Shown: piece by piece, positions 1 to 64,000 of the stretch | Layout: each line of letters opens with the position of its first letter | How positions within the stretch are numbered: position 1 is the stretch's first letter | DNA from: Trichothermofontia sichuanensis B231 | GTDB lineage: Bacteria; Cyanobacteriota; Cyanobacteriia; B231 | Length of the DNA stretch: 64,000 bases | Direction: 5' to 3' | Assembly: GCF_026240635.1 (NCBI RefSeq) | Contig: NZ_CP110848.1 | Span: forward strand, 1,614,501 to 1,678,500 | The notes under the pieces: generated by a model | What the model saw: the letters and a program-made list of their open reading frames with translations, nothing else | Told to the model about the DNA's origin: nothing | The model's database searches: none | Translations under genes and position numbers: made by a program

Positions 1-1
1 G

Positions 2-727
2 ATCCCGCTGGCGATCACTAGGTCCCACATGCACATGGATGAACCGGAACTGGATGCGGCCTTGCAACGCAGCCATAAGCTGTTACAACGGGCGATCGCT
101 GTCTGCCATGAGTTTCAGGTTAAGGCCACTCCCCTGGTGCGGATTGATGATGATGTGGCCCACGGCATCAGTCGAGCGGCACGGGAACGGGAGGCCAGTC
201 TGATTATTATGGGTTGGAGTCCGCGCGTGGGGTTGCGGGCGCGGCTATTTGGGACGGTGATTGATAGTGTTTTCTGGTCGGCCCATTGCCCGGTAGCGGT
301 AGTGCGGCTCTTAGAAGAACCGATTAACATTCACCAGATTCTGGTACCCATTAAGGCCCTCACCCCGGCGGAACTGCGCACCCTCCGCTTTGCTCATCTC
401 TTCGCGAATACAAATCAGGCCAGCATTACTCTGCTTCATGTCTGCGATCGCCAAACCCCACGCCAGGAGATTGCCCGCTTTGAAGCCGAACTGGGGGCGG
501 CCAATGCGGCGATTCCTTCCCAGGTGAGGGTGGAACTGTATACCTTGGCCAGTGATGATGTGGCCCAAACCATCCTGAAAACGTCATTGGATCATGACAT
601 CGTGATGCTGCGCTCAGTGCGACGGCGCACAGCGGCGGGCTTAACTGTTAGCGATGTGACGACCCAGGTGATTCAAAGCATCAAGTGCTCGATCGTGCTT
701 CTGGGCGAACCTCAGACCGGACGCTGA
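2..727 (+). CDS. C-terminal part of an antiporter/universal-stress-type protein (partial)
   Basis: The reading frame is open through the left edge, so this is the C-terminal part of a longer protein; the ATG at 29 is internal. The visible 240 residues look like two Usp-like alpha/beta units. The first ends in a 'LIIMGW...' strand followed by a glycine/arginine loop and 'CPVAVVR'; the second begins 'HQILVPI' and ends 'CSIVLLG'. Tandem Usp domains of this kind form the cytoplasmic tail of cyanobacterial CPA2-type Na+(K+)/H+ antiporters, which would sit in the membrane. That assignment is inference, because the membrane half lies outside the window. A free-standing tandem Usp protein is the alternative. 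Confidence 0.6.
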   Translation: MPLAITRSHMHMDEPELDAALQRSHKLLQRAIAVCHEFQVKATPLVRIDDDVAHGISRAAREREASLIIMGWSPRVGLRARLFGTVIDSVFWSAHCPVAVVRLLEEPINIHQILVPIKALTPAELRTLRFAHLFANTNQASITLLHVCDRQTPRQEIARFEAELGAANAAIPSQVRVELYTLASDDVAQTILKTSLDHDIVMLRSVRRRTAAGLTVSDVTTQVIQSIKCSIVLLGEPQTGR

Positions 728-869
728 GACCGGGTAAGGGGACAAGCAGCAGGAAGACCAGAACGGTTGTACTTCGGGAACCCTCGCCACCCATCAACCC
801 TCTCTATCTAGGTTTTATCATCGCCTCATGGGCATCCCTGTCCACCCATTCCATTCCTTGCTTCTGCTC

Positions 870-2534
870 ATGGATAGACCGAAACGCAAACCACAGCCTC
901 CCTTAATTCTGACGCTGGGTACCCCTCTGCTGCTTATTGTCGGAGGGGTTACTGCCTATTGGACCTTAGCTCACCGTCAGGCTAATTTGGCTGCTGTCCC
1001 GGTGGGAGCCAATGTGATCCCGCGATCGGCTCCCCTCACGATTACCCTCAGTACCGACCCTGCCCAATGGCAGCCACTTCAGGAATTTGGCACCCCCCGC
1101 TCCCGTGCCCTTGTTCAAGCGGCTTGGCAACAATGGCGCGATCGCTGGCTGACCCGCAATGGCTACACCTACGAACGGGACATTCAACCCTGGATTGGGG
1201 ATGCCTTTACCCTGGCCATTTTGCCGAGCAGCCCACCGGTCCTTAGTTCTACCCAGGCGCGGACTGGTCCGGCCTACGCATTTTTGCTGGTATTGCCGAT
1301 CGCCGATCCGGCCCTAGCGAAACAGATGTTGAGTAAACCCCAAGCCTCGGCGAATCGTCCCTGGGTCGAGCGGGCCTATCGCGGCTTTGCCATCTTTGAA
1401 ACCCCCGGTGACCCGGCCCAGACCCTCTCCTTAACCGTTTTGGACAACCGCTATGTGGTGGTTACCACCGATCCAAAAGTGACGGAACGGGCCATTGATG
1501 CCTATCGGGGTGATAATGCCCTGATCCAGACACCGGGCTATCGACGGGCCTTTGCCAGTATTGAGGCCGAGAAGCCCCTGGCCCAGTTTTACCTGAATGT
1601 GCCAGAGGCGGCGACCCTCAGTCTCAGTCAGGCTCCCAAGTCCTTACCGTCGCAAGCCTTGACCCAATTGCAGCAGCAACAGGGCATTGCCGTCACCGCC
1701 CAGTGGCAGGCGCAGGGCATGGCCATCCAGGGTGTCTCCTGGCTTAAACCCAATAGTCACTTCAAAAAGCGGGTCACCCATACCGCTAGCAAAATGGCCG
1801 ATCGCCTGCCCGACAGCACCTTCTTGATGTTCACGGGCGGTAACCTGCAACACCTGTGGCAGGACTATACCCAGGCGGCTGAGGCTAATCCCAACTCACC
1901 GATTAACCCGGACAGCCTGCGGGTCGGGGTGAAATCGCTGACAGGAATGGATTTGGAGCAGGACTGGCTCCGCTGGATGGACGGAGAATTTGCTGTTGCC
2001 CTGCTGAAACCACCAGTGACTGATCGCTCCCAATTTGCCGCTGGCCTGACCCTAATGGTGCAAGCCAGCGATCGTCGCGCGGCGACAACTGCCCTGCAAA
2101 CCCTCGATCGCATTGTTCAGGAGCGCTATCGTTTCCAAGTTGCACCGATTGAGATCAATCGCCAATCCGTCACCCAATGGACGCCCTCCACTGCCGTGAG
2201 TGGTCTGACGGTAACCCACGGGTGGTTGGAGGGAAATATCCTCTTCTTGACGATTGGACCGGCGATCGCAGAACAATTTGTTCCCCGTCCGCGCCAACCC
2301 CTGAGCCAATCCGAAGCCTATCGGACGACCGTCCCCATGCAGTTAAATCCTAATAATGGGCATTTCTATTGGGATCTCAGCCGATCCTTGATGACCCCCT
2401 TGCCCTTTTCCCTGGGGAAAGAGCGTCAACCCTTACTGGAGGGCCTCCAGGCGATCGGCGTGACGGCGGCGGTTAACGATCAACGCACCACCCGTTACGA
2501 TGTCTTTGTCAAGCTCAAGCGGGATACTCCCTAG
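870..2534 (+). CDS. DUF3352 family membrane-anchored protein
   Basis: A 554-residue protein with one N-terminal membrane segment (about residues 12-32) followed by a large, presumably periplasmic or lumenal domain. It resembles the DUF3352 family common in cyanobacteria: repeated 'FYLNVPE', 'DSTFLMFTGG' and 'FYWDLSRSL' style strands and an alternating pattern of structural repeats. No catalytic motif is visible and the function of the family is unknown. An upstream in-frame ATG at 828 would add 14 residues; I prefer 870 because the basic MDRPKRK stretch then leads directly into the membrane anchor. It stops 9 bp before the ABC permease gene, so the two are probably co-transcribed. Confidence 0.75.
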   Translation: MDRPKRKPQPPLILTLGTPLLLIVGGVTAYWTLAHRQANLAAVPVGANVIPRSAPLTITLSTDPAQWQPLQEFGTPRSRALVQAAWQQWRDRWLTRNGYTYERDIQPWIGDAFTLAILPSSPPVLSSTQARTGPAYAFLLVLPIADPALAKQMLSKPQASANRPWVERAYRGFAIFETPGDPAQTLSLTVLDNRYVVVTTDPKVTERAIDAYRGDNALIQTPGYRRAFASIEAEKPLAQFYLNVPEAATLSLSQAPKSLPSQALTQLQQQQGIAVTAQWQAQGMAIQGVSWLKPNSHFKKRVTHTASKMADRLPDSTFLMFTGGNLQHLWQDYTQAAEANPNSPINPDSLRVGVKSLTGMDLEQDWLRWMDGEFAVALLKPPVTDRSQFAAGLTLMVQASDRRAATTALQTLDRIVQERYRFQVAPIEINRQSVTQWTPSTAVSGLTVTHGWLEGNILFLTIGPAIAEQFVPRPRQPLSQSEAYRTTVPMQLNPNNGHFYWDLSRSLMTPLPFSLGKERQPLLEGLQAIGVTAAVNDQRTTRYDVFVKLKRDTP

Positions 2535-2543
2535 CCAGGACAG

Positions 2544-3539
2544 ATGGAACCGGAATTAATCACGATTTTGGCAACGGCGATCGCTACCTCCACTCCGCTG
2601 ATTTTTGCCTGTATGGGGGAAACCCTCACGGAACGGGCGGGGGTGATCAACCTGTCAGTGGAGGGAACCATCCTGCTGAGTGCCATGACGGGGTTTGCGA
2701 TCGCAAAGGCTAGCAATAGCCTGCTTCTGGGTTTCTTGGGGGCGGCGATCGTCGGGATGTTGGTCGCCCTAGTTGTCGCCTATGGAGCAATTACCCTGCG
2801 CCAGTCCCAGGTGGCAATTGGGTTTGTCTTGACCCTCCTGTGTGGGGATTTATCCTCGTTTTTAGGGAATCCCGTGGTGCGGGTGCCCGGTCCTACAGTT
2901 CCGAATTTTCCCCTGCCAGGATTGCACCAGATTCCAGTGATCGGCCCCCTGTTTTTCCAAGCAGATTTACTCGTCTATAGCAGTTATCTATTGATTGGCT
3001 TTTGCTGGTTTTATCTCTACCACACCCGCAGTGGCCTGACGCTACGGGCGATCGGCGAACAACCTGCGGCTGCATTTGCAAGGGGAACGGATGTCATTTT
3101 TTGGCGGTACTTCTACACGCTGCTGGGGGGTGCCCTAGTAGGCATAGCTGGAGCCGCTTTTTCCCTAGACTTTAAAGCGGGTTGGAGTCATCGCCATACG
3201 GCGGGCTATGGTTGGATTGCCCTCGCGATCGTCATCTTTGGGGGATGGCAGCCCCTGCGCGTTGCCCTAGGCGCTTATTTCTTCGGAATTTTGCAATCTC
3301 TGGCAAGTGTGGCGCAGTCCAGCCTTCCCGCCGTACCCACCCAAGTCTTCACCGTGGCTCCCTTTGTTTTGATGATTGTGGCGCTAGCGTTCACTTCCGG
3401 AGAGTGGCTTGTTCGCACCGTCTCTCCAGTCGTCAACCCTCTCCGAGCCCTCTTCCCAGCCTCCCTCCGCCGTTCCCTAGCTCAACAGTTACTCATTAGC
3501 CCCCCCGCCGCCCTCGGCAAGTCGTTTGAGCCGGATTGA
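2544..3539 (+). CDS. ABC transporter permease, nucleoside/simple-sugar type (NupQ/YufQ-like)
   Basis: A 331-residue integral membrane protein with about eight to ten hydrophobic segments. The N-terminal 'ERAGVINLSVEGTILLSA' is the signature of the second permease of BmpA-type nucleoside/simple-sugar ABC importers, and 'LRAIGEQPAAA' with a following 'GWIALAIVIFGGW' segment match the family. It would form half of a transmembrane channel with another permease, an ATPase and a lipoprotein. None of these partners is in the window; they may lie elsewhere in the genome. The gene follows DUF3352 by 9 bp. Substrate cannot be assigned from sequence alone. Confidence 0.8.
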   Translation: MEPELITILATAIATSTPLIFACMGETLTERAGVINLSVEGTILLSAMTGFAIAKASNSLLLGFLGAAIVGMLVALVVAYGAITLRQSQVAIGFVLTLLCGDLSSFLGNPVVRVPGPTVPNFPLPGLHQIPVIGPLFFQADLLVYSSYLLIGFCWFYLYHTRSGLTLRAIGEQPAAAFARGTDVIFWRYFYTLLGGALVGIAGAAFSLDFKAGWSHRHTAGYGWIALAIVIFGGWQPLRVALGAYFFGILQSLASVAQSSLPAVPTQVFTVAPFVLMIVALAFTSGEWLVRTVSPVVNPLRALFPASLRRSLAQQLLISPPAALGKSFEPD

Positions 3540-3719
3540 GCCAGATGAGCGCTAGATTGAGCAGTTCTGCTGAGTTTATAGAGGGGGCGCGTCTGGTTGA
3601 CTGACAAATCCTGGTTGATTGACACCTCTTTTCCCCTTTCAGGAGGAGAGAGAACAGAGAACAGGGAACAGAGATAGTTGCTCAGTTACCCTCACTTCTC
3701 ACCGCTCTATCCTCACTCC
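3540..3719. repeat. Remnants of dispersed repeats downstream of the permease gene
   Basis: No coding potential is seen. At 3593-3640 there is a short piece with CTGGTTGACTGACAAA next to TGATTGACACCTCTTTTCCCC, which match the two ends of the longer element at 45219-45386 and 35570-35727, so it looks like an internally deleted copy. Around 3572-3590 'gagtttatagagggggcgcg' resembles half of the hairpin at 4553-4597. At 3650-3675 there is a short purine-rich run (gagaacagagaacagggaacagag). Confidence 0.6.
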
Positions 3720-3826
3720 TATAGTCAATCCAAATAAGAACGATACAGTTGTTCACTCCCCTCTCCCGCTCTGGGAGAGAGGCTGGGGGTGAGGGGGCTG
3801 TCTCCGCCTAAATTGCAATAACTATA
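3720..3826. repeat. 107-bp MITE-like repeat, copy 1
   Basis: It begins TATAGTCAATCCAAATAAGA and ends GCAATAACTATA, with a C-rich core that folds on itself (ccctctcccgctctgggagaga). The ends are imperfect inverted repeats of TATAGT-A-T type. The same 107-bp length and ends recur at 28244-28350, 61455-61561 and 63305-63411. TA next to TAGTCA ends is what IS630-type elements would leave, but no transposase is encoded. Confidence 0.8.
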
Positions 3827-3909
3827 ACCACAGAAAACTTTATTCTGACTGTTGCAAAACATGTAAAACAGCAACGTTCTGTTGCGGAATATCACTAACC
3901 ATCTGGAGT

Positions 3910-3940
3910 TTGAGCTTTCCCAGAAAGCCTTTTTTATACT
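3910..3940 (+). promoter_or_regulatory. Possible sigma70-type promoter of the small conserved gene
   Basis: TTGAGC (3910-3915) and TATACT (3935-3940) are separated by 19 bp, slightly longer than ideal. A transcript starting near 3947 would leave about 40 nt before the ATG at 3988. The position also argues against the alternative upstream start at 3910. Confidence 0.35.
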
Positions 3941-3987
3941 ATGGAACAGTAACTCAGTTGCACGCGCCTCCAGGAGGGGCTGGTCCA

Positions 3988-4188
3988 ATGGTTCACACCT
4001 ACGAAGTCTTCGTTGATATGAAGGAATATCTCGGACAAAGCGATGGTGCTTTACGACTGATGTCGGCTCGCTATGAAGTAGACGCAGAATCGCGGGAGCA
4101 AGCCGATATAGCGGCACGGGGAAAAGCAACTGGGGATTACCCCCAAGCTACGGAGTATGATGTGCGGGTTACTCGTTTACTGCTCTAG
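3988..4188 (+). CDS. Small conserved cyanobacterial protein, unknown function
   Basis: A 66-residue soluble protein starting MVHTYEVFVDMKEYLG and ending in VTRLLL. The start at 3988 is chosen because a strong Shine-Dalgarno (AGGAGG, about 3971-3976) lies upstream of it and a TATACT box is just before that. Starting at 3910 would add 26 residues of no visible order. The central 'ARYEVDAESREQADIAARGKA' is a helix that looks like a conserved small cyanobacterial family, but I do not recognise a domain or a function. Confidence 0.6.
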   Translation: MVHTYEVFVDMKEYLGQSDGALRLMSARYEVDAESREQADIAARGKATGDYPQATEYDVRVTRLLL

Positions 4189-4552
4189 GAAATTGATGAT
4201 CTAGAGAGTTTCTAGAGATCAGCTAGAACCAATAGGGCTGGACATACGCATTCGCTACCTTGCTCGAAGCTGAGAGCGTCTGCTTTGGGTTGGCTGATCA
4301 ATGTAGACGGTAAGAGTGTGGCAAACGTCATACGCAAACGTTATCGGCAAACGTTATCGGCAAAAAAGTAGCGTGACCTAGCTAGGTTTAAACCTAGCCA
4401 AGGTTGATAGCGGGAATTTAACTCTCCCACAACCATAGGAAATTGATGCATGATCGCTCTCACAAGCTGCTCTCACAATTAGATACAAACTGGGCATTCC
4501 TACAGACACAAACTAACCTACCGATGGGGCGCCGATCGCCCTATTGGTTCTC
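4189..4552. other. Intergenic region with short tandem repeats and a palindrome
   Basis: No ORF is credible. At 4320-4363 'gcaaacgttatcg' type units occur two to three times in tandem. GCTAGGTTTAAACCTAGC at 4381-4398 is a perfect 18-bp palindrome, which could be an operator or a chance fold. Otherwise nothing is recognised. Confidence 0.5.
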
Positions 4553-4597
4553 CTGAGTTTATGGTGGGGGCGCGTAGCGCCCCCACCATAAACTCAG
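4553..4597. repeat. Perfect hairpin repeat, copy 1 (21-bp arms, GTA loop)
   Basis: Arm 4553-4573 (CTGAGTTTATGGTGGGGGCGC) pairs perfectly with 4577-4597 across a GTA loop. An almost identical hairpin occurs at 12746-12790, with one compensatory pair difference (A-T here, G-C there). It sits between convergent genes and may act as a bidirectional terminator, although no T tract follows. Confidence 0.8.
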
Positions 4598-4676
4598 CGT
4601 TTGCGATCGCTAGTTGCACTGTTTACCCCAAAATCCCAGAAGAGCCATCCTATTTTTATGGCATTAGGAATGACCG

Positions 4677-6191
4677 TTATCCCAACAACCATCGACTGAC
4701 GATCGCAGGGGTGGGCAGCACAATCAAAACCAGTAATCCCAGCGCGAGTAGTCCGAAGCAATCACGCCAATTATCCAACTCACTAACATCATTGAGGGCA
4801 GGTTCATCCATCGTGGGCATAAAGAACAGAATAATCGCCCAAATCAGTAAGTAGGGTTGGAGCAGGGACAACAGCAAAATTAACAAGCGGGCAATTTGCC
4901 CGATCGCAGCCCCTGCCCGTTGCCCATACATGGCATGAACAATATGTCCCCCATCCAATTGGCCCACCGGCATCAGATTTAATGCTGTCACGACCAGGCC
5001 AATACACCCGGCGATCGCGACTGGGTGTAGGGAGATACCACTATTTAAACCCAATTCGCTGCCCCAAATCCCTTTAGTAATGAGCATTAGTAAGAGGGAA
5101 ATTTTCGGATCCAGTTCTTGAAAACTAAGGCCACTGGTTTTGCCGAATTCTGTGGAGAGGGGTACCACTTGGGAGTGGGAAATTCCCCATAGAAGAAATG
5201 GTAGGGAAACCACCCAGCCCGCGATCGGTCCCATAATCCCTACATCAAAAAGGACCTTGCGGTTTGGCATCGGCGATCGAATTTGAATAAACGCCCCCAA
5301 GGTGCCCAGGGGAAAAAAGCTGAAGGGGAGGACGGGAATAAAGTAGGGCAGGGTTGCGCGTAGCTGGTAGTAACGGGCCGTTAGATAATGGCCCATCTCA
5401 TGGGTACCCAAAATAGTCAACAGGGTGATTGCATAGGGTAAGCCGTGGAGCAACAGACCGGGGTCCCGTTGGGCGGCTGCCGTCTCTACCCCCGCTAGTG
5501 CCACTCCTGCCAGGGTAGTTGTAAAGAGGGTAATGAGCAACAAACCGAGGGCTGTCCAGGTTCGATTGTAGACATTCGCTGCGGAGCGGTTCCCCGCCTG
5601 AGGATTGGGGACTAGGGCGAAAAACGGTTTGCCATTGCTGCCATCCTGGAAGACGAGGAGGAAGCGATCGCCAAACAATTGCTCAATATTGTGGCGCACC
5701 CGCTCATAGGCCACCTCTGGCTGGGTGCGTAACTGCCCCCGACAAACCACGGCCTGCGGGCGATATTCAATATCCTGAAGATAATAGACCGACCAGGGGA
5801 AGCAACCGTGTAACTGGGACTCTTCCGCTTTGGTGATTGGTCGCAACGGTGTGGCCTGGGGAGCAGTTTCCGGCAGCGATTCAGCAACGGCTTCTGGGAA
5901 AGTCAAGTCTTCTGGCTTGGGCGTCGCGTCGGGTGGCGTTAGACGACCCTGTTGGACTAACACCCAATAGAGGATCGGTGAAGCAACCAGCGGAATAATC
6001 ACCAACACGGTGGGAATTGGTTGCTGTTGGCCGTTCAGGAGTGCCCACCCAACCCAGGTGAGGGCAGGAATCATCATCACCAACCACAAGAGCCAGACGG
6101 GGGTGCGGGTCAGATGGGCCACATTCCGCCGAATCACCACGTAGGTGATCAGCCCTAATAGGATTAGCCAAACCCAAAACAACATGTACAA
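4677..6191 (-). CDS. Site-2 protease family intramembrane zinc metalloprotease (EGY-like)
   Basis: A 504-residue membrane protein of the M50 family. N-terminal membrane segments precede a soluble stretch with proline-rich linker. The zinc site is visible as 'GTHEMGHYLTARYY' (HExxH) and the second ligand motif as 'LMPVGQLDGGH'. The size and order, with an N-terminal soluble domain followed by about eight membrane helices, match the cyanobacterial relatives of plant chloroplast EGY proteases. Such enzymes cut membrane-embedded substrates, often anti-sigma factors; the substrate here is unknown. It lies 118 bp downstream of hisS on the same strand. Confidence 0.88.
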   Translation of the reverse strand: MYMLFWVWLILLGLITYVVIRRNVAHLTRTPVWLLWLVMMIPALTWVGWALLNGQQQPIPTVLVIIPLVASPILYWVLVQQGRLTPPDATPKPEDLTFPEAVAESLPETAPQATPLRPITKAEESQLHGCFPWSVYYLQDIEYRPQAVVCRGQLRTQPEVAYERVRHNIEQLFGDRFLLVFQDGSNGKPFFALVPNPQAGNRSAANVYNRTWTALGLLLITLFTTTLAGVALAGVETAAAQRDPGLLLHGLPYAITLLTILGTHEMGHYLTARYYQLRATLPYFIPVLPFSFFPLGTLGAFIQIRSPMPNRKVLFDVGIMGPIAGWVVSLPFLLWGISHSQVVPLSTEFGKTSGLSFQELDPKISLLLMLITKGIWGSELGLNSGISLHPVAIAGCIGLVVTALNLMPVGQLDGGHIVHAMYGQRAGAAIGQIARLLILLLSLLQPYLLIWAIILFFMPTMDEPALNDVSELDNWRDCFGLLALGLLVLIVLPTPAIVSRWLLG

Positions 6192-6259
6192 GCGTTAGTG
6201 CAAGATTCGCGTCACCAGACCAGCAGCCTACCCCCATTGTATCGAGTGTTCCCCCGTTT

Positions 6260-6304
6260 CTTGCGGCACATCTGCTTGCGGCACATCTACTTGCGGCACA
6301 TTTG
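6260..6304. repeat. 15-bp tandem repeat, three units
   Basis: CTTGCGGCACATCTG is repeated at 6260-6274, 6275-6289 and 6290-6304 with one or two changes. It fills the spacer between hisS and the S2P gene and ends a few bases from the hisS stop. No function is evident; slippage is the simple explanation. Confidence 0.75.
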
Positions 6305-6309
6305 ACTGG

Positions 6310-7578
6310 TTAGGGTCGGGATTGACGAGCTGTGGTGACGTGTTGCCGTAATTCGTGGACTTTGCTGGGTAAATCGTCCTGCCGGAGAGTTTGCTGTTCC
6401 CCCGAAAGCAACCATTTGAGCTGAACCGTTTGGGTCTGCGCTTCGGCATCGCCCAGGATCAAGCAGGCTACGGCACCACTGCGATCGGCCCGTTTCAACT
6501 GCTTGCCAAAGGCACTGCCGCTCAGATCCATTTCAATCCGAAAACCAAACTGCCGGAGGGTCTGAGCCAGGACGATTGCCTGGGCTTCGGCCTGCTGGCC
6601 ACGGGCGACGACGTAAAAATCCAGTTCGGGGGGGGCCACTGTCTGGCGTTGTTGCAGCAGGATAATTAACCGCTCTAGCCCGATCGCCCACCCAACGGCT
6701 GGTGTTGCGGGTCCCCCCAGTTGGGCCACAAGACCATCATATCGCCCGCCCCCACACACGGTTTCCTGACCGGCGAGTTCAGCCGATTGGATCTCAAAGG
6801 CCGTATGGGTGTAGTAGTCCAGCCCCCGCACTAACCGGGGATTGACTTGGTAGGGAATACCCAAGTCGGTCAGCAGTTGCTGCACCTGGGCAAATTGCTG
6901 TTGCGAGTCGGTGCACAGGTATTCCAGCAGGTTGGGGGCGGATTGGACAATTTCCTGGGTCCGTTTCACCTTACTGTCTAGGATCCGCAGGGGGTTACGG
7001 GTCAGGCGATCCTGGGAGTCGGGGTCCAGCTCGGCGTGGTAGGGGGTGAGGTAGTCTACCAGAGCTTGGCGGTAGCGGGCGCGATCGTCGGCAGTCCCCA
7101 AGGAATTGATATCTAGCCGGAGTTCGCTCAACCCCAACCGGTTTAGTAATCCTGTCGCTAGGGCAATCACCTCGGCATCGGCACGGGGACTGGCACTCCC
7201 CAAGACCTCGACACCCAACTGGTGAAACTGGCGCTGGCGTCCGGCACCAGGCCGCTCGTACCGAAACATCGGACCAATGTACCATAGGCGCTGTACCCCC
7301 TGGGTGTGGAGGCCATGCTCGATGAAGGCCCGCACGACCCCCGCTGTGCCTTCTGGACGCAGGGTGACCGATCGCCCACCGCGATCGCGAAAAGTATACA
7401 TCTCCTTGCCCACCACATCGGTTGCTTCGCCAATCCCCCGCTCAAACAACGCCGTTTGTTCAAAAATGGGGGTGCGAATTTCCCGATAGGCCGCCTGGGC
7501 CATTTGCTCACGGGCGATCGCCTCAACCTGTTGCCAGTAGACTACTTCCTCCGGGAGGATATCACGGGTCCCACGCAT
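6310..7578 (-). CDS. hisS: Histidyl-tRNA synthetase
   Basis: A 422-residue class II aminoacyl-tRNA synthetase that charges tRNA-His. It begins '[11 protein letters not shown]', the standard N terminus. The class II motif 2 region '[17 protein letters not shown]' and the HisRS-specific '[15 protein letters not shown]' and 'CGGGRYDGL' signatures are present, and the C-terminal anticodon-binding domain follows (about residues 325-415). Length is normal for the family. It is followed by the S2P gene and may share its transcript. Confidence 0.95.
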
Positions 7579-7624
7579 GACTTACCTTAAAATTAAACGG
7601 GCAGAATAAACACCGAGGGGCAAC

Positions 7625-7727
7625 TATAGTTATTTCAGATTAGAAAGAGATGTCTAAACCCCTCCCCCCCTGTGGGAGAGGGGTTGGGGGTTAGGGGGCT
7701 GTTTCAGTCTCAATTGAAATGACTATA
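7625..7727. repeat. 103-bp MITE-like repeat (second subfamily), intact copy
   Basis: Ends are TATAGTTATTTCA and TGAAATGACTATA, a 13-bp inverted repeat with one mismatch. The left half differs from the 107-bp family (CAGATTAGAAAGAGATGTCTAA) while the C-rich core and right end are shared. A left-truncated copy occurs at 25966-26057. The right end overlaps the 3' end of the gene at 7710-8027 and supplies its stop codon. Confidence 0.8.
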
Positions 7728-8027
7728 ACTTGCCTGACTCAATACCCCATCCCAGGGGTGAACCTGGAAGGAGCCGTAGCGTTGACCATAGTACGTCAAA
7801 ATCTGGGTCACCCGTGCATGGCTAGCCGAGGTTGCTGTCGGGTCGTAGTGTATCCCCAGACCCCCCACCTGGCTCTGCTCGTAGGCAAAGGGGCAATTCC
7901 GAGGAGGGGGGATGAGGGCCGTCGTGACGCCCGTGACCTGCGCCAAATGGGCAGCGACTTCACGGTAAACAGCCAGGGGCATCGCTGCAAATTCAACTTG
8001 ATAGGGAGGGGTAGGTGAGAGGTCCAT
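7710..8027 (-). CDS. Conserved cyanobacterial hypothetical protein ending inside a repeat
   Basis: About 105 residues from the ATG at 8027 (MDLSPTPPYQVEFAAMPLAV); a longer frame to 8132 would overlap the upstream regulator gene and adds unconvincing sequence. The body ('VYREVAAHLAQVTGV', 'SQVGGLGIHY', 'RVTQILTYYGQRYG') looks like a well-conserved small cyanobacterial family of unknown function. The final residues YSHFN and the TGA are encoded by the end of the MITE-like repeat, so the native C terminus may have been replaced. The gene follows the LuxR-type gene by 32 bp on the same strand and is probably co-transcribed. Confidence 0.65.
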   Translation of the reverse strand: MDLSPTPPYQVEFAAMPLAVYREVAAHLAQVTGVTTALIPPPRNCPFAYEQSQVGGLGIHYDPTATSASHARVTQILTYYGQRYGSFQVHPWDGVLSQASYSHFN

Positions 8028-8059
8028 TATTAAGTCCAAGGTGAACATGCGGCAAGCGG

Positions 8060-8359
8060 CTACTCGGAGGGGGCTTCTGAGTGCTGATCCTCGATCGTGG
8101 TGTTTGCCGTTGGCAGCATACAACAGTTCCACTGATCGAGGCAGACTTTACCCCACTGAAGTGCCCAAAGGACCAAAGCTGTGCGGTTTTCTGTCTCCGT
8201 TTTGGTGAGAATGTTGCTGATGTGGTTGTCCACCGTGCGCTTACTGATATCCAAACGGGCGGCAATCTCCTGATTTGTGAGGCCAGAGGCGACTAATTCA
8301 ACAATTTGCAACTCCCGATCGGATAGCACGTTGCTGGTTGGTGATTCATGGTTGCTCAT
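8060..8359 (-). CDS. pedR: Small LuxR-type transcriptional regulator, PedR-like
   Basis: A 99-residue protein consisting almost entirely of a LuxR/GerE helix-turn-helix: 'LSDRELQIVELVASGLTNQE', then 'ISKRTVDNHISNIL'. The C-terminal part 'LVLWALQWGKVCLDQWNCC' contains cysteines, as in PedR (Ssl0564 of Synechocystis), a small redox-responsive LuxR regulator of light-dependent genes that has no receiver domain. The start at 8359 gives the normal short length; a frame reaching 8446 would add 29 non-conserved residues. The PedR name rests on my recollection of the family pattern and should be taken as likely, not certain. Confidence 0.75.
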   Translation of the reverse strand: MSNHESPTSNVLSDRELQIVELVASGLTNQEIAARLDISKRTVDNHISNILTKTETENRTALVLWALQWGKVCLDQWNCCMLPTANTTIEDQHSEAPSE

Positions 8360-8602
8360 AGAAATCTGAAGCCTCTCGATTCCTGCCCAAAAAATGATTT
8401 GCCCCTCGAATCTTTGCCAGCCAATGCCGAGGGGATAGGGGATCAACGGTTGCGACCCAACTGCTCTTTGCTAGCTGGCTACCGTTGCCACTTGTTTAAA
8501 ATCTCTCCTCAGTTGGCCGTAGACAGGGGGACTCCCTGCCTTAGTTGTATCCTATTCTAGAAGCACCTGGGTAAAAACTCACGTTGGTGATCACAGAAAG
8601 CT

Positions 8603-10168
8603 TTAGGAATGGCTGCTGCCCAAAATGACTAGGCTCACTAAGGTACCGCTATTCCAGAGTCCATGGAGTAGCATCGGAGCCAGTAGGTTGCGTGATCGTG
8701 TATAGACCACCCCCAGGACTAACCCCAGCACAAACAGGGGCAACACCTCAGATAAACTCAGGTGCGCAACGGCAAACACGAGGGCACTAACGGCGATCGC
8801 GCCATTGACTGACACAAGGGGCGTCAGGGAGGCCAACAAAAAGCCGCGAAAGAGAAATTCTTCAAAGAGGGGGGCGGCGATCGAGGCGGTAATGAAGAAA
8901 CACAGCAGTGCCCACCAATCCTGACTGGCTAAAATTGTTGATAGCAGGGGATTACTTCCCCCCTGGCCCTGCCAGAGGCGCTGATTGACTAAGGACACCA
9001 GAATCACTAGCGGCAGGGCTACTAGGTAGCCACCCACCCCCCAGCCAATCCAGTTCCCCCGCCATCGCAGGGGAAACCATTGGGGGGGTAAGGGGAGGAA
9101 AGGGCGAATGGAAAAATAGACGGCCCCCAGTCCAACAGCGATCAGGAGGGCATAAACCACGAGGTAATACAGCGCTTGCCCTAGGCTGGAGAAATTGGCA
9201 GGTTTAATCCCTAGGGTTTGCAACAGGATCGGCAAAATGATCTGCCCAGCCACAAACTGACCGAGGAAAAAGAGGACTAACACCTGCCAGATAGTTTCCC
9301 CGTCCCACGGCGTTGACCAGACCTGATCGTCGTTACGGGCCAAGAGGGCCTCTTTGCCATGCAGCCATTGTTGTACCACTAGGAAAATGAGCAGACTACT
9401 GCCAACTAATAATCCCAGGATCGGAATGCCATTGACGATCGTTAAACGCAGGAGCGATCGTTGGGCAGCCTGTTGTTGCATCTGTTCTAGGTTGGCCAGG
9501 GAATCAGGGCGCTGCTGGAGTTCATACAACCGGTGCAGCGCCTGATAGCGAAACCAGCCATTCAGAGATTGCAGGCGCAAATCAGCATCTGGCAATAATT
9601 GGGGGGGTACTTGCCAGAGGCCCCGGAGGACTTGGGCCATTTGCACGGTTTCCGGTTTGAGGTGGGCGGCCTGTTGGATGACCTGTTCCCAGGTAGCGAT
9701 CGCAGTGGCGGTGTCCCCCTGCACCGCTTCTAGCAGACCGAGGTGAAGGTCAAGTTCGGCGATGAATTGCTGGGTCTGCATGGCCAGCTTGGCTGCCTGA
9801 GCAGCCTCACGGGCTTGCGGTTCGGCCCGTTCCAGGGTTACCTGGGCAGACTCGCGAACTTTTTGATATTGGGTGATGGCGGCGGCTACGGGATCAGCCC
9901 CCAGCAGGGATTCACCCAATAGGACGTGCTGCGATCGTAACGCCGTTGCTGCCGACTCGGCCTCTGGCGATCGCTCCAGTTCAGAGGCTTGGGGGGCCTG
10001 GGGGGTAGCCAGAGGTGACCAGTCGCTCGCCTGAAGGACGAGATTGGTTTGGTACAATTCCAATTGGGTCTGGATCTGGGGCTGATGCCAACTATTCAGT
10101 AACGCTAACCCCACGATCAAAGTGGTGAGCAGGGTTAGGAAAGTTAAGACAAGCCGTTTTGTAGTCAT
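8603..10168 (-). CDS. CPBP family intramembrane glutamic endopeptidase (Abi-like)
   Basis: About 521 residues from the ATG at 10168, which is preceded by a good Shine-Dalgarno (GGAGAG); the frame is open to 10213 without a better start. An N-terminal membrane anchor is followed by an extracytoplasmic or cytoplasmic helical region (about residues 25-250, tetratricopeptide-like), then a multi-pass domain. The CPBP motifs are visible: 'EEFLFRGFL' (motif 1), 'FAVAHLS' (motif 2) and 'LLHGLWN' (motif 3). Family members are CAAX-type proteases or bacteriocin-immunity-like proteins; the substrate here is unknown. The long N-terminal extension is typical of cyanobacterial members. Confidence 0.85.
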   Translation of the reverse strand: MTTKRLVLTFLTLLTTLIVGLALLNSWHQPQIQTQLELYQTNLVLQASDWSPLATPQAPQASELERSPEAESAATALRSQHVLLGESLLGADPVAAAITQYQKVRESAQVTLERAEPQAREAAQAAKLAMQTQQFIAELDLHLGLLEAVQGDTATAIATWEQVIQQAAHLKPETVQMAQVLRGLWQVPPQLLPDADLRLQSLNGWFRYQALHRLYELQQRPDSLANLEQMQQQAAQRSLLRLTIVNGIPILGLLVGSSLLIFLVVQQWLHGKEALLARNDDQVWSTPWDGETIWQVLVLFFLGQFVAGQIILPILLQTLGIKPANFSSLGQALYYLVVYALLIAVGLGAVYFSIRPFLPLPPQWFPLRWRGNWIGWGVGGYLVALPLVILVSLVNQRLWQGQGGSNPLLSTILASQDWWALLCFFITASIAAPLFEEFLFRGFLLASLTPLVSVNGAIAVSALVFAVAHLSLSEVLPLFVLGLVLGVVYTRSRNLLAPMLLHGLWNSGTLVSLVILGSSHS

Positions 10169-10660
10169 GGGTTTCTCTCCTGGTGTTACCCCCTGGCAAC
10201 TGACATAGGTCATAGCCGAGGCAGGCCAAGTGCAAGGGGCTAAGCACCGGCAGCGTGCTTGCCCGTTCCCTCAGTGGCATTATCGCATCTCAAATTTGGC
10301 CCATCTCCGAAATCGGAGGAAAGAGAAATGAGAAAAAAGAAATGAGGAAAGAGAAACGAGGAAAGAGAAACGATCGGAGAGACTAGCCTCACGCCTCCTG
10401 TCTAGTACATTGGCAATCGAGTGTGCGGGTATACAGCCTTTACCTAATTTACTCAGTACATCCTCACTTGGGATAAAGATGGGTCAGGTAACCAGGTAAA
10501 CGTAAACAAACGTGAACGAAACTGGAGGCAAATTCAGATAAATTCAGATAATAAATCCCATCTGCCCCGCGTCTGCGCAGGAGAATCGTTGGCCCCTTGG
10601 TCCCTTAGCCAGTAGGGATTGGGGGACAGAACATTCAACCCTTGATTAAGGACCCAGACG
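10169..10660. other. Gene-free spacer with purine-rich repeats and part of a dispersed repeat
   Basis: At 10315-10375 there are tandem purine-rich units (gaggaaagagaaac). Around 10431-10465 'tacagcctttacctaatttactcagtaca' matches a dispersed repeat also seen near 14127 and, inverted, near 32297. Two copies of 'aaattcagata' lie at about 10530-10550. No ORF or RNA gene is recognised. Confidence 0.55.
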
Positions 10661-11392
10661 ATGACCTATAGCCTCAGGGTGTTGGACCTACCAGCAACTG
10701 AACGCCCTCGTGAACGCTTGATTGCGCATGGCCCAAAAGCTCTGTCATCCGCGGAATTAATCGCCATTTTGCTCGGCACAGGGCAAGGACCGGGCAAACT
10801 TTCAGCGGTGGGTTTGGGCCACTACATTCTGCAAACCCTGGAACAACATAAGCGCGATCCCCTAGAAGTCTTGCGCGATATCCATGTACAGGAGCTGATG
10901 CAAATTCCAGGGGTAGGACCCGCTAAGGCAGCCACTATTCTGGCAGCGATCGAACTCGGCAAACGAGTCTTTCAACTGCGACCGGGGGAACGCACCGTCA
11001 TTGACGGTCCCGCAACCGCAGCAATGGCCCTGAGCCATGATCTCATGTGGCAAACCCAGGAACGATTCGCAGTTTTGCTCCTAGATGTGAAACATCGCCT
11101 GATGGGCACCCAAGTAATTACGATCGGAACAGCGACCGAAACCCTAGCCCATCCCCGCGACATCTTCCGGGAGGTGATTCGCCAGAATGCTACCCGCATC
11201 ATCGTCGCCCACAACCATCCCTCCGGCAATACGGAACCTAGTCCAGAGGATTTGACCCTAACGCGCCAATTACTGGCCGCAGCCCAATTGCTAGCCATCC
11301 CCCTACTGGACCACCTCATTCTGGGCAATGGCAACCATACCAGCCTGCGCCAAACAACCCAACTCTGGGAGGAATTCCCCCAAGGGACATAG
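10661..11392 (+). CDS. radC: RadC family JAB-domain protein (DUF2466)
   Basis: 243 residues. An N-terminal helix-hairpin-helix region ('[19 protein letters not shown]', about residues 76-95) is followed by a JAB/MPN metalloprotease-like domain with the zinc-binding '[16 protein letters not shown]' signature (about residues 178-193). The family is called RadC, but the original repair role is doubtful; several members are associated with mobile DNA or natural transformation. Length is normal. It stands alone, upstream of the gvp pair. Confidence 0.9.
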
Positions 11393-11600
11393 CATCCTAA
11401 GTTCGTAACATCCGGACAGCAGGCTAAACCCACGAAGGGTATAAGTGCTTCAGCGTATCAGTGTCTTTAAGATTTCCCTAAGTTTACTGACCCAGCGTCT
11501 GAGACACAATAAGCCACAATAGGAATGTCCGATCGCACAGCCTCTTCGCATGGGAATCGCGGAGCGTCTGCGCCCAAAAATCTTCATGTTTATCTCACCC

Positions 11601-12341
11601 ATGTCCTACGGTCTGTATCTTTACGGCATCTTCCCCCTTCCCGGTCCTAAAGGCTTAGCCCTAAAGGGATTAGATCAACAAACAGTGCAACTAGCGACAG
11701 TAGATGGGTTTGCCATCCTCTACTCCGAGGCCCAACAGGAGCGCTACTTGGCCAGTCGGCGCAATCTCCTGGGTCATGCCAAGGTGCTCGAAGACGCCAT
11801 GCAGGCTGGGTATCATAACCTGCTCCCCCTCCAATTTGGCCTCATTGTGGAAACCCTAGAAGAAGTCTCCCGGCAACTGACGGGTCCCTATCAAGCGGCC
11901 TTGCAACAACTCCTCGATCGCTTAGAGGGGTGTCGAGAAGTGGGCGTTAAGGTTTTTTGGAACGAGGATCAGGAACTTCAGAGCCTGATGGCGGAAAATA
12001 CCGCATTGCGGGAACAGCGCGATCGCCTAGAGGGTAAAACCCTGAGTATGGAGGAGGTGGTGACGATTGGACAGGCGATCGAGCAGGCTATGCAAAGCCG
12101 CCAAGCCGAGATCATTAATACCTTCCGCACCGCCCTCAACCCCCTAGCGATCAAAGTTATTGAAAATGATCCGATGACCAACGCGATGATCTACAACGCG
12201 GCCTATCTGATCCGGTGGGAGGATGAACCCCAGGTTAGCCAGCAGGTTGAAGCCCTCGATCAGCGATTTAACAATCGCCTCCGCATTCGCTATAACGACT
12301 TCACTGCCCCTTTCAACTTTGCCCGCCTCGAAGATTTATAG
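11601..12341 (+). CDS. gvpF/gvpL: Gas vesicle protein GvpF/GvpL family
   Basis: About 246 residues. The N-terminal 'GLYLYGIFP' and the body with 'ILYSEAQQERYL', 'HAKVLEDAM' and 'LLPLQFGLIV' are typical of GvpF/GvpL, assembly factors of gas vesicles. 'AYLIRWEDEPQV' and 'RYNDFTAPFNFARL' close the second domain. In-frame starts at 11550 and 11586 exist; I chose the ATG at 11601, just before the conserved strand, though no clear ribosome site separates them. It is followed by gvpG 33 bp downstream. No gvpA, gvpC, gvpN, gvpJ, gvpK, gvpV or gvpW gene is visible on either side. Confidence 0.85.
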   Translation: MSYGLYLYGIFPLPGPKGLALKGLDQQTVQLATVDGFAILYSEAQQERYLASRRNLLGHAKVLEDAMQAGYHNLLPLQFGLIVETLEEVSRQLTGPYQAALQQLLDRLEGCREVGVKVFWNEDQELQSLMAENTALREQRDRLEGKTLSMEEVVTIGQAIEQAMQSRQAEIINTFRTALNPLAIKVIENDPMTNAMIYNAAYLIRWEDEPQVSQQVEALDQRFNNRLRIRYNDFTAPFNFARLEDL

Positions 12342-12374
12342 GCAATTTATCGGTGATTTATCTAGGAGGTTCCA

Positions 12375-12620
12375 ATGCTGATTGATCTGCTGCTTTCACC
12401 CGTGCTAGGTCCGATTAAGGGCGTCGCCTGGATTGGGGAACAAATCCTCGAACGGGCAGAAGCTGAACGGGATGCCAAGGAAAACCTGCAAAAACAGTTA
12501 CTGGCCTTACAGCTAGCATTTGATATGGGGGATATCTCTGAAGCCGAATTTGAGGCACGCGAAGAAGAATTATTACTGGCTATTCAAGCGATCGCCGATA
12601 CTCAAACCCAAACACCTTGA
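12375..12620 (+). CDS. gvpG: Gas vesicle protein GvpG
   Basis: 81 residues beginning MLIDLLLSPVLGPIKGVAWI, the characteristic hydrophobic start of GvpG, then an acidic helical tail (AEAERDAKENLQKQLL and FEAREEELLLAIQAI). A strong Shine-Dalgarno (AGGAGGT) lies 7-8 bp before the ATG. GvpG is a minor assembly protein that works with GvpF/L. It is directly downstream of gvpF/L and is the last gene before a 0.9-kb gene-free stretch. Confidence 0.9.
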   Translation: MLIDLLLSPVLGPIKGVAWIGEQILERAEAERDAKENLQKQLLALQLAFDMGDISEAEFEAREEELLLAIQAIADTQTQTP

Positions 12621-12745
12621 GCCATCACATTTGAGGCCGGATGCCCTCAGGATACACGATGCCCTCAGGATACACTAAGGATAAAAGGCTCTCCTGAGAT
12701 TTTGGTGTAACAGTGCCAAAAGCTACAAATTAAAGAACTAAAATG

Positions 12746-12790
12746 CTGGGTTTATGGTGGGGGCGCGTAGCGCCCCCACCATAAACCCAG
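12746..12790. repeat. Perfect hairpin repeat, copy 2 (21-bp arms, GTA loop)
   Basis: Arm 12746-12766 (CTGGGTTTATGGTGGGGGCGC) pairs perfectly with 12770-12790. It differs from copy 1 at 4553-4597 at one base in each arm, and the two changes compensate (A-T to G-C). It lies about 125 bp downstream of gvpG. Confidence 0.8.
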
Positions 12791-12807
12791 AAGAACCGGA
12801 TAAAAAA

Positions 12808-12833
12808 GGACAGGAGAGGATAGTCTCCTGTCC
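12808..12833. terminator. Hairpin, possible terminator or RNA structure
   Basis: GGACAGGAGA (12808-12817) pairs perfectly with TCTCCTGTCC (12824-12833) over a 6-nt loop. A run of A lies just upstream at 12802-12807, so it would suit a terminator read on the minus strand better than on the plus strand; no T tract follows on the plus strand. Confidence 0.4.
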
Positions 12834-13534
12834 GGTTCAATCGACTCTCAGGTAGACATATCCAGGTATACTTAGCTGGCGATTTCGCTTTATATCCCTA
12901 GTCGACAGATAGCAAACTACCCAGATAGCAAACTACCCACAGAGCACAACCAACTACCCCTGTAGTATACTGCTGTATCAAGCAATTTGTCAAAGTCAAG
13001 TGAGACTCAACCACAATACTCAATACTACACGATGTTGAAAGCGGTTAACAGATTATAGATAGGTTACGGATATATCGAACAGATATATCGGACATATTA
13101 AGCGTGTATTGGCATATCTACGATCGGATGAGCGATGATCGCACATTGATCGATCGTAAGTGAGGTTTACTGCTTTCCCCGATTGATGATTCACGACCCT
13201 AAGTTCAGGGTCTATCGTCTACTGCTAGCATTTAGTTCGCCTACAGGTGAAATTCTTTGCGTGTAGTTCAGCAGACATATTAGGTATTAACGTAAAACCG
13301 CTGGTTAGGGTAGCACAAAGCACAACAATCGCGACAATGCTTTTCATAGTCCTGGTAAATGCACTTCCTGTATAAAAAAATCATGTTCTATCTTAGCCTA
13401 GATTTCATCAGGGCTTTTGCCCAAAATGAGTCCACCAAGCGCTAGCATATTAGGTGAATTTACGGGGACTGTATCCGCTGTTGTTTCGTTCCCAACCCTT
13501 ACCTGCCAATCCACCCTGTCCTAACTCTTTTGTT
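12834..13534. other. Gene-free region before the membrane protein gene
   Basis: No credible ORF on either strand. It is more A/T-rich than its surroundings. Short duplications are seen (gatagcaaactaccca twice at 12905-12940; cgaacagatatatcg then cggacatatta). GACCCT-aagttc-AGGGTC at 13195-13212 and GGGCttttGCCC at about 13412-13423 are small hairpins. The stretch could hold a small RNA, but no known family is recognised. Confidence 0.4.
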
Positions 13535-14119
13535 ATGTCCGCTTCCCCTGCTTCTCCCCCTCATCCCTCCACTTTGCCAGACAGCCCAACGCCAGTTGTC
13601 TTCCGTATCTCGCCCTTGATTCGGCTAACGCTCTTGGGCTTCTATCTGGCTTTGACCTTACCCCTCCCATTTCTCAGCCAGATGACCCAAGCCCCTGTTC
13701 CCCCTTGGCTCTTGGGCAGCAGTCTCGCTCTGGGTTGGGTGGGATTATATGCGGCTTTGAGCGATCGCGTGACGGTGAACAGCGAAGGTGTCCGGCTGAG
13801 TTATGCGCCGTGGGTACCTAGCAGGTGGCGTTCGGGGTGGTTTCTGCCCTGGGATGCGATCGTGGCCATCAAACCGCGCAGTACAGGGCAAGGGGGATTA
13901 GTGTATTATTTCCTGAGTCGGGATCAGCAAGCCTATCTGTTACCTATGCACATCGCTGGCTTCAGTCGGTTCCTGCAGTTGGTAGAGCAATACACAGATC
14001 TGGATACCCGTGATATCCGTCCCTTGGCCCAGCCCTGGATGTACGGCATTTTGCTGATTCTTACCCTCTTGCTGCTCCTGATAGATATCTGGACCCTTAG
14101 TCCTTTGTCCCACCCTTAA
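13535..14119 (+). CDS. Conserved membrane protein with PH-like domain
   Basis: About 194 residues from the ATG at 13535 (MSASPASPPHPSTL); the frame extends up to 13454 but adds only low-complexity sequence. A proline-rich N terminus leads into two hydrophobic segments (about residues 28-50 and 57-75), then a strand-rich part ('DRVTVNSEGVRLSYAPW', 'WFLPWDAIVAIKP') like bacterial PH/YdbT domains, and a final hydrophobic helix. The family seems cyanobacterial and its function is unknown. Confidence 0.65.
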   Translation: MSASPASPPHPSTLPDSPTPVVFRISPLIRLTLLGFYLALTLPLPFLSQMTQAPVPPWLLGSSLALGWVGLYAALSDRVTVNSEGVRLSYAPWVPSRWRSGWFLPWDAIVAIKPRSTGQGGLVYYFLSRDQQAYLLPMHIAGFSRFLQLVEQYTDLDTRDIRPLAQPWMYGILLILTLLLLLIDIWTLSPLSHP

Positions 14120-14126
14120 CGGTTGA

Positions 14127-14314
14127 GTTACAGCCTTTACCTAATTGACTCAGTACACCCTTCAGGTTTGGATCGCGATCTGACCGGCAGCCCTCATCCC
14201 CCACCCCCTTCTCCCAAGTGGGGAGAAGTAAACCCTCACCCTAAATCCCTCTCCCAGAGCCGGAGAGGGATTTAGGGTGAGGAGGCTGTTTCAGCCTAAA
14301 TTGCAATGACGATA
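14127..14314. repeat. Composite of two dispersed repeats upstream of the helicase gene
   Basis: The left part (14127-14160, tacagcctttacctaattgactcagtacacc) belongs to the repeat seen at 10431 and, inverted, at 32218-32297. The right part (about 14225-14314) is a MITE core with the right end GCAATGACGATA of the 107-bp family. Two C-rich self-complementary segments lie between (14195-14230 and 14235-14280). Confidence 0.6.
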
Positions 14315-14317
14315 TTT

Positions 14318-14326
14318 GTATAAAAT
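14318..14326 (+). promoter_or_regulatory. TATAAAAT box immediately before the helicase gene
   Basis: GTATAAAAT lies two bases before the helicase ATG and just after the repeat end. If used as a -10 box, the transcript would have almost no leader. It may equally be chance A/T-richness. Confidence 0.25.
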
Positions 14327-14328
14327 CC

Positions 14329-17300
14329 ATGTCCAGTATTTACGACAATATCGAGCAACCCATCCTGCCTGAGTTGCAACATTACCTGAAGCAAGCCTAC
14401 CGTGCTGATTTCTGTGTAGGCTATTTTAATTTGCGGGGATGGCGACAAATTGATGCTGATATTGAGCAGTTTGAGGGGGGTGAGGGGCAGGCTTGTCGAT
14501 TGTTGGTGGGGATGTACCGTTTGCCGAAGGAGGAATTACGGCAAGCGTTAGCGATCGGGGTTGAGCCAGAGCGGATGGATCAGGGGCAGGCGATTCGGTT
14601 GCAAACCTTGATGGCACAGGAGTTTCGCCAGCAACTAACCTATGGTGCGCCCAGTGCCGCTGATGAGGAGGGTTTGCAGCGGTTGCGATCGCAACTCCTG
14701 ACCGACAAACTCCAGGTCAAGCTATTTTTACGCCACCCCCTTCATGCCAAGCTGTATCTGATTTATCGCCGCGATCGCGCCACGCCCATCATCAGCTATG
14801 TAGGCAGCAGCAATTTGACCCTTTCTGGACTGAGATCTCAGGGTGAACTGAATGTGGAAGTGGTGGATCGGGATGACACCAATAAGCTGGAGCAGTGGTT
14901 TGAAGAGCGCTGGAACGATCGCTTTTGCTTGGATATTTCTGAACAGCTCGCAGAGATTATTGATGAAAGTTGGGCGGGGCGATCGCTCAAACCCTATTTT
15001 GTCTACCTAAAAATGGCGTATCACCTGTCCCAGGAAGCACGGGATGGGTTGAGCCAATATCGTGCCCCTGCCAGTTTTGGGTTGTTACCGTTTCAGGAAG
15101 CAGCGGTGCAAATTGCCGCCCATCATGTGAGTAAACGCAATGGGGTGATCATTGGCGATGTGGTGGGGCTGGGTAAAACCTTAGTGGGAACCGCGATCGC
15201 CCATCTCTGTGAAGAAGACTACGGTACCAGCACGCTGATTATCTGCCCCAAAAACCTGGAAAAAATGTGGCAGAGTTACATCGATCGCTATGGCTTGCGG
15301 GGCAAAGTGGTACCGATCAGCCAAGTGATTCAGGAATTGCCCAATATACCAGCGCGATTTCGGTTGGTGTTGATTGATGAAAGCCACAACCTGCGAAACA
15401 AAGAGGGTAAGCGGTATCAAGCCATCAAGGATTACATTGAGCAGAGCGGCAGTCGATGTATTTTGCTGACGGCAACGCCTTATAACAAAACCTATTTAGA
15501 CTTGTCGGCGCAGTTGCAATTATTTTTGCGCCCGGATGCGGATTTAGGGATTAAACCCGAAGCTTACATTCGCAGCCTGGGAGGGGAGATGCAGTTTCGG
15601 CGAAAGCATAGCACTAGCCCGGTGCGATCGCTTCTAGCCTTTGAGCACAGTCCAGAGCCGGAAGATTGGCAGCAGTTGATGAGTCGCTACATGGTGCGGC
15701 GAACCCGCAGTTTCATCAAAAATACTTATGCCAGACAGGATGGGGAACGGTACTATCTGGAATTTGCCGATGGGCGGCGATCCTATTTCCCGATCCGTCG
15801 TCCTCGGACAGTACAGTTCGCAATTGGCAATCCGCAGACCGATCCCTATGCTCGGTTGTATAGCGATCGCGTAGTGGATATCATCAACGCTCTTAATCTA
15901 CCGCGCTACGGATTGGGACTCTATCAAGACCCCAAACCCAAGCAGCCCCCCACCGCTGAAGAACAAAAACTATTAGACAATCTTTCCCATGCGGGGCAAC
16001 GGTTAATGGGGTTCTGTCGCACGAATTTGTTTAAGCGATTAGAGAGCAGTGGTGCTGCCTTTATCCAGTCGTTGGAGCGGCATATTCTGCGGAATTATGT
16101 ATATCTCTATGCGATCGCCCACGATCTTCCTCTGCCGATTGGCACCCAAGATGCCGCCTTACTGGATGAAGAGAGCAACGATGAGGATGAAGATTCACTC
16201 TTGAGCCAGGACTGGGAAGAAGACCCTCATCCCCTAACCCCTTCTCCCAAGGAGGGAGAAGGGGAACCAGATAATTCTCTTACCCCCCTCTCCCGTTCTG
16301 GGAGAGGGGCCGGGGGTGAGGGCAATTTCACTCAACGGGCAGCGGAGATCTACCGTTTATATCGAGAGCAATACCCGCGCCGGTTTCAGTGGATTCGTGC
16401 CAATCTGTTTCGTCCAGAGTTGCAGCAGCATCTTCAGCAAGATGCCACAGCGTTGATCGGTATCCTGCGACTGGCAGGTAGTTGGAACCCATCCTCAGAT
16501 GCCAAGTTAGGGGCGCTGGTGGCGTTATTACAGCAGCAACATCCTACGGATAAGGTGCTCATTTTCACTCAGTTTGCCGATACGGCTCGGTATCTGGCAA
16601 AGGCGCTGGAAGAGCAGGGTATTCAACAAGTGGGCTTAGCCACGGGACAATCGGCTGACCCGACGGCTTTGGCTTGGCGGTTTAGTCCAGTCAGTAATGA
16701 GAAAACGATCCCAGAGTCTGAACAGTTGCGGGTGTTGGTGGCAACGGATGTGTTGAGTGAGGGGCAAAACCTGCAAGATTGCGCCATCATTCTCAACTAC
16801 GATCTGCCTTGGGCAATTATCCGCCTAATTCAGCGGGCAGGCCGGGTAGACCGGATTGGTCAACAGGCGGACGAGATTCTCTGCTACTCATTTTTGCCGG
16901 CGGAGGGGGTGGAGCGCTTGATTAACCTGCGGGGACGGTTGCGCGATCGCCTCCAGCAAAATCAAGAGGTGGTGGGTACTGATGAAGCCTTTTTTGAGGA
17001 TGAGCAGGCGCGGGAGGTGCTGCTGAATCTCTACAACGAGCGATCGGGGATACTGGATGAAGCCGATGAGGGCGAGGTGGACTTAACTTCTGAGGCGTTG
17101 CAAATCTGGCAAAGTGCGATCGAGGCCAACCCAGCGCTAAAGAGTATGATCGAGAAATTACCCGATGTGGTGTATTCCACCAAGGAGCATGAACCCACGG
17201 GAACTGATCCAGAGGGCGTGTTGGTGTACCTGCGCACGGAGGGTGGTACGGATGCCTTGGCATGGGTAGATAAGGACGGTAACAGCGTCACCCAGTCGCA

Positions 17301-17754
17301 AATGCGAATTTTACGCATGGCACGGTGCAGCATTGATACCCCAACTTTGCCCCGTCATCCCCAACACCATGAACTCGTGACCCGTGGTGCAGAACTGATC
17401 GCTGAACAAACCAAGATGGTGGCGGGCACTCTGGGCAATAAACGCAGTGCAGCGGCACGGACTTACGATCGCCTGATGGCCTACACCCAGCACGTCCGCG
17501 AAACCACACCGCTACTAGCCATGGGCACGGAGTGGGAAGCCCTAGAACGGGCGATCGAGGAGATTAATCAGTATCCTTTAAAGCAGAATGCGATCGCCCG
17601 CCTCAACCAAGAACTCAAAGCAGGCATTAGCGATGAACAGTTGGCAAAACTGGTCACATTCTTGCGAGAGCACGATGCGCTGTGTGTGATTAACCCAGAG
17701 GAACGGCGAGATGGGGCGCAAATTATTTGTTCAATGGGAATTTTTTCCAAGTAA
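14329..17754 (+). CDS. PLD-domain SNF2-type helicase, candidate restriction/defence protein
   Basis: 1141 residues. The N-terminal part carries one phospholipase-D-like half site: 'HPLHAKLYLI' (H and K of the HxK motif, about residue 139) followed by 'YVGSSNLTLSGL' (about residues 160-171). Then comes a superfamily 2 helicase: Walker A 'GDVVGLGKT' (about 276-284), box II 'LIDESHNL' (about 348-355), motif III 'LLTATPYN', and the C-terminal RecA domain with 'VLIFTQFAD', 'VLVATDVLSEGQNLQ' and motif VI 'QRAGRVDRIGQ' (about 835-845). Residues 633-666 are repeat-derived low-complexity sequence inserted in frame between the lobes. SNF2 helicases with a PLD domain are found in DISARM-like and other restriction-type systems, where they translocate on DNA and may cut it. 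It is the first gene of an operon that ends with a large adenine methylase. Confidence 0.85.
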   Translation: MSSIYDNIEQPILPELQHYLKQAYRADFCVGYFNLRGWRQIDADIEQFEGGEGQACRLLVGMYRLPKEELRQALAIGVEPERMDQGQAIRLQTLMAQEFRQQLTYGAPSAADEEGLQRLRSQLLTDKLQVKLFLRHPLHAKLYLIYRRDRATPIISYVGSSNLTLSGLRSQGELNVEVVDRDDTNKLEQWFEERWNDRFCLDISEQLAEIIDESWAGRSLKPYFVYLKMAYHLSQEARDGLSQYRAPASFGLLPFQEAAVQIAAHHVSKRNGVIIGDVVGLGKTLVGTAIAHLCEEDYGTSTLIICPKNLEKMWQSYIDRYGLRGKVVPISQVIQELPNIPARFRLVLIDESHNLRNKEGKRYQAIKDYIEQSGSRCILLTATPYNKTYLDLSAQLQLFLRPDADLGIKPEAYIRSLGGEMQFRRKHSTSPVRSLLAFEHSPEPEDWQQLMSRYMVRRTRSFIKNTYARQDGERYYLEFADGRRSYFPIRRPRTVQFAIGNPQTDPYARLYSDRVVDIINALNLPRYGLGLYQDPKPKQPPTAEEQKLLDNLSHAGQRLMGFCRTNLFKRLESSGAAFIQSLERHILRNYVYLYAIAHDLPLPIGTQDAALLDEESNDEDEDSLLSQDWEEDPHPLTPSPKEGEGEPDNSLTPLSRSGRGAGGEGNFTQRAAEIYRLYREQYPRRFQWIRANLFRPELQQHLQQDATALIGILRLAGSWNPSSDAKLGALVALLQQQHPTDKVLIFTQFADTARYLAKALEEQGIQQVGLATGQSADPTALAWRFSPVSNEKTIPESEQLRVLVATDVLSEGQNLQDCAIILNYDLPWAIIRLIQRAGRVDRIGQQADEILCYSFLPAEGVERLINLRGRLRDRLQQNQEVVGTDEAFFEDEQAREVLLNLYNERSGILDEADEGEVDLTSEALQIWQSAIEANPALKSMIEKLPDVVYSTKEHEPTGTDPEGVLVYLRTEGGTDALAWVDKDGNSVTQSQMRILRMARCSIDTPTLPRHPQHHELVTRGAELIAEQTKMVAGTLGNKRSAAARTYDRLMAYTQHVRETTPLLAMGTEWEALERAIEEINQYPLKQNAIARLNQELKAGISDEQLAKLVTFLREHDALCVINPEERRDGAQIICSMGIFSK
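16223..16327. repeat. Repeat core inserted in frame inside the helicase gene
   Basis: The stretch has the C-rich self-complementary core of the dispersed repeats (cccctaaccccttctcccaaggagggagaagggg, then cccccctctcccgttctgggagaggggccgggggtgaggg). It is translated without a stop as LTPSPKEGEGEP...LTPLSRSGRGAGGEG, a sequence characteristic of repeat-derived inserts in cyanobacterial proteins. Confidence 0.75.
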
Positions 17755-17798
17755 AAAGGCAAAAGGTAAAAGGTAAAAGGTAAGAGGAGCAAAGCAGG

Positions 17799-18428
17799 AT
17801 GGCCACGCGGGTTAAGAAAAAGAATTTTTCGAGTTTTACCTATGCGGAAGCATTCAAGTATTTAGGGATTCAGGAGATCATGCCTTGGAAGTTTTCTGTG
17901 GAACCGATCGCCCCTAGCGAATTCTTTGAAGAAAACCTCAGACAGATTTCTGAAGTATTTGATTTACAAAGTGGTGAAGAGTCTAAAAAACTCCTGATTG
18001 ATGCCATTTGTCAGGAGTCGCTACGACAGTTTAAGCACTTGAAAATTTGGAAGGCAGCCCCACTTTCTGACGAACAAACAACTGGCTATGTGGACTATTT
18101 GCTGGCCAAGAGACGTGCGTATCTCGAAGCACCATTATTGTGCATTATCGAAGCAAAGAAAGATGATTTTGAGCAGGGATTAGCCCAATGCCTACCTGCC
18201 ATGAAGGCTTGTCAATATAACAATCAATTACTCGGTCAAAATTTGGACATTTATGGCATTGTGACTAATGGAGAGGGCTGGCAGTTCTACAAGCTAACTC
18301 TGGATGGATTAGTGTATGGTTCTGGGCTATATGCGATCGGAAATCTGCCTCAAGTTCTAGGAATTTTGAACTTTGTTTTTGGTCAGTGCGAACAGAATTT
18401 GTTGGCAGCCTTGGGAGGTGAGTCATGA
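17799..18428 (+). CDS. PD-(D/E)XK nuclease-like protein of the helicase-methylase operon
   Basis: 209 residues. The order D99 (GYVDYLL), then E118 and K120 (IIEAKKDD), with a preceding glutamate-rich helix, fits the PD-(D/E)XK nuclease fold; the following 'GLAQCLPAMKACQYNNQ' helix and 'IYGIVTNGEGWQFYKL' strands resemble type I restriction subunit N-terminal regions. It is 44 bp after the helicase gene, in a spacer of aaaaggt units, and its stop overlaps the next ATG (ATGA). A paralogue with the same D99 and E120/K122 pattern is at 48972-49580. Nuclease activity is inferred from motif only. Confidence 0.7.
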   Translation: MATRVKKKNFSSFTYAEAFKYLGIQEIMPWKFSVEPIAPSEFFEENLRQISEVFDLQSGEESKKLLIDAICQESLRQFKHLKIWKAAPLSDEQTTGYVDYLLAKRRAYLEAPLLCIIEAKKDDFEQGLAQCLPAMKACQYNNQLLGQNLDIYGIVTNGEGWQFYKLTLDGLVYGSGLYAIGNLPQVLGILNFVFGQCEQNLLAALGGES

Positions 18429-18886
18429 ATTCATTGTATGAAACTGATTTTTATGCTTGGACGGTAGAGCAGTCAAAGTTTCTTAAGGAGGGGGATTTTA
18501 AGCATCTGGATATTCCTAATCTCGTGGAGGAAATTGAGTCGTTGGGGAAGCAACAGCGTCAGGAACTCAGAAACCGACTAGGCGTTTTGATCGGGCACCT
18601 ATTGAAGTGGGATTACCAGCCCGAAAAGCGTACCAAAAGCTGGCGAGTGACGATCCAAATCCAGAGACGAGAAATCAATGACTTATTGGAGGAAAATCCT
18701 AGTCTCAAGCCATACTTATCAGCAGCGATCGCCAAGGTCTATCGGGCAGGCGTAGATTTAGTACGGCTGGAAACCCCGTTAGATAATGAAGACCTACCCC
18801 AAAACTGTCCTTATTCTGTGCAACAATTGCTCGACCTCAATTTTCCTGTAGATTTGAATCAAGGTCATCAGGAGTCACAGCAATGA
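18425..18886 (+). CDS. DUF29 family protein, first of a tandem pair
   Basis: 153 residues with the classic DUF29 start 'LYETDFYAWTVEQSKFL', then 'LDIPNLVEEIESLGKQ', 'LGVLIGHLLKWDYQPEKR' and 'NPSLKPYL'. DUF29 proteins are small helical proteins abundant in cyanobacteria, often in multiple copies; no biochemical function is known to me. Both ends overlap neighbours by 4 bp (ATGA at 18425 and at 18883), implying translational coupling. Confidence 0.85.
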   Translation: MNSLYETDFYAWTVEQSKFLKEGDFKHLDIPNLVEEIESLGKQQRQELRNRLGVLIGHLLKWDYQPEKRTKSWRVTIQIQRREINDLLEENPSLKPYLSAAIAKVYRAGVDLVRLETPLDNEDLPQNCPYSVQQLLDLNFPVDLNQGHQESQQ

Positions 18887-19332
18887 ACCCTAATATCTAT
18901 GAAACGGATTTCTATGCATGGACGGTGGCGCAATCAAAGTTGCTCAAAGAGGGGGATTTTAAGCATTTAGATATTCCCAATTTAGTGGAGGAAATTGAGT
19001 CATTGGGAAAGCAGGAATGCCGAGAGATAGAGAGTTGTTTAGGAATTTTAATTGGGCATTTACTAAAATGGGACTACCAACCTGACAAACGAACCAAAAG
19101 TTGGAGGGCAACGATTCGTGAGCAACGACGGGCAGCACAAAAACTCATCGCCCAGAACCCCAGTCTCAAGCCCTATCTCACAGAGGCGATCGCCGATGCC
19201 TATGAATCGGGCAAGGATTTAGTGGTGAAGGAAACCCCTTTAGATTATGGAGATTTGCCTGAGAATTGTCCCTATACATCCGAGCAACTGGTTGACCCTA
19301 ACTTTCCCAACGATTTGAATCTAGCTAGGTGA
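18883..19332 (+). CDS. DUF29 family protein, second of a tandem pair
   Basis: 149 residues, clearly a duplicate of the preceding protein: 'YETDFYAWTVAQSKLLKEG', 'DIPNLVEEIESLGKQ', 'LIGHLLKWDYQPDKRTKSW' and a matching C-terminal 'DLPENCPY'. Differences are spread along the length, so the duplication is not recent. Its stop is followed by a 100-bp spacer with a duplicated 26-bp unit before the antitoxin gene. Confidence 0.85.
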   Translation: MNPNIYETDFYAWTVAQSKLLKEGDFKHLDIPNLVEEIESLGKQECREIESCLGILIGHLLKWDYQPDKRTKSWRATIREQRRAAQKLIAQNPSLKPYLTEAIADAYESGKDLVVKETPLDYGDLPENCPYTSEQLVDPNFPNDLNLAR

Positions 19333-19370
19333 GTGAACATTCCGAGAGGCTAATATGAGCAACTAAACCT

Positions 19371-19422
19371 TAAATAAATTCTAGAAATAAAGGAAGTAAA
19401 TAAATTCTAGAAATAAAGGAAG
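19371..19422. repeat. Perfect 26-bp direct duplication before the antitoxin gene
   Basis: TAAATAAATTCTAGAAATAAAGGAAG occurs twice in tandem (19371-19396 and 19397-19422) with no mismatch. Each unit carries an AAAGGAAG that can serve as a ribosome site, and the second lies just before the ATG at 19433. Confidence 0.85.
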
Positions 19423-19432
19423 TGGCGTTTTT

Positions 19433-19648
19433 ATGTCAATCACTGAAGCCCAACTCTTAGAAATAATTCGGCAGCTACCCCAACCCGCTTTAGATGAAGT
19501 AAAGGTATTTTTAGATTTTCTAACCTGGCGTTATCAAGAAAATTTGCCCCAGCTACGGGGAGCAGCCATCGTTGCAGCCATGCGGGGTAAAGCCACAGCC
19601 GAAATGACAACCGATGAAATCCTAAACCTGACGCGGGGCAATGAATGA
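19433..19648 (+). CDS. DUF2281-like antitoxin (VapB role)
   Basis: 71 residues: 'LLEIIRQLPQPALDEVKVFL' followed by 'DFLTWRYQENLPQ', which is the usual DUF2281 N-terminal helix pair, and a C-terminal tail 'MTTDEILNLTRGNE' like those that mask PIN toxins. It overlaps the PIN gene by 4 bp (ATGA). The start is supported by AAGGAAG in the duplicated spacer. Confidence 0.75.
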   Translation: MSITEAQLLEIIRQLPQPALDEVKVFLDFLTWRYQENLPQLRGAAIVAAMRGKATAEMTTDEILNLTRGNE

Positions 19649-20052
19649 GTAGTGTTTTGGTGGATAGTAATGTCATTCTTGATGTTTTGACCGAGGATCG
19701 GACTTGGTTTGAGTGGTCTGCGGGGCAATTGGTGGACTGTGCTGAACAGGGAAAGTTGCTAATCAATCCGATTATTTATGCAGAAGTATCGATCGGCTTT
19801 ACACAACGTGCAGAGCTAGACGCAGCGCTGACCCAGTCTTTTTTTCAGCGCGAACCTTTACCTTACGACGCAGCATTTCTTGCAGGAAAGGCTTTTTTAG
19901 CCTATCGGCAAAGGGGTGGGGAACGTCGCTCTCCCTTGCCAGACTTTTATATTGGTGCCCATGCAATGATTGCTGGACATACTCTGTTAACCAGAGATGC
20001 AACTCGCTACCGTACCTACTTTCCCGAAATAACATTGATTGCTCCTTCATGA
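19645..20052 (+). CDS. PIN-domain toxin (VapC-like ribonuclease)
   Basis: 135 residues with the four acidic PIN positions visible: 'VLVDSNVILDVL' (D8), 'IIYAEVSI' (glutamate), 'LPDFYIGAHAMIAG' and 'LLTRDATRYRTYFPEI'. PIN toxins are metal-dependent endoribonucleases neutralised by the adjacent antitoxin. The gene overlaps both the upstream antitoxin and the downstream methylase by 4 bp, so a toxin-antitoxin pair is embedded in the operon. Confidence 0.85.
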   Translation: MSSVLVDSNVILDVLTEDRTWFEWSAGQLVDCAEQGKLLINPIIYAEVSIGFTQRAELDAALTQSFFQREPLPYDAAFLAGKAFLAYRQRGGERRSPLPDFYIGAHAMIAGHTLLTRDATRYRTYFPEITLIAPS

Positions 20053-23000
20053 GTGTTGCCATGCCACTGAATCGCCAACGCGCCCAAAAGTATCTCCAGA
20101 CGTTTGATTTTGAATCCCTGTTTATTGAGGAACTGGGTTGGGATACGGTCGATCGCGTCGCCCTGCCCTTCGAGATTAATGGTCACTCTTTCGAGGTGGT
20201 TGCCATTGCCCAAAAGCGCGGCTTCATTGTCTACCAGTGCATCACGCCAGAGATGCCAGCCCGCCCCATTCGGGTAAAGCTCGATCGCCAATTGACGGAC
20301 TACAGCAAATCGCACCTATTGGTGTTTGGGGATGCGGGTAAGACGCAGCAGGAGTGGTTGTGGCTGAAGCCGGAAGTAAAAAGTAAAAGGGCAAAGGGTA
20401 AAGGTGAGGGCAAGGTTACTTCAACGAGGGCGGTGCGATCGCATTCGTACCAGGTGGGTCAGAATCCAGAGCCGCTGTTGCAAAAGCTGGAGGCATTGAT
20501 TGTTGATATCCAAGAGGAAGTGAGTTTAACCCATGTGGATGTGGTGCAGAAGGTGAAGCAGGGGTTTGATGTTGAACGGGTTACGAAGCAGTTTTTCCAG
20601 GATTTTGAAGGGTTACATCAGCGGTTTTGTTTGGAAATTGAGGGGATTGATTCGGAGAGCGATCGCCGGTGGTATGCTTCGGTTTTGCTCAACCGGTTAA
20701 TGTTTGTCTATTTCCTACAGCGTCGCTATTTCCTGGATAACGGGGATGCCTCGTATTTACAAAATAAACTCAAAGCCTGTCAACAGGAAGGTCGAAACTT
20801 TTATCAGTTTCTCCAGGATCTATTCTTTGTTGGTTTTGCTGAGCCGGAATATCTGCGTGATCCAGTGATTCAGCAGCGTATAGGCAAAATTTGTTATCTC
20901 AACGGAGGCTTATTCCTCCGCCACCCGATCGAGCAAAAGTATCCGCAAATTCAGATTAGCGATCGCGCTTTTGGCGAAGTTTTTAACCTATTTTCTCAAT
21001 ATTCTTGGCACTTGGACGATCGCCCGGACAAAGACCCCATGGAGATCAACCCTGATGTACTGGGGTACATATTTGAGAAGTATATCAACCAAAAAGAATT
21101 TGGCGCTTACTACACTCGCCCAGAAATTACCGAATACCTGTGCGATCGCACGATCAACAAACTGATTCTGGATCGCCTTACCCCCCTTGAGAGGGAGGGG
21201 GAGGGACTCCTACCCCTTCTCGAAACCCTAGACATTACTCAGTGCGATCGCCTACTGAGCGAGATTTTACCAAACCTAACCCTGCTCGACCCCGCCTGCG
21301 GTTCGGGAGCGTTCTTGGTCGCGGCAATGAAGACATTGATTCAAATTTATCAAAGAGTTTTTAACCGGGTCAAATCATTACCAGAAAGCTCTGCGTCAGA
21401 AAACATCCAAAAATGGCTCAAAGAAGCCGCTAAACATTCCTCTCCGGAGTACTACATCAAAAAACGCATCATCACCGATAACCTGTATGGCGTAGACATC
21501 ATGGAAGAAGCCACCGAAATTGCCAAATTGCGGCTATTTTTGGCATTGGTCTCCTCCGCCAAGCGGGTTGAAGATTTGGAACCTCTGCCCAATATTGATT
21601 TTAATATCATGGCGGGCAATTCGTTGATTGGCTTGATTCGAGTCGATGCCGAAGGATTTGATCGCCTGTCTACCCCCCCCTCGCAAAAAGGGAGAGGGGC
21701 TGGGAGTGAGGCGATATTTCAGGGCAATTTTCTCCCAACCCTTGCTGCTTCTGCTTATCAGCAAATCCTAGAAGACAAAAATCGAACGATTGACCTCTAT
21801 AAAAAACACGCCTTCCAGAACAACAATGAGGAACTGCCTCAAGAAACGCGGTTATTACAACTGCGAGACCACATTGATAAACTCAATCGGGAATCCCAAA
21901 GCAAGTTAAATCAGTTGCTGTTGGATGAATTTAGCACGAAGTTGGGAATTAGGTACGAGCAAGCTCAACTAACGGGAAAACCCCAAAAACGACCGCTGAC
22001 CCTTGCTGATATTGATATTCTGGAACCCTTTCACTGGGGCTATCACTTCGATACTGTGTTTGCCCGGGGTGGCTTTGATGCCATTATTACCAATCCCCCG
22101 TGGGAAGTTTTCCAAACCGACGAGAAAGAATTTTTCCAAAAATATAACAGCTTGATTCGCAAGAAAAAACTTGATATAAAATCTTGGGAAAAACAGCGTG
22201 ATCAACTTTTAAAAGATGAAGAAATAGCTAAGGCATGGTTGAGCTACTGTAGCCAGTTTCCTCATGTTAGTCAGTATTTCAAGAAAGCAGACCAGTATAC
22301 CAATCAGCGTTCAGAAGTAGATGGTAGGAGCGTCGCCAGGAAAATAAACTTATATTCCTTGTTTGTAGAACAGTGCTATAACCTTCTGAGAGAAGGCGGA
22401 GAATGTGGAATTGTTATTCCCAGCGGAATTTACACAGACTTAGGTACAAAGCAACTGCGAGAAATGCTCTTTTCCCAGACCCAAATCACGGGTTTATTCT
22501 GCTTTGAAAATCGTAAGACTATTTTTGAAGGAGTGGATAGTCGCTTTAAGTTTGTCATCCTTTCTTTTGCAAAAGGCGGGCAAACCCAAGCTTTCCCGGT
22601 GCGCTTTATGCGTCATGAGGTGGCAGAACTTGGCGAGTTTCCAGCACCTGACGATATTTACTTAGATGTACCCTTCATCCGCAAGCTCTCGCCGGACTCG
22701 CTCTCCATCATGGAGTTTAAGGAACCCATCGATATTGCCATTGCCCAAAAGATGCTGCAATTTCCCTTGTTGGGTGAAGCAATTGAGGGAACATGGAATC
22801 TGAAGCTACGTCAAGAGTTTAATATGACAAGTGACAGTTATCTATTCAAAACGGAGCCAGCACCGGGGCGCTTGCCGCTCTACGAAGGCAAGATGATTCA
22901 TCAGTTTACCCATCGGTTTGCCCCACCCCGCTACTGGATTGATGAAAAAGAAGGACGCAAAGCTTTGTTGGGTAAAAATGTAGGCGATCGCGGTCAAAAG

Positions 23001-23543
23001 CTAGACTATCAAGGTTATCGCTTAGGCTTTAGAGATGTTGCAAGAAATACTGATGAACGAACAATGATTGCAACGGTCATATCTCCTAAATTGTTTGCAG
23101 GCAATACCTTAATAACATCTTTGGGATTAAATGATTTTCAAGAACTACTTTTAACCACAGCAATACTAAACAGTTTTGTTGTTGATTTCTCATTACGACA
23201 GAAAGTGACAGCTCATTGCAATATGTTTTATGTTTATTCAACCCCTATTCCCCGTTTGCAAAAGGGCGACCAATGGTTTGCTGAAATTGTCGATCGCGCA
23301 GCCAAGCTGATTTGCACCACGCCCGAATTTGATGATTTAGCTAAGGAAGTTGGCTTAGGCTCCCACACAAACGGCATCACCAACGAAATTGAGCGGGCAA
23401 AACTCCGTGCCGAACTTGATGGCATCATTGCCCACCTCTATGGCTTAACCGAAGCCGAGTTTGAGCATATTCTCAGCACCTTTCCCCTTGTTCCCGATAC
23501 CACCAAACAAGCGGCTCTTAAGGCCTATCGTGAGTTAAGTTAA
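20049..23543 (+). CDS. Eco57I-type N6-adenine DNA methylase, candidate restriction-modification subunit
   Basis: 1164 residues. The methylase core shows motif I 'LLDPACGSGAFLVAAM' (about residues 411-426) and motif IV 'ITNPPWEVF' (about 679-687), the arrangement of gamma-type N6-adenine methylases of the Eco57I/PglX/Type ISP class. A helical N-terminal domain precedes 'EKYINQKEFGAYYTRPEI', and the last 400 residues should hold the target-recognition domain. No clear ExK nuclease site is visible in its N terminus, unlike type IIG enzymes. Three low-complexity inserts derive from dispersed repeats (about residues 113-125, 378-388 and 541-554). It overlaps the PIN gene by 4 bp. It presumably modifies the site recognised by the whole operon, protecting self DNA. 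Confidence 0.85.
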   Translation: MSVAMPLNRQRAQKYLQTFDFESLFIEELGWDTVDRVALPFEINGHSFEVVAIAQKRGFIVYQCITPEMPARPIRVKLDRQLTDYSKSHLLVFGDAGKTQQEWLWLKPEVKSKRAKGKGEGKVTSTRAVRSHSYQVGQNPEPLLQKLEALIVDIQEEVSLTHVDVVQKVKQGFDVERVTKQFFQDFEGLHQRFCLEIEGIDSESDRRWYASVLLNRLMFVYFLQRRYFLDNGDASYLQNKLKACQQEGRNFYQFLQDLFFVGFAEPEYLRDPVIQQRIGKICYLNGGLFLRHPIEQKYPQIQISDRAFGEVFNLFSQYSWHLDDRPDKDPMEINPDVLGYIFEKYINQKEFGAYYTRPEITEYLCDRTINKLILDRLTPLEREGEGLLPLLETLDITQCDRLLSEILPNLTLLDPACGSGAFLVAAMKTLIQIYQRVFNRVKSLPESSASENIQKWLKEAAKHSSPEYYIKKRIITDNLYGVDIMEEATEIAKLRLFLALVSSAKRVEDLEPLPNIDFNIMAGNSLIGLIRVDAEGFDRLSTPPSQKGRGAGSEAIFQGNFLPTLAASAYQQILEDKNRTIDLYKKHAFQNNNEELPQETRLLQLRDHIDKLNRESQSKLNQLLLDEFSTKLGIRYEQAQLTGKPQKRPLTLADIDILEPFHWGYHFDTVFARGGFDAIITNPPWEVFQTDEKEFFQKYNSLIRKKKLDIKSWEKQRDQLLKDEEIAKAWLSYCSQFPHVSQYFKKADQYTNQRSEVDGRSVARKINLYSLFVEQCYNLLREGGECGIVIPSGIYTDLGTKQLREMLFSQTQITGLFCFENRKTIFEGVDSRFKFVILSFAKGGQTQAFPVRFMRHEVAELGEFPAPDDIYLDVPFIRKLSPDSLSIMEFKEPIDIAIAQKMLQFPLLGEAIEGTWNLKLRQEFNMTSDSYLFKTEPAPGRLPLYEGKMIHQFTHRFAPPRYWIDEKEGRKALLGKNVGDRGQKLDYQGYRLGFRDVARNTDERTMIATVISPKLFAGNTLITSLGLNDFQELLLTTAILNSFVVDFSLRQKVTAHCNMFYVYSTPIPRLQKGDQWFAEIVDRAAKLICTTPEFDDLAKEVGLGSHTNGITNEIERAKLRAELDGIIAHLYGLTEAEFEHILSTFPLVPDTTKQAALKAYRELS
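21180..21218. repeat. Repeat-derived insert in the methylase gene (first)
   Basis: ccccccttgagagggagggggagggactcctacccc is translated as LTPLEREGEGLLPLL. The C-rich/G-rich symmetry and the LTPL-EGEG product match the inserts seen in the helicase gene. Confidence 0.5.
21671..21711. repeat. Repeat-derived insert in the methylase gene (second)
   Basis: tacccccccctcgcaaaaagggagaggggctgggagtgagg is the dispersed repeat core, read in frame as TPPSQKGRGAGSEA. It lies between the methylase motif I region and motif IV. Confidence 0.65.
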
Positions 23544-23568
23544 AAGTAAAAAGGCAAAAGGCAAGGGT

Positions 23569-23859
23569 ATGAAAAAGTTGGATGCACTCAAGCTAGTTCA
23601 ATCTCACCAAGAGGAGCTACAAAAGTTAGGCGTTAAGTCGCTCAATCTTTTTGGCTCCGTTGCCCGCGATCAAGCCAACCCTCAAAGTGATGTGGATATC
23701 TTAGTGGAACTTGATGAATTTATTGGCTTCTTTGAATTTTTCCGCATTAAACATTATCTGGAAGATCTTTTTCAGTGTCCTGTTGATTTAGGGACAGTTG
23801 ACGCTCTCAAAGAACATCTCAGGCAACCGATCTTGGAGGAAGTGGTTCATGTCTTCTAG
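23569..23859 (+). CDS. mntA: MNT-family nucleotidyltransferase antitoxin (MntA-like), first pair
   Basis: 96 residues with the minimal nucleotidyltransferase site 'LFGSVARDQANPQSDVDILV' (G29-S30, D41, D43). MntA proteins transfer AMP to a tyrosine of the HEPN toxin and so neutralise it. The following HEPN gene overlaps it by 11 bp. It starts 26 bp after the methylase stop, in a spacer of aaaaggc units, and may be read from the same transcript. Confidence 0.85.
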   Translation: MKKLDALKLVQSHQEELQKLGVKSLNLFGSVARDQANPQSDVDILVELDEFIGFFEFFRIKHYLEDLFQCPVDLGTVDALKEHLRQPILEEVVHVF

Positions 23860-24190
23860 ATCTGCAAAAGAGCGTATTCAAGATATTCTCAATGCCATTG
23901 ATAGCATTCAGAGCCGAACTACTGGCATGAGTTTTGATCAATTTAGTTAAGATGAAACGATCGTTAAAGCCGTACTTTATGACCTCATTGTGATTGGTGA
24001 AGCAGCGATTAATATTCCTGTTGATGTTCAAGCCCTAGCACCTGAACTTCCTTGGCGGCTCATGAGTGATATGAGAAATATTATGGCTCACGAATATTTT
24101 CAAGTCAGTCTACGAATTACTTGGTCAACAATTCAAAATAACCTACCTCCTCTGATTAATCCTTTACAACAATTACAGACAAAATTATGA
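23849..24190 (+). pseudogene. HEPN toxin (HepT-like) with an in-frame stop at codon 34
   Basis: Reading from the ATG at 23849 gives a HEPN protein of 113 codons, but codon 34 (23948-23950) is TAA. The remaining frame continues without a shift as DETIVKAVLYDLIVIGEAA and ends at 24190. The toxin motif R76-x4-H81-x-Y83 ('MRNIMAHEY') lies after the stop and is intact. An internal GTG at 23990 could start a C-terminal piece of 66 residues. A nonsense mutation that inactivates the toxin while the antitoxin stays intact is the simplest reading; a sequencing error is the alternative. Confidence 0.75.
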
Positions 24191-24360
24191 GTACAGCTAT
24201 ATTTTTTCAAAGTTTTTCAAAACCCATCAATCATGAAATCGATCGCGTCCTTGCCCAACACCCAAAAACTGATTGGGGCTTCACCGACGAAGAACTCGAC
24301 GACCTCATCAACTACGACATCAAATATCGCATGGGCAGAGACAGCGGAGGTGATGACTGA
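24187..24360 (+). CDS. Small acidic protein, unknown function (57 residues)
   Basis: The frame overlaps the end of the HEPN frame (ATGA at 24187) and its stop overlaps the next ATG, so it is embedded in the cassette array. The C-terminal half (AQHPKTDWGFTDEELDDLIN, then YDIKYRMGRDSGGDD) is nearly identical to that of the ORF at 25087-25212, which also directly precedes a cassette gene. I do not recognise the family; by position it could be an antitoxin-like or leader peptide. Confidence 0.5.
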   Translation: MSTAIFFQSFSKPINHEIDRVLAQHPKTDWGFTDEELDDLINYDIKYRMGRDSGGDD

Positions 24361-24698
24361 TGGCAACACTTCAACTAAACTCTAGACTTCAATCCCGACT
24401 GGGGATTACTCCAGAACAACTTGCCGAATTTTGTCATCGGTGGAAAATAGCTGAACTCGCTCTCTTCGGCTCAGTCTTGCGAGATGACTTTTCTGCCAAC
24501 AGTGATGTGGATGTCTTAGTCAGCTTTACTCCTCATCATTCCTGGGGTTTAGAGTTTATTCAAATGCGAGAAGAGCTGTCTACCCTTTTTAAGCGACCAG
24601 TCGATTTATTAACTCATAAAAGTATTATAAGTAGCCACAATGCTCTTCGCCGTCAAGCAATTCTAGACTCAGCGGAGGTCATCTATGCTGCGAGATAA
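24360..24698 (+). CDS. mntA: MNT-family nucleotidyltransferase antitoxin (MntA-like), second pair
   Basis: 112 residues with 'LFGSVLRDDFSANSDVDVLV' (G37-S38, R41, D49, D51), the nucleotidyltransferase active site. An N-terminal helix region (about residues 1-30) is longer than in the first copy. The gene begins one base inside the previous stop and overlaps the HEPN gene by 14 bp. A decayed copy of this same gene lies at 25688-25901. Confidence 0.85.
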   Translation: MATLQLNSRLQSRLGITPEQLAEFCHRWKIAELALFGSVLRDDFSANSDVDVLVSFTPHHSWGLEFIQMREELSTLFKRPVDLLTHKSIISSHNALRRQAILDSAEVIYAAR

Positions 24699-25026
24699 AC
24701 AAACATTAGTTGATATCTTAACCGCGATTCAGCAAATTTTGAAATATGTTCAAGACATCAACCAAACACAATTGAAGCAAGATGACGAAAAACAAGCCGC
24801 TATTTTATATCGACTCATTATTATTAGAGAAGCAACTAAGCATCTGTCTGATGAATTCCGTGAGCGATATCCAGCAATTCCCTGGCGGCAAATGGCGGGT
24901 TTGAGAGATGTCGTTATCCATGACTATGATGAACTGGATTTCGATATTCTCTGGAACGTAATCCATATTAACTTGCCTGATATTTTGCCAGAAATTCAAG
25001 CGATCTTAAAAAGTCTGGATGGGTGA
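24685..25026 (+). CDS. hepT: HEPN-domain toxin (HepT-like), intact
   Basis: 113 residues, DUF86 type. The ribonuclease/toxin motif is R74-x4-H79-x-Y81 ('LRDVVIHDY'); the tyrosine is the expected AMP-acceptor site for the MntA partner. Helical throughout, starting MLRDKQTLVDILTAI. It overlaps its MNT antitoxin by 14 bp, the usual arrangement. A truncated copy of its 5' end is at 25888-25965. Confidence 0.88.
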   Translation: MLRDKQTLVDILTAIQQILKYVQDINQTQLKQDDEKQAAILYRLIIIREATKHLSDEFRERYPAIPWRQMAGLRDVVIHDYDELDFDILWNVIHINLPDILPEIQAILKSLDG

Positions 25027-25086
25027 GGTAATACTAATGAAAAAATCAAAACCCATCAGTAACGAAATCGTTGACACAGCCTCCCA

Positions 25087-25212
25087 ATGGAGAATCGCGT
25101 CCTTGCCCAACACCCAAAAACTGATTGGGGCTTCACCAACGAAGAACTCGACGACCTCATCAACGACGACATCAAATATCGCATGGGCAGAGACAACGGA
25201 GGTGATGACTGA
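25087..25212 (+). CDS. Small acidic ORF, second copy of the 24187 module
   Basis: 41 residues, MENRVLAQHPKTDWGFTNEE and onward, matching the C-terminal part of the ORF at 24187-24360 almost exactly. Upstream, 25037-25086 resembles the N-terminal part of the first copy (KPISNEI against KPINHEI) but a different insertion puts it out of frame, so this copy may be a degenerate form or use the internal ATG at 25087. Its stop overlaps the DUF4258 start. Confidence 0.4.
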   Translation: MENRVLAQHPKTDWGFTNEELDDLINDDIKYRMGRDNGGDD

Positions 25213-25472
25213 TGGATTTTAAGTTTTCAAGTCATGCTCTGGAAGAAATGGAAAAACGGAAAGTCCCGATATCCTTTGTAGAAGCCGTCTTAGAAAATCC
25301 ACAGCAAACTCTTCAACAAGACGAGGAGATCACCATTTATCAATCTCAAATGGATTTTGGCACAGGCAAGCTTTATTTACTTCGAGTCTTTATCAATACC
25401 ACCATTGAGCCTGCAATCTTTATAACCGTTTATCGCACCAGCCAAATTAAAAAATATTGGAGGAACCCATGA
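25212..25472 (+). CDS. DUF4258 family protein, probable toxin
   Basis: 86 residues: 'FSSHALEEMEKRKVPISFV', 'VLENPQQTLQQDEEITIYQS', 'YLLRVFINTT' and 'FITVYRTSQIKKYW'. DUF4258 members have a RelE/BrnT-like barrel and are predicted toxins. The gene overlaps the next ORF by 4 bp (ATGA), and the next ORF is DUF2283, a common partner, so a toxin-antitoxin pair is likely. Confidence 0.75.
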   Translation: MDFKFSSHALEEMEKRKVPISFVEAVLENPQQTLQQDEEITIYQSQMDFGTGKLYLLRVFINTTIEPAIFITVYRTSQIKKYWRNP

Positions 25473-25681
25473 AGATCAAATATGACCCCGAAGTAGATGT
25501 GATTCGGATTACCCTCAAGGATGCAGAGATTGAAGAAAGTGATGAAGAAACCCCCGGCATTATCCTGGACTTTGACGCTAATCGAAATGTCGTTGGCATC
25601 GAAATTCTTCAGGCTTCCAAACGAATTGACAACCCACAGGCGATCGAGTACATGATTGCTCAGACTACCTTCTCTTCCTAG
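25469..25681 (+). CDS. DUF2283 family protein, probable antitoxin
   Basis: 70 residues: 'MKIKYDPEVDVIRITL', 'EESDEETPGIILDFD' and 'VVGIEILQASKRI', which is the DUF2283 pattern. The ATG at 25469 has a GGAGG about 8 bp upstream and overlaps the DUF4258 stop; the four residues before it (from 25457) are not needed. Confidence 0.8.
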   Translation: MKIKYDPEVDVIRITLKDAEIEESDEETPGIILDFDANRNVVGIEILQASKRIDNPQAIEYMIAQTTFSS

Positions 25682-25687
25682 ATGACT

Positions 25688-25901
25688 GATGGCTACACTG
25701 CAACTAAACTCTAAGCTTCAATCCTGATTAGTCTCTCATCACTCTTGGGACTTAGAGTTTATCCAAATGCCAGAACAACTAGCCACCCTTTTTAAGCGAC
25801 CAGTTGACTTATTAACCCGTCAAAGTATTATGAATAGCCATAATGTCCTCCGTCGTCAAGCAATTCTAGATTCAGTGGCGGTCATCTATGCTGCGAGATA
25901 A
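25688..25901 (+). pseudogene. Decayed MNT nucleotidyltransferase, third copy
   Basis: It starts MATLQLNSKLQS then stops, whereas the intact copy at 24360 continues. After an internal deletion that removes the whole GSxxR...DxD active-site region, sequence resumes as HHSWDLEFIQMPEQLATL and runs to ILDSVAVIYAAR. It is therefore a deleted duplicate of the second mntA. Confidence 0.85.
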
Positions 25902-25965
25902 ACAGGTATTAATCGATATTTCTACCGCTATCCAACAAGCATTACTGTATGCCCAAGGTATTGAT
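25888..25965 (+). pseudogene. HEPN toxin, third copy, truncated by a repeat
   Basis: MLRDKQVLIDISTAIQQALL and a few further codons match the start of the HEPN protein at 24685. Similarity stops at 25965 where the MITE-like repeat begins, so the RX4HXY motif is lost. It overlaps the decayed MNT gene by 14 bp exactly like the intact pair. Confidence 0.85.
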
Positions 25966-26057
25966 CAGATTAGAAAGAGATGTCTAAGCCCCTCTCCCCC
26001 TGTGGGAGAGGCGTTGGGGGTGAGGGTGTTGTTTCAGCCTAAATGGCAATGACTATA
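25966..26057. repeat. 103-bp-family repeat, left end truncated, interrupting the HEPN copy
   Basis: CAGATTAGAAAGAGATGTCTAA and the C-rich core match the 7625-7727 element; the right end GCAATGACTATA is complete. About 11 bp of the left end is missing, which would bring it to 103 bp. Confidence 0.75.
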
Positions 26058-26125
26058 GGAGTGAGGATAGAGCCGTGAGCAGTGAGGGCAACTGAGTGAC
26101 TATCTTTGGTCTCTTTTCTCTCTCC

Positions 26126-28111
26126 TCACCGAGACTGGGTACGCTGAACAATGCCAATAAAGGCGTCTTCCAGGGAAAAGGGAATGGGGCGTAGGGAGTG
26201 AATGTGAATCTCGTTCCGGGCTAACATTGATTGCACTTGAGGCAGTTCGCGATCGACCTCTGCCAAGACCAGATGCAGACGATCGCCGAAAATCGACACC
26301 TGCCACGGGGCCAATTGTTGCTTAAGGAGTTGAGCACCCCGCTGCGGGCGATCGCACACCAGTTCCAGGAGTTGTCCCGGTTGGGCCGCTTTTATTTCAC
26401 TCGGTGTCCCTTGTGCAACCACCTCACCATTCACCATAAAGCCCATGCGGTGGCAATGCTCGGCTTCTTCTAAATAGTGGGTGGTGACCAGCACGGCAGT
26501 GCCGCGACGGGCCAAATCTTCGATTAAACGCCAGAATTGGCGACGGGCTAGGGGATCAACGCCGGAGGTCGGTTCATCTAGAAACAAAATTTCTGGTTCG
26601 TGCATGACTGATGCACCAAAAGCCACCCGTTGTTTCCAGCCTCCCGGTAGTTGTCCTGTAATCAAGGTTTCCTTACCCACCAAGCCACAGGTGGCCAGCA
26701 CCCATTCAATGCGCGATCGCCGTTGCTGAACAGGGACCCCATAGACACCGCAGTAAAAAGCCAGATTTTCAACGACCGTCAGGTCATCGTAAAGGGTAAA
26801 TTTTTGGCTCATATAGCCCAGCCGTTGCCGCAGGGTTTGACTGCGCAGGTTATCAGTTTCCCCCGCCAGGGCAATGTGACCGCCGCTGGGTTCCAGCAGA
26901 CCACAGAGCATTTTGATGGTAGTGGTTTTCCCCGCCCCGTTGGCCCCCAGCAGGCCATAGATCTCACCGTAGTCGATGGCAAGGGTAACATCCTTGACGG
27001 CCCGGAAGCTGCCAAAGTGTTTCTGGAGACCCCGGGCCTCGATGGCCAGGGGGCGATCGCTAGCAGAACTGGCTGGTGCAGACATTGCGTGAACAGGCTC
27101 CTGGCGGGGCGAGGCAGGCGACTGACGGGGGAAGGGGATAAAGGGCGGGTCAGCTCCCTCTTGTCGCAGGCCCACCACGAAGACATTCTCCAGCGTGACC
27201 TCAGTCGGTTGGAGGCTGGTAAGGGGGATTTGCGAATCCTGGAGGCGCGATCGCACAGCAATGGCCCCGACTTCGGGATCGGGGACCAAAATATCCAGGC
27301 GATCGCCAAAGGTTTGGACATCCATGATGGGGCTATTAGCACCAGATAAATAGCCACCAGCTTGTAGACACTGTTCAGCCCGTGCTAAATCCTGAACATG
27401 GCGCAACCGGACTTCTAAGCGACTCAGCCCCAGATTCGCCCGCAGTTGTGGGAGAGTTCCCATTGCCTGAAGCTCGCCGTCATAGATCAGACCAATGCGG
27501 TTACACCGTTCAGCTTCATCCAGGTAGGGAGTGGCAACCACGATCGTCATACCCGCTTCTGCCAACGTGGCCAGAACATCCCAAAATTCACGCCGGGAGA
27601 CGGGATCGACACCCGTCGTCGGCTCATCCAGCAGCAGGATTGGGGGCTGGGAAATCAGGGCACAGCAAAGGGCAAGCTTTTGTTTCATGCCACCAGAGAG
27701 TTGTCCCGCCAGACGGTCGGGGAAGCGATCAAGGCCCATCAGGCGTAGATACTGGTCCCGGCGTTGTTGGAAGTCGAGAGGACGGACCTGACGCAGGCTG
27801 GCATTGTACCGCAAGTTTTCGTCAATACTCAGGTCCAAGTAGAGGGAAAATTGCTGAGTTAAGTAGCCGATTTGTAACCGAGCATCACGGGGCGGGCGAT
27901 CGAGAACCCGCACCTCCCCGGCTGTGGCTTCAAGAATACCGGCCAGAATGTGAAAAGTGGTCGTTTTCCCAGCCCCATCAGGCCCAATCAGACCAAAAAT
28001 CTCACCCGGTTCGACCTCAAAGGTAAGACTACGGACAGCGACATGGGAACCATACTGCTTGCGCAGTCCCATAACTTGGATGATGGGCGAGGGAGAGATC
28101 GGCAAATTCAC
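26126..28111 (-). CDS. ABC transporter ATPase with two nucleotide-binding domains (YbhF-like)
   Basis: 661 residues with two complete NBDs. NBD1: Walker A 'GPDGAGKTTT', signature 'LSGGMKQKLAL', Walker B 'ILLLDEPTTGVDP'. NBD2: Walker A 'GANGAGKTTT', signature 'LPGGWKQRVAF' (P replaces S), Walker B 'ILFLDEPTSGVDP'. A proline-rich linker separates them. This is the DrrA/YbhF class, which powers ABC-2 type export of drugs or lipids together with two permeases. No ABC-2 permease lies next to it in this window, so its partner genes are distant or lost. Confidence 0.88.
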   Translation of the reverse strand: MNLPISPSPIIQVMGLRKQYGSHVAVRSLTFEVEPGEIFGLIGPDGAGKTTTFHILAGILEATAGEVRVLDRPPRDARLQIGYLTQQFSLYLDLSIDENLRYNASLRQVRPLDFQQRRDQYLRLMGLDRFPDRLAGQLSGGMKQKLALCCALISQPPILLLDEPTTGVDPVSRREFWDVLATLAEAGMTIVVATPYLDEAERCNRIGLIYDGELQAMGTLPQLRANLGLSRLEVRLRHVQDLARAEQCLQAGGYLSGANSPIMDVQTFGDRLDILVPDPEVGAIAVRSRLQDSQIPLTSLQPTEVTLENVFVVGLRQEGADPPFIPFPRQSPASPRQEPVHAMSAPASSASDRPLAIEARGLQKHFGSFRAVKDVTLAIDYGEIYGLLGANGAGKTTTIKMLCGLLEPSGGHIALAGETDNLRSQTLRQRLGYMSQKFTLYDDLTVVENLAFYCGVYGVPVQQRRSRIEWVLATCGLVGKETLITGQLPGGWKQRVAFGASVMHEPEILFLDEPTSGVDPLARRQFWRLIEDLARRGTAVLVTTHYLEEAEHCHRMGFMVNGEVVAQGTPSEIKAAQPGQLLELVCDRPQRGAQLLKQQLAPWQVSIFGDRLHLVLAEVDRELPQVQSMLARNEIHIHSLRPIPFSLEDAFIGIVQRTQSR

Positions 28112-28243
28112 AGTGCATGGGTGCGGTTAAACGGCAACTACTCGCCTCAAGGTATTCATGGGCAGCAAGGATTGTTATCAATCTATCAGGGAAGTAGGGG
28201 AGTTGTGGTAGCAAACACTGTCTTCAGCAGCGGCGATCACAAA

Positions 28244-28350
28244 TATAGTCAATCCAAATAAGAACGATACAGTCCTTCGCTCCCCTCTCCCTCTCTGGGA
28301 GAGGGACTGGGGGTGAGGGTATTGTTTCAGTCTAAATTGCAATGGTTATC
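28244..28350. repeat. 107-bp MITE-like repeat, supplying the stop codon of the HD gene
   Basis: It begins TATAGTCAATCCAAATAAGA and ends GCAATGGTTATC, the same length and ends as at 3720-3826. The HD-domain gene on the minus strand enters it at its right end and stops inside it (TGA at 28327-28329). Confidence 0.8.
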
Positions 28351-28986
28351 GTTCTCCCCACTCCGGCTGACTTGCTGTAAAGCCCAATTGCGGGTCAAAA
28401 CTGTGCGAGGATGGATCAGCCGCCGTGTTATCAATAAACGCTGGATCACATAGGTGCTGGTTTCGGCGATCGCTAAATAGAGGTTGCGTTGACTCAAATC
28501 CCGCAGGCTGGCGAGTTCTGGCGTGTTGCCCCGTCCCGGTTCCAGACTATCCGCCAGAAAGACGACGCAACTAAGCGGGGACATTTCCGGCGCCCCCAGG
28601 GTATGGTGTCGAATGGCATCTAGGACGGCAGGATCAGTGATACCAAAGATATCCCTCGCCACGATCGCCCCGACCTCGGCATGTAATAGCTGGGGAGCAG
28701 CCACCAGCGTGTCATCGAGGGGAATTCCCGCCTCCTGAGCCATCGCCAGCAGTTGGGCAGGTGGGAAGTGTTTAGCCAGATCGTGCAGCAACGCCGCCTG
28801 GGCAGCCTGCTGGGGGTCAACCTGGTGCTGACGGGCCAACGCGATCGCCAGCGCTTCGACGGCCAAAATATGACGCAGCCGCTTCGGCGTAACCTGGGGT
28901 TCTAACCAGGCTAGGACCGCGCTTTTGAGATCCGTAGGGGAAGTGTTAGCCACAGGCACCGGGGCGTCCGCTCGCCCAAGCTGCAT
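28327..28986 (-). CDS. yqeK: HD-domain phosphohydrolase, YqeK-like (probable symmetrical Ap4A hydrolase)
   Basis: 219 residues. 'RLRHILAVEALA', then 'LLHDLAKH' (the HD pair), 'HAEVGAIVA' and 'IRHHTLG', with 'VVFLADSLEPGR' later, match YqeK, which hydrolyses diadenosine tetraphosphate symmetrically. The C-terminal 'NDNHCNLD' and the TGA are read from the MITE-like repeat, as at 7710. The gene lies 38 bp downstream of the dehydrogenase gene on the same strand and may share its transcript. Confidence 0.85.
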   Translation of the reverse strand: MQLGRADAPVPVANTSPTDLKSAVLAWLEPQVTPKRLRHILAVEALAIALARQHQVDPQQAAQAALLHDLAKHFPPAQLLAMAQEAGIPLDDTLVAAPQLLHAEVGAIVARDIFGITDPAVLDAIRHHTLGAPEMSPLSCVVFLADSLEPGRGNTPELASLRDLSQRNLYLAIAETSTYVIQRLLITRRLIHPRTVLTRNWALQQVSRSGENDNHCNLD

Positions 28987-29024
28987 AGGAGGGATTGTTC
29001 ATGTCCGATCGGGCGTTGCCCCCC

Positions 29025-30317
29025 TCAATGATGACCATTGACATAGTAGTCGCGGGTACCCTTAGCGGCGAGGGCCTCCGCAAGGCGGTTAATTGCATGG
29101 ACATAGGCCGCCGTCCGCATCGATACAGCCAACTCCTGAGCAATTTTCCAAATATGTTCTGCCTCTTCCACCATACGCTGCCGTAGACGTTGATTAACTT
29201 CACCCAGAGACCAATACAACCCACTCCGATTTTGTACCCATTCAAAATAGCTCACCGTCACCCCCCCCGCATTGACTAAAATATCCGGGAAAACCTGACA
29301 GCCTTTTTGCTCCAGAATGGCATCAGCGGCTGCGGATACAGGACCATTAGCGACCTCAAAAATAAACTTGGCTCGACAATTAGCCGCATTTTCTGCCATA
29401 ATTTGATTTTCCAACGCCGCCGGCACCAGGATATCCACATCCAGAGCCAACAGATCCTGGTTGGTAATGACCTCATGATCAACGATATTGCAGACTGTCC
29501 CTTCACAGTAGACCGCTTTCACCGATCGCGTCGTTTCCTTAAACTGACGCACACTGGGAATATCCAGCCCCTGAGCCGCATAAATGCCTCCCTGGGAATC
29601 GCTAACCGCCACCACCCGATAGCCCGCCTGCCAGAGGAGTTGCGCTAACTCAGCACCCGCATTACCAAAGCCCTGGATCGCCACCGTGGTTTCCTGAGGC
29701 CGTCGCCCAAACTTAGGCATCATCGCTTCGATCACATAAAAAGCCCCCGTCGCCGTGGCCGTATCCCGTCCCAGACTACCCCCCATCGTGAGGGGTTTAC
29801 CCGTAACCACTGCGGGGGAAATTTTGCGTTTAATCACGCTGTACTGGTCCATCATCCAGCCCATAATCATCTGGTTAGTGTAGACATCCGGTGCCAGAAT
29901 ATCGACATCTGGGCCAATAAAATCCGCAATTTCTTCGATGTAACCGCGACTGAGGCGTTCCAGTTCAAACTTCGACAACTCCTTCGGATTAAGGGCAACA
30001 CCACCCTTAGCCCCGCCAAAGGGCAGATTCAGTGCCGCACACTTGAAGGTCATCCAGAAAGCCAGAGACTGGACCTCATCCATTGACACACTGGGATGAA
30101 AGCGCACCCCGCCTTTCCCAGGTCCACGGGTATCGTCATAGCGCACGCGATACCCCTGAAATACTCGCAATGACCCATCATCCATCCGCACCGGAATCGA
30201 TACCTGCAAACTGGCCTTGGGATACTTAAGATGCTCGATCGCGTCTTCGGAAATTTGGACATACTTAAGCGCTTGGGCAAAGCGCTGACTGGCATCGGCA
30301 AACAATGAATCTGACAT
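29025..30317 (-). CDS. gdhA: Glutamate dehydrogenase family (Glu/Leu/Phe/Val dehydrogenase)
   Basis: 430 residues. Substrate-side 'GGVRFHPSVSMDEVQSLAFW' and the conserved 'PFGGAKGGVALNPKELS' (lysine and glycines of the active site) precede a Rossmann domain with 'VAIQGFGNAGAELAQLL' (GxGNxG). It converts glutamate to 2-oxoglutarate and ammonia, or the reverse. Length and motifs are of the NAD(H)-type hexameric class common in cyanobacteria; exact cofactor specificity is not visible. Confidence 0.9.
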   Translation of the reverse strand: MSDSLFADASQRFAQALKYVQISEDAIEHLKYPKASLQVSIPVRMDDGSLRVFQGYRVRYDDTRGPGKGGVRFHPSVSMDEVQSLAFWMTFKCAALNLPFGGAKGGVALNPKELSKFELERLSRGYIEEIADFIGPDVDILAPDVYTNQMIMGWMMDQYSVIKRKISPAVVTGKPLTMGGSLGRDTATATGAFYVIEAMMPKFGRRPQETTVAIQGFGNAGAELAQLLWQAGYRVVAVSDSQGGIYAAQGLDIPSVRQFKETTRSVKAVYCEGTVCNIVDHEVITNQDLLALDVDILVPAALENQIMAENAANCRAKFIFEVANGPVSAAADAILEQKGCQVFPDILVNAGGVTVSYFEWVQNRSGLYWSLGEVNQRLRQRMVEEAEHIWKIAQELAVSMRTAAYVHAINRLAEALAAKGTRDYYVNGHH

Positions 30318-30485
30318 GATTCCCTATCCTCCCCAAACGGCAGCGAGCGTGGCGCTAAGAATTGAGCCATTGATTGACCTGTTCTACGCTCAGGATGCCC
30401 CCAATCGCGATCAGGATGAACGGTAGTGATCAATACATTTCAATACATTTTGGCAATGGGGATAGGCCCGTTCTACCGCCTCCGA

Positions 30486-31403
30486 TTATAGGTGCTGGGG
30501 CGATCGCGACGGCTGCCACGTCTCGGCCCTAGCCTGAGATCGACAAACAGGACTCAGCGCTTCCCCTTTGGGAATACGGTGCCAGCCTGAACGAAAAACA
30601 TCCCGATTCTGGACCAAAACGAAAGCGGCAACAGCCAGCAGGAAGTAACCAAACCCCCGTTGCAGTTGGTGTGCCTTCACCCGACCGGATAACTGCCCCC
30701 CCAGAAACGTCCCCACCCCCGCCGCAATCATAAACGAGAGCATTAACCTCCAATCAAGAGGCACCTGACCAAGGTAACCGAGAAAACCGGTTAGCGAATT
30801 CAAGGCAACAATCAAGATTGAAGTGCCGATCGCCTCTCGCATGGGTGTATTGCCCAGCAAAACCAGTGCGGGGACGATCGCGAACCCGCCGCCAACCCCC
30901 ACCAGCCCCGTGAGGATGCCCACCCCTAGCCCCTCGGTGAGCATCCACAACCAACAATACTTACACATCGGTTGAGGATACAGGCTTAAATCTGCCCCTG
31001 GGATGGCCGGTTGCGTCGCCGGGGCCGGATCAGCCTTCGTTGGTTTGCGGATCATGAACACGGCTGCCAACCCCATCATCGCGGCAAACAGCAGCATTTG
31101 GAAGGTTTCAGTTACCCAGGGCAGCAACGCCACTCGGGCACCCAGAAAAGCGCCTAACATGGTTGCCGCACCAAATAGCAAAGCCTTCTTGATATTCACA
31201 TTCCCCCGTCGCGCGTGGGGGATGAGCGCCAGCAGACTCACGCTACCTACAATCACCAAGGTCATCGGAATCGCCGACTTGGGCGGTACCCCCATGATAT
31301 AGACCAGAATCGGCAAGGCAAGGACCGACCCCCCACCGCCAATCAAACCCAAACTTAGACCAATACAGACCGCTAACAGGTGACCAATGATCCAGGTCAA
31401 CAT
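30486..31403 (-). CDS. TauE/SafE family sulfite/organosulfonate exporter
   Basis: 305 residues with about eight membrane helices and the duplicated glycine-rich repeats of the family: 'IGLSLGLIGGGGSVLALPIL' and 'GILTGLVGVGGGFAIVPAL'. It starts 17 bp after the persulfide dioxygenase stop on the same strand, so the pair forms a sulfur operon in which the dioxygenase makes sulfite and this protein could export it. That link is inference. The C-terminal tail is hydrophilic. Confidence 0.85.
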   Translation of the reverse strand: MLTWIIGHLLAVCIGLSLGLIGGGGSVLALPILVYIMGVPPKSAIPMTLVIVGSVSLLALIPHARRGNVNIKKALLFGAATMLGAFLGARVALLPWVTETFQMLLFAAMMGLAAVFMIRKPTKADPAPATQPAIPGADLSLYPQPMCKYCWLWMLTEGLGVGILTGLVGVGGGFAIVPALVLLGNTPMREAIGTSILIVALNSLTGFLGYLGQVPLDWRLMLSFMIAAGVGTFLGGQLSGRVKAHQLQRGFGYFLLAVAAFVLVQNRDVFRSGWHRIPKGEALSPVCRSQARAETWQPSRSPQHL

Positions 31404-31420
31404 GATGATGCCTTAGTGTA

Positions 31421-32122
31421 TTAACTGGCAAGGGCCGCCATATTGCCGCACCGCTCATTGGCAGGGACTGCTTCCATAATTTTCTGAGGATTGGGTAAGT
31501 TCAGAGAACCCATCAGTTCGATAAAACTGGCCCGATCGCGCCCTGCTAAACGGGGATTCCAGTGCTTCTCTTCACCGATCGTGGAGACCGTATGCCCCCG
31601 ATAGTCATGACCGGGATAAACCAGGGTCGTATCCGGAAGGGTCAATAGGCGCTGGGTGATCGAATCATAGAGCGTCCCGGCATCCCCACTCTGGAAATCC
31701 GTACGACCACACCCACGAATAAAGAGGGAATCCCCCGTCAACAAGTGGGTGCCATTGACCAGATAAGCCATGTGGCTATCGGTATGACCAGGGGTGGCGA
31801 TCGCTGCGATCGGCACCCGCCCAACCCTCAGCACCTCACCATCGGCAATAAAGCGATCGGCACACTGGGCCTGAGCATTTTGGGGCACAATCCCTTGACA
31901 TTGAGTCGCCGCCCGTAGTTCTGCCGTGCCGGTAATGTGGTCAGCGTGGATGTGGGTTTCCAGACAGTAGCGCAAGGTCAGTCCCAATTCCTTAAGCAGC
32001 TTGAGATCGCGATCGACCTGCTCGATCACTGAATCCACTAAAGCCGCTTCACGGGTGTCAGGATCAGCAATCAAATAGGTATAGGTATAGGTGGTGTAGT
32101 CAAAAAGTTGACGAAAAAGCAT
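31421..32122 (-). CDS. Metallo-beta-lactamase fold persulfide dioxygenase (ETHE1/Blh-like)
   Basis: 233 residues. The metal motif is 'THIHADHITGTAEL' (HxHxDH), followed by 'PGHTDSHMAYLV' and 'LTGDSLFIRGCGRTDF', with a later 'YPGHDYRGH'. The GCGRTDFQ sequence is typical of ETHE1/Blh proteins, which oxidise glutathione persulfide to sulfite using Fe(II). The N-terminal 'MLFRQLFDYTTYTYTYLI' is also typical. The gene is first in the operon with the TauE exporter. Confidence 0.88.
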   Translation of the reverse strand: MLFRQLFDYTTYTYTYLIADPDTREAALVDSVIEQVDRDLKLLKELGLTLRYCLETHIHADHITGTAELRAATQCQGIVPQNAQAQCADRFIADGEVLRVGRVPIAAIATPGHTDSHMAYLVNGTHLLTGDSLFIRGCGRTDFQSGDAGTLYDSITQRLLTLPDTTLVYPGHDYRGHTVSTIGEEKHWNPRLAGRDRASFIELMGSLNLPNPQKIMEAVPANERCGNMAALAS

Positions 32123-32654
32123 ACAGTCTTTACCTCGATCATAAAGTACAGTTTTACCTGGGTAGGCTGGGGACAGCCCACGGGTGAGGGGTCCATTCGC
32201 CCCCTTTGGGAGACGGGGTTAGGGGATGAGGGCTGCCACTCGGATCAAGGTCCAAACCTTAATGGTGTACCGAGTCAATGAGGTAAAGGCTGTATCACAA
32301 CAGAGGATAGAGGATAACAGCTAGAAACCAAGAACTCCGAGAGTGGACACGTCCAGACACGAACAAGAACACCTCATCCCGTCTCCTGCTCCCACAGCCG
32401 GCCAGTGGTTGAGGATCAAGGCACAACCCTCCCTTGTTCAGATCTTATCAAGATTTTATGACCATATAGTAATGCGCAGCCAGTTGGCGATCGCAGCGAG
32501 GCATAGGCTGGGGGCAACTACGCCCCAGGGGTTACGGTTTGCCCCAATGTGAGCCGGGAGACGACTGCCTAAAGTAGAGAAGTAAGGGAAAAGTCAGCCA
32601 TCTCACCGAGTATTTACCCGCGTTCACCGCGTCATCCTTAACAGGAGTCATCCT
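32123..32654. other. Gene-free spacer before hsp20, with an inverted dispersed repeat
   Basis: At 32197-32297 the sequence matches, in inverted orientation, the dispersed repeat at 14127-14190 (ends gaggtaaaggctgtatcac). A short ORF at 32343-32552 has no family likeness. A CIRCE element (TTAGCACTC-N9-GAGTGCTAA) is not present. The 32600-32654 leader has a clear ribosome site (CAGGAG) before the hsp20 ATG. Confidence 0.5.
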
Positions 32655-33317
32655 ATGATTCATACTTACTATCGCCAACCCTACCCCTATGCCCGCTATG
32701 AACTGCGCCGCAGCTATCAGCCGTATTATGCAGTAGAAATCTTGCCCCAGGGGGTCGAGCAATTGGGGCACGACCGCCAAGCACCAGCCGTCGTTGACCT
32801 TCAGACAACCCCCTGGACGTCAGAGTCGCATAGCGAAGAACCAATCCCCGTGTGGCAACCGCCGATCGCGGTTGCCGAGACCCCAACCCAATTCACACTC
32901 CAGATTGAATTACCAGGGGTACCGGCTGCGGACATTAACCTGGAAGCGACCCAACAAACTCTACGGATTTACGGTGAACGTCGGCGTCCAGCAACCACAG
33001 GGCATGGCCGCTCGGAATTTCACTATGGTCCCTTTGCCCGGACAGTGCAATTTGGGGTTGCCATCGATCCCCACGGCATTACCAGCGATCGTCAGGCGGG
33101 CATTATTACCCTGACGATCCCGAAAGCAGCGGCGCAACAGCCCCAAACCGTCAAGGTGACCGTTGCCACCCCCACGCCCACCATCACTGCCCAGGCAGAA
33201 GCAGCCCCAGGGGCGGCGGGGGCGGCCCCGGTGGCTGAAACCGTACCCACTGTCATCCACCTTCCCAGTCACCAGACGTCCGATCCAGAGGAAGATCCGT
33301 GGGTGGCGAGTGCTTAA
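32655..33317 (+). CDS. Hsp20/alpha-crystallin family small heat-shock protein with long tails
   Basis: 220 residues. The alpha-crystallin core is about residues 80-160: 'FTLQIELPGVPAADINLEAT', 'LRIYGERR' and 'GIITLTIPKA', the last being the A-x-x-x-G-V/I-L-like motif of the core. The N-terminal 75 residues are rich in tyrosine and glutamine and the C-terminal 60 are alanine/proline rich, so it is much longer than the ordinary ~150-residue cyanobacterial HspA. A C-terminal I-x-I anchor may be represented by 'TVIHL'. It precedes dnaK2 by 318 bp and the CAGGAG site supports the ATG. Confidence 0.85.
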   Translation: MIHTYYRQPYPYARYELRRSYQPYYAVEILPQGVEQLGHDRQAPAVVDLQTTPWTSESHSEEPIPVWQPPIAVAETPTQFTLQIELPGVPAADINLEATQQTLRIYGERRRPATTGHGRSEFHYGPFARTVQFGVAIDPHGITSDRQAGIITLTIPKAAAQQPQTVKVTVATPTPTITAQAEAAPGAAGAAPVAETVPTVIHLPSHQTSDPEEDPWVASA

Positions 33318-33635
33318 TCTCTCAAAATTCCCGGTAACCGCAACTTCAAGGTACGGTAAACCCCCCTTCATCTTCGGGGTAAAGGCCAATCAATATAAGG
33401 CAAGGCCATTTTTGAGGGGGGAGGGGTGAGTCATCAGGAGTGAGAGGTGAGGTACCCAGAATCGCTAAGCCCGGATACCCATCCCTATCCCCTAAACACA
33501 CTCACTAACCCCACTTAACCCAGGGGCCTTCCCTTTGCGGTTACGACCAACTGGTTACGGTATCCCAACGGTATCCCAAACGCAAAAACGCAAAAGACAC
33601 AAAATTTTCAGCTTGAATGGAGTCAGAGCAGGACT
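33318..33635. other. Spacer between hsp20 and dnaK2
   Basis: GTAAACCCCCCTTCATCTTCGGGG near 33355-33380 is a weak fold; CGGTATCCCAA occurs twice near 33560-33580. No CIRCE or other recognised operator was found, and no ORF. Confidence 0.4.
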
Positions 33636-35543
33636 ATGGCAAAAGTTGTTGGAATCGACCTCGGAACGACAAACTCATGCGTTGCCGTGATGGAAGGGGG
33701 TAAACCGACGGTCATCGCAAACGCCGAAGGGTTCCGCACTACCCCCTCAGTGGTGGCCTATGCCAAAAATGGCGATCGCCTAGTGGGCCAAATCGCCAAA
33801 CGACAAGCGGTCATGAACCCGCAAAATACCTTTTATTCGGTCAAGCGTTTCATTGGGCGCAAGTTTGATGAAGTTACCCACGAAACCACCGAAGTCTCCT
33901 ACAAGGTGCTGAACGTCAACGGTAACGTCAAACTGGACTGTCCAGCCGTTGGCAAGCAATTTGCCCCAGAGGAAATTTCGGCCCAGGTGCTGCGCAAGCT
34001 CAAGGAAGATGCCAGTAAGTACATTGGCGAAGAGGTGACCCAAGCCGTCATCACGGTTCCGGCCTACTTCAACGACTCCCAACGGCAGGCCACCAAGGAT
34101 GCGGGCCGCATTGCCGGTCTAGAAGTGCTGCGGATTATCAATGAACCGACGGCAGCCGCCCTCGCCTATGGGTTAGACAACAAGGCCAATGAAACCATCC
34201 TGGTGTTTGACCTAGGGGGTGGAACCTTCGACGTGTCCATCCTGGAAGTGGATGATGGCTTTTTTGAAGTGAAGTCCACCAGTGGTGACACCCACCTCGG
34301 TGGGGACGACTTTGACAAGAAGATCGTAGACTATCTGGCAGAAACCTTCATGGCCAATGAGGGCATTGACCTGCGCAAGGATAAGCAAGCCCTGCAACGC
34401 TTAACCGAAGCTGCGGAAAAGGCCAAGATTGAACTGTCCAGCGTCACCCAGGCTGATATTAACCTGCCCTTTATTACCGCCACGCCCGATGGTCCCAAGC
34501 ACCTGGAAATGACGTTGACGCGGGCTAAGTTTGAGGAACTGTGCTCAGATCTGATCGATCGCTGCCGCGTGCCCGTCGAAAATGCCCTCCGGGATGCTGG
34601 TCTGACCAAGAGCGACATTGACGAAGTGGTGCTGGTGGGTGGGTCTACCCGGATTCCTGCCATTCAAGAGCTGGTCAAACGGCTGCTCGACAAAGAACCC
34701 AACCAGAGCGTTAACCCGGATGAAGTGGTGGCCGTGGGAGCGGCTGTCCAAGGGGGTGTGCTGGCCGGGGAAGTCAAGGATATTCTGCTCCTCGACGTGA
34801 CGCCGCTGTCCCTGGGGGTCGAAACCCTGGGTGGGGTGATGACCAAGATCATTCCGCGTAACACCACGATCCCGACTAAGAAGGCGGAAGTCTTCTCCAC
34901 CGCGGTGGATGGCCAGAGCAATGTGGAAATCCATGTCCTGCAAGGGGAACGGGAACTGGCCAAGGACAACAAGAGCCTGGGTACTTTCCGGCTCGATGGT
35001 ATCCCGCCGGCCCCCCGTGGGGTTCCGCAAATCGAGGTGACCTTCGATATCGACGCCAACGGGATTCTTAACGTCACGGCCCGCGATAAGGGTACGGGCA
35101 AGGAACAGTCGATCAGCATCACGGGGGCTTCGACCTTGCCGAAGGATGAGGTCGAACGGATGGTGAAGGAAGCCGAAGCCAATGCTGCGGCTGACCGCGA
35201 ACGCCGTGAAAAGATCGACCTCAAGAACCAGGCTGACTCCCTGGCCTACCAGGCCAAGAAGCAGATCCAAGAACTGGGCGATAAGGTACCCGCTGCCGAT
35301 AAGTCCAAGATCGAAGGATTGATCAAGAATCTGGAGGAAGCCAGCAGCAAGGAAGACTACGATCGCATCAAGACCCTGACCACAGAACTGCAAGAAGCGC
35401 TCTACAGCGTTGGTAGCAGCATCTACCAGCAGGCGAGCGGCGGTGATGCTGGTTCAGCTGCTGGTGGCAGTGGCGGTGCCAGCAGTGGCGGTGGCAGTGC
35501 CGATGACGATGTGATTGATGCGGAGTTCTCGGAAACCAAGTAG
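33636..35543 (+). CDS. dnaK2: Chaperone DnaK, DnaK2 type
   Basis: 635 residues. The N-terminal ATPase has '[14 protein letters not shown]', '[17 protein letters not shown]' and '[19 protein letters not shown]'; the substrate domain has '[18 protein letters not shown]'. The C terminus is a glycine/serine-rich linker ending '[12 protein letters not shown]', as in the essential, heat-inducible DnaK2 of cyanobacteria. It acts with DnaJ and GrpE in protein folding. It lies next to hsp20, in a heat-shock neighbourhood, but its own co-chaperones are 20 kb away with dnaK1. Confidence 0.95.
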
Positions 35544-35569
35544 ATCAGTGACGACCGTCACCACCTAGG

Positions 35570-35727
35570 TGATTGACCCATCTTTTCCCCTCATCCCCAA
35601 ATCCCTTCTCCCACCAGGGGCGAAGGGACTTTAACCCAACCCCACCCCAACCCCCTGGCGCGAAGCACCTCGCCCGCTCTGGGAGAGGGGTGGGGGTGAG
35701 GGCAGTCCGAGTTTTGTGAGTCAATCA
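35570..35727. repeat. Dispersed element with TGATTGAC ends, copy 1 (158 bp)
   Basis: It begins TGATTGAC and ends GTCAATCA. Inside are C-rich self-complementary segments. CCGTCACCACC occurs as a direct repeat at 35555-35565 and 35729-35739, consistent with an 11-bp target duplication slightly offset on the left. The related copy at 45219-45386 has a 10-bp direct repeat. Confidence 0.7.
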
Positions 35728-35781
35728 GCCGTCACCACCCATTCAAAGGTCTGGATGAGAAGGCCTCATTGAAATCCTCTG

Positions 35782-35822
35782 TCCCCATCCCCAGCAACCG
35801 TTGGTGGAGGGGGATTTTTTGG
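35782..35822 (+). terminator. Possible Rho-independent terminator after dnaK2
   Basis: CCCCATCCCCAGCAACC pairs partly with GGTTGGTGGAGGGGG, and a run of six T follows (35815-35820). It is the only T-tailed hairpin in the dnaK2-TPR gap. Confidence 0.45.
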
Positions 35823-35899
35823 GGTGCCCCCTGGCCTATCAGTAATCTTGCTAAGATCCGATGGCAGTGGCTGACGATTGAGAGGGGCAGGCAGAATTG

Positions 35900-36367
35900 A
35901 TGGGCCAAGGTTGCGGGGAGGCGATCGCCCTGTTCCAGGAAGCGATCGCCCTGCATCCAGCCTACGAGAACGCCCATAATAACCTGGGAATTGCCCTGGG
36001 ACGGCAGGGGCGTTTTGCTGAGGCAGCGGCGATCTTTCGGCAAGCACTGGTGATCAATGCCCAGAACTTTGAAACCCATAATAATTTGGGGATTGCGTTG
36101 GCCAGCCAGGGAAAGTATGGCGAAGCGGAAGCGGCATTTCGACAGGCCATTACCTTGAATGCCACTGAGCCGGAAGCCTATCAAAACCTGGGGTTAGCCC
36201 TAGCCTATCAAGGCAGGGTGCCGGAGACGATTGGGCACTTTGAACAGGCCAAGCAGTTATACAGTGCCCTAGGGGAGGTCGCCGCCGTCCAGCGCCTCGA
36301 CCAGATTTTACAGCGGCTGCGATCGGTGGCCCGACCCTCTGGGGGAGACCCTGGGCGAACACCCTAA
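35900..36367 (+). CDS. Tetratricopeptide-repeat protein
   Basis: 155 residues with three to four TPR units, e.g. 'AYENAHNNLGIALGRQGRFA', 'NFETHNNLGIALASQGKYGE' and 'EPEAYQNLGLALAYQGRVPE'. TPRs make protein-protein contacts. No signal peptide or other domain is visible; the start is taken at the ATG at 35900, as the TTG at 35897 is unlikely. The repeat region may mean a truncated larger TPR protein. Confidence 0.75.
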   Translation: MGQGCGEAIALFQEAIALHPAYENAHNNLGIALGRQGRFAEAAAIFRQALVINAQNFETHNNLGIALASQGKYGEAEAAFRQAITLNATEPEAYQNLGLALAYQGRVPETIGHFEQAKQLYSALGEVAAVQRLDQILQRLRSVARPSGGDPGRTP

Positions 36368-36514
36368 AAACGCTGGCTGGTCGGCTTGATACAGCGGTTC
36401 CCAATCCAGTCAGGTACACTGATGCCTGACACTGCCAGGATTCTAGCCGCGATCTTGCCCCTTGGTTGAAGCCAAAACGCTGTAGCAATTTTTTTCATAC
36501 CGTGATCTTTGTCT

Positions 36515-36979
36515 ATGACGCTCAAGATTGGTGACCCGGCTCCTGATTTTGCACTCCCCGATGCGACCGGGAAGCGGGTGCATTTATCAGATTTCCGGGG
36601 GCAGACGGTGGTGGTGTATTTTTATCCCCGCGATAACACGTCGGGTTGTACGAAGGAAGCCTGTAGCTTTCGGGATGCTTATCCGGATTTCCAGAATCGG
36701 AATGTGGCGGTGTTGGGCATTAGTGCCGATGACGCAAAAGCGCACCAAAAGTTTACTGAGAAATACCAGTTACCATTTCCCCTGTTATGTGATGAAGGCG
36801 GGAAGGTGGCCGCAACCTATGGAAGCTATGGCCTAAAAAAATTCATGGGTAAGGAATATATGGGGGTTTTCCGTCATACCTTTGTGATCGCACCCGATGG
36901 CACGATCGCGCAAATTTACCGCAAGGTAAAGCCGGATGCCCATGCAACTGAAATTTTACAAGCGTTAGGAGATCCCTAA
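36515..36979 (+). CDS. bcp: Peroxiredoxin of the BCP/PrxQ family
   Basis: 154 residues. 'PAPDFALPDATG' at the N terminus and 'YFYPRDNTSGCTKEACSFRD' with peroxidatic and resolving cysteines five residues apart identify PrxQ/BCP, which reduces hydroperoxides using thioredoxin. The C-terminal 'HTFVIAPDGTI' strand is standard. The ATG at 36515 is preferred to the TTG at 36509. Confidence 0.93.
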   Translation: MTLKIGDPAPDFALPDATGKRVHLSDFRGQTVVVYFYPRDNTSGCTKEACSFRDAYPDFQNRNVAVLGISADDAKAHQKFTEKYQLPFPLLCDEGGKVAATYGSYGLKKFMGKEYMGVFRHTFVIAPDGTIAQIYRKVKPDAHATEILQALGDP

Positions 36980-37031
36980 CGGCTGGCGGATGAGTCACCG
37001 ACCGGAGCGTCGAGACCTGGCAACTACTCGC

Positions 37032-37358
37032 TCAGACTCCCACCTCGACGAGCAGTGCCGTCATGGCGGCGATCGTCAGCCCCGTCTCCAGGTACTGGGG
37101 ATGCTCTGGATCGTAGGGACTCCGAAGGCGATCGATCGCAATAATCCGGGCCGATTCCGGCAACACGGGCACATCGGGATCGGGGTCAGTCGGGCGGGTT
37201 AGGGAACTGGCAAAGCCCCGAAAGATCACCACTTCTTCCGGCTCTCCGGCAATTTCAGCCCGGACCAGGAGGACTTCCTGGGGACGCTTGCGGGTGTACT
37301 GCTCTAGGCGACGTTCATACACCGTCTGCGCAGGTGCATCGAACCTTTCCTTAGCCAT
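37032..37358 (-). CDS. Conserved cyanobacterial protein, unknown function
   Basis: 108 residues. 'YERRLEQYTRKRPQEVLLVR', 'EEVVIFRGFASSLTRPT' and 'DPDVPVLPESARIIAIDRL' are regular and well-formed; they look like a small conserved cyanobacterial family (possibly DUF7734), of unknown function. The ATG at 37358 overlaps the upstream Rpn-type gene by 8 bp, implying coupling; the TTG at 37367 would add three residues. Confidence 0.6.
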   Translation of the reverse strand: MAKERFDAPAQTVYERRLEQYTRKRPQEVLLVRAEIAGEPEEVVIFRGFASSLTRPTDPDPDVPVLPESARIIAIDRLRSPYDPEHPQYLETGLTIAAMTALLVEVGV

Positions 37359-38271
37359 TATTGCCAACCTGATGGATCTGAGCTAACCAATGTTCTAACG
37401 CGGCCCGATCGGTCCAATCAAATACCCCCTCAACCAAGGCTTCCAACTGCTCAACCGCAAGCGCCTTTACCTGATCCATCAGGTTGGGGTCCAGTTCACC
37501 AAACCGACGCTTTAATAACCGCAGGGCAAGTGCGATCGCTTCTTCCCGGCGACCTTCCTGGCGACCTTCCTGGCGACCTTCCTGGCGACCTTCCTGGCGA
37601 CCTTCCTGGCGACCTTCCTGGCGGCCCTTGAGTTCCCCTTCCTGGAAAATTTCTTGATAGATCACCGATTCGCGCATAATCCCCTCCTGGAAAACTTGAC
37701 GAATTAACCCCTTGTCGAATTTTAAGCCTGCCAATAGTTGCACGTAGCAGGAAACCTGCTGACGCGCTTGCTCTGATTCTAGCTGACGTACCCGTTGGGC
37801 AATTTCGGTTAGCCATTGCTCCGGGTTAGGTCGATCCACGAGCGACGCAAACGGCAACAGCACGGGATCGGCAAGCAAGGGTTGGGGATCCTGCTCCCAG
37901 AGGCACAGAACTTGGTAGTGATGCACGGTTCCTTCAAGGGCAAAGCAGGTTTCAATCACCGTCTCTGCTGGTGGGGGCAATAGCAAAACCACGACCTGGG
38001 TAATCGGGAGGCGGTAGGCACGGTATAACCGCACCCAATAGTCCAACATCCGCAAGGGCAACGGGGGGTCAGACTTGAGGTGGGTTTGAAACTCTAAATG
38101 CAAGATGCGATTTTGCGTCCGGAGCAAGACAACGGTATCAGCGCGGATAGGTTCGATGCTCAACTCAGTTTTCAGCACACTCACCGACTGGGGAGCTTCA
38201 CCCAGAATCCAGGCTGCTATGCGATCGGGGTATTGCTCGGCCAGAAATTTGCAAAGATTATCAAACGACAT
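37351..38271 (-). CDS. Rpn family putative nuclease/transposase-related protein with DUF4351-like tail
   Basis: 306 residues. The N-terminal part 'NRILHLEFQTHLKSDPPLPL' (the E-Q pair of the PD-(D/E)XK-like Rpn/PDDEXK site) and 'ADTVVLLRTQ' match the RpnA/PDDEXK_2 family of recombination-promoting nucleases. A glycine/glutamate repeat (RQEG about six times, near residues 216-240) links it to a C-terminal helical domain. The repeat is encoded by a 12-bp tandem repeat. Confidence 0.75.
   Translation of the reverse strand: MSFDNLCKFLAEQYPDRIAAWILGEAPQSVSVLKTELSIEPIRADTVVLLRTQNRILHLEFQTHLKSDPPLPLRMLDYWVRLYRAYRLPITQVVVLLLPPPAETVIETCFALEGTVHHYQVLCLWEQDPQPLLADPVLLPFASLVDRPNPEQWLTEIAQRVRQLESEQARQQVSCYVQLLAGLKFDKGLIRQVFQEGIMRESVIYQEIFQEGELKGRQEGRQEGRQEGRQEGRQEGRQEGRREEAIALALRLLKRRFGELDPNLMDQVKALAVEQLEALVEGVFDWTDRAALEHWLAQIHQVGNNG
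37548..37625. repeat. 12-bp tandem repeat encoding (RQEG)n
   Basis: CTTCCTGGCGAC recurs about six times without a change and once with small changes, inside the Rpn-type gene. It keeps the reading frame and would allow length variation by slippage. Confidence 0.85.
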
Positions 38272-38283
38272 GAGGTAGAGACC

Positions 38284-38880
38284 TTAGCTCATCACTGCTG
38301 TCCGGCCCTGCTTACCCAAGCGGAACATTACAAAGTGACCCAGGTAGAGAACATAAATCACTAGACCCACAATGCCCCAAAAGCCGAGGAACGTATCGCC
38401 ACTGTTGGCAAAAAAGACCTCCTTGAAACCCCAAGGTGCATCTAACCAGATGCGACAGGCCGGATTGGTTAGGATCGCATCCTTCGTCATCAGGGCACAG
38501 GGCAGGGACGTGATCTGGAACAGGGCACCGACAATGCAGTAGGCCGTAATCCCCCAACGCCAGGAGGTGACGGTGAGCTTGAAGGAATTTTTGGGCAGGT
38601 CGTCGATCTCTTCGTTTAGGTCCACCCAAAACCACAGGCTAATCGGGATCAGAACCCGTGCCAGGAAGCTAGTCAAGTAGCTAATCGGCAGGGCGGCAAT
38701 CATTAACAACACCGTAATGGCCAGCAGGCTAGCTACCCGCCAGTAGATAATCAGCAACCGCTGGACGGCCTCAGCCCGCCGGAACGCCGCCCAGATCAGC
38801 AAGGCGAGGGGAAAGCTCACGGTCACCAAAACCGCAAGGCGATAATCGGTCCAAACAAGGGCGGGCAACCAATCCTGCAT
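38284..38880 (-). CDS. DUF3177 family membrane protein
   Basis: 198 residues from the ATG at 38880 (MQDWLPALVWTDYRLAVLVT), with about four to five hydrophobic segments. It has the look of the cyanobacterial DUF3177 family, of unknown function ('YWRVASLLAITVLLMIAALP', 'LNEEIDDLPKN'). Upstream in-frame sequence to 38967 is not conserved in character. It lies 12 bp after the Rpn-type gene start on the same strand. Confidence 0.75.
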   Translation of the reverse strand: MQDWLPALVWTDYRLAVLVTVSFPLALLIWAAFRRAEAVQRLLIIYWRVASLLAITVLLMIAALPISYLTSFLARVLIPISLWFWVDLNEEIDDLPKNSFKLTVTSWRWGITAYCIVGALFQITSLPCALMTKDAILTNPACRIWLDAPWGFKEVFFANSGDTFLGFWGIVGLVIYVLYLGHFVMFRLGKQGRTAVMS

Positions 38881-39116
38881 AGTTTCTCTCAGAACGATAG
38901 GCAACGGGCGAACCCACGATCGCTGGGCGACGCTCAAGGCGTATCGCGAATCCGGCCAAGGGATCACTATCCTTATCCCACTTTCGTATCCTATACTCTC
39001 TAAGGATAAATAACTTTCAAAAAGTTAACGTTTCGTTGCCTGATGGGTCCCCGTTTGTTGGCGGCTCAGGGCATTTACCCCGTCCACCCAGTTTAATGAA
39101 ATCAGTCTAGTCGAAC

Positions 39117-40046
39117 GTGCAACAGTTGACAGCTACCTGTGAGGATGTGATTACGGAGACGAAGCACCCCCTGACGGTTCCCAGGGAGTTTCTTGACCCG
39201 CCCGGTACCATTAACCCGACACTGCTGATGTTCCTGGCCGCCGTGGCGATCGCCATTGGTGCGACCGTGGGTTATTGGCGGTGGGGCTGGCCCGGTTGGT
39301 GTTGTTTTTTCCTCAATGTCCTCGCCTTGCATCTAGCCGGAACCGTGATCCATGATGCGTCGCACTTTGCGGCCCATCGCAATCGCATTGTTAATGCCTG
39401 CCTTGGACATGGCAGTGCTCTGCTGTTAGGCTTTTCGTTCCCGGTGTTCACACGGGTCCATATGCAACACCATGCCCATGTGAATGACCCCGATAACGAC
39501 CCCGATCACTTTGTCTCCACCGGGGGACCCCTGTGGCTGATTGCGGCCCGCTTCTTTTACCATGAGATCTTTTTCTTCAAACGTCGCCTCTGGCGTAAGT
39601 ATGAGTTGTTGGAATGGTTCCTGGGGCGGCTAGCGGTGGGGCTGATTGTTTATGCGGCGTACCGCTATGACTTCTTGAGTTTTGTAATGAATTTCTGGTT
39701 TTGTCCGGCGTTGGTGGTGGGGTTGATGCTGGGGTTATTCTTTGATTACTTGCCCCATCGGCCTTTTCAGGAACGCGATCGCTGGAAGAATGCCAGGGTA
39801 TATCCCAGCCGCGTGCTGAATGTGCTGATTCTGGGTCAGAATTATCACCTAATTCACCACTTATGGCCATCGATCCCCTGGTATCGCTATCAGGCGGCCT
39901 ACTATGCCACCCAGCCGTTGCTCAATGCCAAGGGGTGTCACCAATCTCTAGGTTTGTGGCGAGGCAAGGATTTCCTCAGCTTTGTCTATGATCTGTTTCT
40001 GGGGATTCGCTTTCAGCATTGGAGACGCTCGCAAACTTCAGAGTAA
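39117..40046 (+). CDS. crtR: Beta-carotene hydroxylase CrtR
   Basis: 309 residues starting at a GTG. The three histidine boxes of a di-iron membrane desaturase/hydroxylase are visible: 'HDASHFAAHR', 'HMQHHAHVNDPDNDPDH' and 'NYHLIHHLWP'. Four membrane segments surround them. CrtR adds the hydroxyl groups of zeaxanthin and myxol-type carotenoids. The fit to cyanobacterial CrtR is good, although fatty acid desaturases share the boxes. Confidence 0.9.
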   Translation: MQQLTATCEDVITETKHPLTVPREFLDPPGTINPTLLMFLAAVAIAIGATVGYWRWGWPGWCCFFLNVLALHLAGTVIHDASHFAAHRNRIVNACLGHGSALLLGFSFPVFTRVHMQHHAHVNDPDNDPDHFVSTGGPLWLIAARFFYHEIFFFKRRLWRKYELLEWFLGRLAVGLIVYAAYRYDFLSFVMNFWFCPALVVGLMLGLFFDYLPHRPFQERDRWKNARVYPSRVLNVLILGQNYHLIHHLWPSIPWYRYQAAYYATQPLLNAKGCHQSLGLWRGKDFLSFVYDLFLGIRFQHWRRSQTSE

Positions 40047-40054
40047 ATGGCTAA

Positions 40055-40123
40055 AACCACCAAAGCACTAAGTTCACCAAGATCCACCAAGTATCCCTTC
40101 GTGTTCTTTGTGTCTTGGTGGTT
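40055..40123. terminator. Hairpin-forming sequence between crtR and the thioredoxin gene
   Basis: AACCACCAAAGCAC and GTGTCTTGGTGGTT form a stem with inner CCACCAAG/CTTGGTGG alternative; it is a type of cyanobacterial intergenic repeat. The genes on either side converge, so a bidirectional terminator is plausible. Confidence 0.4.
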
Positions 40124-40138
40124 CCAACCCCAACAAAC

Positions 40139-40732
40139 TTAGCCCCTCACCTGCGCCCCGTGGCTTTGGGGATTGGCCGTATTCTCCCCATCGGGCCTGA
40201 TCGTGGCATCAAACTCAGAAGTCCGACCCAGCACTTGGCTGTAGGGTAACGGCTCCCCAGCAATCAAAGCCTCCAGGTTAGCCGCCAAGATCGGACGCGG
40301 TTGTTCGCCAATGCTGCTGGCGATCGCCTGACCCTGGCGATCGAGGAACACAAAGTGGGGAATCCCATCGACCCGGTAGTGCAACACCTCCGGTAACCAC
40401 TTACTGTTATCGACATTGAGCATCACGAAGTTAACGCGATCGCCGTACTCAGCTTTCAACGCCTGGATATCCCTGGCCATCGCCTGACAACTGGTACACC
40501 AATCGGCGTAGAACTCGATGAGGGTTGGCTGTTGATTGGTCAAGGCCACATTGAGAGGAGTTGAAGCTGCCGCTAAGCTAGGCAGGGAGGGGGTCTGGGT
40601 TTGGATGCGTAATCCCAGGAACAGAGCCACACTGAGGAGAATCGCCATGCCCACAATAACTAGATTACGCAGGCGGGTGATGAGCGTGGGGGACGTTGTG
40701 ACCGTGGGTTGAGAATTCGGTGGGGAAGTCAT
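40139..40732 (-). CDS. txlA: Membrane-anchored thioredoxin-like protein (TxlA/HCF164-like)
   Basis: 197 residues from the ATG at 40732. A single membrane anchor (about residues 23-45) is followed by a thioredoxin fold with 'FYADWCTSCQAM' (CxxC) and 'DGIPHFVFLDRQG'. The lumenal TxlA/HCF164 proteins reduce cytochrome components in thylakoids. A longer frame reaching 40792 is less likely. Confidence 0.88.
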   Translation of the reverse strand: MTSPPNSQPTVTTSPTLITRLRNLVIVGMAILLSVALFLGLRIQTQTPSLPSLAAASTPLNVALTNQQPTLIEFYADWCTSCQAMARDIQALKAEYGDRVNFVMLNVDNSKWLPEVLHYRVDGIPHFVFLDRQGQAIASSIGEQPRPILAANLEALIAGEPLPYSQVLGRTSEFDATIRPDGENTANPQSHGAQVRG

Positions 40733-40820
40733 AGACAATCGTGCGCAGAAGTTAAGCAGCGTTGGCGATATCACGGGGGTGTGACATCCCAACTGCTAGT
40801 GTACTGAGATTGAGATGAGA

Positions 40821-41942
40821 TTAGGGCGGGCATGATGGGGGAGTTGCTGCCTGAATACTTGCAGAACCCGATGTGGTTAGCGCATCTGGCCCCAGGAGGA
40901 CAACTTTAGCCGCGAGACGCGGGGCGTGCAGATCTGAGGATGTGACGGTGGGATTCTCCTGCGCAGACGCGCTGCGAACGCCCACCAGGATCTCACCAAC
41001 CCCTAAGAACCGGCCCGATTCATCTTCAACGCGGATACCCACAGAGGCCTCCCCCCCCGTCGTTGCGGCGATATCGGCCTGGTGATGAAGGGCCGCGATC
41101 GGTAACGGTTGTCCCTGACACCAGCGTTTGGCCAAGGGCAAGGGGAGCACGATCGCCGGTAAATGCCGTAGGGCAGCCTGCATGGCTAAGGGTTGAAACG
41201 TCCCCGCCGCCAGTTGACTGGCCAGTTCCTCTAGCGTCAAACTGGTCGCCAGCGGAAACCCACAACTTTCAGTCCGCACCAGCGCCGCTAGGGTGCCCCC
41301 AGTGCCCAGAGCGACCCCTAGGTCGCGGGCGATCGCGCGAATATAGGTACCCGGTCCACAGGTAATGTTGAGGTCTAATTCCCGTAACTCTGGCCAGGGC
41401 AAATCCGGCTTGGTGGCGAGGCGTGATCGCGTTGCCGGTGAGACCGATCGCCAGTCTCCAATCTCAATAGCGGTGATCGTCACCGGGCGTTCAGGGACCT
41501 CAAACACCTCACCCGCACGGGCGCGATCGTACAGACGTTTGCCCGCCACCTGAATGGCGCTGTAACGCGGGGGGACTTGGGTGATTGTGCCCTGGAAGCG
41601 AGTTAATGCTAATTGGATATCCGGCAAGGTCAGCGCTCGAGGGGAACATGGCTGCGCCAGCGGCAGATCGCAAAAGTTACCCAGAATTTCCCCTTCCAAG
41701 TCATCTGTTGTGGTGCTCAGACCCAGGAGGATAGTGGCCCGGTAGGCTTTGCCGGTGGGTAGGAAGGGGAGGAGGCGGGTGGCTTTCCCCAGGGCGATCG
41801 GTAACACCCCACTAGCCGCGGGATCCAGGGTACCCCCATGCCCAACGCGCTTTTGCTGGAGCAGGCGGCGCACTTTGGCCACGCAATCATGGGAGGTCCA
41901 CCCTAGGGGTTTATTTAAGTTGAGAAAGCCATCCAAACCCAT
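40821..41942 (-). CDS. truB: tRNA pseudouridine(55) synthase TruB
   Basis: 373 residues. '[20 protein letters not shown]' and '[19 protein letters not shown]' contain the catalytic aspartate (GTLDP) of TruB, which modifies U55 of tRNA. The C-terminal extension is longer than usual (about 60 residues beyond the core), with '[13 protein letters not shown]', a short PUA-like end. A repeat piece at about 40950-40985 is translated in frame near the C terminus. Confidence 0.93.
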
Positions 41943-42169
41943 GCTGGTCATCCATGCTGGTCATCCAAGGGTACCAAAAACTGTCCGCAGGAGGTGGGCT
42001 TTTCCCCAGAGATTGCAGTCTAGAAAACTTGTCAAAGTGAAGGATAAACGTTAGTTAGTGGAATGTCTGGCTTCCCAGTCAACCTCAAGTCAACGCTCCC
42101 GTATCGCCTTGGCAAGATGGCCAGTTGGGGGACGAGTCGAGTTCCGTGTCCTTATCTCCAGTGTGATGC

Positions 42170-42808
42170 ATGAGTTTAAATATCTACTTTCTCCGACATG
42201 GTGAAACCACCGCGAGTCGGACCGGCGGCTACTGTGGCACCCTCGATATCGACCTCACCGAGGTAGGAACCCAGATGGCCCAAGCCTTTGCCGATGCTTA
42301 TCGAGACTTGCCCTGGGCTGCGGTGTATACCAGTCCCCTGCGGCGCACGGTGGCCACGGCTCAGCCCCTGTGTGAGGCAATCGGCCTACAGATGCAGGTA
42401 CGGGCAGGTCTGCGCGAAATTGAGTATGGTCAGTGGGAAGGTTTGACCGTTGAGGCAGTCCGGCAGCAGTACGAAGAAGATTATGTGCGCTGGCTCACGG
42501 AACCCGCCTGGAATCCACCCACTGGGGGAGAAACAGCCGTACAGGTCGCTAGCCGGGCCTCCCTGGTCATTGCCGAAATTGAGAATCAGTATGCTGACGG
42601 TAATGTGCTGGTCGTTTCCCACAAGGCAACGATTCGGATTTTATTGTGTAGCCTGCTGGGGATTGATCTAGGCCGATTCCGCGATCGCATTGATATGCCT
42701 GTCGCCGCCGTCAGTGTGGTCAAATTTGACGTCCACGGTCCCTTGCTGCAACGTCTGGGCGATCGCGCCCACCTCCCACCCGCGCTGCGTGCCCTACCGG
42801 GTACCTAG
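42170..42808 (+). CDS. Histidine phosphatase family protein
   Basis: 212 residues with 'FLRHGETTASR' (RHG) and 'VVSHKATIRILLC' (second histidine), plus 'YTSPLRRTVATA' and 'EIEYGQWEGLT'. This is the phosphoglycerate mutase-like histidine phosphatase fold. Its specific substrate is not evident from sequence. It overlaps the Nif3-like gene by 15 bp at their 3' ends. Confidence 0.88.
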   Translation: MSLNIYFLRHGETTASRTGGYCGTLDIDLTEVGTQMAQAFADAYRDLPWAAVYTSPLRRTVATAQPLCEAIGLQMQVRAGLREIEYGQWEGLTVEAVRQQYEEDYVRWLTEPAWNPPTGGETAVQVASRASLVIAEIENQYADGNVLVVSHKATIRILLCSLLGIDLGRFRDRIDMPVAAVSVVKFDVHGPLLQRLGDRAHLPPALRALPGT

Positions 42809-43618
42809 TCCATCCGCGTCGGCAAATACCCGAAAGTCTTCGTCCTGTTGACTGAGTTTAGCCCAGGGAACCCCCTGTTGCCTGAGTATCTCCACTAGGC
42901 GAGCACAGGCAGGTCGTTCCGTGGCATAGTGGCCAGCATCGACAAGAATAAGGCCCCGATCGCGACTCTCCTGGAACTGGTGAAATTTACAATCCGCTGT
43001 CAGGTATACCTGCGCCCCTGTTGCCACCACCGCTGGGATGAAACTGGCTCCAGAGCCACCCAGAACGGCCACGCGATCAATCCGTTGGTGGCGATCGACC
43101 AGCGGTGAAACCAGGAGATGCGGTGGGTTGAGGCGGACTTGCATCAGGTGTAATAGCTCCTGTAGCGATCGCCCCGGACGCAACCAACCGACACGACCGT
43201 ACCCATTATCCGCCTGGGTCGGGACGATCGGTACAGCCTCTTGCAGATCCAACACCTCAGCCAGAACAGCGGCAGTCCCATTAGCCACCTGATCGAAATT
43301 GGTATGGGCACTATAAACCCCAATCTGATGGGTTAAGGCAAGGGAGATCAGATCACTGATCACGTCACCCTTTTGTAGGCGTTTGAGGGGACTAAAAATT
43401 AAGGGATGGTGGGCAAAAATCAAATTGACCGGATCCCCCGCCTGTTTTAGGGCGATCGCCTCGTGCATCACACTCAATGTCGGGGTAAGGCAAACCAAGA
43501 CCCCCGGCGCTTGCTCAAGAATACCCGGTTCAATTTGCCAACCACAGTTATCCCAGCTTTCCTGCCAGGTGGGTGGTGCCCAGGTTTCAAACCAATGGAT
43601 TAAGTCAAGAATGGTCAT
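42794..43618 (-). CDS. Nif3-like dinuclear metal-centre hexameric protein
   Basis: 274 residues from the ATG at 43618 (MTILDLIHWFETWAP). Metal-binding 'IFAHHPLIFSPLKRL' and 'VYSAHTNFDQ' and a C-terminal 'DAGHYATERPA' are the conserved histidine/aspartate sites. NIF3 proteins are sometimes annotated as GTP cyclohydrolase 1 type 2; their function is unclear. The frame reaching 43678 adds 20 residues lacking family likeness. Confidence 0.88.
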   Translation of the reverse strand: MTILDLIHWFETWAPPTWQESWDNCGWQIEPGILEQAPGVLVCLTPTLSVMHEAIALKQAGDPVNLIFAHHPLIFSPLKRLQKGDVISDLISLALTHQIGVYSAHTNFDQVANGTAAVLAEVLDLQEAVPIVPTQADNGYGRVGWLRPGRSLQELLHLMQVRLNPPHLLVSPLVDRHQRIDRVAVLGGSGASFIPAVVATGAQVYLTADCKFHQFQESRDRGLILVDAGHYATERPACARLVEILRQQGVPWAKLSQQDEDFRVFADADGLGTR

Positions 43619-43756
43619 CGAGTTTTCCGTCACGGGATCAGGTGTTAGCATCAAAAAGTTGAGTGTCAGGAGACGCACTGTGCTAGCTTAACGGAAGATT
43701 TCTCAACGGCGCTTGTCTCCTTTGTAGTCATTTGCGTTCTACCTGATCTCCAACTT

Positions 43757-44296
43757 ATGAATACTTCTGATTCTGCCCCTCGTCTCGATGCCAATAGCCG
43801 GGATGCCCTTGTACAAACCGTCCAAACCCTTGGCCTTGCCCAAATCCAGCGCCATGTGTTTATTTGTACCGATCCCACCATACCCAAGTGTTGCGATCGC
43901 GAAACGAGCCTGGAAGCCTGGGAATACCTGAAGCAACGACTCCATGAACTCCAGTTGGATGTAGTCCCCCAGCCCGGGAATTCGCCCCCACCCCCCGATG
44001 TCCAGTTGCCATCGGGCCAGAACCAGAGCCTTGAAACCAGTGTGACCGATCGCTATGTGTTTCGCACCAAAGCCAACTGCCTACGGGTCTGCCAGCAAGG
44101 CCCCATTTTGCTGGTCTACCCTGACGGGACCTGGTATCGCAACGCCACCCCAGCGGTGATTGAACGCATTATTCAGGAACATCTCTTGGGCGATCGTATT
44201 GTGGAAGAATATGCCTTTTGTACTCAACCCTTACCGGCATCCGGGGTTGTGCGCAGTTGCCCGATCGTCGCCGATAGTAACAATCAGGACAGTTAA
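43757..44296 (+). CDS. Thioredoxin-like 2Fe-2S ferredoxin-domain protein
   Basis: 179 residues. '[20 protein letters not shown]' and '[20 protein letters not shown]' hold the four cysteines of the thioredoxin-like [2Fe-2S] ferredoxin fold. Such small proteins are common in cyanobacteria and of unclear role. Confidence 0.85.
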
Positions 44297-44362
44297 CGGC
44301 AGGCCCGTTAGAATTGGGACGGATTTAAATTAGGGCGAATTGGGCTGCCAGGAGCACTTTGC

Positions 44363-45205
44363 ATGGAGTTACTGACCTTTGCCATTCTGGCCCTCCTGTT
44401 GTTATCCGCCTACACCTATACATCGATCAAGATTATTAACCAAGGGAATCGTGCCCTCGTTGAACGGCTAGGGCGCTACCACCGTACCCTGGGGCCTGGG
44501 TTGAACTTTATTGTGCCCCTACTTGACAAGATTGTTTACCAGGATACCGATCGCGAGCAAGTCTTAGATGTTAAACCGCAACGGGCGATCACGAAGGATA
44601 ATGTCTCCCTCACTGCTGACGCCGTTGTCTACTGGCGTATTTTTGATCTAGAGCAATCTTTCTACGCGATTGACGACATCCGAGATGCCATTAACACCCT
44701 AGTTTTGACGATTCTCCGTTCAGAAATTGCCAACCTAGAGTTTGAAGAAACCCTTTCCTCCCGCCAAGAAATTAACCGCCAGCTTTTACAGCAACTGGAT
44801 GAGGCCACGGAAAACTGGGGTGTGAAGGTGATGCGGGTAGAGGTGAAGACGATCGAACCTGCCCCGGATGTGCTGGAGTCAATGCAGAAACAGCAGGCTG
44901 CGGAAATTCAAAAACGAGCCTCTATTACTGCAACTGAAGCGACAGTGGAATCCATCCAGCGGATCTCAAAGGCCATCCGGGCTGATCCCCAGGCTCAAGA
45001 GGTCCTGCGCTATCTCATTGCCGACAAGTACATTGAGTCCAGCCACAAACTGGGGGATAGCCCTAATGCCAAAATCTTGTTTATGGACCCGAAAGCAATG
45101 AATGAGGCGATGGCAGCCCTATTTTGGCCACGGGGAATACGCTCAGATGAAACCAGCCCCCCCTCATCTCCCCCACCACCCAATGGCTCCCCGCCTCAGT
45201 CATAA
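44363..45205 (+). CDS. SPFH/Band-7 (slipin/paraslipin) membrane protein
   Basis: 280 residues. One N-terminal membrane segment is followed by the SPFH core ('IKIINQGNRALVERLGRYHR', 'QVLDVKPQRAITKDNVSLTA', 'RSEIANLEFEETL') and a coiled helix with 'VEVKTIEPAPDVLESMQKQ'. Family members form ring-like scaffolds in membranes; the C-terminal tail here is proline/serine rich. Confidence 0.88.
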   Translation: MELLTFAILALLLLSAYTYTSIKIINQGNRALVERLGRYHRTLGPGLNFIVPLLDKIVYQDTDREQVLDVKPQRAITKDNVSLTADAVVYWRIFDLEQSFYAIDDIRDAINTLVLTILRSEIANLEFEETLSSRQEINRQLLQQLDEATENWGVKVMRVEVKTIEPAPDVLESMQKQQAAEIQKRASITATEATVESIQRISKAIRADPQAQEVLRYLIADKYIESSHKLGDSPNAKILFMDPKAMNEAMAALFWPRGIRSDETSPPSSPPPPNGSPPQS

Positions 45206-45218
45206 GGAGATAAGGTAC

Positions 45219-45386
45219 CTGATTGACTGACAAAACTCGAACTGCCCTCACCCCCAGCCCCTTTCCCAGAGCGGGCGAGGGGAGTGAAAAACTGTATCGT
45301 TCTTTTTGGATTGACTATAAAGTCCCTTCGCCCCTGGTGGAAGAAGGGACTTAGGGATGAGGGGAAAAGGTTTGTCCGTCAACCAG
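45219..45386. repeat. Dispersed element with CTGATTGAC ends, copy 2 (168 bp)
   Basis: It begins CTGATTGAC and ends GTCAACCAG, nine-base ends with one mismatch. GATAAGGTAC is found on both sides (45209-45218 and 45387-45396), a 10-bp target duplication. It contains two internal C-rich segments and AACTGTATCGTTCT with GATTGACTATA like the 107-bp family, so parts are mosaic. Confidence 0.8.
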
Positions 45387-45419
45387 GATAAGGTACAACC
45401 TTTACCTCCCCGATCGCGT

Positions 45420-47882
45420 TCAGGCAACAACGGTTAGCCCCATCTGCTGCAACTGAATTTGATAGAGGGCAACCAGGGGAACCGGTCCCTCCCACACGAT
45501 CGCCTTCCCCTCCTGGTGAATGCGCTGGGCTAACTGGCGTGCCCGATCGCGATCAACCCCTGGTAGGTAGTGGCTTAAGACGGCAATCACCTGCTCAAAG
45601 CTATGGATGTCATCGTTGAGAACGGTTAAAACATCCGTGGGATAGGCAGCTTGTCCACTTGCTTTGGAATCTTGAGCACGACCGCACTCGGCAGCTTGCC
45701 CGCTTGCCGGCAGAGGCATTACCTGATCTGTGCCCAACTCACTGGTATATCCCTGAACCGCCGTTGGCTTATAGGTCAAGCTTTGGGCTAAGGCAGGGGC
45801 GCGATCAAGCAGAAAGGCATAATCAGCCAGCGTGCCTGGGTAATCCCCCCGCTGGTAGCGTAGCCAACTGCGGGCTGCATAGGCTTCGAGCCAATCCGGT
45901 TGCAGGGCAATGACGCGATCGTAGTCCTGTGCCGCCGCGTCGAGATCACCCAGGGTGGCATACAGAGCTGCCCGTTGGGCATAGGCATCCGCATCATTGG
46001 GGTTGAGGTGAATACGCTCGCTGTATTCCTCAGCCAGCATCGCCGCAAAGTGGGTTTGCAGCAGGCGATGGATAAAGGCATAGTGTCCACCCACTTGGTG
46101 TAAACATAACCGTTCTGCCCCCGCCTCTAGCAACTGGCGCACATTCCACGGCAGTTCCCCCTGGCGATAGAGCAACCAGCGGAGCCACCCATGTTTGAGG
46201 CTGGCTAGCCCACCCTTGTGCAAACCCAAGAGACTACCCGTCAGGAGGCCCCCTGTCAGCAGCCCCTGCCAAGGATCCCCCCCCACTAACCAGGCAAAAC
46301 CTGCCCCACTCATGCCCCCCAGCACTGCCCCCACACCAGCGAAGACCGCCGCATTCTGGAGCGATCGCCAGATGCCATGATTGGGATCAGACACGACCCC
46401 CTCCCGTGGACGACTCCCTTGGGGCCGGACCAGCCCCCCTAGCCAGCCCCCCATCACTCCCCCACTGATCAGCCCCAATAGCCCACCCCCAAGTGTGCCG
46501 GTGGTGAACCCCGCACTCAGCCCCGCTAACCCGCCAATGACCACCCCTCGACTTGCTGCCTCCCACGACCACCACACCTGGGTCACGGGTTCAATGCGAT
46601 CCGTCACCCGTGGTTGCCAACCGATCGCGGCCCCCAATCCTCCCCCTAGGGCAATGCCCCCTGGTCCCAATAGCCAGACTCCCAAACTGGCCCCCACCAG
46701 CCCACACCCCAGCACAATGCCAGTAACATAGGTTCGATAGGGACGGTTAGGCGATGGGGAAGCACGGAATAGCCCGTCGGTCCCCCCTTCCAAATCCCGC
46801 AACCATTGGGGTTGCAGGTTATCCAAGGCAAAGAGGGTTTGGGATTGCTGGGTTAACCGATAGGCTAAGCGGGCCAACCAATACCGCAACTGAGACGGTG
46901 GCAGCGGTGAAGTCGGGTCGGGTCGCCCCAGCAGGTGGTCAACGTAGGTGTTTAATAGGTGGGTGCGATAGGCCGCGGCAGTGGGGACAGGGGTAACGAG
47001 ACCGGACACTGCCTCAGTGCCGGCCTGGATGAGCAGCCTCAGCATCAGGGGAGTTGTCAGAAGTTCCTGGAGGGCGGGGTTGCTGTCAACCCATGCCTTG
47101 ACCGCCGCGAGCTCAGGACCTAGCGTAGTTAAACAATTCTGCACCTGTTCCCAGGACAGGGGTTGGAGGGCGATCGCACTCTGGACGTGCAGGCGATGCT
47201 CCCCCAAGTCAAGATAGGCTGGCAGGCGGCTACAGACCACCATGCTCAGTAACGAGTGGCGTTGCTTAAAGTCATTTAAGGCCGCGATGCAGCGCTGTCG
47301 GTGGGGCCAAGGCACTTCATCTAGCCCATCCAGCAAGAGCACCAGGTTTTGCCCATCCAGCCAACTCAGGGTGATTGTTGGCGACAATTGATAGCGAACC
47401 CGTAGCTCCTCCAGCAGCCAATCCATCCAGGTCTGTGGCGATGCTCCTGCGGCGACGCTGCGCGAACGCCAACTGGCCAGGGACAGGATGATGGGTAGGG
47501 GATACTCCGGATCAAGGGTGGCGCGATCCAGTAAATCGCGACCCAGTTCCAGCAATGCCGTTGTTTTACCAGCACCGGCTGCCCCCAGGATCAACAGGCT
47601 ACTGCCTAAGCCCAGACGTTGCCAATAGTCCATCAGCGAAGTGCCCATCGGCAGGGGACGTTCGGCGCGGGCGATCGCGTCCCAAGTGCGCTCTCGGACA
47701 GATCCCACGAGATCCCAACGCTCAACTAAGGCAATCTCTAACCGGGCCTGATCCTGCTGGCTAGTGGCCAGAACCCCCTCGATCCAGTAGTGACGCACCC
47801 GTTGCAGGAGCACTTGGCGGTGCTGCCAGTGGCTGCGACTGGCTGATAAAGATAGGGAGTCAGGCGAGGAGTTAGGCACCAT
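45420..47882 (-). CDS. NACHT NTPase with Gly-rich membrane region, TPR and C-terminal ClpS-like domain
   Basis: 820 residues. The NACHT module has Walker A 'GAAGAGKT' (100-107) and Walker B 'VLLLDGLDEV' (181-190). From about 385 to 560 there are several hydrophobic, glycine-rich segments ('GGGLGAAIGW', 'GVMGGWLGGL'), suggestive of glycine-zipper membrane helices. 'YAFIHRLLQTHFAA' ends the NACHT-associated part, then TPR repeats (about 630-700). Residues 747-820 resemble the Clp adaptor ClpS: N756-D757-D758 correspond to the NDD loop, and H789 with GKA (792-794) to the His and GKA of the N-degron pocket. ClpS passes N-degron proteins to ClpP. A fused membrane NTPase with a ClpS-like end is unusual. 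No partner gene is obvious nearby. Confidence 0.8.
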   Translation of the reverse strand: MVPNSSPDSLSLSASRSHWQHRQVLLQRVRHYWIEGVLATSQQDQARLEIALVERWDLVGSVRERTWDAIARAERPLPMGTSLMDYWQRLGLGSSLLILGAAGAGKTTALLELGRDLLDRATLDPEYPLPIILSLASWRSRSVAAGASPQTWMDWLLEELRVRYQLSPTITLSWLDGQNLVLLLDGLDEVPWPHRQRCIAALNDFKQRHSLLSMVVCSRLPAYLDLGEHRLHVQSAIALQPLSWEQVQNCLTTLGPELAAVKAWVDSNPALQELLTTPLMLRLLIQAGTEAVSGLVTPVPTAAAYRTHLLNTYVDHLLGRPDPTSPLPPSQLRYWLARLAYRLTQQSQTLFALDNLQPQWLRDLEGGTDGLFRASPSPNRPYRTYVTGIVLGCGLVGASLGVWLLGPGGIALGGGLGAAIGWQPRVTDRIEPVTQVWWSWEAASRGVVIGGLAGLSAGFTTGTLGGGLLGLISGGVMGGWLGGLVRPQGSRPREGVVSDPNHGIWRSLQNAAVFAGVGAVLGGMSGAGFAWLVGGDPWQGLLTGGLLTGSLLGLHKGGLASLKHGWLRWLLYRQGELPWNVRQLLEAGAERLCLHQVGGHYAFIHRLLQTHFAAMLAEEYSERIHLNPNDADAYAQRAALYATLGDLDAAAQDYDRVIALQPDWLEAYAARSWLRYQRGDYPGTLADYAFLLDRAPALAQSLTYKPTAVQGYTSELGTDQVMPLPASGQAAECGRAQDSKASGQAAYPTDVLTVLNDDIHSFEQVIAVLSHYLPGVDRDRARQLAQRIHQEGKAIVWEGPVPLVALYQIQLQQMGLTVVA

Positions 47883-48048
47883 AGGTCCAGCGATCGCGCG
47901 TGGAAGAACTTAGTTGAGATCTCTATGCTCTAGCCTAGACATCTGGACGGTTTTTGGCAGGAATAGGTGCCAACCTCATCCCCCGCAGCACTGCCCCGAC
48001 TTTCCTGCCAGACAGCTTGTAGACACATCAGACATTAACTTGACTGAC

Positions 48049-48624
48049 CTAGGGCGTGATCGGATAGTGGTACTCTACCCGTCGCATTGTACGCTGCCAG
48101 CCGTCGCGATCGAAATTAACCTGGGTAATATCGACGCCATCAAAATTAGCATCCTGCCATTGGGCACCATAGAAATTCACCCCCCACAACTGAGCAGTTC
48201 GGAAGTCAGCCCCTGCCAGATTCGCTCCCCGAAAGTTGGCCGAGGTGATCTTAGCCCCCCGGAAGTCAGTTCCCATCAGGCGAGCACGCACCAGATCCGT
48301 GCCCCAAAGGGTGGTATTGCGGAGGTTGGCTTGCCGGAGATCAACGCCATAGAGTTCAGCCGCACTGAGGTCGGCCCCTTCTAGGTTAGCCTGTCGCAGA
48401 TCCGCACCCCACAGGTCAGCCTGTTGGAGGTTCGCTCCTTGTAGGTTAGCTCCCCGCAAATCCTGGCCATAAAGGTTTACCCCGCTCAGGTTGCAACCGG
48501 GACAATGCCCTGTCCTGAGCAGGCGATTCACATCGGTTTGTTCTGCTGCCTGGGTGGGAGAAAGGGTTGTCACGAGCAGCCCTAGGGCGATCGCTATGCC
48601 GCCTATTACTTCACTTCTCACCAT
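48049..48624 (-). CDS. Secreted pentapeptide-repeat protein
   Basis: 191 residues. A signal peptide (about residues 1-26, 'ALGLLVTTLSPTQAAEQ') is followed by A(N/D)LxX-type repeats from about residue 44 to 175: 'GANLQGANLQQADLWGADLR' and 'ANFRGANLAGADF'. These form a right-handed beta-helix, here probably in the periplasm or thylakoid lumen. No specific role is apparent. Confidence 0.85.
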   Translation of the reverse strand: MVRSEVIGGIAIALGLLVTTLSPTQAAEQTDVNRLLRTGHCPGCNLSGVNLYGQDLRGANLQGANLQQADLWGADLRQANLEGADLSAAELYGVDLRQANLRNTTLWGTDLVRARLMGTDFRGAKITSANFRGANLAGADFRTAQLWGVNFYGAQWQDANFDGVDITQVNFDRDGWQRTMRRVEYHYPITP

Positions 48625-48971
48625 CGTTTATCCCAACGCTTCCATGGGTTGAATCGTCGCCCTAATATTAACCGCGATCGCTGATTTGTCAGGGGCGAGG
48701 CTACTGTTGCGGATGGCCGGATGGCCGCCACGATGTCGGCAAGACTGGCTCGGTAGGATTGGTCATGCGGGCGCGCCCATTGACGCAGTCGGGTTTGCAG
48801 TTGACGATACAGGTAGAGGGATGCGATCGCGATCGCGGCGGGTTTGGCCGCTTTAACATCGCCGGGTATTTTCCCCTGTGGCTAGCACTTATCTCAGGCA
48901 AGACGCTACTTCCTGTAAGGTTTTCAGCCCTTCCCTGCACCACTCAGCATCACTAGGGAGAACCCTAAGCA
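48625..48971. other. Gene-free spacer before the PD-(D/E)XK-like gene
   Basis: Contains a GATGGCCGGATGGCCGCC duplication at about 48712-48732 and several GCGATCGC-like sites. The only ORF here (48759-48956) has no family likeness. No RNA gene or hairpin with T tract is seen. Confidence 0.4.
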
Positions 48972-49580
48972 ATGGCTTATAGTGACTTCCAACTAGATGA
49001 GTTAGTTAAAAAATTTAACCTTACCCTGCGTGAAATCTCCGATTTATTTGGTGATGTTCCTGAAGTAGTACCAAGCGATTATCTAATGTTAACCCTGAGA
49101 CAAAATGTTAATCTTGCTGTAGCGATCAACACTGAAAAGGCTCGATCCGAGTTGATCATTGCACCTGTTTTGCTGGAACTCAAACAGCGCTTTGCAGATG
49201 AGGTAAGTTTATTTTCTGGTATTGACTTTACTGTTGATAGCGCCCAAGGACTCGGTGGGGTATGCGACTTCTTGATTAGTCGCTCACCAGAACAATTGTT
49301 TGTGCGCGCCCCTATTTTAACTGTAGTCGAAGCCAAAAATGAAAACCTCAAGTCAGGCCTTGCCCAATGTATTGCTGAGATGCTGGCAGCACAATTATTT
49401 AACCAACAAGAAGCTAACGAAATTAGTACGATCTATGGTGCCGTCACGATCGGTACTCTCTGGCGTTTTCTAAAATTATCAGGCCAGGTTGTCGCGATCG
49501 ATCTCACGGAATACTTCATCAAAGATATCGATAAAATTTTGGGTATTTTGTTTAGTATGGTCAACGCAGTCACGCCTTGA
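48972..49580 (+). CDS. PD-(D/E)XK nuclease-like protein, paralogue of the island protein
   Basis: 202 residues. D99 (GVCDFLI), E120 and K122 (TVVEAKNEN), preceded by an 'EKARSE' helix, match the order in the protein at 17799-18428. Both continue with 'GLAQC...' and 'IYGAVTIGTLWRFLKLSG'-like strands. Here there is no helicase, methylase or DUF29 nearby, so this copy is alone. Activity is inferred from motif. Confidence 0.6.
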   Translation: MAYSDFQLDELVKKFNLTLREISDLFGDVPEVVPSDYLMLTLRQNVNLAVAINTEKARSELIIAPVLLELKQRFADEVSLFSGIDFTVDSAQGLGGVCDFLISRSPEQLFVRAPILTVVEAKNENLKSGLAQCIAEMLAAQLFNQQEANEISTIYGAVTIGTLWRFLKLSGQVVAIDLTEYFIKDIDKILGILFSMVNAVTP

Positions 49581-49688
49581 TTTCACCGTGATCCTATCTG
49601 TCTCACGGCTTGCCTCGGTGCTCTCTCGATCCACCCCTAGACCGACCAGATCAAGATTCTGCGTCACATTACCCAACCCCTTCTGCTC

Positions 49689-50288
49689 TCAATACCCTTG
49701 TTGGCTCGCTTCAGAATCTTCGTGGTTGGGCAGGGTGACATCCTCATCACCCATTGTTGTTGTAGCAGGCAACGATCGCACGACAACCGGTAAACGGGCA
49801 CCCTTCAACCCCCGATGGATATGCTCAGGGGTATCCGCCAACAGGATAAAGAGCGGATAAATCGCATCCGTGCCCTCACTAAAAATATGTCGATAGCGGA
49901 GGGGCATAATCCATTCGTAGGGATAACTGAGCCAGACTTGGGTTTGCCGCCAGCGACCCAGTAAGTCCGAAAAATTTTCGCCCGGACGATGGATAAACAA
50001 GAAAATTTCCACCCCCGTTTTGACCTTCCAGTCGGGGTCACAGAGCACAATACCCACATCACAGGGAAGACGCACCGCCTGCCGCACAGGTGAGGCATTC
50101 CCCCCATGATTGGCCTGCGGTAATTGGGCTTTAACCAGAGGAAGCGGAATCGGAATTAAGCTTTCCGCCGGTCGTCGCAGACTGGGGAGCATTTCTAAAT
50201 AGGGACGATACTCCCGCAGCAACGCAATCAGGGGCAAGCGGTTGCTGTACTCAGCCAGTAACTCTTCGTAGGCGGGGACGCTCGGCAT
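49689..50288 (-). CDS. Hypothetical protein upstream of the pil cluster
   Basis: 199 residues; starts MPSVPAYEELLAEYSN. 'CDVGIVLCDPDWKVKTGVEI' and 'IFSEGTDAIYPLFILLADTP' are well-formed, but no family is recognised. It begins 37 bp after the pilC stop on the same strand and may be the last gene of the pil transcript. Confidence 0.5.
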   Translation of the reverse strand: MPSVPAYEELLAEYSNRLPLIALLREYRPYLEMLPSLRRPAESLIPIPLPLVKAQLPQANHGGNASPVRQAVRLPCDVGIVLCDPDWKVKTGVEIFLFIHRPGENFSDLLGRWRQTQVWLSYPYEWIMPLRYRHIFSEGTDAIYPLFILLADTPEHIHRGLKGARLPVVVRSLPATTTMGDEDVTLPNHEDSEASQQGY

Positions 50289-50324
50289 AACACTTCCTGA
50301 GCCACAGCAACGCCCGATGCAGCC

Positions 50325-51539
50325 TTAACCTAGGGTCTCAAACACCTTAAACATCGGCAAATACATCGAGAGCAAAATCGAGGCCACCATCCCCCCCACA
50401 AACACGATCATCACCGGCTCCAGAATACTGGTCATCGCTTTGACCGCTTCTTCCACTTCATTTTCGTAGAAGTCCGCCACTTTCATTAACATGGCATCAA
50501 TTTCCCCCGTTTCCTCACCAATGCTGATCATCTGAATCGCCATCAACGGGAACACCTGCTCCCGTTGCAGGGCAACGCTAATCATCCCCCCCGTTTGGAT
50601 TTCCTTACGGGCTTCCTCGATCGCATTGGCAATCACCTGGTTCCCGGACGTATCGCGCACAATTTCCAACGAAGTCATAATCGGAACCCCGGAGCGGGTC
50701 AACGCCCCAAAGGTACGGCAGAAGCGAGCCGTTGCCGTTTTCTGGATCAGGTCACCGAAAAGGGGGAGTTTCAACGATAGGCGATCGATGGTTTCCTTAC
50801 CCACACGGGTTTTGTAGTATTGCTTAAAGGCATACCCCAAAATCATAAAGAACAAAATCAGCCCACCCGAATATTGGGGCGTGCGCAGGAACTTACTAAT
50901 CCCCAACATGATGCGCGTAAACAAGGGGAGTTCAACCCCCAGTTCTGCAAAAATACCGGCAAAGGTGGGCAAGATAAAAATGGTCATGCCCAAGAACACG
51001 GCGATCGCAATCATCCCCACCACCACCGGATAGGTCATGGCTGACTTAATCTGGTTCTGTAGACGAGCCGTATCCTCTAGCAACTTCGCCAAACGGCTGA
51101 GAACCTCATCCAACACCCCACCAATCTCACCCGCCTGCACCATGCTGACGTAGAGATTATCAAAACAATTGGGATGTCGCCGCATCGACTCCGAGAGGCT
51201 GGTTCCCTGTTGGACGTTTTCGCTGATATCTTCGAGCGCCACCTTCAACTTGGGATTCGTACACTGATCCGACAACACCCCCAAACTACGCACCATTGCC
51301 ACCCCCGCGTTCACCATCACAGCAAACTGACGGGAGAAAATGGCCTTGTCCTTAACCGTGACACTCGTTAGCAGGTTTGAGAGATCAAAGTTGACCAGTC
51401 CCTTAGACTCTTCAATGTCCTGGACAAAGAAGCCCTGGTCCCGCAACTGGGTGCGGGCATCCGCCAGGCTATCGGCCACTACCCGCTGTTGTCTGGTATT
51501 TCCCTGTGCATCGCGAGCACGCGCAAGATAGGTAGGCAT
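50325..51539 (-). CDS. pilC: Type IV pilus inner-membrane platform protein PilC
   Basis: 404 residues with the duplicated T2SSF domain: 'FSRQFAVMVNAGVAMVRSLG' (first half) and 'FCRTFGALTRSGVPIMTSLE' (second half). 'YPVVVGMIAIAVFLGMTIFI' and 'ILEPVMIVFVGGMVASI' are membrane helices. PilC connects the PilB/PilT ATPases to the pilus. It is the third gene of pilB-pilT-pilC. Confidence 0.95.
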   Translation of the reverse strand: MPTYLARARDAQGNTRQQRVVADSLADARTQLRDQGFFVQDIEESKGLVNFDLSNLLTSVTVKDKAIFSRQFAVMVNAGVAMVRSLGVLSDQCTNPKLKVALEDISENVQQGTSLSESMRRHPNCFDNLYVSMVQAGEIGGVLDEVLSRLAKLLEDTARLQNQIKSAMTYPVVVGMIAIAVFLGMTIFILPTFAGIFAELGVELPLFTRIMLGISKFLRTPQYSGGLILFFMILGYAFKQYYKTRVGKETIDRLSLKLPLFGDLIQKTATARFCRTFGALTRSGVPIMTSLEIVRDTSGNQVIANAIEEARKEIQTGGMISVALQREQVFPLMAIQMISIGEETGEIDAMLMKVADFYENEVEEAVKAMTSILEPVMIVFVGGMVASILLSMYLPMFKVFETLG

Positions 51540-51721
51540 CGTTCACATCCGCATCCGCAAGGATCTAAAACATTATCCAACTCCGAGTTGTGTGGCCCTC
51601 GGTTTGGCCCCCACTGATCGGGCCTGTATGCCTGGGCCTTGCCCCTTTGGACTTGGCCCAGCTTAACAAGTTCACGCCGCTCCTGCCAGCAGGTGAGCTA
51701 TGTCTGGCGGCAGCAACCCTC

Positions 51722-52858
51722 CTACCCAGAAACCTGAACAACCTTGCTCGCACTGGGTGACGGTGTACTGGGGCCTTTCGGGGTTGCACCGCCGATCAAA
51801 CGCTGGAGTTCTTCCGGTTTGGAGGTCTTGGACATAGCCGCATCAAAACTAATGGTGCCGTTAAGATATAAGTCGGCCAATACCCGCTCTAGCGTTTGCA
51901 TCCCCAGTTTGGCCCCGGTTTGAATCGCTGAGTAGATCTGGGCAGTTTTCCCTTCCCGAATAAGGTTAGAAATAGCCGGCGTAACCACCAGAATTTCCTG
52001 AGCCATTACCCGCCCAAATTCACCCGGCTTCGGGTTCTTGCGGGGAACCAACGTCTGGCTGAATACCGCCACTAGGGAGTTGGATAACTGTACCCGCACC
52101 TGAGTTTGGCGATCGGCAGGGAATACGTCAATAATCCGGTCTACGGTTTGGGCTGCGGAACTGGTGTGGAGGGTACCAAAGACCAAGTGCCCAGTTTCAG
52201 CCGCGGTGATGGCCAGCGAAATGGTTTCCAGGTCTCGCATTTCCCCCACTAGGATGATGTCGGGGTCTTCCCGCAGGGCAGCCTTGAGGGCGTTGGCAAA
52301 GCTCTTGGTGTCTTCGTGAAGTTGCCGCTGGTGGATCAAACTCTTGATCGGCTCGTAGACAAATTCGATTGGGTCCTCAACCGTTAAAATATGTTCAGCA
52401 CGGGTGCGGTTAATATAGTCAATCACTGAAGCCAGGGTCGTACTTTTGCCCGATCCAGTGGGTCCTGTCACCAGAATCAGCCCACGCGGCTTTTCCGACA
52501 TTTCCCGGACTACTTCCGGAAGGCCTAACTTTTCAAAGCTAGGGATCTTGGAACTCAGAGCACGCAAACAAGCAGCGTAGGTCCCCCGATCTTTGTAGAC
52601 GTTCACCCGGAACCGGGCGAGTCCCTTGACCCCGTAGGAGCAGTCCAATTCCCAGTTCTGTTCCAAATTCTTCCGCTGGGTGTTGTTGAGCATACTGAAA
52701 ATCAGCCGCTGGCATTCCTCTGCACTGAGAGGTTCATTCCCGATCGGGGTTAATTTCCCGCTCAACCGGAAATAGGGAGGTAAGCCGGCTGAGAGATGCA
52801 GGTCCGAGCCTCCCATCTCCACCAGTTGCTCCATCAAATCTTCAATCATTAACTCCAT
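51722..52858 (-). CDS. pilT: Type IV pilus retraction ATPase PilT
   Basis: 378 residues. 'MIEDLMEQLVEMGGSDLHLS' begins the N-terminal domain, followed by Walker A 'VTGPTGSGKSTTLASV', the Asp box 'ALREDPDIILVGEMRDLETI' and 'AAETGHLVFGTLHTSSA'. The ATG at 52858 has a good SD (AAGGAG) 9-10 bp upstream; a TTG at 52876 is an alternative. PilT depolymerises pili for twitching and uptake. Confidence 0.95.
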   Translation of the reverse strand: MELMIEDLMEQLVEMGGSDLHLSAGLPPYFRLSGKLTPIGNEPLSAEECQRLIFSMLNNTQRKNLEQNWELDCSYGVKGLARFRVNVYKDRGTYAACLRALSSKIPSFEKLGLPEVVREMSEKPRGLILVTGPTGSGKSTTLASVIDYINRTRAEHILTVEDPIEFVYEPIKSLIHQRQLHEDTKSFANALKAALREDPDIILVGEMRDLETISLAITAAETGHLVFGTLHTSSAAQTVDRIIDVFPADRQTQVRVQLSNSLVAVFSQTLVPRKNPKPGEFGRVMAQEILVVTPAISNLIREGKTAQIYSAIQTGAKLGMQTLERVLADLYLNGTISFDAAMSKTSKPEELQRLIGGATPKGPSTPSPSASKVVQVSG

Positions 52859-53063
52859 GCGGCTTGGCTCCTTCAAATCAGCAACAACATCAGTAACAAC
52901 AAGACTTTGGGCTTAATGATAATCCTTGTAGACGCTCGCCTCATCTTTGATAGAGGCCGACAGCGGCCTTCAGCCTTGGCAACCCTTGCGCCTCTTTACC
53001 AGCATACCCAGCAACATTTATCCAAAGACAGGCAGCTAGGTGCGATCGCCGCCTGCGGCGGCC

Positions 53064-55079
53064 CTAATCGGTAAATCGTGGCGTGAGGCAATAGGGACAA
53101 TCCATCCACTCCGGTTGCAGGCCCGCCCCGCAAGTGCGACAGGTCAGGGAGGTCTTGCGTTTGGCCTTGAGTTCAGCCTCCAAACCCGTATCCGTAAAGG
53201 TTACCCGCTCCACTTCCTCAAACGTGGTCAGTCCCTGGCGTACCAAGTCAAGACTATAGGCTAGCAAGGTTTTCATGCCTTCCTCCACCGCGATTTCCTT
53301 AATCCGCTCAGTCGGTGCCCCTTCGTTGATTGCCACCTGTAGACGTTCAGTGGTCCGCAACACCTCGTAGACCCCACACCGTCCCTTGTAACCCACGCCA
53401 TTACACTTGGGACAAAGCGTTCCCGCATCTTTAGCCGCCTGGATTTGATCATTACTGAGGGTATTGGCTTTGTAAAAGGTAATGCCCACTTCCTTGGAAG
53501 CCGTCAGACCATAGCGCGCCAACTCCTCCGGTGTAGGGGTATAGGCAATACAACATTTGTCGCAAACTCGACGCATCAAGCGCTGGGCTACAACTCCCAA
53601 CAAGGCACCGGAGACCATGAAGGGTTCAACCCCCATTTCATCCAAACGGGCGATCGCACCCGCAGCATCGTTGGTGTGCAGAGTGGTTAATACCAGGTGC
53701 CCAGTTAAAGCCGCTTCGATCGCCGTTTTGGCCGTTTCCTTGTCCCGGGTTTCCCCCACCAGAATGATGTCCGGGTCTTGCCGTAGAAACGCCCGCAGGA
53801 TCGAGGAAAAGTCCATCCCCTTCTCCCGAATCACCTGTACCTGCGTAATGCCCGGCAGCGCGTATTCGATCGGATCCTCTGCCGTACTGATATTGACCCC
53901 TGGATCATTGCGCTCCGCCAGGATGGAATACAGGGTGGTCGATTTGCCGGAACCCGTTGGCCCCGTCACCAGAATCAAGCCAAAGGGACGACTGGCCATT
54001 TCCCGGACCAGGGCCAGGGTTTCGGGATCGGTAATAAGTTTGTCGAGGCCGAGCTGGGTCGAGGAGTTGTCCAGAATCCGGAGCACCACCTTCTCGCCAT
54101 ACCGACTCGGTAGGGTATTCACCCGAAAGTCCACGTTGCGTCCCTGGAACTTGCGGCGAATCCGACCATCCTGGGGCAACCGCCGCTCGGCAATATCGAG
54201 ATCGGCAATAATCTTAAAGCGCGAGACAATTGCCGGAATAATTTTCTTGGGTAGCTTTGGCAGCGGCTCTTGCAGCACCCCGTCCTTACGGAAGCGCACC
54301 CGCAGGTATTCTTCCTGGGGTTCAATGTGAATATCCGATACCCCTTCGCTCAAGGCCCGCGCCAGAATTTGATTCACCATGCGCACCACAGGGGCACTTT
54401 CGGCCTCACCCAGGGCAGCATTCAGGTCAACATCGGCATCCTCTTCATCCGCATCTTCGAGATCGTAATTCGCTAGGTCACTCTCCTTAATCTCCAAGTC
54501 TTCCGTCCGAATCTCGCGGATTTGGGCAGCAGCGGTCCCGGCTTTTTTGACGACCTCGTCCATGTACCGTCCCAGAAGTTGTTCGTAATCCTCTGGGGTA
54601 ATCACCACCTTGCGAATCTGGAAGCCCTTCAGAATCTTCTTTAACTCGTCCAAGGCCAACAGATTATCCGGCTCCACCATTGCAATCGTAATGAGGGGGG
54701 GATCTTGATTCTTATCCTTGGTCAAGGGAATTAGGCGGTAGCGACGACACACATCAACGCTGATGAGCGTGTCGATCAGGTGGCTGATCTCCTCTGGCGA
54801 GGTTTCACTAATTTCCGGATCGAGGGACTCAATACCGTAGAGAATTTTAAGTTCAAACAATTGCTGCTTCTTGTATTGCCGCAGCAAGTCCGGCGGTAAA
54901 ACCTTGCCGGTTAACTCACTCAGAATCTCAGGCAGGGGCCTGCCCGATTTGCGACTCTCAACCAGGGCCTGACTCATTTGATTCGCATCGGCAAACCCTG
55001 CTTGAACGAGCTGATTGCCAAAGGGGGAAAGGGTATTATGGGCAATTAAGGCCCGCCGTGCAGAGGAGGAGTTGGTCAT
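53064..55079 (-). CDS. pilB: Type IV pilus assembly ATPase PilB
   Basis: 671 residues. N-terminal MshEN-type domain (about 1-170), then 'VSDIHIEPQEEYLRVRFR', Walker A 'VTGPTGSGKSTTLYS', 'LRQDPDIILVGETRDKETA' and 'ALTGHLVLTTLHTNDAAG'. Two Cys pairs (CDKC and CPKC) form the usual PilB zinc site. An extra C-terminal segment 'CRTCGAGLQPEWMDCPYC' is a zinc-ribbon-like tail. It is first in the pil transcript. Confidence 0.95.
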   Translation of the reverse strand: MTNSSSARRALIAHNTLSPFGNQLVQAGFADANQMSQALVESRKSGRPLPEILSELTGKVLPPDLLRQYKKQQLFELKILYGIESLDPEISETSPEEISHLIDTLISVDVCRRYRLIPLTKDKNQDPPLITIAMVEPDNLLALDELKKILKGFQIRKVVITPEDYEQLLGRYMDEVVKKAGTAAAQIREIRTEDLEIKESDLANYDLEDADEEDADVDLNAALGEAESAPVVRMVNQILARALSEGVSDIHIEPQEEYLRVRFRKDGVLQEPLPKLPKKIIPAIVSRFKIIADLDIAERRLPQDGRIRRKFQGRNVDFRVNTLPSRYGEKVVLRILDNSSTQLGLDKLITDPETLALVREMASRPFGLILVTGPTGSGKSTTLYSILAERNDPGVNISTAEDPIEYALPGITQVQVIREKGMDFSSILRAFLRQDPDIILVGETRDKETAKTAIEAALTGHLVLTTLHTNDAAGAIARLDEMGVEPFMVSGALLGVVAQRLMRRVCDKCCIAYTPTPEELARYGLTASKEVGITFYKANTLSNDQIQAAKDAGTLCPKCNGVGYKGRCGVYEVLRTTERLQVAINEGAPTERIKEIAVEEGMKTLLAYSLDLVRQGLTTFEEVERVTFTDTGLEAELKAKRKTSLTCRTCGAGLQPEWMDCPYCLTPRFTD

Positions 55080-55790
55080 AGCAAGTCGGGGGATGAAGAA
55101 AGGAGGAGTGCTTGCATTTGAGTATTCCCAGATGGCTGAACAATAGCAACGCTAAGATCCATCTACTCCAGGGAGTCGACAGATAGCCTGTACGTGAATC
55201 ACACACAAGCAGGCGCTACCCGGCAATACTCATGGTAATTACTGAATTGCAGTACTAAAAATATAGTGCTTAATGCTTAATGGTGGTTAAGCCCCTGATG
55301 CAGATTAATTGAACCAGTACGGATGATCCAGCTCATTGGGCAGGTAGGGGTGAAAGGGCTGATAGCCGCACCCGCCCAAGGGGGTCAGCCGTGCAACCTC
55401 ATTGGCACTCAATATTCAGTCACTTGATATTTAGTATCAGTACTCAATCAGTACTCAATATCGAACTCAATACTGAAGCTGCCCTGTCTTGGATGATAAC
55501 CTTTCCCCCGGGGGCTGGGATGAGGGGAATCATCTATAATTATAAACTTTTGTTGATTAACGCGGGTAAATTTGCTTAGAGGTAGGGCTTGGGAAGCCGC
55601 TTCCCCCGATCGCGGCTCCCAGGGGGGTGTGCCCCTGGAAGGGGCGATCGAGTTGTCCGATGGATGAACTCTTTGGCAAACTATCCTTTTGCACAATCGA
55701 ATCAATCGCAGTAGATTGGGGGAGGGGCCTATTGATTGCCCCATGACGATTTTGCACACTGTTTCGCAAAGAGTATAGGGTTCGAGCACA
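55080..55790. other. Long gene-free intergenic region between pilB and grpE
   Basis: The two genes diverge, so promoters for both should lie here. Near 55410-55480 'actcaata'-type units recur (actcaatattcag, actcaatcagtactcaatatcg, actcaatactg). At 55595-55650 GC-rich inverted sequences (ggaagccgcttcc; ccaggggggtgtgcccctgg) could fold. No CIRCE element is found. The ORFs seen here have no family likeness. Confidence 0.5.
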
Positions 55791-56606
55791 ATGGCAGAGG
55801 AGATCAAGCAGCCTACTGAGAGCACAGAGGACCAGGTCAGTTCACCTGAGACTGATCAGTCAGACGGTGCAGTCGCAGCGAGTCCAGAACCAGGGCCAAC
55901 TGAGGTTAATGGGACGGCATCAGCATCCCCCACGGAGGTTGACCTCGATCAATTGGCTGCCGACATCCTGGCCGAGGAAGCAGCGAAGGCGGCATCATCG
56001 TTCCCCGTGGCCACGGACACCCCCCCGCCCCCTTCGGAAGCGACAACCAGTACGGCCCCTTCGCCGGAGTTAGTGGCACTGGTGGAAGCCCTTAAACAAG
56101 AGATTGAGACACTCAAGTCGCAACTGGAGGATCGCACCAGTCAATACATGCGGCTGGCTGCTGATTTTGAGAATTTCCGTAAACGGACCAGCAAGGAAAA
56201 AGAAGAATTGGACTACCAGACCAAGCTGGCGGTGTTGGCTGAGGTTTTACCGGTGGTGGATAGCTTTGAGCGCGCACGCGCGCAGATTAAGGCCAAAACA
56301 GAAGCAGAGATGTCCATTCATAAGGATTATCAAGGCGTCTATAAACAGTTGGTCGATTGCCTCAAGCGGCTAGGGGTTGCCCCCATGCGGGCTGAGGGGA
56401 AGGAATTTGACCCCAACTGGCATGAAGCTGTCCTTCAGGCCCCCAGTGCAGAGCATAAGGAAGGGACCGTGATTGAAGAACTGGTGCGGGGTTACCTGCT
56501 GGGGGATCGGGTCCTACGCCATGCAATGGTCAAAGTCGCCACTGCCCCTGAGCCAGAGGCGGAGACGGCTTCGGCGGCAGTGACAGAAGACGCCGCGAAT
56601 AACTAA
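55791..56606 (+). CDS. grpE: Nucleotide exchange factor GrpE
   Basis: 271 residues. An acidic, low-complexity N terminus (about 1-85) is followed by a coiled coil ('LEDRTSQYMRLAADFENFRK') and a beta domain ending 'GVAPMRAEGKEFDPNWHEAV' and 'VRGYLLGDRVLRHAMVKVA'. GrpE releases ADP from DnaK. It is first in the grpE-dnaK-dnaJ-tusA-rsgA group. Confidence 0.95.
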   Translation: MAEEIKQPTESTEDQVSSPETDQSDGAVAASPEPGPTEVNGTASASPTEVDLDQLAADILAEEAAKAASSFPVATDTPPPPSEATTSTAPSPELVALVEALKQEIETLKSQLEDRTSQYMRLAADFENFRKRTSKEKEELDYQTKLAVLAEVLPVVDSFERARAQIKAKTEAEMSIHKDYQGVYKQLVDCLKRLGVAPMRAEGKEFDPNWHEAVLQAPSAEHKEGTVIEELVRGYLLGDRVLRHAMVKVATAPEPEAETASAAVTEDAANN

Positions 56607-56788
56607 CCGACAGGGTGGGAGGCAACTGGCCATCAGCGAGGAGGGGAAGAGGGCACATTGGTTATGAAAAGCAAACAAAAATTAATATGGCCAACGATCG
56701 CATTTCCGCAATTATGCGGAAACATGGGGGATAGATATATGTGTTTGCGCTGGCGTGACTTCGTTGTGTTACTTCATCACCACGGGCT

Positions 56789-58723
56789 ATGGGAAAAGTT
56801 ATCGGCATCGACTTAGGCACTACCAACAGTTGTGTTGCGGTTCTTGAAGGCGGGCAGCCCGTCGTCATTCCCAACTCGGAAGGGGGACGAACCACCCCTA
56901 GTATGGTGGCTTTCGGACGGGCGGGCGATCGCTTAGTGGGTCAGTTGGCCAAACGACAGGCCATCACGAATCCCGAAAATACGATTTACAGCATTAAGCG
57001 GTTTATTGGGCGGCGCTGGGAAGATACAGAGGCCGAGCGCAGTCGCGTCTCGTATCACTGTGTAGCTGGTAAGGATAACACCGTTGATGTCCAGGTCCGA
57101 GGGCGACCCTACACCCCCCAGGAAATCTCCTCCATGATTCTGCAAAAGCTGAAGCAGGATGCTGAAGCGTATCTGGGCGAACCCGTTGAACAAGCGGTGA
57201 TTACCGTGCCCGCCTATTTTACCGATGCCCAGCGGCAGGCTACCAAAGATGCGGGCACGATCGCGGGTTTAGAGGTATTACGCATCATTAATGAACCCAC
57301 GGCAGCGGCCCTGTCCTTTGGTCTAGATAAGCAAGATGAGGAGCAAATTGTCCTGGTATTTGACTTAGGAGGCGGAACGTTTGATGTTTCGATCCTGCAA
57401 TTAGGGGATGGGGTCATTGAGGTTTTGGCCACAGCCGGGAATAATCACCTCGGGGGCGATGACTTTGATAGCGTGATCGTCAACTGGATGATTGATAGCT
57501 TTAAGGAACAAGAGGGGATTGATCTGTCCGTTGATAAGATGGCGCTGCAACGCCTTCGCGAAGCCGCAGAGAAAGCTAAAATTGAACTCTCCAATATGGT
57601 CACGACCTCGATTAATTTGCCTTTTATCACGGCGGATGAGTCAGGTCCTAAGCACTTGGAAATGGAGTTAACACGAGCTAAATTCGAGGCGCTTTGTGCG
57701 AATCTCATTCAGGCAACGATCGATCCCGTCGCTCAAGCCCTCAAGGACGCCGGGTTAAGCTCCCAGGACATCGATCGCATTCTACTGGTGGGGGGGTCTA
57801 CGCGCATTCCGGCTGTCCAGGAAGCGATTCGCCAATATTTTGACGGGAAGTCGCCGGAGCGATCGGTCAATCCTGATGAGGCCGTGGCCCAGGGGGCGGC
57901 GATTCAAGGCGGGGTCTTGGGCGGGGAAGTCAAAGACCTTCTCCTGCTGGATGTCACCCCTCTTTCCCTGGGGATTGAGACCCTCGGTGAAGTCTTTACA
58001 AAAATTATTGAACGCAATACCACGATTCCCACTAGTAAATCCCAGGTCTTTTCGACGGCTACCGATGGCCAGACCTCGGTGGAAATTCATGTCTTGCAGG
58101 GAGAACGGCCTCTTGCCCGCGATAACAAGAGCCTAGGTAAATTTATCCTCGCCGGGATTCCGCCCGCACCGCGGGGGGTACCGCAAATAGAAGTGACCTT
58201 CGCGATCGACGCCAACGGCATTCTCAAGGTGTCCGCCCGCGATCGGGGAACCAATCGTGAACAGAGTATTAAAATTACCAATACGGGGGGGCTTAGCGTC
58301 AACGAGGTGGAGCGGATGCGCCAGGAAGCGGAGGTTTATGCGGAAGCCGATAGTCGCCGTCGTCAAATAATTGAACTTCAGAACCAAATGGATAGCATTC
58401 TCTACAGTTACGAATCGACCTTGAAGGAAAACCCCGATGCTGTCCCCCCTGATCTCAAGACCCAGATCGATACCCATACCCGTACCCTGCGTGCCCTCTT
58501 CAAGGATGAAACCGTTTCCCCAGCGGTGGTGCAGGACAAGATTAATGAATTACAACAAGCGATTCTACTGGTGGGGAGCAGACTGTATGGGCAAACCGGC
58601 AGTAGTCGCAATGGCTATGGCGTCAGTCCCCAGACGGGTTCGCCGTCCATGTCAGCGAGTGGTCTCGATAGTGAGTATGAGGGAGACGAAACGGTTGCGG
58701 CTGACTATGAGGCCGTTGAGTAA
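56789..58723 (+). CDS. dnaK1: Chaperone DnaK, DnaK1 type
   Basis: 644 residues with the same ATPase and substrate motifs as the 33636 gene ('[19 protein letters not shown]', '[17 protein letters not shown]'), but with a different tail: [12 protein letters not shown]... ending 'ADYEAVE' instead of a VIDAEF-type end. Linkage to grpE fits dnaK1 (sll0058, next to grpE sll0057, in Synechocystis). The 182-bp gap from grpE has no clear promoter or CIRCE. Confidence 0.92.
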
Positions 58724-58861
58724 TTCGTTGGCGATCGCCGCAATCCTTGCGTGGGGAGGGTTCGATCATCAAGACAGAGGCATAGCAGTTGGCAGCCTGC
58801 TTACATATCGCTTATTGTACGTTTAGAATCTTTTCATCCTTAACGTAACCCTACAGCTCCT

Positions 58862-59995
58862 ATGCCCCGTGACTACTACGAAATTCTTGGTGTTTCTCGG
58901 AATGCAGACAAAGAGGAGATTAAACGCGCCTACCGTCGGTTGGCCCGTAAATATCACCCCGACGTGAACAAGGAACCGGGAGCCGAGGAGCAACTGAAGG
59001 AAATTAACCAGGCTTACAAAGTTCTCTCCGATCCGGAAGCCCGGTTACGGTACGATCGCTTTGGCGAAGCGGGTGTAGCAGGAACTGGGGCTGGGTTCCA
59101 GGACTTTGGGGACTTTGGCGCGGGTTTTGCGGACATTTTTGAAAGCTTTTTCAGCGGTTTTGCCAGTGGGGTGGGGGGCCAGACGGCTTCGGCCCGACGG
59201 CGCGGTCCCACCCGCGGGGATGATCTGCGCTATGACCTGCGCCTTGAGTTCCGGGAAGCGGTTTTTGGGGGAGAAAAGGAAATCCGCATTGAGCACTTGG
59301 AAACCTGTACCACCTGTGACGGCTCGGGGGCGAAGCCAGGAACCCGTCCCGTTACCTGTTCTACCTGTGGTGGGGCTGGCCAAGTCCGGCGGGCTACCCG
59401 CACCCCCTTTGGCAGTTTTACTCAAGTTTCTGTGTGTCCCACCTGCAACGGCGCGGGTCAGGTCATTGAAGATAAGTGCGACGATTGCGGGGGGCGCGGC
59501 CAAAAACAAAAAACGAAGAAGCTCAAGATCACGATTCCGGGCGGGGTAGACAGTGGTACCCGCCTGCGCGTCTCCAATGAAGGGGATGCGGGCCGGCGGG
59601 GTGGCCCCCCAGGGGATTTGTACGTGTACCTGTCTGTTAACGAAGATCCGGAGTTCAAACGGGAGGGAATTGATATCCTTTCGGAAGTCAAGCTGAGTTA
59701 CCTGCAAGCGATTCTGGGATGTCCGTTAGAAGTTAAAACTGTTGACGGTGTTGAAGAAATTATGATTCCACCGGGGACGCAACCGGGCCATGAGTTGGTT
59801 CTAGAGGGGAAAGGGGTACCTAAGCTGGGCAATCCTGTAGCCCGTGGCGATCACCGAATTACGGTGCGGGTTGAAATCCCGACGCGCGTGGGGCATGAGG
59901 AGCGGGAGTTACTGGAGAAGTTAGCGAAGATCCGGGGTGAGCGGGTTGGCGGGAAAGGTGGTGCGGGTTTCCTGGGAGGACTCTTCCACAAATGA
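58862..59995 (+). CDS. dnaJ: Chaperone DnaJ (full-length)
   Basis: 377 residues. J domain '[20 protein letters not shown]' with HPD ('KYHPDVNK'), a glycine/phenylalanine stretch, four CxxCxGxG zinc repeats ('CTTCDGSG', 'CSTCGGAG', 'CPTCNGAG', 'CDDCGGRG') and a C-terminal substrate domain. Its TGA overlaps the ATG of tusA (ATGA). Confidence 0.96.
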
Positions 59996-60279
59996 CTGCG
60001 TCTGCAAGCCCTGACACGACAACTCCCCTTCCGCCTGATGCCCAACTGGACCTACGGGGAACTCCCTGTCCGATCAACTTTGTGAAAACCAAGCTGCGGT
60101 TGGAACAATTGCCCCCCGGATCGCTGCTTGAGGTCTGGTTAGATGGGGGGGAACCGATCGAACAAGTACCGGATAGTCTGACGATGGCCGGTTACTTGAT
60201 CGAGCAGATCCAAGCAGATGCTGCCGGTTTCTTCCGAGTATGGGTCCGCTGTCCACAGGCGTTGGCCACTGGCAACTAG
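59992..60279 (+). CDS. tusA: TusA-family sulfurtransferase
   Basis: 95 residues with '[20 protein letters not shown]' (the CPxP-like Cys) and a final 'FFRVWVRC'. TusA proteins carry sulfur for thiolation. It overlaps dnaJ by 4 bp and precedes rsgA by 3 bp. Confidence 0.88.
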
Positions 60280-60282
60280 GGT

Positions 60283-61440
60283 ATGGAGACGGGGGATGCT
60301 GCTAATGGACCCATGCTCTGCACGGCTACATCTGGTTATCTGGGTTCGGTGCTTGCAGTCCAGGCCAACTATTACTGGGTGCAACTGGATGGGGGGGCTG
60401 ACTTCCCTTTAGCCGGGTCTGGAGTTACATTACCCTCCCCGCTAGCGTTATCGGCTTCCCCTGATTCCCCAGTTGCCCCGCTGCCATTGCTGCTGTGTAC
60501 CCGTCGGGCCAAGTTGAAAAAGTTAGGCCAACGGGTAAGTGTGGGGGATCGGGTTCTCGTTGAGGAGCCAGACTGGGTGGGGAGGCGCGGGGCGATCGCG
60601 GCAGTACTCCCCCGGCGAAATTTCCTGGAACGCCCGCCGATCGCCAATGTGGATCAGGTGATTCTCGTTTTTGCCCTTAAGGAGCCGGATCTCGATAGCC
60701 AGCAACTCACCCGCTTCCTGGTACAGATTGAGCATAGCGGCCTAGTGCTACGTCTGGTGTTCAGTAAAAGTGACCTGGTGAGTCTAGCAGAACGACAAGC
60801 TTGGTGCGATCGCCTGCGTCAGTGGGGATATATGGCCCATTGCCTCAGTGCACAAACCGGTGAGGGTATAGCGGCATTGCTGGCCGAGTTGCAGGGGTAT
60901 ACCAGTGTTCTGGCGGGGCCTTCCGGGGTAGGCAAGTCAAGTTTGATTAATAGGCTGATCCCGACGGCAGATTTGCGGGTGGGGGCCGTGTCGGGTAAGT
61001 TAGCACGGGGACGCCATACCACCCGCCATGTGGAGTTATTGCCCTTGCCCCAGGGCGGTTTCCTTGCCGATACCCCCGGTTTTAACCAGCCAGACCTGAC
61101 CTGTTTCCCCAATGAATTAGCGGCCTGTTTCCCAGAAATTCGCCAGCGGCTGCAAACGGGGGCCTGTCAATTTACCGACTGCTTGCACAACGAAGAACCC
61201 AATTGTGTTGTCCGGGGAGATTGGGAACGGTACGAGCACTACCGGGTCCTCCTGGCGGAAGCGATCGCCTACGAGGCTCAGTTTAACCAACAAGCGACAC
61301 CTGACCCCCAGTTGAAACGCCGGATGGGGCAGTCAGGTCAGGCCTACTATGAACCTCGCTTAGCCCGCAAAAAATATCGGCGTCCCTCGCGCCGTACCGA
61401 GCAGCAGGCCATCGAAACCCTCTATCAAGATCTGGATTAA
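60283..61440 (+). CDS. rsgA: Ribosome small-subunit-dependent GTPase RsgA
   Basis: 385 residues. OB-fold N terminus, then circularly permuted GTPase: 'VFSKSDLVSLAE' (G4), 'SVLAGPSGVGKSSLINRLIP' (G1) and 'LADTPGFNQPDL' (G3); zinc site 'CQFTDCLHNEEPNC' near the C terminus. RsgA matures the 30S subunit. An internal ATG at 60313 is a possible alternative start. Confidence 0.93.
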   Translation: METGDAANGPMLCTATSGYLGSVLAVQANYYWVQLDGGADFPLAGSGVTLPSPLALSASPDSPVAPLPLLLCTRRAKLKKLGQRVSVGDRVLVEEPDWVGRRGAIAAVLPRRNFLERPPIANVDQVILVFALKEPDLDSQQLTRFLVQIEHSGLVLRLVFSKSDLVSLAERQAWCDRLRQWGYMAHCLSAQTGEGIAALLAELQGYTSVLAGPSGVGKSSLINRLIPTADLRVGAVSGKLARGRHTTRHVELLPLPQGGFLADTPGFNQPDLTCFPNELAACFPEIRQRLQTGACQFTDCLHNEEPNCVVRGDWERYEHYRVLLAEAIAYEAQFNQQATPDPQLKRRMGQSGQAYYEPRLARKKYRRPSRRTEQQAIETLYQDLD

Positions 61441-61454
61441 TCTGGATTAAGGAT

Positions 61455-61561
61455 TATCGTCATTGCCATTTAGGCTGAAACAGCCCCCTCACCCCCAGCC
61501 CCTCTCCCGGAGCGGGAGAGGGGAGCCAAAAACTGTATCGTTCTTATTGGGATTGACCATA
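61455..61561. repeat. 107-bp MITE-like repeat, copy at the rsgA 3' end
   Basis: It begins TATCGTCATTGCC and ends GATTGACCATA, opposite in orientation to copies 1 and 3. TCTGGATTAA lies on the left twice (61431-61440, 61441-61450) and once on the right (61563-61572), so a duplication flanks the element. Confidence 0.75.
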
Positions 61562-61673
61562 ATCTGGATTAATTAGGAACGCCGCCGGGCTTGGGGGCGG
61601 CCAAAGACCACCCGCCTAGCGATGCAGCGTCAACAACCGCCAAGGGGTGCTCACGCCGCCATTGAATGAGCAT

Positions 61674-62285
61674 CTAGTGAGTGAGTTGCCGCCAGCAACG
61701 CTGGATATCTTCAATAGTAAAGAGCGCTTGGAAATGCAGGCCCGCCTCTTGATACAGGGCCGCCCCCCCCTGTTGGCGATCGACGATCGCGATAATCTGC
61801 GTCACGTGGTACCCCGCTGCCCGGAGCCGCTCAACCGCCTTGAGGGCTGACTGTCCGGTAGTCACCACATCCTCTAGGACCACAACTGGACTATTGGGTG
61901 GCAACGTCGGCCCTTCCAGATAGGCTTGGGTACCGTGGCCCTTGGCTTCCTTACGCACAATCAGGGCGGTCAGGGTCCGATCGTGGTAGGCCGCCACCAC
62001 ACTTGTCGCCGTGACCAGAGGATCAGCCCCCAACGTCAGACCCGCCACTGCCACCGTATCCTCTGGCAACTGGGGCAAAATTAAGCGGGCGATCGCCACT
62101 GCCCCTGCCGGGTGAAGCGTCACCTGCTTACCGTTGATGTAGTAGGGACTGCTTTGACCAGAACTGAGTTGGAAGTGACCTTCCTGATACGCAACCTCAC
62201 CAATAAATTGCAAGAGGCGATCGCGCAAATCGGGGAGAGCCAAACAGGTCGCAGCCTGAATTGAGAAAGGGAGGTTAACATTCAT
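61674..62285 (-). CDS. pyrE: Orotate phosphoribosyltransferase
   Basis: 203 residues. 'FQLSSGQSSPYYINGKQVTL' (orotate/phosphate-side loop) and the PRPP-binding 'VVVLEDVVTTGQSA' identify PyrE, which makes OMP in pyrimidine synthesis. Length is normal; the ATG at 62285 is the first in the frame. Confidence 0.93.
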   Translation of the reverse strand: MNVNLPFSIQAATCLALPDLRDRLLQFIGEVAYQEGHFQLSSGQSSPYYINGKQVTLHPAGAVAIARLILPQLPEDTVAVAGLTLGADPLVTATSVVAAYHDRTLTALIVRKEAKGHGTQAYLEGPTLPPNSPVVVLEDVVTTGQSALKAVERLRAAGYHVTQIIAIVDRQQGGAALYQEAGLHFQALFTIEDIQRCWRQLTH

Positions 62286-62717
62286 GGATAGTATTCAAAA
62301 ACCTTGAAATCCAAAGTCAAATCAAAACCTTGGGCAATGCGCTGATCCCAGCAACGGTTTCCCGTCAAAGTTGACACCGATCGCCGCCGAGTGGTCTGTC
62401 AAACTTAATTTAGGTAGGCTGGGTCAAATACCGTGAACCCAGCAAAGCCAGCATGTTGGGTCTTGCAGAGCTACGATACCAACCTACAGCCCATAACTTT
62501 AGGTATAACAGGCTACGGGAGATGCCCAGGGACGCCTGAAAATTCGCGCACCCCCATCTTACTGCTGACAGGGGGTTGCTCTACCTAAAGCCTGCACTCC
62601 CCGACTCACCCTGGGTCTGAACCGCCTCACCTACAGCCAGAATCGGAACGACTGTACCCCCATGTCCCGACCGGCGAAATTGAGTTAAGATTGGGCAAAA
62701 TTCTGAGGGTTAACCCT
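62286..62717. other. Gene-free spacer between pyrE and the secreted protein
   Basis: About 430 bp with no ORF of any likeness and no obvious repeat of the families above. It contains divergent promoters by position, but no convincing boxes stand out. Confidence 0.35.
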
Positions 62718-63140
62718 ATGGATGTGAGGAAGAGAAATCGTATTTTGGGCCTATTGACTCTGGTAGGGATTGCCCTAGCTGCCCCAGCCGTACGGGCTGA
62801 AGAACAGCTAGAGTTTTACCGTATTCGCTATATCACTATTCCCGATGCGATCAATACGGAATTTCTCCGTGACTCCAAAGACATCTTTGGCAATGCCACC
62901 CTGCTCGAACAAACAGTACAACTCTTTTGGGATTATCCTGAAAACCAGATTCTACGAGATTCCCACCGGGTCGCCCGACTCCATCAAGAGATCCTGCTCC
63001 AGCAAACGTCTAGCGATCCGCTGATTCGCACCTTGGATGCTGATAATCCGTTCAGTACCTCCATTCGCTTGTCACCGGAGTTAGGTGGTGCCCGGATTTT
63101 AGGGAGTGAACTGGTCTTTGAGCGGATCCCACCGCGCTAA
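62718..63140 (+). CDS. Secreted hypothetical protein
   Basis: 140 residues from the ATG at 62718 (MDVRKRNRILGLL). Signal peptide 'GLLTLVGIALAAPAVRA' is followed by a small soluble domain ('FYRIRYITIPDAINTEFLRD', 'LRDSHRVARLHQEILLQQTS') that I do not recognise. An in-frame TTG at 62691 is a less likely start. Confidence 0.65.
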   Translation: MDVRKRNRILGLLTLVGIALAAPAVRAEEQLEFYRIRYITIPDAINTEFLRDSKDIFGNATLLEQTVQLFWDYPENQILRDSHRVARLHQEILLQQTSSDPLIRTLDADNPFSTSIRLSPELGGARILGSELVFERIPPR

Positions 63141-63304
63141 GGCTGGCGTCGAGTAACCTGGCTGAGTCGGGACGATCGCGATCAGCAGCGTAAACGTAAT
63201 AAACGTCTCAGAAACTCAGTCACTGGCGTTGAATCGGATATCGTATAGGGATGAGAGGGGTAGGTTGCAACCTGCCCCTTAACTAGGGGGGGTGCTAACG
63301 TAAG
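63141..63304. other. Spacer with no recognised feature
   Basis: No ORF, RNA gene or repeat of note is seen between the secreted protein and the repeat at 63305. Confidence 0.35.
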
Positions 63305-63411
63305 TATAGTCATTGCAATTTAGGCTGAAACAGCACCCTCACCTCCAGCCTCTCTCCCGCTCTGGGGGAGGGGAGTCAAAAATTGTATCGTTCTTATTTG
63401 GATTGACCATA
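63305..63411. repeat. 107-bp MITE-like repeat, near the tRNA
   Basis: It begins TATAGTCATTGCAATTTAGG and ends GATTGACCATA, with a C-rich/G-rich core. The length and ends match the other 107-bp copies. Confidence 0.85.
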
Positions 63412-63500
63412 GTATCGGTTTTGGCTTGTCATGACTCAAGTCATGACGACTACCCATTAGCCCCCTAGCCTGGGGCTAGCAGCTAAAGGGAAGAGAGAAG

Positions 63501-63573
63501 TCCAGGGTGCAGGAGTTGAACCTGCCTGAGGCGAATTATGAGTTCGCTGCCTAGACCGCTCGGCCAACCCTGG
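63501..63573 (-). tRNA. trnM: tRNA-Met (CAT anticodon)
   Basis: Read on the minus strand, a 7-bp acceptor stem CCAGGGT/ACCCTGG closes the molecule, with A as discriminator. The anticodon stem GCGAA/TTCGC holds the loop CTCATAA, anticodon CAT. The T arm is GCAGG-TTCAACT-CCTGC and the variable loop is short (CTCAG). CCA is not encoded. The three G-C pairs of initiator tRNA are absent, so an elongator tRNA-Met (or Ile-CAT) is likely; I prefer Met. Confidence 0.85.
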
Positions 63574-63760
63574 TTATCCGTGCTAATTAGGGAACTGATC
63601 AGTGGGTTTTCCTGATCGGGGTTTCCCCAATTTTTCCCTATGGTTTTTCCCTATTGTAATGTTACTCAAAGGCACTGGTTGATTCCGAGACTGGCAAAAT
63701 TGAGCGATTTGCCTTAAAACGTAGCAAGTAGATGGTGCCAACAAGGCTTGGTTTGGCTGT

Positions 63761-64000
63761 ATGCGACTGAACTCTACGCTTGCCCTTAGTTTGCTGTTAC
63801 TGTCGTTGATGTTGGGTGCTGGCTTTGTCAGTGCAGCAGCAGGGTTCGCCCTAGGGCGACAAGCGCTCAAAGGCGTGAGACAACCCGAAGCGCGTCCGAC
63901 TAAAAAGCCCCTAGGCCACCGGCCCGGCATTAATGATAGCGAGACACCCATCTTACTGAAAGAGTCTGAGATCCTGGCAACGGTTCTCAAGCGGATGCAG
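63761..64000 (+). CDS. Small conserved cyanobacterial protein (partial, right edge)
   Basis: 80 codons open to the window end, starting MRLNSTLALSLLLLSLMLGA, a signal or anchor helix, then 'GFALGRQALKGVRQPEARPT'. This pattern resembles a small conserved cyanobacterial family of unknown function (hydrophobic helix, ALKGV-QP-RPT). An antisense ORF at 63583-63990 overlaps it but shows no family likeness. Confidence 0.65.
   Translation, partial: MRLNSTLALSLLLLSLMLGAGFVSAAAGFALGRQALKGVRQPEARPTKKPLGHRPGINDSETPILLKESEILATVLKRMQ

What the first reader, a model, noticed from the sequence alone, without database searches (positions are those of the whole stretch)
7710..8027. A repeat end supplies the last codons and stop of this gene
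The minus-strand gene ends YSHFN-stop inside the right end of the 103-bp element (TATAGTCATTTCAATTGA read from the repeat). A second gene at 28327-28986 does the same with NHCNLD-stop from the 107-bp element. Two unrelated genes ending in the same frame of the same repeat end suggests that the element end acts as a portable stop after insertion into a 3' end.
Basis: seen in the sequence. Interest (0 to 1): 0.6.

Follow-up and report, generated by a model that had tools for sequence, protein, structure and literature searches.

The report
Transposon end that replaces gene stops
A common short mobile DNA element has landed at the very end of two genes and supplies their last few codons and stop, which is an ordinary side effect of where it can insert and no more frequent than chance.

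Summary
Genes 7710-8027(-) and 28327-28986(-) end inside the right ends of two related 103/107-bp repeats, in the same frame, though at different stop codons (18 and 24 nt into the element). The repeat is a MITE-like element with TA target duplication (20 elements with gapless paralogous empty sites) and about 400 copies in this 4.44-Mb cyanobacterial-type genome; its end was found in none of the other 387 class genomes searched. Neither gene's orthologues end in the repeat-encoded residues (0 of 58 rows), so the tails do come from the element. But of 265 unique elements examined, only 6 hold a gene stop, in two reading phases and through both ends. In the unbiased sample it is 3 of 131, below the roughly 15 expected if TA sites in the last ten codons were as open as intergenic ones. 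The shared frame follows from the target: TA sites at gene ends lie mostly in codon phase 1 because TAA/TAG stops begin with TA. In gene 1 the inferred pre-insertion site is the native TAG stop itself. 'Portable stop' is a passive consequence, not an enriched behaviour. New member of a known kind.

The parts
7710..8027 (-). gene 1: conserved cyanobacterial-class protein, 105 aa, last 5 codons and TGA from the element
   Evidence: no Pfam match
7625..7727 (+). 103-type MITE copy including both flanking TA; right end at 7727
7710..7727 (-). TATAGTCATTTCAATTGA: element right end read as YSHFN-stop
28327..28986 (-). gene 2: YqeK-type bis(5'-nucleosyl)-tetraphosphatase, 219 aa
   Evidence: (TIGR00488, E 1.5e-56)
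28244..28350 (+). 107-type MITE copy; outer right TA reads GA on the gene strand
28327..28350 (-). element right end read as DNHCNLD-stop
3720..3826 (+). intergenic 107-type copy, no gene stop inside
25964..26057 (+). left-truncated 103-type copy
61455..61561 (-). intergenic 107-type copy
63305..63411 (-). intergenic 107-type copy

Best explanation
The repeat is a non-autonomous, MITE-like transposon that inserts at TA and duplicates it. Its AT-rich terminal inverted repeats happen to hold stop codons, so when a copy lands in the last codons of a gene (in gene 1, in the TA of the native TAG stop; in gene 2, two codons before a native TGA) translation runs 5-7 residues into the repeat and stops there. 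Such insertions survive only because they hit the variable tail behind the conserved domain. The shared frame comes from the target: TA at gene ends lies mostly in codon phase 1, because TAA and TAG begin with TA. The element has no preference for gene ends. Shown: TA empty sites, copy number, frames, orthologue tails. Inferred: past transposition by a transposase not found here, and neutrality of the tails.
For: About 400 right ends with 0 in the reversed control. TA target: 36 of 218 flank-joined elements have junction-spanning paralogues; 20 elements have at least one gapless paralogue, 22 or more of 26 bases identical, with a single TA. Six stop-in cases with reconstructed ends: SQASYSHFN from SQAS; GENDNHCNLD from GENYL; FYGHCHLG from FYQSSLG; VGQL from VGQLESSSV; KQL from a 24-residue longer tail; ESYGQSK from ESYNTNSTFLL. 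Phase: 971 of 1753 TA sites in the last ten codons plus stop are phase 1, 745 of them the stop codon itself; 4 of 6 cases are phase 1, P(at least 4) 0.45. Rarity: 3 of 131 against about 15 expected. Where domains match (4 of the 6 genes by Pfam, gene 2 by NCBIfam; gene 1 has none), the matched domains end upstream of the element.
Against: Only six cases, so phase preferences are weakly tested. Gene calls are my own codon-usage calls without ribosome-binding-site evidence. The TA null ignores any local sequence preference of the element. No orthologue closer than about 60% identity exists, so pre-insertion ends are inferred from the flanks, not seen in a sister strain. No parent transposase with these ends was found. 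In gene 2 the outer right TA reads GA, so one base of the duplication must have mutated.
Confidence: 0.88

Rival explanations
1. Portable stop in the reader's sense: the ends were selected to close reading frames, so that the element prefers or is favoured at gene 3' ends.
For: The right end closes all three phases within 24 nt in a typical copy (147 of 164, 145 of 164 and 153 of 164 full 107-type copies at 24, 5 and 19 nt). Elements are over-represented between convergent genes, 39 seen against 15.4 expected by TA sites.
Against: Stops inside elements are rarer than expected (3 of 131, P about 2e-4 under the last-ten-codon null; 1 of 131 in a native stop codon against 6.5 expected). The left end of the 107-type leaves one phase without a stop in the first 30 nt in all 164 full copies.
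Confidence: 0.05
2. The element acts at the RNA level as a gene 3'-end hairpin (processing, stability or termination); gene-end overlaps are the extreme of a real preference for 3' flanks.
For: Strong fold on both strands of the two window copies (z -3.2 to -4.6); convergent gaps enriched 2.5-fold, divergent depleted (13 against 35; chi-square 50).
Against: No terminator-like site found around copy 1; selection against insertion into promoters explains the same bias; a similar bias is reported for REPs in general (PMC3733652, passages seen).
Confidence: 0.15
3. The overlaps are false gene calls: the genes really end elsewhere.
For: Gene 1 is short and without a family model.
Against: Orthologues align to both genes close to the last residues before the element; gene 2 matches TIGR00488 to the model's end.
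Confidence: 0.03

Closest known systems
GTAG-type REPs (PMC3733652; passages seen)
   Different: Those are 20-40 bp palindromes often associated with RAYT transposases; this is a 103-107 bp element with inverted-repeat ends and TA duplication.
Enterobacterial RU-1/ERIC-like MITEs (Delihas 2007, PMC2759123; passages seen)
   Same: TA-duplicating small element; RU-1 at the 3' end of an amidase gene appears to have removed the normal stop and supplies a new tail.
   Different: RU-1 carries an open frame and adds about 35 residues; here the right end closes every phase within 24 nt.
MITEAba12 (PMC6382973; passages seen)
   Same: A 113-bp MITE whose end fuses to a gene 3' end and gives a premature stop; at least two stops in all six frames.
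   Different: It has a known related IS (ISAba12); the fused gene is a pseudogene. Its ends were not compared with these.
Nezha MITE of cyanobacteria (seen only as citations in PMC10969869 and PMC3733652)
   Same: MITE in cyanobacteria.
   Different: Sequence not compared here.

Membership tests
MITE | short, non-coding, present in many copies | tested here: met
   103/107 bp, about 400 right ends; no called gene lies within an element
MITE | terminal inverted repeats | tested here: met
   imperfect: left and right 107-type ends differ at 9 of 29 positions (by eye on the consensus; consistent with the mismatch counts); ends pair in the folds
MITE | target-site duplication | tested here: met
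   TA; gapless paralogous empty sites for 20 elements
MITE | autonomous relative with the same ends | tested here: inconclusive
   none around 12 DDE_3 matches nor between paired ends in the fetched DNA; only part of the genome was read
IS630/Tc1-mariner derivative | TA duplication | tested here: met
IS630/Tc1-mariner derivative | ends shared with a DDE_3 transposase element | tested here: not met
   the DDE_3 copies inspected have other inverted repeats; so not filed as IS630
GTAG REP | 20-40 bp palindrome tagged GTAG at one end | tested here: not met
   element is 103-107 bp with TA-bounded inverted repeats; RAYT association was not tested

The most novel reading that the evidence does not exclude
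The element family has been partly domesticated as a gene 3'-end module: an intercistronic hairpin with all-phase stops at its right end, tolerated or favoured downstream of genes and between convergent genes, where it shapes both protein tails and transcript ends.
Probability: 0.08. Interest if true: 0.45.

Novelty: new member of a known kind. Interest (0 to 1): 0.2.

Why it matters
It shows how a TA-targeting mobile element can rewrite protein C-termini with little damage: stop codons TAA/TAG are themselves TA targets, so an insertion there converts the stop to a tyrosine codon and the element's own end must supply the next stop. The effect is small and rare here (6 of 265 elements), but it warns annotators that short C-terminal tails like YSHFN or NHCNLD are transposon-derived and should not be read as conserved motifs.

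Tried and rejected
Parent transposon: paired ends more than 140 bp apart with a gene between them flanked only ordinary genes (urease accessory UreD, long-chain fatty aldehyde decarbonylase, GH3 protein); DDE_3 copies have other ends. A third repeat family as control for the convergent bias: its end hits could not be paired within 300 bp, so that control was not obtained. Literature: no held paper contains the end sequences (exact strings only). PMC2950511 and PMC3393498 are not held.

Rows dropped before counts: of 160 element hits in the systematic sample, 131 with at least one complete end and score over 40 were kept; with the further loci, 292 such elements became 265 after removing duplicates. 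The extra 134 were chosen by similarity or mismatch order, so only the 131 serve as the unbiased set; the window, with 2 of the 3 cases, is part of that set because the finding came from it, so outside the window the count is lower still (1 case). One of 60 planned stretches was not fetched because it overlaps the window. One element has a gene start inside it (L217). Orthologue rows: 29 of the 44 relatives matching gene 1, and all 29 relatives matching gene 2.

Full report
Observation. The two genes end as described. Gene 1 (7710-8027, minus) ends YSHFN-TGA within the right end of the element at 7625-7727; gene 2 (28327-28986, minus) ends NHCNLD-TGA within the right end of the element at 28244-28350. 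Both read into the right end with the duplicated TA as the first two bases of a codon, the same phase, but stop at different internal positions, 18 and 24 nt. Gene 2 is YqeK-like (TIGR00488); gene 1 has no family model but has relatives in 44 of 58 other class genomes.

What the repeat is. Two related types, 103 and 107 bp, share the right end and a G+C-rich central hairpin. A 23-base right-end pattern with up to 3 mismatches has 403 places in the 4,436,989-base genome and none for the reversed control. A 28-base version occurs in 1 of 388 class genomes, this one only. I joined the flanks of 218 full elements at a single TA: 36 find junction-spanning paralogues, and 20 elements have a gapless one with 22 or more of 26 bases identical and a single TA. 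So the element inserts at TA and duplicates it. Together with the imperfect inverted-repeat ends and the absence of genes inside, that makes it MITE-like. No parent was found: the 12 DDE_3 matches in the genome have no such ends nearby.

How often genes end in it. I took 59 evenly spaced 20-kb stretches plus the window (1.244 Mb, 28% of the genome), called genes by codon usage (983 genes) and classified 131 elements: 128 intergenic, 3 with a gene stop inside, none inside a gene. Two of the three are the genes of this finding, so the rest of the sample adds one. Adding further loci gives 265 unique elements: 258 clear of genes, 6 with a stop inside, 1 with a start inside. If TA sites in the last ten codons plus stop were as available as intergenic ones, about 15 of 131 would be expected; 3 or fewer has probability 2e-4. 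For the native stop codon itself 6.5 are expected and 1 seen (gene 1; P of 1 or fewer 0.01). Gene ends are thus under-used, not favoured, presumably because most such insertions are selected against (inference).

Why the same frame. Of 1753 TA sites in the last ten codons plus stop, 971 are in codon phase 1, and 745 of these are the TAA/TAG stop itself; in the last five codons 71% are phase 1. Insertion in phase 1 at the right end turns the codon into TAT, and the element then reads on to a stop at 18 or 24 nt. Four of the six cases are phase 1, as expected (P of 4 or more 0.45); two are phase 2 and stop at once on the element's own TAG. Two of the six enter through the left end.

What was there before. 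Joined flanks give: gene 1 SQAS-stop (the insertion lies in the TAG), gene 2 GENYL-stop, an RsmD-like methyltransferase GFYQSSLG, an Obg-like GTPase VGQLESSSV, a Uma2-family protein with a 24-residue longer tail, and a thiamine-pyrophosphate enzyme ESYNTNSTFLL ('RsmD-like' is recalled for Pfam Cons_hypoth95, 'Obg-like' reads GTP1/OBG). Orthologues of genes 1 and 2 end within the same variable region, and none of 58 rows has the repeat-encoded tail.

Surroundings. Elements are over-represented in convergent gaps (39 seen, 15.4 expected by TA sites) and scarce in divergent gaps (13, 35.0); tandem gaps match expectation (73, 74.6); 6 at stretch edges were left out; chi-square 50. Selection against promoter insertion suffices to explain this; a 3'-end RNA role is not excluded. 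Folds of the two window copies are strong on both strands, but the one region scanned (7400-8200) showed no terminator-like site.

What is known. PMC3733652 (passages seen) says GTAG REP termini often provide the stop to flanking ORFs; PMC2759123 (passages) describes a MITE at a gene 3' end that removed the normal stop; PMC6382973 (passages) describes a MITE end giving a stop to a fused gene; PMC2229807 (passages) notes stops in all frames of several small repeats. The phenomenon is known; this element's end sequences were not found in any held paper (exact strings only).

Noticed in passing
element cores, e.g. window 28277-28319: The central hairpin 23-mer (up to 2 mismatches) occurs in 81 of 145 class genomes including this one (373 places here, 237 in G003), while the element's right end was found only here (1 of 388): a widespread palindromic core in lineage-specific ends.
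   Followed up: partly
L266-L270; window 14122-14241 and 32182-32301: Another repeat family, whose end reads TACAGCCTTTACC..., resembles the inverted repeats of IS630-type (DDE_3) copies in this genome, TACAGCCTTTCCC....
   Followed up: partly
window 4553-4597 and 12746-12790; L268 2713-2755: A near-perfect palindrome of about 45 bp, present in several copies.
   Followed up: no
window 37518-37656: A 12-bp unit tandemly repeated inside the called gene 37351-38271.
   Followed up: no
systematic sample of the genome (window plus L121-L179): Elements are enriched between convergent genes and depleted between divergent genes.
   Followed up: partly

Follow-up and report, generated by a model that had tools for sequence, protein, structure and literature searches.

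Does a ClpS domain at the end of a cyanobacterial NACHT NTPase serve the Clp protease, or does it sense N-degrons on behalf of the NTPase itself? In bacteria, the known readers of N-degrons are protease adaptors, whereas those of eukaryotes belong to ubiquitin ligases, and in the usual layout of STAND proteins the C-terminal repeats sense while the NACHT module switches. The gene that raises this question lies in Trichothermofontia sichuanensis B231, in a window of 64,000 nucleotides (the whole stretch analysed; contig NZ_CP110848.1, positions 1,614,501 to 1,678,500, within which the positions below are counted). The genome, of 4.44 Mb, belongs to a cyanobacterium that is the sole member of its family among the genomes compared, and carries three stand-alone ClpS genes besides the fusion, as well as a second NACHT-membrane protein without ClpS. 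The third of the stand-alone ClpS-like proteins (L003 1438–1776, C1 at about 714684; 113 amino acids, Pfam ClpS 63.6 bits) has NDN instead of NDD and is very divergent from ClpS1 and ClpS2.

The fusion gene starts with an ATG at 47882, stops at 45420 and is intact over 820 codons. Its features are as follows.

45420–47882, minus strand: NACHT-membrane-TPR-ClpS fusion gene, 820 amino acids, one stop-free open frame with full-length relatives elsewhere
47259–47597, minus strand: NACHT NTPase core, residues 96–208, Walker A GAAGAGKT and Walker B LLLDGLDEV, Pfam NACHT
46164–46745, minus strand: glycine-rich hydrophobic helices, about residues 380–573, a probable membrane region by hydropathy and a low-confidence model
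45780–46022, minus strand: TPR repeats, about residues 621–701, Pfam TPR_1 and TPR_9, modelled as helical hairpins
45636–45779, minus strand: low-complexity linker, about residues 702–749, pLDDT below 50 over 706–760, unconserved in the alignment
45423–45635, minus strand: ClpS domain, residues 750–820, by Pfam, tail model with Foldseek, and alignment and tree with ClpS2; its pocket residues are N756, D757, D758, F762, V765 and H789

A preliminary description, made by reading the letters, had placed NACHT motifs at the N terminus, glycine-rich hydrophobic helices in the middle of the protein, TPRs before the tail, and NDD (756–758), H789 and GKA (792–794) within a ClpS-like tail domain; each of these elements was recovered where it had been placed. 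Pfam NACHT (PF05729) matches residues 96–208 at 27.6 bits, barely above its cut-off of 26.7, and the Walker A and B motifs together with the fold assign the protein to the NACHT STAND NTPases. The full-length model has low confidence (pLDDT 58.9), and its best structural matches, which concern the NACHT part, are NOD2, NLRC4 and NLRP3; in the fusion protein, this module would work as a nucleotide-dependent oligomeric switch. The glycine-rich region has hydropathy peaks at residues 386–404, 467–485 and 511–529, with similar peaks in relatives, and contains five long helices in the low-confidence full-length model; to judge by its hydropathy, it is probably membrane-inserted. The Pfam TPR match covers residues 624–674, with the hairpins modelled at pLDDT of about 80.

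The C-terminal domain is a genuine ClpS. Pfam ClpS (PF02617) matches residues 753–813 with an E-value of 2.3e-10 and 40.5 bits, well over the cut-off of 23, and the NCBIfam ClpS profile PRK13019.1-3 matches residues 736–818 with an E-value of 3.8e-20, under its equivalog cut-off, as expected for a diverged domain within a longer protein. An AlphaFold2 model of residues 729–820, built with nine relatives, has a mean pLDDT of 83.6 and exceeds 90 across most of the core. When this model was compared by Foldseek with the PDB, all of ranks 1–38 were ClpS chains, the best being the Arabidopsis AtClpS1–peptide complex (7d34; rmsd 0.8 Å, target TM 0.88), and L7/L12 appeared first at rank 39 (E 0.086), followed at rank 47 by a weak match to yeast Ubr1 (7mex). 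The comparison with L7/L12-type folds that the preliminary description had proposed thus came out in favour of ClpS, and an L7/L12 fold is ruled out by the unbroken ClpS ranks. A chance likeness of a short tail is ruled out by the Pfam score, the structure and the conservation. A sequencing or frame artefact is likewise excluded, since independent assemblies show the same architecture and the fusion is kept in other genomes.

The fusion is rare: of the roughly 800 genomes searched, about ten carry it. A single-protein scan of named genomes had come back empty and had hinted at a one-genome oddity, a view overturned by alignment-based searches: one full-length relative turned up among 390 genomes of the class, and further fusions came to light when 391 genomes of a single order were searched with an alignment. 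The carriers in a named-genome scan are Oscillatoria sp. PCC 10802, Oscillatoria princeps RMCB-10, Kastovskya adunca, Prochloron didemni P4, two Prochloraceae MAGs, Hyella patelloides, two Hormoscilla MAGs and an Oscillatoriaceae MAG, a list that is incomplete because that scan used one nine-residue pattern. The order NACHT, membrane region, TPR, ClpS is identical in the full-length relatives. The tail, for which a search of other cyanobacteria had been suggested, recurs in about ten other genomes, and the earlier judgement that such a fusion is unusual holds as to rarity, but the arrangement is conserved and probably arose a single time. Signs of degradation are seen in some copies: the gene of Oscillatoriaceae M7585 is split into several frames (L118 1834–4242), and Hormoscilla GUM202, like one of the two copies of Hormoscilla GM7CHS1pb, has its ClpS part out of frame; these copies come from MAGs, so assembly errors may be responsible. 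At the M7585 locus, the downstream genes and one upstream gene resemble those beside the Oscillatoria fusion gene. In the open-licence literature searched, which is no proof of novelty, neither a NACHT–ClpS fusion nor a C-terminal TPR-ClpS extension on a NACHT/STAND NTPase was found, and the only ClpS-fold insertions reported were those in vWA conflict proteins (PMC7159879).

The fused ClpS domain derives from cyanobacterial ClpS2. A tree of ClpS sequences unites the 11 fused tails in a single clade (support 98/99) beside 37 stand-alone cyanobacterial ClpS2 proteins, and this monophyly implies that the fusion probably arose once; the simplest account is one event whose product was then inherited, lost or transferred. 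The NACHT half gives a less even picture. A quick tree of 108 NACHT rows unites the nine other fusions with support 100, but the window protein, on a long branch and with an odd composition, falls outside their clade, whereas in a reduced tree it joins them with support 88; given this branch and the conflict between the trees, the NACHT half alone leaves the grouping unsettled. Purifying selection acts on the ClpS part in the one close pair, Oscillatoria, where omega is 0.17 for that part and 0.21 overall, and the domain has therefore been maintained there. The 24-codon linker before ClpS in these genes (L106 7021–9429, L107 6762–9170) differs by 8 non-synonymous changes and 1 synonymous change, over few sites.

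The NACHT-membrane core is itself widespread. Relatives over residues 15–618 occur in 128 of 390 genomes at E 1e-25, so that the core is common in cyanobacteria, with a few relatives in Chloroflexota, Gemmatimonadota and Nitrosomonas. These cyanobacterial proteins share the NACHT module and the glycine-rich helices with the fusion at 30–39% identity, but end at about residue 615–620, without TPR-ClpS, and at the N terminus many have a Ser/Thr kinase, CHAT, AAA_35 or kinase-plus-cyclase arrangement, whereas the fusions have no effector-type domain at that end. The occurrence of kinase, CHAT and cyclase domains on the same core marks it as a modular switch, and the ClpS version is one of a set that pairs it with different partners. 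In its motifs, its likeness to NOD2, NLRC4 and NLRP3 and its modular domain swapping, the fusion also resembles bacterial NACHT and NLR-like STAND NTPases; among the PADLOC defence families, none matched it better than E 0.015, that is, none above noise. Two other known systems embed a ClpS-type domain in a larger protein. Eukaryotic UBR1 does so in reading N-degrons, but is a ubiquitin ligase without NACHT. In bacteroidete vWA beta-propeller conflict systems, inserted L12/ClpS domains are described as multimerising (Kaur et al. 2020, PMC7159879), and these resemble the fusion in having a ClpS-fold domain within an NTP-dependent protein, but differ in their host protein, their occurrence in Bacteroidetes, the multimerising role and the lack of NACHT.

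By sequence, the fused tail is closest to the stand-alone ClpS2 proteins (about 105–120 amino acids), with which it shares, in the E. coli numbering used from here on (N34 to H85), N34, D35, H66, a Phe at 40, W74 and G76. Caulobacter ClpS grips the alpha-amino group of a peptide via the equivalents of N34, D36 and H66 (PMC12493166). All 11 fusions have N34, D35, F40 and V43, and 10/11 have H66; position 36 carries D in 5 fusions, N in 5 and S in 1. All pocket residues are retained in the window protein (N756, D757, D758 and H789), as in an N-recognin. The fused ClpS may thus bind N-degrons, and the specificity of Synechococcus elongatus ClpS2 for N-terminal L, F, Y, V and I (PMC7966870) indicates the ligands to be expected. 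Since 6/11 fusions carry N or S instead of D36, and the one from Kastovskya has H66D as well, some fusions may not bind N-degrons; N at position 36 is also seen in L003, the stand-alone ClpS-like protein.

The surface through which ClpS meets its unfoldase tells a different story. ClpA contacts E79, E82 and K84 of E. coli ClpS (PMC12493166). E79 and E82 are invariant in the 37 ClpS2 proteins, but only 6/11 fusions retain the former and 3/11 the latter, and the window protein has P802, A805 and Y807 at the three positions and so lacks all three contact residues; P77 and H85 are eroded as well, and Q80 is replaced by L in 11/11. Tyr at position 84 is already present in ClpS2 and is kept in 11/11 fusions. 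The erosion of E79 and E82 is suggestive at most, as two ClpS2-invariant sites picked at random reach this deviation with P 0.15, and we dropped it as proof against Clp delivery for this reason. Delivery also needs ClpA to pull on a free N-terminal extension (PMC9663308), which stand-alone ClpS2 has and the fused domain, C-terminal on a protein of some 800 residues behind TPRs and linker, does not. With E79 and E82 lost and no such extension, canonical Clp delivery looks impaired. The preliminary description had offered two readings of the protein, of which the recruitment of Clp substrates fits less well on these grounds, while the sensing of N-degrons fits the conserved pocket; the ClpS fusion beneath both is strongly supported.

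Because the sensor of STAND proteins usually lies C-terminally, we read the TPR-ClpS end as an N-degron sensor. That the protein is a modular NLR-like STAND switch, of a build shared with the immune receptors of animals and plants, with its ClpS2-derived domain sensing N-degrons rather than serving as a Clp adaptor, seems to us tentatively the best account, at a little under an even chance. The ClpS pocket would bind proteins on which a bulky hydrophobic N terminus has just been exposed, that is, N-degrons made by proteases; binding would lift the inhibition of NACHT by TPR and ClpS, NACHT would then oligomerise with ATP, and the clustered membrane helices would act on or in the membrane, the glycine-rich helices being either anchor or output. 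The fuller picture, of an NLR-like membrane receptor of cyanobacteria that senses N-degrons directly via a captured ClpS2 domain and turns stress or phage proteolysis into STAND oligomerisation and a membrane response, is possible but more doubtful, and a link to defence, as earlier mooted, is at present conjecture.

The same conserved pocket, together with Y84, kept as in ClpS2, could instead belong to a membrane-tethered Clp adaptor, docking on ClpC and delivering N-degron substrates near the membrane with NACHT and ATP gating its availability; ClpS2 does interact with ClpC (PMC7966870). We think this unlikely in view of the missing N-terminal extension (PMC9663308) and of E79 and E82, both lost in the window protein, although their erosion is not significant. 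Slightly less probable still is that ClpS brings the NACHT protein, or competitors, to ClpC as a docking tag that controls receptor turnover or inhibits ClpC: in characterised systems ClpS inhibits the use of other ClpA and ClpC substrates (PMC9663308, PMC6274998), and a disordered linker precedes the domain, but a docking tag would have no need of the N-degron pocket, which is largely conserved, and the docking residues are among the variable ones. A comparably low standing is given to a scaffold, in which the ClpS fold serves protein–protein contacts or multimerisation and binds no N-degrons, in line with a proposal made for the L12/ClpS insertions of vWA systems (PMC7159879). The Kastovskya fusion, with NDS and H66D, and several others with NDN would suit a scaffold; N34, D35, F40 and V43, invariant, and H66, in 10/11, do not, given that the window tail is only 35–45% identical overall to the other fused tails, and the best structural match is a peptide-bound AtClpS1.

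No conserved gene neighbour that would indicate a pathway was found across the fusion loci. The immediate neighbours in the window, an SPFH/Band 7 protein and a pentapeptide-repeat protein (44363–45202, 48052–48624), do not recur beside other fusion genes. Tandem AIM24-family genes and an M48 peptidase flank the fusion in Kastovskya and Hormoscilla (L105 4664–10300, L108 2656–5915, L112 1475–6341); as obligatory partners they were rejected, since other loci lack both and the window's genome has no AIM24. Elsewhere in the window, positions 14329–23543 hold a possible defence cluster of a SNF2 helicase with a PLD-type domain (PADLOC HKD+Snf2), a PD-DExK-like protein and a type IIG restriction-methyltransferase.

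If the sensor reading is true, an N-degron reader inside an NLR-like switch would link protein quality control with NLR-type signalling. It would also put ideas on the ligands sensed by bacterial NACHT proteins to a clear test, with the pocket residues as ready-made point mutants.
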